Shown: positions 1 to 6,607 of the stretch, piece by piece
Layout: each line of letters opens with the position of its first letter
Position numbering within the stretch: the stretch's first letter is position 1
NCBI GenBank assembly: GCA_021795795.1
Contig: JAJYPA010000466.1
Coordinates: forward strand, 1 to 6,607
Length of the DNA stretch: 6,607 nt
From: Pseudomonadota bacterium
Lineage (GTDB): Bacteria; Pseudomonadota; Gammaproteobacteria; Halothiobacillales; Halothiobacillaceae
Direction of reading: 5' to 3'
The notes under the pieces: generated by a model
Databases searched by the model: none
What the model was told of the DNA's origin: nothing
The model's input: only the letters and a program-made list of their open reading frames with translations
Program-made: the position numbers and the translations under genes

Positions 1-426
1 CAGCGACCTGACAGGGACCAATCGCGCGAATCCAGCGTCAGCTATGTCGCCCAGAAACCAGCCTTCGGCCTCCAGTAAGGTCGGACTCTTGCCAAGATGC
101 CCGGTTGCGACACTTACGGCCCATGCAGCAACTACCATCCATGCCGCAAGCTCTATCAGATCGCGCGATTGCACATCGCCCGGCTCGACAATGCGACGCG
201 CATACAACCGACGCCAAACGGTCTCCGCCGACTTCCTGGGAGCCGACCTCGCAAGCACAGCTGCCGCATACCGCAACGGTGCGCCGTAGAATTCCGCAGC
301 CGTCGACAGCACATACCCCTTTCGTGGCACGGCCAAGTTGACAGCACCATGTGCTGCGGCAGCGCCCGCATCCAGTGCAGCCGCCACTTCGAAAATTTGG
401 TCATGTTGAGCGTACACGTCTCTCAC
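1..426 (-). CDS. Unrecognised protein, partial (C-terminus beyond window), GTG start
   Basis: This minus-strand frame stays open for 142 codons from a GTG at 426 to the left edge, so the C-terminus is missing. I chose GTG because an in-frame TGA lies two codons upstream (432-430) and a GAGGA Shine-Dalgarno sequence sits 6 bases before it. The protein begins VRDVYAQHDQIFEVAAALDA. It is rich in Ala, with Arg-rich stretches around residues 60-78 (ARSAPRKS, VWRRLYARR). A hydrophobic stretch at about 93-108 (LAAWMVVAAWAVSVAT) could be a membrane segment or a buried helix. I do not recognise a family. A short ORF resembling an RHH protein end lies 27 bases upstream on the same strand, so the two may once have formed an operon. 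A longer plus-strand reading over the same DNA is Cys/Arg/His/Ser-rich and unconvincing. The existence of this gene is inferred from the frame and ribosome site only. Confidence 0.5.
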   Translation of the reverse strand, partial: MRDVYAQHDQIFEVAAALDAGAAAAHGAVNLAVPRKGYVLSTAAEFYGAPLRYAAAVLARSAPRKSAETVWRRLYARRIVEPGDVQSRDLIELAAWMVVAAWAVSVATGHLGKSPTLLEAEGWFLGDIADAGFARLVPVRSL

Positions 427-453
427 AAATCATCCTCTGCCAGCAAGCAACGG

Positions 454-537
454 TCATTTCTCGTTGACGTACTCCTCGGCTGCATCCCGGACGATCCGAG
501 CAACAGACACTCTCTTTCTCTTGCGATTTTCGTGCGA
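454..537 (-). pseudogene. Short ORF resembling the C-terminal end of a ribbon-helix-helix (RHH) protein
   Basis: A 27-codon stretch follows an in-frame TAA (540-538) and ends at TGA (456-454). It contains RKRVSVARIVRDAAEEYVNE. The second half resembles helix 2 of CopG/Arc-type RHH DNA-binding proteins, where a Ser/Val turn is followed by an amphipathic helix of the 'LIREAIREYLE' type. There is no matching N-terminal strand or first helix upstream: the frame is blocked and IS110-derived sequence starts within about 30-50 bases. A GTG at 510 could start an 18-residue peptide after a purine-rich AAGAGAAAGAGA run, but a remnant cut off by the insertion or deletion event seems more likely. The match is by eye over only about 16 residues, so it may be chance. 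Confidence 0.3.
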
Positions 538-569
538 TTATTGAGTTCATTCGCCACCTGCGTCAAGCG

Positions 570-1050
570 CCGGCCTGGCTGGGCCGAATATCATAATGCG
601 CCGGGAGGTCGGGCAGCGGCAGTGAGGTATCTGAATCCCGTGGACACTATCGATTGGATATAATGGATCGAGGAGGATTTTAGGACGCTCTGATCTAGCC
701 ATCTGATATAAGCCCATGATCTGTTTTCTGACTGCCTCGATTTGCTTGTCGATAGCAGCAAGGATTGCTTCTATGGATGGCCTTGCCGCCAATTCTGCGG
801 CCTTCGGCCGGTTATTCTCCATGTTTTGCAGCCCAAGTAGGTCATCCAGGCGTTGGACAAGAGCTTGCAAGGTGACGATCTCGTCAGCCGGTGGTGTCCA
901 AGTCGCGGGGTGGTGCATTTGGCAGTATCGGGCAATAAGTCGAGCATCGGCCTTGTCTGTTTTGGCGCGTGTAAGCTCTGTTTTGCCAAAGGCATGGATC
1001 TGGGTGAGATTGACTACGCTCACCAAGAGTTTCTGATGAGACAGGAACCG
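570..1050 (-). pseudogene. IS110-family transposase relic, truncated at both ends and frameshifted
   Basis: Reading leftward from about 1050, the protein contains VSVVNLTQIHAFGKTELTRA followed by KTDKADARLIARYC. This is the highly typical end of the IS110 N-terminal RuvC-like DEDD domain. A helical region follows (LQALVQRLDDLLGLQNMENN and DKQIEAVRKQI). It then reaches the start of the C-terminal helix-hairpin-helix segment (LLDPLYPIDSVHGI, compare the family's LLDSIPGI). Near 631-634 the frame slips. Allowing a one-base loss, similarity continues as DTSLPLPDLPAHYDIRPSQA until about 570. The first catalytic Asp and the Glu of the DEDD set are absent, as is most of the Transposase_20-type C-terminus with its catalytic Ser. 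The only open frame would start at a GTG at 1026, which is not a natural start. The element cannot transpose by itself. IS110 elements lack clear terminal inverted repeats, so I cannot mark true ends. Confidence 0.85.
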
Positions 1051-1052
1051 CG

Positions 1053-1250
1053 CTAGGCCACGGTGAACGTGACGGCAGCGATGGCACGGGGCGGGATGCC
1101 TTGGGCGAACATGATGGCGATGGGGCCGACCATGACGGCGGTCTTGCCCGAACCCGCGTCGGCCTCGTCCAGGATCGACCGATCATGGAGGCCGATGGCG
1201 TCACGACGTGCGCCGTCACCCATAAGAGCCGTGAACATACTGCTCATCAT
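1053..1250 (-). pseudogene. UvrD/Rep-type helicase, N-terminal fragment (truncated)
   Basis: Only 65 codons remain, whereas superfamily 1 helicases of this kind usually have 600-1100 residues. The start ATG at 1250 has a GGAGG ribosome site 5 bases upstream, and a second ATG follows directly. Residues 14-29 form the usual N-terminal Q-motif region. Residues 30-37 are the Walker A loop ADAGSGKT, with Lys36 and Thr37 for ATP binding. Residues 57-63 (IAAVTFT) are motif Ia, which normally continues into EAA or KAA. Here the reading changes after TFT to Val-Ala-stop, and IS110 sequence begins within about 10 bases of that point. All later helicase motifs (II to VI) are missing, so the product cannot unwind DNA. 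The intact family acts in DNA repair, or as an AddA/RecB-like subunit next to a nuclease. The start overlaps the preceding small ORF by 4 bases, so this was the second gene of an operon. Confidence 0.8.
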
Positions 1251-1336
1251 TTCGCCTCCCAGACCTGAGCGACATCACCCAGCCGCTCGGTCGCGGCCGG
1301 CATCTTGTGTTGCGTGAATTCCAGATCAGGAGACAT
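1247..1336 (-). CDS. Small ORF (29 aa) translationally coupled to the helicase fragment; possibly a gene remnant
   Basis: The frame reads MSPDLEFTQHKMPAATERLG then DVAQVWEAK and stops at TGA 1249-1247. That stop overlaps the helicase ATG as ATGA. This close coupling, with the helicase ribosome site inside this frame, suggests it was once translated. The frame extends upstream of the ATG without interruption for 12 codons to a TGA at about 1373-1371. I see no good ribosome site for ATG 1336, so it may equally be the C-terminal scrap of a longer gene lost upstream. I recognise no family. In related loci the gene before such helicases can be a nuclease, but these 29 residues show no nuclease motif. 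Confidence 0.35.
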   Translation of the reverse strand: MSPDLEFTQHKMPAATERLGDVAQVWEAK

Positions 1337-1373
1337 GTTGGATGCGAAATTCGCAAAGGCCAGGGATCCTGAT

Positions 1374-1395
1374 CACCGTTTCGGGAAACGGGTGG
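1374..1395. repeat. Inverted repeat upstream of ietA (candidate operator)
   Basis: CCGTTTC-GG-GAAACGG at 1376-1391 is a perfect 7-base inverted repeat around a 2-base centre. Flanking CAC and GTG can extend it if one extra G is bulged on the right. No T-tract follows on either strand, so it does not look like an intrinsic terminator. It lies between the divergent minus-strand remnants and the promoter of ietA, about 45 bases before the -35 box. That position fits a binding site for a dimeric regulator, but no such role is shown. Confidence 0.4.
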
Positions 1396-1438
1396 CCGAC
1401 TTACGCATCATATTCTAAAAATTTAGCAACGATTTGTA

Positions 1439-1467
1439 TTGATATGCATCAAAATATGTACTATAAG
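1439..1467 (+). promoter_or_regulatory. Sigma70-type promoter for ietAS
   Basis: TTGATA at 1439-1444 (5 of 6 to TTGACA) is followed after 17 bases by TATAAG at 1462-1467 (5 of 6 to TATAAT). This is an optimal spacing in a locally AT-rich stretch within otherwise GC-rich DNA. Transcription would start near 1474, leaving a leader of about 35-40 bases before the ietA ATG at 1511. ATATGC (1442-1447) and GCATAT (1467-1472) form an inverted repeat spanning both boxes, so a bound repressor there would block polymerase. Confidence 0.6.
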
Positions 1468-1484
1468 CATATTTAACGCATAAC

Positions 1485-1499
1485 TGTGCAACACGCACA
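1485..1499 (+). repeat. Short inverted repeat in the ietA leader
   Basis: TGTGC-AACAC-GCACA is a perfect 5-base inverted repeat with a 5-base loop. It falls in the predicted untranslated leader, ending just before the AAGGA ribosome site. It could form a small hairpin in the mRNA or be half of a protein-binding site. The stem is short and could be chance. Confidence 0.3.
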
Positions 1500-1510
1500 A
1501 AAGGACAAAT

Positions 1511-2704
1511 ATGGATCACTTCTCAATCGTGCAAGCTCTTTGCCGTGCAGCGATAGCCGATGCGTCGCCAGCATCGCGCAAGCAGATCGAACGCTTGCGC
1601 GATGCGTTGGCCAAGGACGGGGATTCCAAGCAGTCAGCCGCACTTACCAGTATCCTGACAGCGGCGGATCGGACGAAGGAGCTTTCGCCGAGCCGTATCG
1701 AGCGTTCGAAGTCTCAGATTTCTGGCGAGGCTCTGACGCGCAACACGCCGGTTCCTGTCGATCGAGAGACGGCTGCTGCGCTGGCAGATGTGATCTTTCC
1801 GGCGGATATTCAACCGGCCGCACCACTGTTTAACGCGACGGTCAGCCAGGCCATCGGGACGATCATCGAAGAATGGGCCAATTTCGAAACCCTGTCCGAG
1901 ATCGACATCCGACCATCGAAGACCTGCCTAATCTACGGGGCGCCGGGCACGGGCAAGACGCGGCTAGCGCTGTGGATCGCTCAGCAACTCGATTTGCCCG
2001 TGGTATTGGTGAAGCTGGATGGCCTGGTGTCTTCCTTCCTAGGAACCACCGCGCGCAACATCGGCAATCTGTTCACATTCGCGAACCGGCATCGTTGCAT
2101 TCTCCTGCTCGACGAGTTCGACGCAATCGCCAAGGTCCGCGACGACCCACAAGAAGTCGGCGAGATCAAGCGTGTCGTGAACGCGCTCCTGCAGAACCTC
2201 GATATGCGGCGCGATATTGGCTTCACAATCGGGATCACTAACCATCCCAAGCTCCTCGACTCGGCTGTCTGGCGACGATTCGAGGTTCAGCTCGAAATTC
2301 CAAAACCAGACTTCGAGATGCGGAAGGCGATCGCCGCGCATTTCATGCCGCCCGTGAAAGCTCCAGACATCCATTTGCGGTTAATCGCTTGGTTCACCGA
2401 GAGTTCGACAGGGGCGGAGATCGAGTCTCTGGTGCGTACCTATAAGAAGGCTACCACCGTTCGAGAAGATGACAGGCGGGGGCTGCTGGATACATTGCGC
2501 CAGTTCGCCACGTTGAACGCGGCCCGTGTCCAAAGTGAGCGCCGCGCGCTGCTGTTCGACGATTCGAGCAATTTGTTTCGGGCTATGCGGGACGATCCGA
2601 TCCTTGGCTTCTCCATGGCAGACATTGGCGAGATTGCTGGCAAGGATAAATCAACCGTGAGCCGCCAGATCGGACGAGTGAAGGCGGGGGTGCTGAATGG
2701 CTAG
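1511..2704 (+). CDS. ietA: IetA-like AAA+ ATPase (antidote/regulatory partner of IetS)
   Basis: This is a 397-residue cytoplasmic AAA+ ATPase. After a roughly 85-residue helical N-terminus, the ATPase core shows Walker A GAPGTGKT (143-150), Walker B CILLLDEFD (196-204), sensor 1 in GITN (Asn244), an arginine-finger candidate in WRRF (Arg255/256) and a sensor-2-like STGAEIESL (299-307). The last 30 residues (about 367-390, with DIGEIAGKDKSTVSRQIGRV) look like a helix-turn-helix, suggesting DNA binding. The start ATG has AAGGA 5 bases upstream. The gene overlaps the next, a subtilisin-like protease, by 8 bases. That pairing matches ietA-ietS of Agrobacterium pTiC58, where IetA counteracts the toxic protease IetS and the pair confers plasmid stability and incompatibility. 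The same pair has been listed as an antiphage system. The identification rests on motifs and gene pairing. The DNA-binding role is my inference. The gene appears intact. Confidence 0.85.
   Translation: MDHFSIVQALCRAAIADASPASRKQIERLRDALAKDGDSKQSAALTSILTAADRTKELSPSRIERSKSQISGEALTRNTPVPVDRETAAALADVIFPADIQPAAPLFNATVSQAIGTIIEEWANFETLSEIDIRPSKTCLIYGAPGTGKTRLALWIAQQLDLPVVLVKLDGLVSSFLGTTARNIGNLFTFANRHRCILLLDEFDAIAKVRDDPQEVGEIKRVVNALLQNLDMRRDIGFTIGITNHPKLLDSAVWRRFEVQLEIPKPDFEMRKAIAAHFMPPVKAPDIHLRLIAWFTESSTGAEIESLVRTYKKATTVREDDRRGLLDTLRQFATLNAARVQSERRALLFDDSSNLFRAMRDDPILGFSMADIGEIAGKDKSTVSRQIGRVKAGVLNG
2687..2699 (+). promoter_or_regulatory. ietA/ietS translational-coupling overlap
   Basis: The ietS ATG (2697-2699) lies inside the end of ietA, whose TAG is at 2702-2704. 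The purine-rich run with GGCGGGGG just upstream can serve as the ribosome site. The 8-base overlap in different frames implies coupled translation, so ATPase and protease levels are tied to one transcript. No separate promoter for ietS is evident. Confidence 0.5.
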
Positions 2705-5204
2705 CCCGATCCAGATCGTCCTCAATCCAGAAAATTATGAAGAAGCACGAGAGGCTGGCGGCGGCGGTGGACGTAAAGACTTCTTTGCGCACCGCGATGC
2801 TGAATTTATAATTCATAAAACCGCCCTCATGAACCAACTCGATGCAATCTCCGGCGTCCTCAGCGCACAGTCGCAAGGAGACGTCGGCTTTGTGAAGGTC
2901 ATTTTACGACGAGAAGCCTGGGCTAAAAGTCATCGGCCTGTCACCAGATTGTTTCGCGACAATTATACCCCTGTCGTGGGTGGTGGCGATCTCGGCGTCA
3001 TGATTGTCGAAGCCAGTCCCAGTACGCTTCGGCAGGTCGCGGCTGAGATTGCAAGGGCTGAGACCTACACCAATATGCGGTTTAACGAAAAGAAGCAAAA
3101 AGATGAGCCATACCCGTCCGCGCAAAAGAGCGAGGCGGGCGCGATTGACAGGATCGAGCTCTATGGACCGGCAGACCGCCGGAACTTTTCAGCCGAGGAA
3201 GCCGTCGCCTGGCTTTCAAAGCCGATGACCGGCAGTAGTTATCAAGTTGAGTTATTCAAAAGCCCACCGCCGCGTTCGGAATGGGATCGCCTCGACGTAG
3301 GTCATCGTCGCCTCGTGGAGAGTTTTGTTGCGGGATTCGATGCGCTCGAACGCGGACTCGAAGTCGAGCGGCTGCCAAATCATCCGAACAAGCAGGCAAT
3401 TCTTTCCGTTCGGCTCGACCAGTCAAGCGATCAGCCCGTACTGCGGCTCAATGAAGCTCCAGTTGGAGAACGCCGCCGTGACCTGTCCTTGTTCAATCCA
3501 GACGTTAGACGGCACGCGAAACTGCTTGCATTTCTTGATAACCACCCACTCGTCCGACAGATTGAACTTCCTGGCATTGTGGTCCGGGCAGCCAGCTTAT
3601 CGGCGCAGGCTCCGCGCACCCGACCAACTGACGTGCCCATTCCAATCCGCGATAATCAACTCACTCTTCCTCGCATAGGCATCATTGATGGTGGAATCAG
3701 TAAGGTACTGTCAGACTGGGTGATTCACCGATGGGACATTCTTGCAGATGAAGATGTTGATCTTGCCCATGGCACCTTCATTGGTGGACTGACTACGGTT
3801 GGGAGTGCACTGAATGGCGCAGAAACCTGCCCGGAACCTGATGGCGCAGAATTGGTCGATATTGCCATCTTCCCCAACGACCGCAGGGCTGGGGCCTTCG
3901 CCTCTTACTATCCGGATGGTCTGCCACAGTTCTTCGACGAAATGGAATCAGCCGTCTCGGACACCCGCGCTCGGTACGGAGTGCGTGTATTCAACATGAG
4001 CCTCAATATTCTTCAGCCGGCCGCACTAGACCGATACAGCCTATATGCGGCGAGACTTGATCAGATTGCAGAGACCAATAACGCCGTTGTGTTCATTTCG
4101 GCCGGAAATACAAAACCCCAGGATTTCCGAGTCGAGTGGCCTGCCAACGCTGCCGCAGCGCTCGCCGGCATCGCTAACGCCCGCAACGATGGTTTGCTGA
4201 CCCCCGCTGAAAGTGCACGCAATGTCACCGTTGCTGCGCTTAATCCACCCGGGCATAACGGCTGCCTGCCCTTTGCACCCACTCGTTTCAGTCGCCGGGG
4301 ACCCGGCCTGCGCGCGGGAGTTAAGCCAGACTTGGCTCATGTCGGCGGCGCGGGCTCACCGGATCCGATGCTCGGACACGGACTATTCTCAATCCTGCCC
4401 GACGGAAAGATTATCGATGGTTGCGGCACGAGCTACGCCTCTCCGCTTGTCGCTAAAACCGCCGCTGTGCTCGACCATGCCATCGAAGGAGAGGTCTCGC
4501 GTGAGACCCTGATTGGTTTGCTTGTTCACCACGCGGAAATACCAGTGCCATTGCAGGCAAGGCTGCTTGCACCTATTGCGCGCAACATGGTCGGCTTCGG
4601 AATGCCACCTCCCGCCGATCGAATTCTGGAGACCGGCGATCATGCGATTACGCTCGTTTTCGCATCGCGCATTAGGCGTGGTCAGCAGATCAACTTCCGC
4701 TTTGCGTGGCCCGCATCTCTAGTGGGATCAGGCGGAAAGTGCCGAGGTCGAGCGAAGATCACACTGATCTCCACACCACCGCTGGATGCCCGATTTGGTG
4801 CGGAGTTCGTCCGTGTGAATATCAATGCCACTTTGCAACAAGAACAGCAGGACGGTAAATGGTTGGGGCGGCTTGAGCCGACCTATCTTCCTGCGAGGCG
4901 GGAAGTACCTGCCGTCGAAGCTGAACTGATCGAGCACGATCTGAAGTGGAGTCCCGTTAAAGTTCTCGCCAAGACCTTCCCGCAGGGTGTCGGCCCATCT
5001 TCGAACTGGCGGCTGTTTATCGATTATCTGACCCGAGCCGGCGAAGTTATGCCCGAGGAAGGTGTACCGTTCACGGCCATCGTCACCATCAGCGACCCCG
5101 ACGCCGAGCAGCCGGTGTTCAACGATATGCGCCAAAACCTCCAGGCCCTCGGCACACAGATCGCTGATATTCGAACCGCCGCGCGGATTACGCCACGCGT
5201 TTGA
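2697..5204 (+). CDS. ietS: IetS-like subtilisin-family (S8) serine protease
   Basis: This is an 835-residue protease. The S8 core lies at about 320-625 with the full catalytic set. The Asp box is LPRIGIIDGGIS (Asp331), the His box is DLAHGTFIGG (His358), the oxyanion Asn is in VVFISAGNT (Asn471), and the Ser box is GCGTSYASPLVA (Ser579). There is no signal peptide or membrane segment, so it should act inside the cell, unlike most subtilisins. An N-terminal region of about 300 residues, with a Gly run at 21-25, and a C-terminal region of about 200 residues flank the core. I recognise no named domain in either; they may regulate activity or bind partners. In pTiC58 the homologous IetS is the toxic component, and IetA, encoded just upstream and overlapping by 8 bases, restrains it. 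No disruption is visible, so the protease is probably active. Its substrate is unknown. Confidence 0.88.
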   Translation: MASPIQIVLNPENYEEAREAGGGGGRKDFFAHRDAEFIIHKTALMNQLDAISGVLSAQSQGDVGFVKVILRREAWAKSHRPVTRLFRDNYTPVVGGGDLGVMIVEASPSTLRQVAAEIARAETYTNMRFNEKKQKDEPYPSAQKSEAGAIDRIELYGPADRRNFSAEEAVAWLSKPMTGSSYQVELFKSPPPRSEWDRLDVGHRRLVESFVAGFDALERGLEVERLPNHPNKQAILSVRLDQSSDQPVLRLNEAPVGERRRDLSLFNPDVRRHAKLLAFLDNHPLVRQIELPGIVVRAASLSAQAPRTRPTDVPIPIRDNQLTLPRIGIIDGGISKVLSDWVIHRWDILADEDVDLAHGTFIGGLTTVGSALNGAETCPEPDGAELVDIAIFPNDRRAGAFASYYPDGLPQFFDEMESAVSDTRARYGVRVFNMSLNILQPAALDRYSLYAARLDQIAETNNAVVFISAGNTKPQDFRVEWPANAAAALAGIANARNDGLLTPAESARNVTVAALNPPGHNGCLPFAPTRFSRRGPGLRAGVKPDLAHVGGAGSPDPMLGHGLFSILPDGKIIDGCGTSYASPLVAKTAAVLDHAIEGEVSRETLIGLLVHHAEIPVPLQARLLAPIARNMVGFGMPPPADRILETGDHAITLVFASRIRRGQQINFRFAWPASLVGSGGKCRGRAKITLISTPPLDARFGAEFVRVNINATLQQEQQDGKWLGRLEPTYLPARREVPAVEAELIEHDLKWSPVKVLAKTFPQGVGPSSNWRLFIDYLTRAGEVMPEEGVPFTAIVTISDPDAEQPVFNDMRQNLQALGTQIADIRTAARITPRV

Positions 5205-5302
5205 TCTTGCATCATGGCCGCTTTGATCAAGCTCTCTTGTGCGGTAGCAATCACTGAGCGGTCAGTTAGCACGAGGGAGTTTCCAGAGAGGTCTCCAAGA
5301 GC
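5205..5302. other. Intergenic region between ietS and the thymidylate synthase homologue
   Basis: These 98 bases hold no convincing gene or intrinsic terminator. A TTGATCAA palindrome (5223-5230) is present. GAGAGG at 5286-5291 is 11 bases from the next ATG, so the ribosome site of the downstream gene is weak. A promoter is expected here if the two modules are separate, but I find no strong pair of boxes. Confidence 0.4.
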
Positions 5303-6268
5303 ATGATAGAAAAAACAAACTACGAAGCCCCGACATTAGACGACCTAATGATGGAAGTCTTGAAGCCTCTATTGGAAGACCGCGATTTTGTCACCGCTAC
5401 GAGATCAAGCGATCTAGGGAATTTTACTGAGATACTTGGCGCTTCCCTGGTGTTATCGAATCCACGCGCCCGCTTAAGCAGGAGCGAAAGTAAAGGAAAG
5501 GTATTTAGCGCACTGGGTGAATTCCTCTGGTACATGTCTGGAACGAATACCCTAAGTTTTATCGATTATTATATACCCGGCGTTTATTCCAAAGAATCGG
5601 AAGATGGCGTTACAGTGAACAGCGGTTATGGCGACCGCTTGTTTAAACGTTTCGGAGTGGATCAAATTGTGGGAGTCATTAATAAGTTAAAAACCCGTCC
5701 TACATCACGCCAAGCCGTCATTCAAATTTTCTCTGCATCTGACCTCCAGCAAAAATTTGTTCCCTGCACCTGCACGCTGCAATTCATTCTACGCGATGAA
5801 CGACTTAATCTACTGGTTAACATGAGGTCAAACGACGCCTTCTTGGGTCTTCCACATGACGTATTTGCGTTCACCATGATCCAAGAGCTGGCTGCACGTA
5901 GCCTGAACGTAGAAATTGGAATCTATAAGCACTTTGTCGGAAGTCTGCATTTATATCAGAAACACCATGATAAAGCCAAAGCATACTTGTGTGAGGGTTG
6001 GCAGAATGAAATCGCTATGGATCCCATGCCGATCGGCGACCAATGGCCAGCGTTGAAAGTTGTACAAGATGTAGAGCGACAAATTAGAGAAGATGGCACA
6101 ATTAATTTTGTCGGGGCTGACATCCATGACTACTGGCATGACGTGTGCGTAATGCTTGCTATTTGGAAGCGGATAAAGGAACATAATTTTGGGGAATGTG
6201 AAAAACTAAAGGGCGATTTAAAGAACGCGTTCTACAATGTTTTTGTTGATGGCAAGATGCCATACTGA
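5303..6268 (+). CDS. Thymidylate-synthase-family protein, likely deoxypyrimidine (dCMP-type) hydroxymethylase
   Basis: This 321-residue protein carries the thymidylate synthase fold signature. EFLWYMSGTN holds Glu73, equivalent to E. coli Glu58. SRQAVIQIF holds phosphate-binding Arg136. The nucleophile Cys155 is in VPCTCTLQF. NMRSNDAFLGLPHDVF spans 173-188, and SLHLY holds His216 and Tyr218. Compared with E. coli ThyA (RSCDVFLGLPFN), the Asn177 that recognises the uracil ring is Asp186 here. In phage T4 dCMP hydroxymethylase the equivalent is Asp179, and Asn-to-Asp favours cytosine nucleotides in this family. The His after the catalytic Cys is replaced by Thr156. The protein is longer than the usual 264 residues and lacks the canonical C-terminus. 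I infer a folate-dependent enzyme making 5-hydroxymethyl (or methyl) pyrimidine nucleotide rather than the housekeeping ThyA. The next gene, also linked to modified pyrimidines, starts 16 bases downstream. The coding sequence is more AT-rich than ietAS, suggesting separate acquisition. Confidence 0.8.
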   Translation: MIEKTNYEAPTLDDLMMEVLKPLLEDRDFVTATRSSDLGNFTEILGASLVLSNPRARLSRSESKGKVFSALGEFLWYMSGTNTLSFIDYYIPGVYSKESEDGVTVNSGYGDRLFKRFGVDQIVGVINKLKTRPTSRQAVIQIFSASDLQQKFVPCTCTLQFILRDERLNLLVNMRSNDAFLGLPHDVFAFTMIQELAARSLNVEIGIYKHFVGSLHLYQKHHDKAKAYLCEGWQNEIAMDPMPIGDQWPALKVVQDVERQIREDGTINFVGADIHDYWHDVCVMLAIWKRIKEHNFGECEKLKGDLKNAFYNVFVDGKMPY

Positions 6269-6271
6269 GAA

Positions 6272-6277
6272 GAAGGG
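6272..6277 (+). promoter_or_regulatory. Ribosome binding site deciding the start of the last gene
   Basis: GAAGGG lies 7 bases before ATG 6285 and 4 bases after the TGA of the upstream gene. This supports ATG 6285 as the true start and co-translation from one mRNA. Confidence 0.6.
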
Positions 6278-6284
6278 CAACTTT

Positions 6285-6607
6285 ATGGCAATACCTAGAC
6301 ACAATGCTCAAGATATGGACCGAATTAGTGTGGCTCTTGCAGAATTTGAACAGAAGCATTATCCATTGCCAGGCATAACAGCACCACTGGATCGATGGGT
6401 TTTCATCAAGCAGCTAATCGATAGCACCCGGCGAGTCAAATTTGTTAGGGAGATGGCGTCTAGGCCGATAAGTCCCCGAAGGATGGATCCAAATGACGAT
6501 ATTTTTGACCCTATACGCGCCGCCCTGCTACACAAGGACGCGCAAAACTTTGACGAAGCATGCTGGTTGATTTTTCTATTCACGCACTTTGGCAAACATC
6601 CCAATTC
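6285..6607 (+). CDS. Alpha-glutamyl/putrescinyl thymine pyrophosphorylase clade 3-like protein, partial (C-terminus beyond window)
   Basis: The frame is open from ATG 6285 to the window end (107 codons plus 2 bases) and has a good GAAGGG ribosome site. It begins MAIPRHNAQDMDRISVALAE. Recognisable conserved stretches are LDRWVFIKQLIDSTRRVKFV (35-54), PISPRRMDPNDDIFDPIRAA (61-80), and WLIFLFTHFGKHPN (94-107). These resemble the bacterial family annotated as alpha-glutamyl/putrescinyl thymine pyrophosphorylase clade 3, defined computationally from phage base-hypermodification systems. For phage relatives, later work assigned an amino-acid-to-DNA transfer role on activated hydroxymethyl pyrimidines. 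I name it from memory of these motifs and cannot run a search. The gene follows a probable hydroxymethylase by 16 bases, which independently fits a base-modification pathway. Its catalytic C-terminal part is not visible. Confidence 0.6.
   Translation, partial: MAIPRHNAQDMDRISVALAEFEQKHYPLPGITAPLDRWVFIKQLIDSTRRVKFVREMASRPISPRRMDPNDDIFDPIRAALLHKDAQNFDEACWLIFLFTHFGKHPN

Follow-up and report, generated by a model that had tools for sequence, protein, structure and literature searches.

The question raised by this locus is why a bacterial stretch of DNA of 6,607 nucleotides (the window) should end in two genes for a phage-like pyrimidine chemistry. Most of the known hypermodified pyrimidines come from phage genomes. 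The initial annotation had placed at the right end of the window the start of a hypermodification operon in a bacterial setting, made of a thymidylate synthase (TS) homologue, a gap of 16 bases and an aGPT-like gene that is cut by the edge. Reading frames and Pfam confirm this layout, and the setting agrees with the protein families of the window, among which Pfam and PADLOC matched no phage structural genes. We tentatively read the right end of the window as the left portion of a mobile cassette for cytosine modification in bacteria, of a defence type, and we give this reading a little less than an even chance. The cassette is widespread in bacteria and apparently undescribed, and in the literature that we searched we found no description of the combination, of its cytosine type or of its toxin–antitoxin partner. 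All of its parts except a HigB-like protein are assignable to a known family or fold.

The first gene (5303-6268, forward strand) encodes a TS homologue of 321 amino acids, which matches PF00303 with 2.1e-26 and 93.1 bits at a cut-off of 24.3. When a family profile was built from this protein and 31 relatives, its best PDB matches were to MilA, the CMP 5-hydroxymethylase of mildiomycin biosynthesis (PDB 5jnh and 5b6d), with 214 bits, and the best true TS reached 97 bits. Both enzymes have the same active site of Cys, Glu, Asp186, His and Tyr. In an alignment of the window protein with the proteins of 100 related loci the catalytic Cys155 (codon 5765-5767, forward strand), which equals Cys155 of MilA, is found in all 101 sequences, as is Asp186 (codon 5858-5860, forward strand), the cytosine-selecting residue at the position of Asn177 in E. 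coli TS. Thr stands in 101 of 101 at E. coli TS position 147, which is His in E. coli. A canonical thymidylate synthase was rejected as an identity for this protein, since Asn177 is replaced by Asp throughout the alignment and the scores lie below the NCBIfam equivalog cut-offs. Two further positions bear on the sugar. MilA prefers CMP through Ala176 and Lys133, whereas the window protein itself has the deoxyribose-type residues Ser176 (codon 5828-5830, forward strand; Ser in 101/101) and Arg136 (codon 5708-5710, forward strand; MilA position 133), the latter being Arg in 98 of the 101 and Lys in L004, L063 and L069. According to the MilA study, Asp186 selects cytosine, Ser176 with Arg133 deoxyribose, and Ala with Lys ribose (PMC5175136). 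A comparison of contigs with and without modified cytosine describes E. coli TS positions 147 and 177 as those that differ most, with Asp at 177 in the contigs that have modified cytosine (PMC8670742).

The conserved Asp186 and the deoxyribose-type residues indicate that the base of the substrate is cytosine and not thymine. Together with the MilA-like profile, this signature of Asp, Ser and Arg leads us to take the TS homologue as best read as a predicted dCMP 5-hydroxymethylase. It is the kinship with MilA alone that favours a hydroxymethyl rather than a methyl product. The proposal of a pyrimidine hydroxymethylase in the initial annotation therefore holds for the hydroxymethylase-like character, as the MilA score argues; the substrate signature is that of dCMP and not that of the dUMP or thymine used in the phage pathway after which the aGPT family is named.

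The second gene begins after the gap at 6269-6284, where a purine-rich stretch precedes the ATG at 6285, and its first 107 codons (6285-6607, forward strand) lie in the window. This start agrees with the closest relative, locus L008; a further ATG in the same frame, which lies within the TS gene at 6237, was judged not to be the start. The partial protein matches PF18746 (aGPT-Pplase3; 9.1e-22, 78.2 bits, cut-off 25) and PF18724 (ADDT; 2.3e-8, 34.5 bits, cut-off 26.2), so that the aGPT-like nature put forward in the initial annotation is borne out, with kinship to both aGPT-Pplase and ADDT. The full-length relative in L008 (8975-9919) matches PF18746 with 1.9e-103 and 346 bits. A C-terminal E-D-x-x-C-N-W-x-K stretch is present in 90 of 94 loci, and in the window's gene it would fall past the edge. 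The gene of a Leptospira interrogans plasmid, p1, is split into two reading frames (L001:9795-10728).

Two uses of the hydroxymethylated nucleotide can be considered for this gene. The pair might act as a nucleotide sink, in which aGPT clade 3, the uracil-DNA-glycosylase (UDG)-fold protein of some relatives or both split the base off 5-hydroxymethyl-dCMP and so drain the deoxycytidine nucleotides on a toxin–antitoxin trigger, starving phage replication. We consider this unlikely, because clade 3 is in profile comparison kin of the phage amino acid:DNA transferases (probability 93.8, E 1.8e-7, 148 columns) and the glycosylase Asp position is not conserved. MilB, moreover, has another fold. For our preferred reading, this transferase kinship and the shared motifs suggest that the enzyme may replace or decorate the hydroxymethyl group of a cytosine in DNA with an amine-bearing group. 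The clade 3 family would then probably carry the name of a thymine reaction that it does not do, and the cassette reading offers a function that can be tested for this large family, which counts 2,309 clustered proteins at E <=0.001. Around the single unlinked aGPT gene that we met, in L128, the 8.5 kb examined contain no hydroxymethylase, which counts against this reading.

One possibility is that the genes represent the phage-type thymine hypermodification pathway, and the initial annotation had referred to such a phage route and had named a kinase among the genes that might complete the operon. We rejected it, because the 5-hmdU DNA kinase family PF18748 was found in 0 of 49 genomes of the TS loci (a set of possibly incomplete drafts outside which the window's own genome lies), with phage M6 positive as a control, and because the first enzyme is of the cytosine type (Asp186) and not of the dUMP type. 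Another family, PF18723, was found in two of the 49 genomes, in one of them more than 2 Mb from the cassette. When the aGPT protein of L008 was searched by tblastn against 50,697 phage records, nothing matched. The lack of a phage match and of PF18748 together indicate that the cassette is not a phage thymine pathway that bacteria have taken over. The missing kinase also counts against the reading that we prefer, since the phage route needs a DNA kinase to make the pyrophosphate leaving group.

How general the arrangement is can be seen from the 100 TS loci, which were chosen by TS likeness and comprise the best 80 of 188 confirmed bacterial-genome loci, 14 loci on contigs called viral by IMG/VR and six plasmid loci. 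The TS gene, the aGPT gene and a gene for a HigA-type protein fused to an ImmA peptidase (HigA-ImmA) are found together in 89 of the 100; this and the other counts over these loci lean upward, given this choice and the duplicates L088/L089, L030/L031 and L053/L091. The order is TS, aGPT, ImmA in 53 loci and TS, UDG-like, aGPT, ImmA in 27; the HigA-ImmA gene is convergent with the operon in 87 loci, and in L032 and L063 it shares the operon's strand. In seven of the 11 exceptions (L016, L018, L030, L031, L054, L072 and L092) the locus stops with its last visible gene or shortly beyond it, as judged from the locus lengths. In a further one, L022, the aGPT frame is odd and ImmA was not detected, and the three distant viral-contig copies L099-L101 are without the cassette. 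The TS-aGPT pair recurs in seven phyla of the TS tree and on one Spirochaetota plasmid, thus in eight bacterial phyla, which shows that the match in the window is not due to chance. On the contigs called viral the aGPT gene is present in 11 of the 14 loci. L053 and L091, a chromosome contig and a viral-called contig, have identical TS sequences, as do the viral contigs L088 and L089 and the loci L030 and L031 from two Dyadobacter species; some of the viral-called copies are therefore probably prophage or island copies.

Several other genes accompany the TS gene in part of the loci. A small DUF4031 protein is encoded near it in 32 loci (L008:10525-10827, L068:7588-7977), often just upstream and in the same direction. 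A recurrent short gene just upstream of TS (L053:7662-7964, and in L015, L023, L060, L061 and L091), at a median of 327 bases before the start, looks by eye like a Nudix hydrolase and could cleanse modified dNTPs. A gene for an Mrr-type restriction endonuclease lies within about 5 kb of TS in nine loci (L052:6709-7440, with the PF04471 scan on L052 only), and an ABC-ATPase family, FtsE-like by eye, is found in five loci about 5.6 kb away. A nuclease or another discriminator of self and non-self does not recur in most of the TS loci, and this counts against our preferred reading.

The window belongs to the subtype with a UDG-fold protein. A maximum-likelihood tree was built from 97 TS proteins, with a bootstrap still short of full convergence. 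In it the window groups with L008 (100/100) within a clade of ten (100/96), and all nine clade-mates carry the UDG-like gene. Over the whole tree this gene was gained or lost at least 13 times by parsimony. In L008 the TS and aGPT genes with their short gap are followed by XRE, DUF4031, UDG-like, HigA-ImmA and HigB-like genes. From the gene content of L008 and the other clade-mates we predict the same genes past position 6607, so that cassette genes 3 to 5 of the window are a projection from its relatives. The suggestion that the window holds only the start of the operon agrees with these further genes, and the guess of a glycosylase among them fits the UDG-fold gene. A kinase or nuclease as the completing gene, which the initial annotation had also considered, is not what the relatives have as constant partner: that place is taken by the HigB-like/HigA-ImmA pair.

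The UDG-like protein of the relatives shows in its structural model the fold of the uracil-DNA-glycosylase superfamily. It has a G-[LI]-N-P-S motif, which resembles the GINPG of TDG/MUG. These features raise the question whether the modified base is made in order to be removed. On infection, 5-hydroxymethylcytosine (5hmC) would be put into new DNA and excised by the UDG-fold protein and aGPT, and the abasic sites would stop phage replication. There is a precedent in Brig1 and Brig3, UDG-superfamily proteins that are described as defending by the excision of alpha-glucosyl-hmC or 5hmC (PMC11078745, PMC13160076), and the modelled fold of the cassette protein would place it in the same superfamily. 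This explanation seems improbable to us, since the target base is made in the own cell, which means self-harm unless it is tightly switched, and since the UDG-fold gene is found in only 41 of the 100 loci. Its absence near TS in the other 59 also counts against the defence cassette as we prefer to see it, for which we suggest that in the window's subtype the protein probably removes wrongly modified cytosines, either as proofreading or as an attack on invading DNA.

The most constant companion of the two enzymes is the toxin–antitoxin-like pair. Of the 88 loci long enough to show it, 87 (all but L038) have the HigB-like gene immediately before ImmA and in the same orientation, and HExxH is found in the HigA-ImmA protein of 88 of 89 relatives; in the window this gene would lie past the edge. 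The HigA-ImmA protein of L008 has as its best PADLOC match PD-Lambda-2_B (8.2e-26), which belongs to an anti-phage system with a HigB-like first gene. No toxin family was matched by the HigB-like proteins in PADLOC (eight proteins) or Pfam (four proteins). In the PD-lambda-2 report the HigA-peptidase protein was toxic and the HigB-like protein rescued (PMC9519451), so that either member of the cassette pair may be its toxin. RosmerTA antitoxins of ImmA type are described as phage-defence proteins (PMC10440598). We additionally looked at six of 16 other plasmid records with a HigA-ImmA protein. In these, ImmA stands once beside type I restriction genes accompanied by a Fic gene, once beside hsdS, once by a ubiquitin-like set and once by a CBASS-like set, and in two there are no recognised immune genes by it. 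The CBASS-like set (TIR, E2, cyclase), on the Methylorubrum extorquens CM4 plasmid (L109), comes with an S8 peptidase gene and an adjoining ImmA-type gene. As the ImmA relatives adjoin immune sets elsewhere, the modification operon occupies a place that immune systems take in other loci.

Such a constant partner points to defence or to addiction. If addiction is the answer, the genes may serve plasmids, prophages and islands as an anti-restriction or fitness cassette, or form a small nucleoside-product pathway like that of mildiomycin, with the pair as an addiction module. The closest solved relative, MilA, is indeed an antibiotic-pathway enzyme, and copies lie on plasmids and viral-called contigs. 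Among the 135 nearest flanking proteins, for which there was no control set, 71 PADLOC models were matched, each in one member only; this lack of a clear defence-island signal favours a role outside defence and counts against our own reading. We nevertheless regard such a role as distinctly unlikely, because the sugar-selecting residues differ from those of MilA in being of the deoxyribose type, no recurrent export or tailoring gene was found next to the cassette, and other HigA-ImmA relatives lie by restriction and CBASS-like sets. The joining of the cassette to a toxin–antitoxin-like pair, as seen in the relatives, rather suggests a role in anti-virus defence.

The window carries a known anti-phage system directly upstream of the two genes, IetAS, identified by PADLOC profiles. 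It consists of the IetA ATPase (1511-2704, forward strand; PDLC02195, 5.8e-155) and the subtilisin-like protease IetS (2697-5204, forward strand; PDLC02199, 3.6e-293; PF00082, 7.6e-15), which are neighbours outside the cassette. The G+C content drops from 0.58 and 0.57 in IetA and IetS to 0.44 in the TS gene and 0.47 in the aGPT part, so IetAS and the two right-hand genes were probably acquired separately. The leftmost 1.4 kb of the window resembles a worn-out insertion region. A fragment of an IS110-type transposase lies left of IetAS (547-1026, reverse strand; PF01548, 5.5e-9), a short frame at 1053-1250 (reverse strand) resembles by eye the Walker A part of a UvrD/AddA-type helicase, and a frame running off the left edge (1-426, reverse strand) comes to a borderline 20.0 bits for a ubiquinol-cytochrome c chaperone (cut-off 21.5).

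In the defence cassette that we prefer, the first enzyme is predicted, with good support from its sequence, to turn dCMP into 5-hydroxymethyl-dCMP, which would be phosphorylated by host kinases and enter DNA as 5hmC for the second enzyme to act on. The HigB-like/HigA-ImmA pair, of a kind that also stands beside other immune systems, may guard or switch the cassette. A more specific version seems possible, if doubtful: the cell would make its own unusual cytosine through hydroxymethylated dCMP, aGPT clade 3 would decorate or release the base, the UDG-fold protein would excise one modification state, and the HigB/HigA-protease pair would kill or stall the cell when a phage upsets the balance. 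This would be immunity without a restriction nuclease. If it is true, bacteria use phage-type pyrimidine chemistry, most likely against phages.

The dCMP hydroxymethylase of T4 (gp42) is encoded by a phage and works in a phage pathway that includes a dedicated kinase and glucosyltransferases. Our TS family profile is nearer to MilA than to gp42, which is not among the best 60 PDB matches. The two enzymes share the predicted substrate and product, and gp42 is reported to carry Asp, Ser and Arg at the positions that select base and sugar (PMC5175136). The amino acid:DNA transferases or aGPT-Pplases of phages M6 (gp51), ViI and phiW-14 are kin of the cassette aGPT through PF18724. Phage phiW-14 makes its base from 5-hydroxymethyluracil in DNA via a pyrophosphoryl intermediate (PMC5977210), and in M6 a gene for a 5-hmdU DNA kinase lies close by, the kind of gene that the searched cassette genomes lack. 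Clade 3 differs from these phage enzymes in having no match in phage records and in being partnered with a cytosine-type first enzyme. Brig1 and Brig3 have the UDG-superfamily fold and the setting of modified cytosine in common with the cassette, a likeness by fold and not by sequence comparison; the literature searched, as far as it was accessible, does not place them beside a hydroxymethylase. DefensePredictor (Science 2026, PMC13092281) lists a TS domain and a 5-hydroxymethyluracil kinase among its validated new defence domains and aGPT-Pplase among the predicted ones, and in the accessible part of that report TS, aGPT-Pplase, UDG and HigA-ImmA are not joined in one cassette. In PD-lambda-2 and RosmerTA a HigB-like gene is described as standing before a gene that joins an HTH of HigA type to an ImmA peptidase, an arrangement shared by the cassettes of the window's relatives. 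Unlike in these two systems as described, the cassette pair is set against a base-modification operon and is mostly convergent with it.
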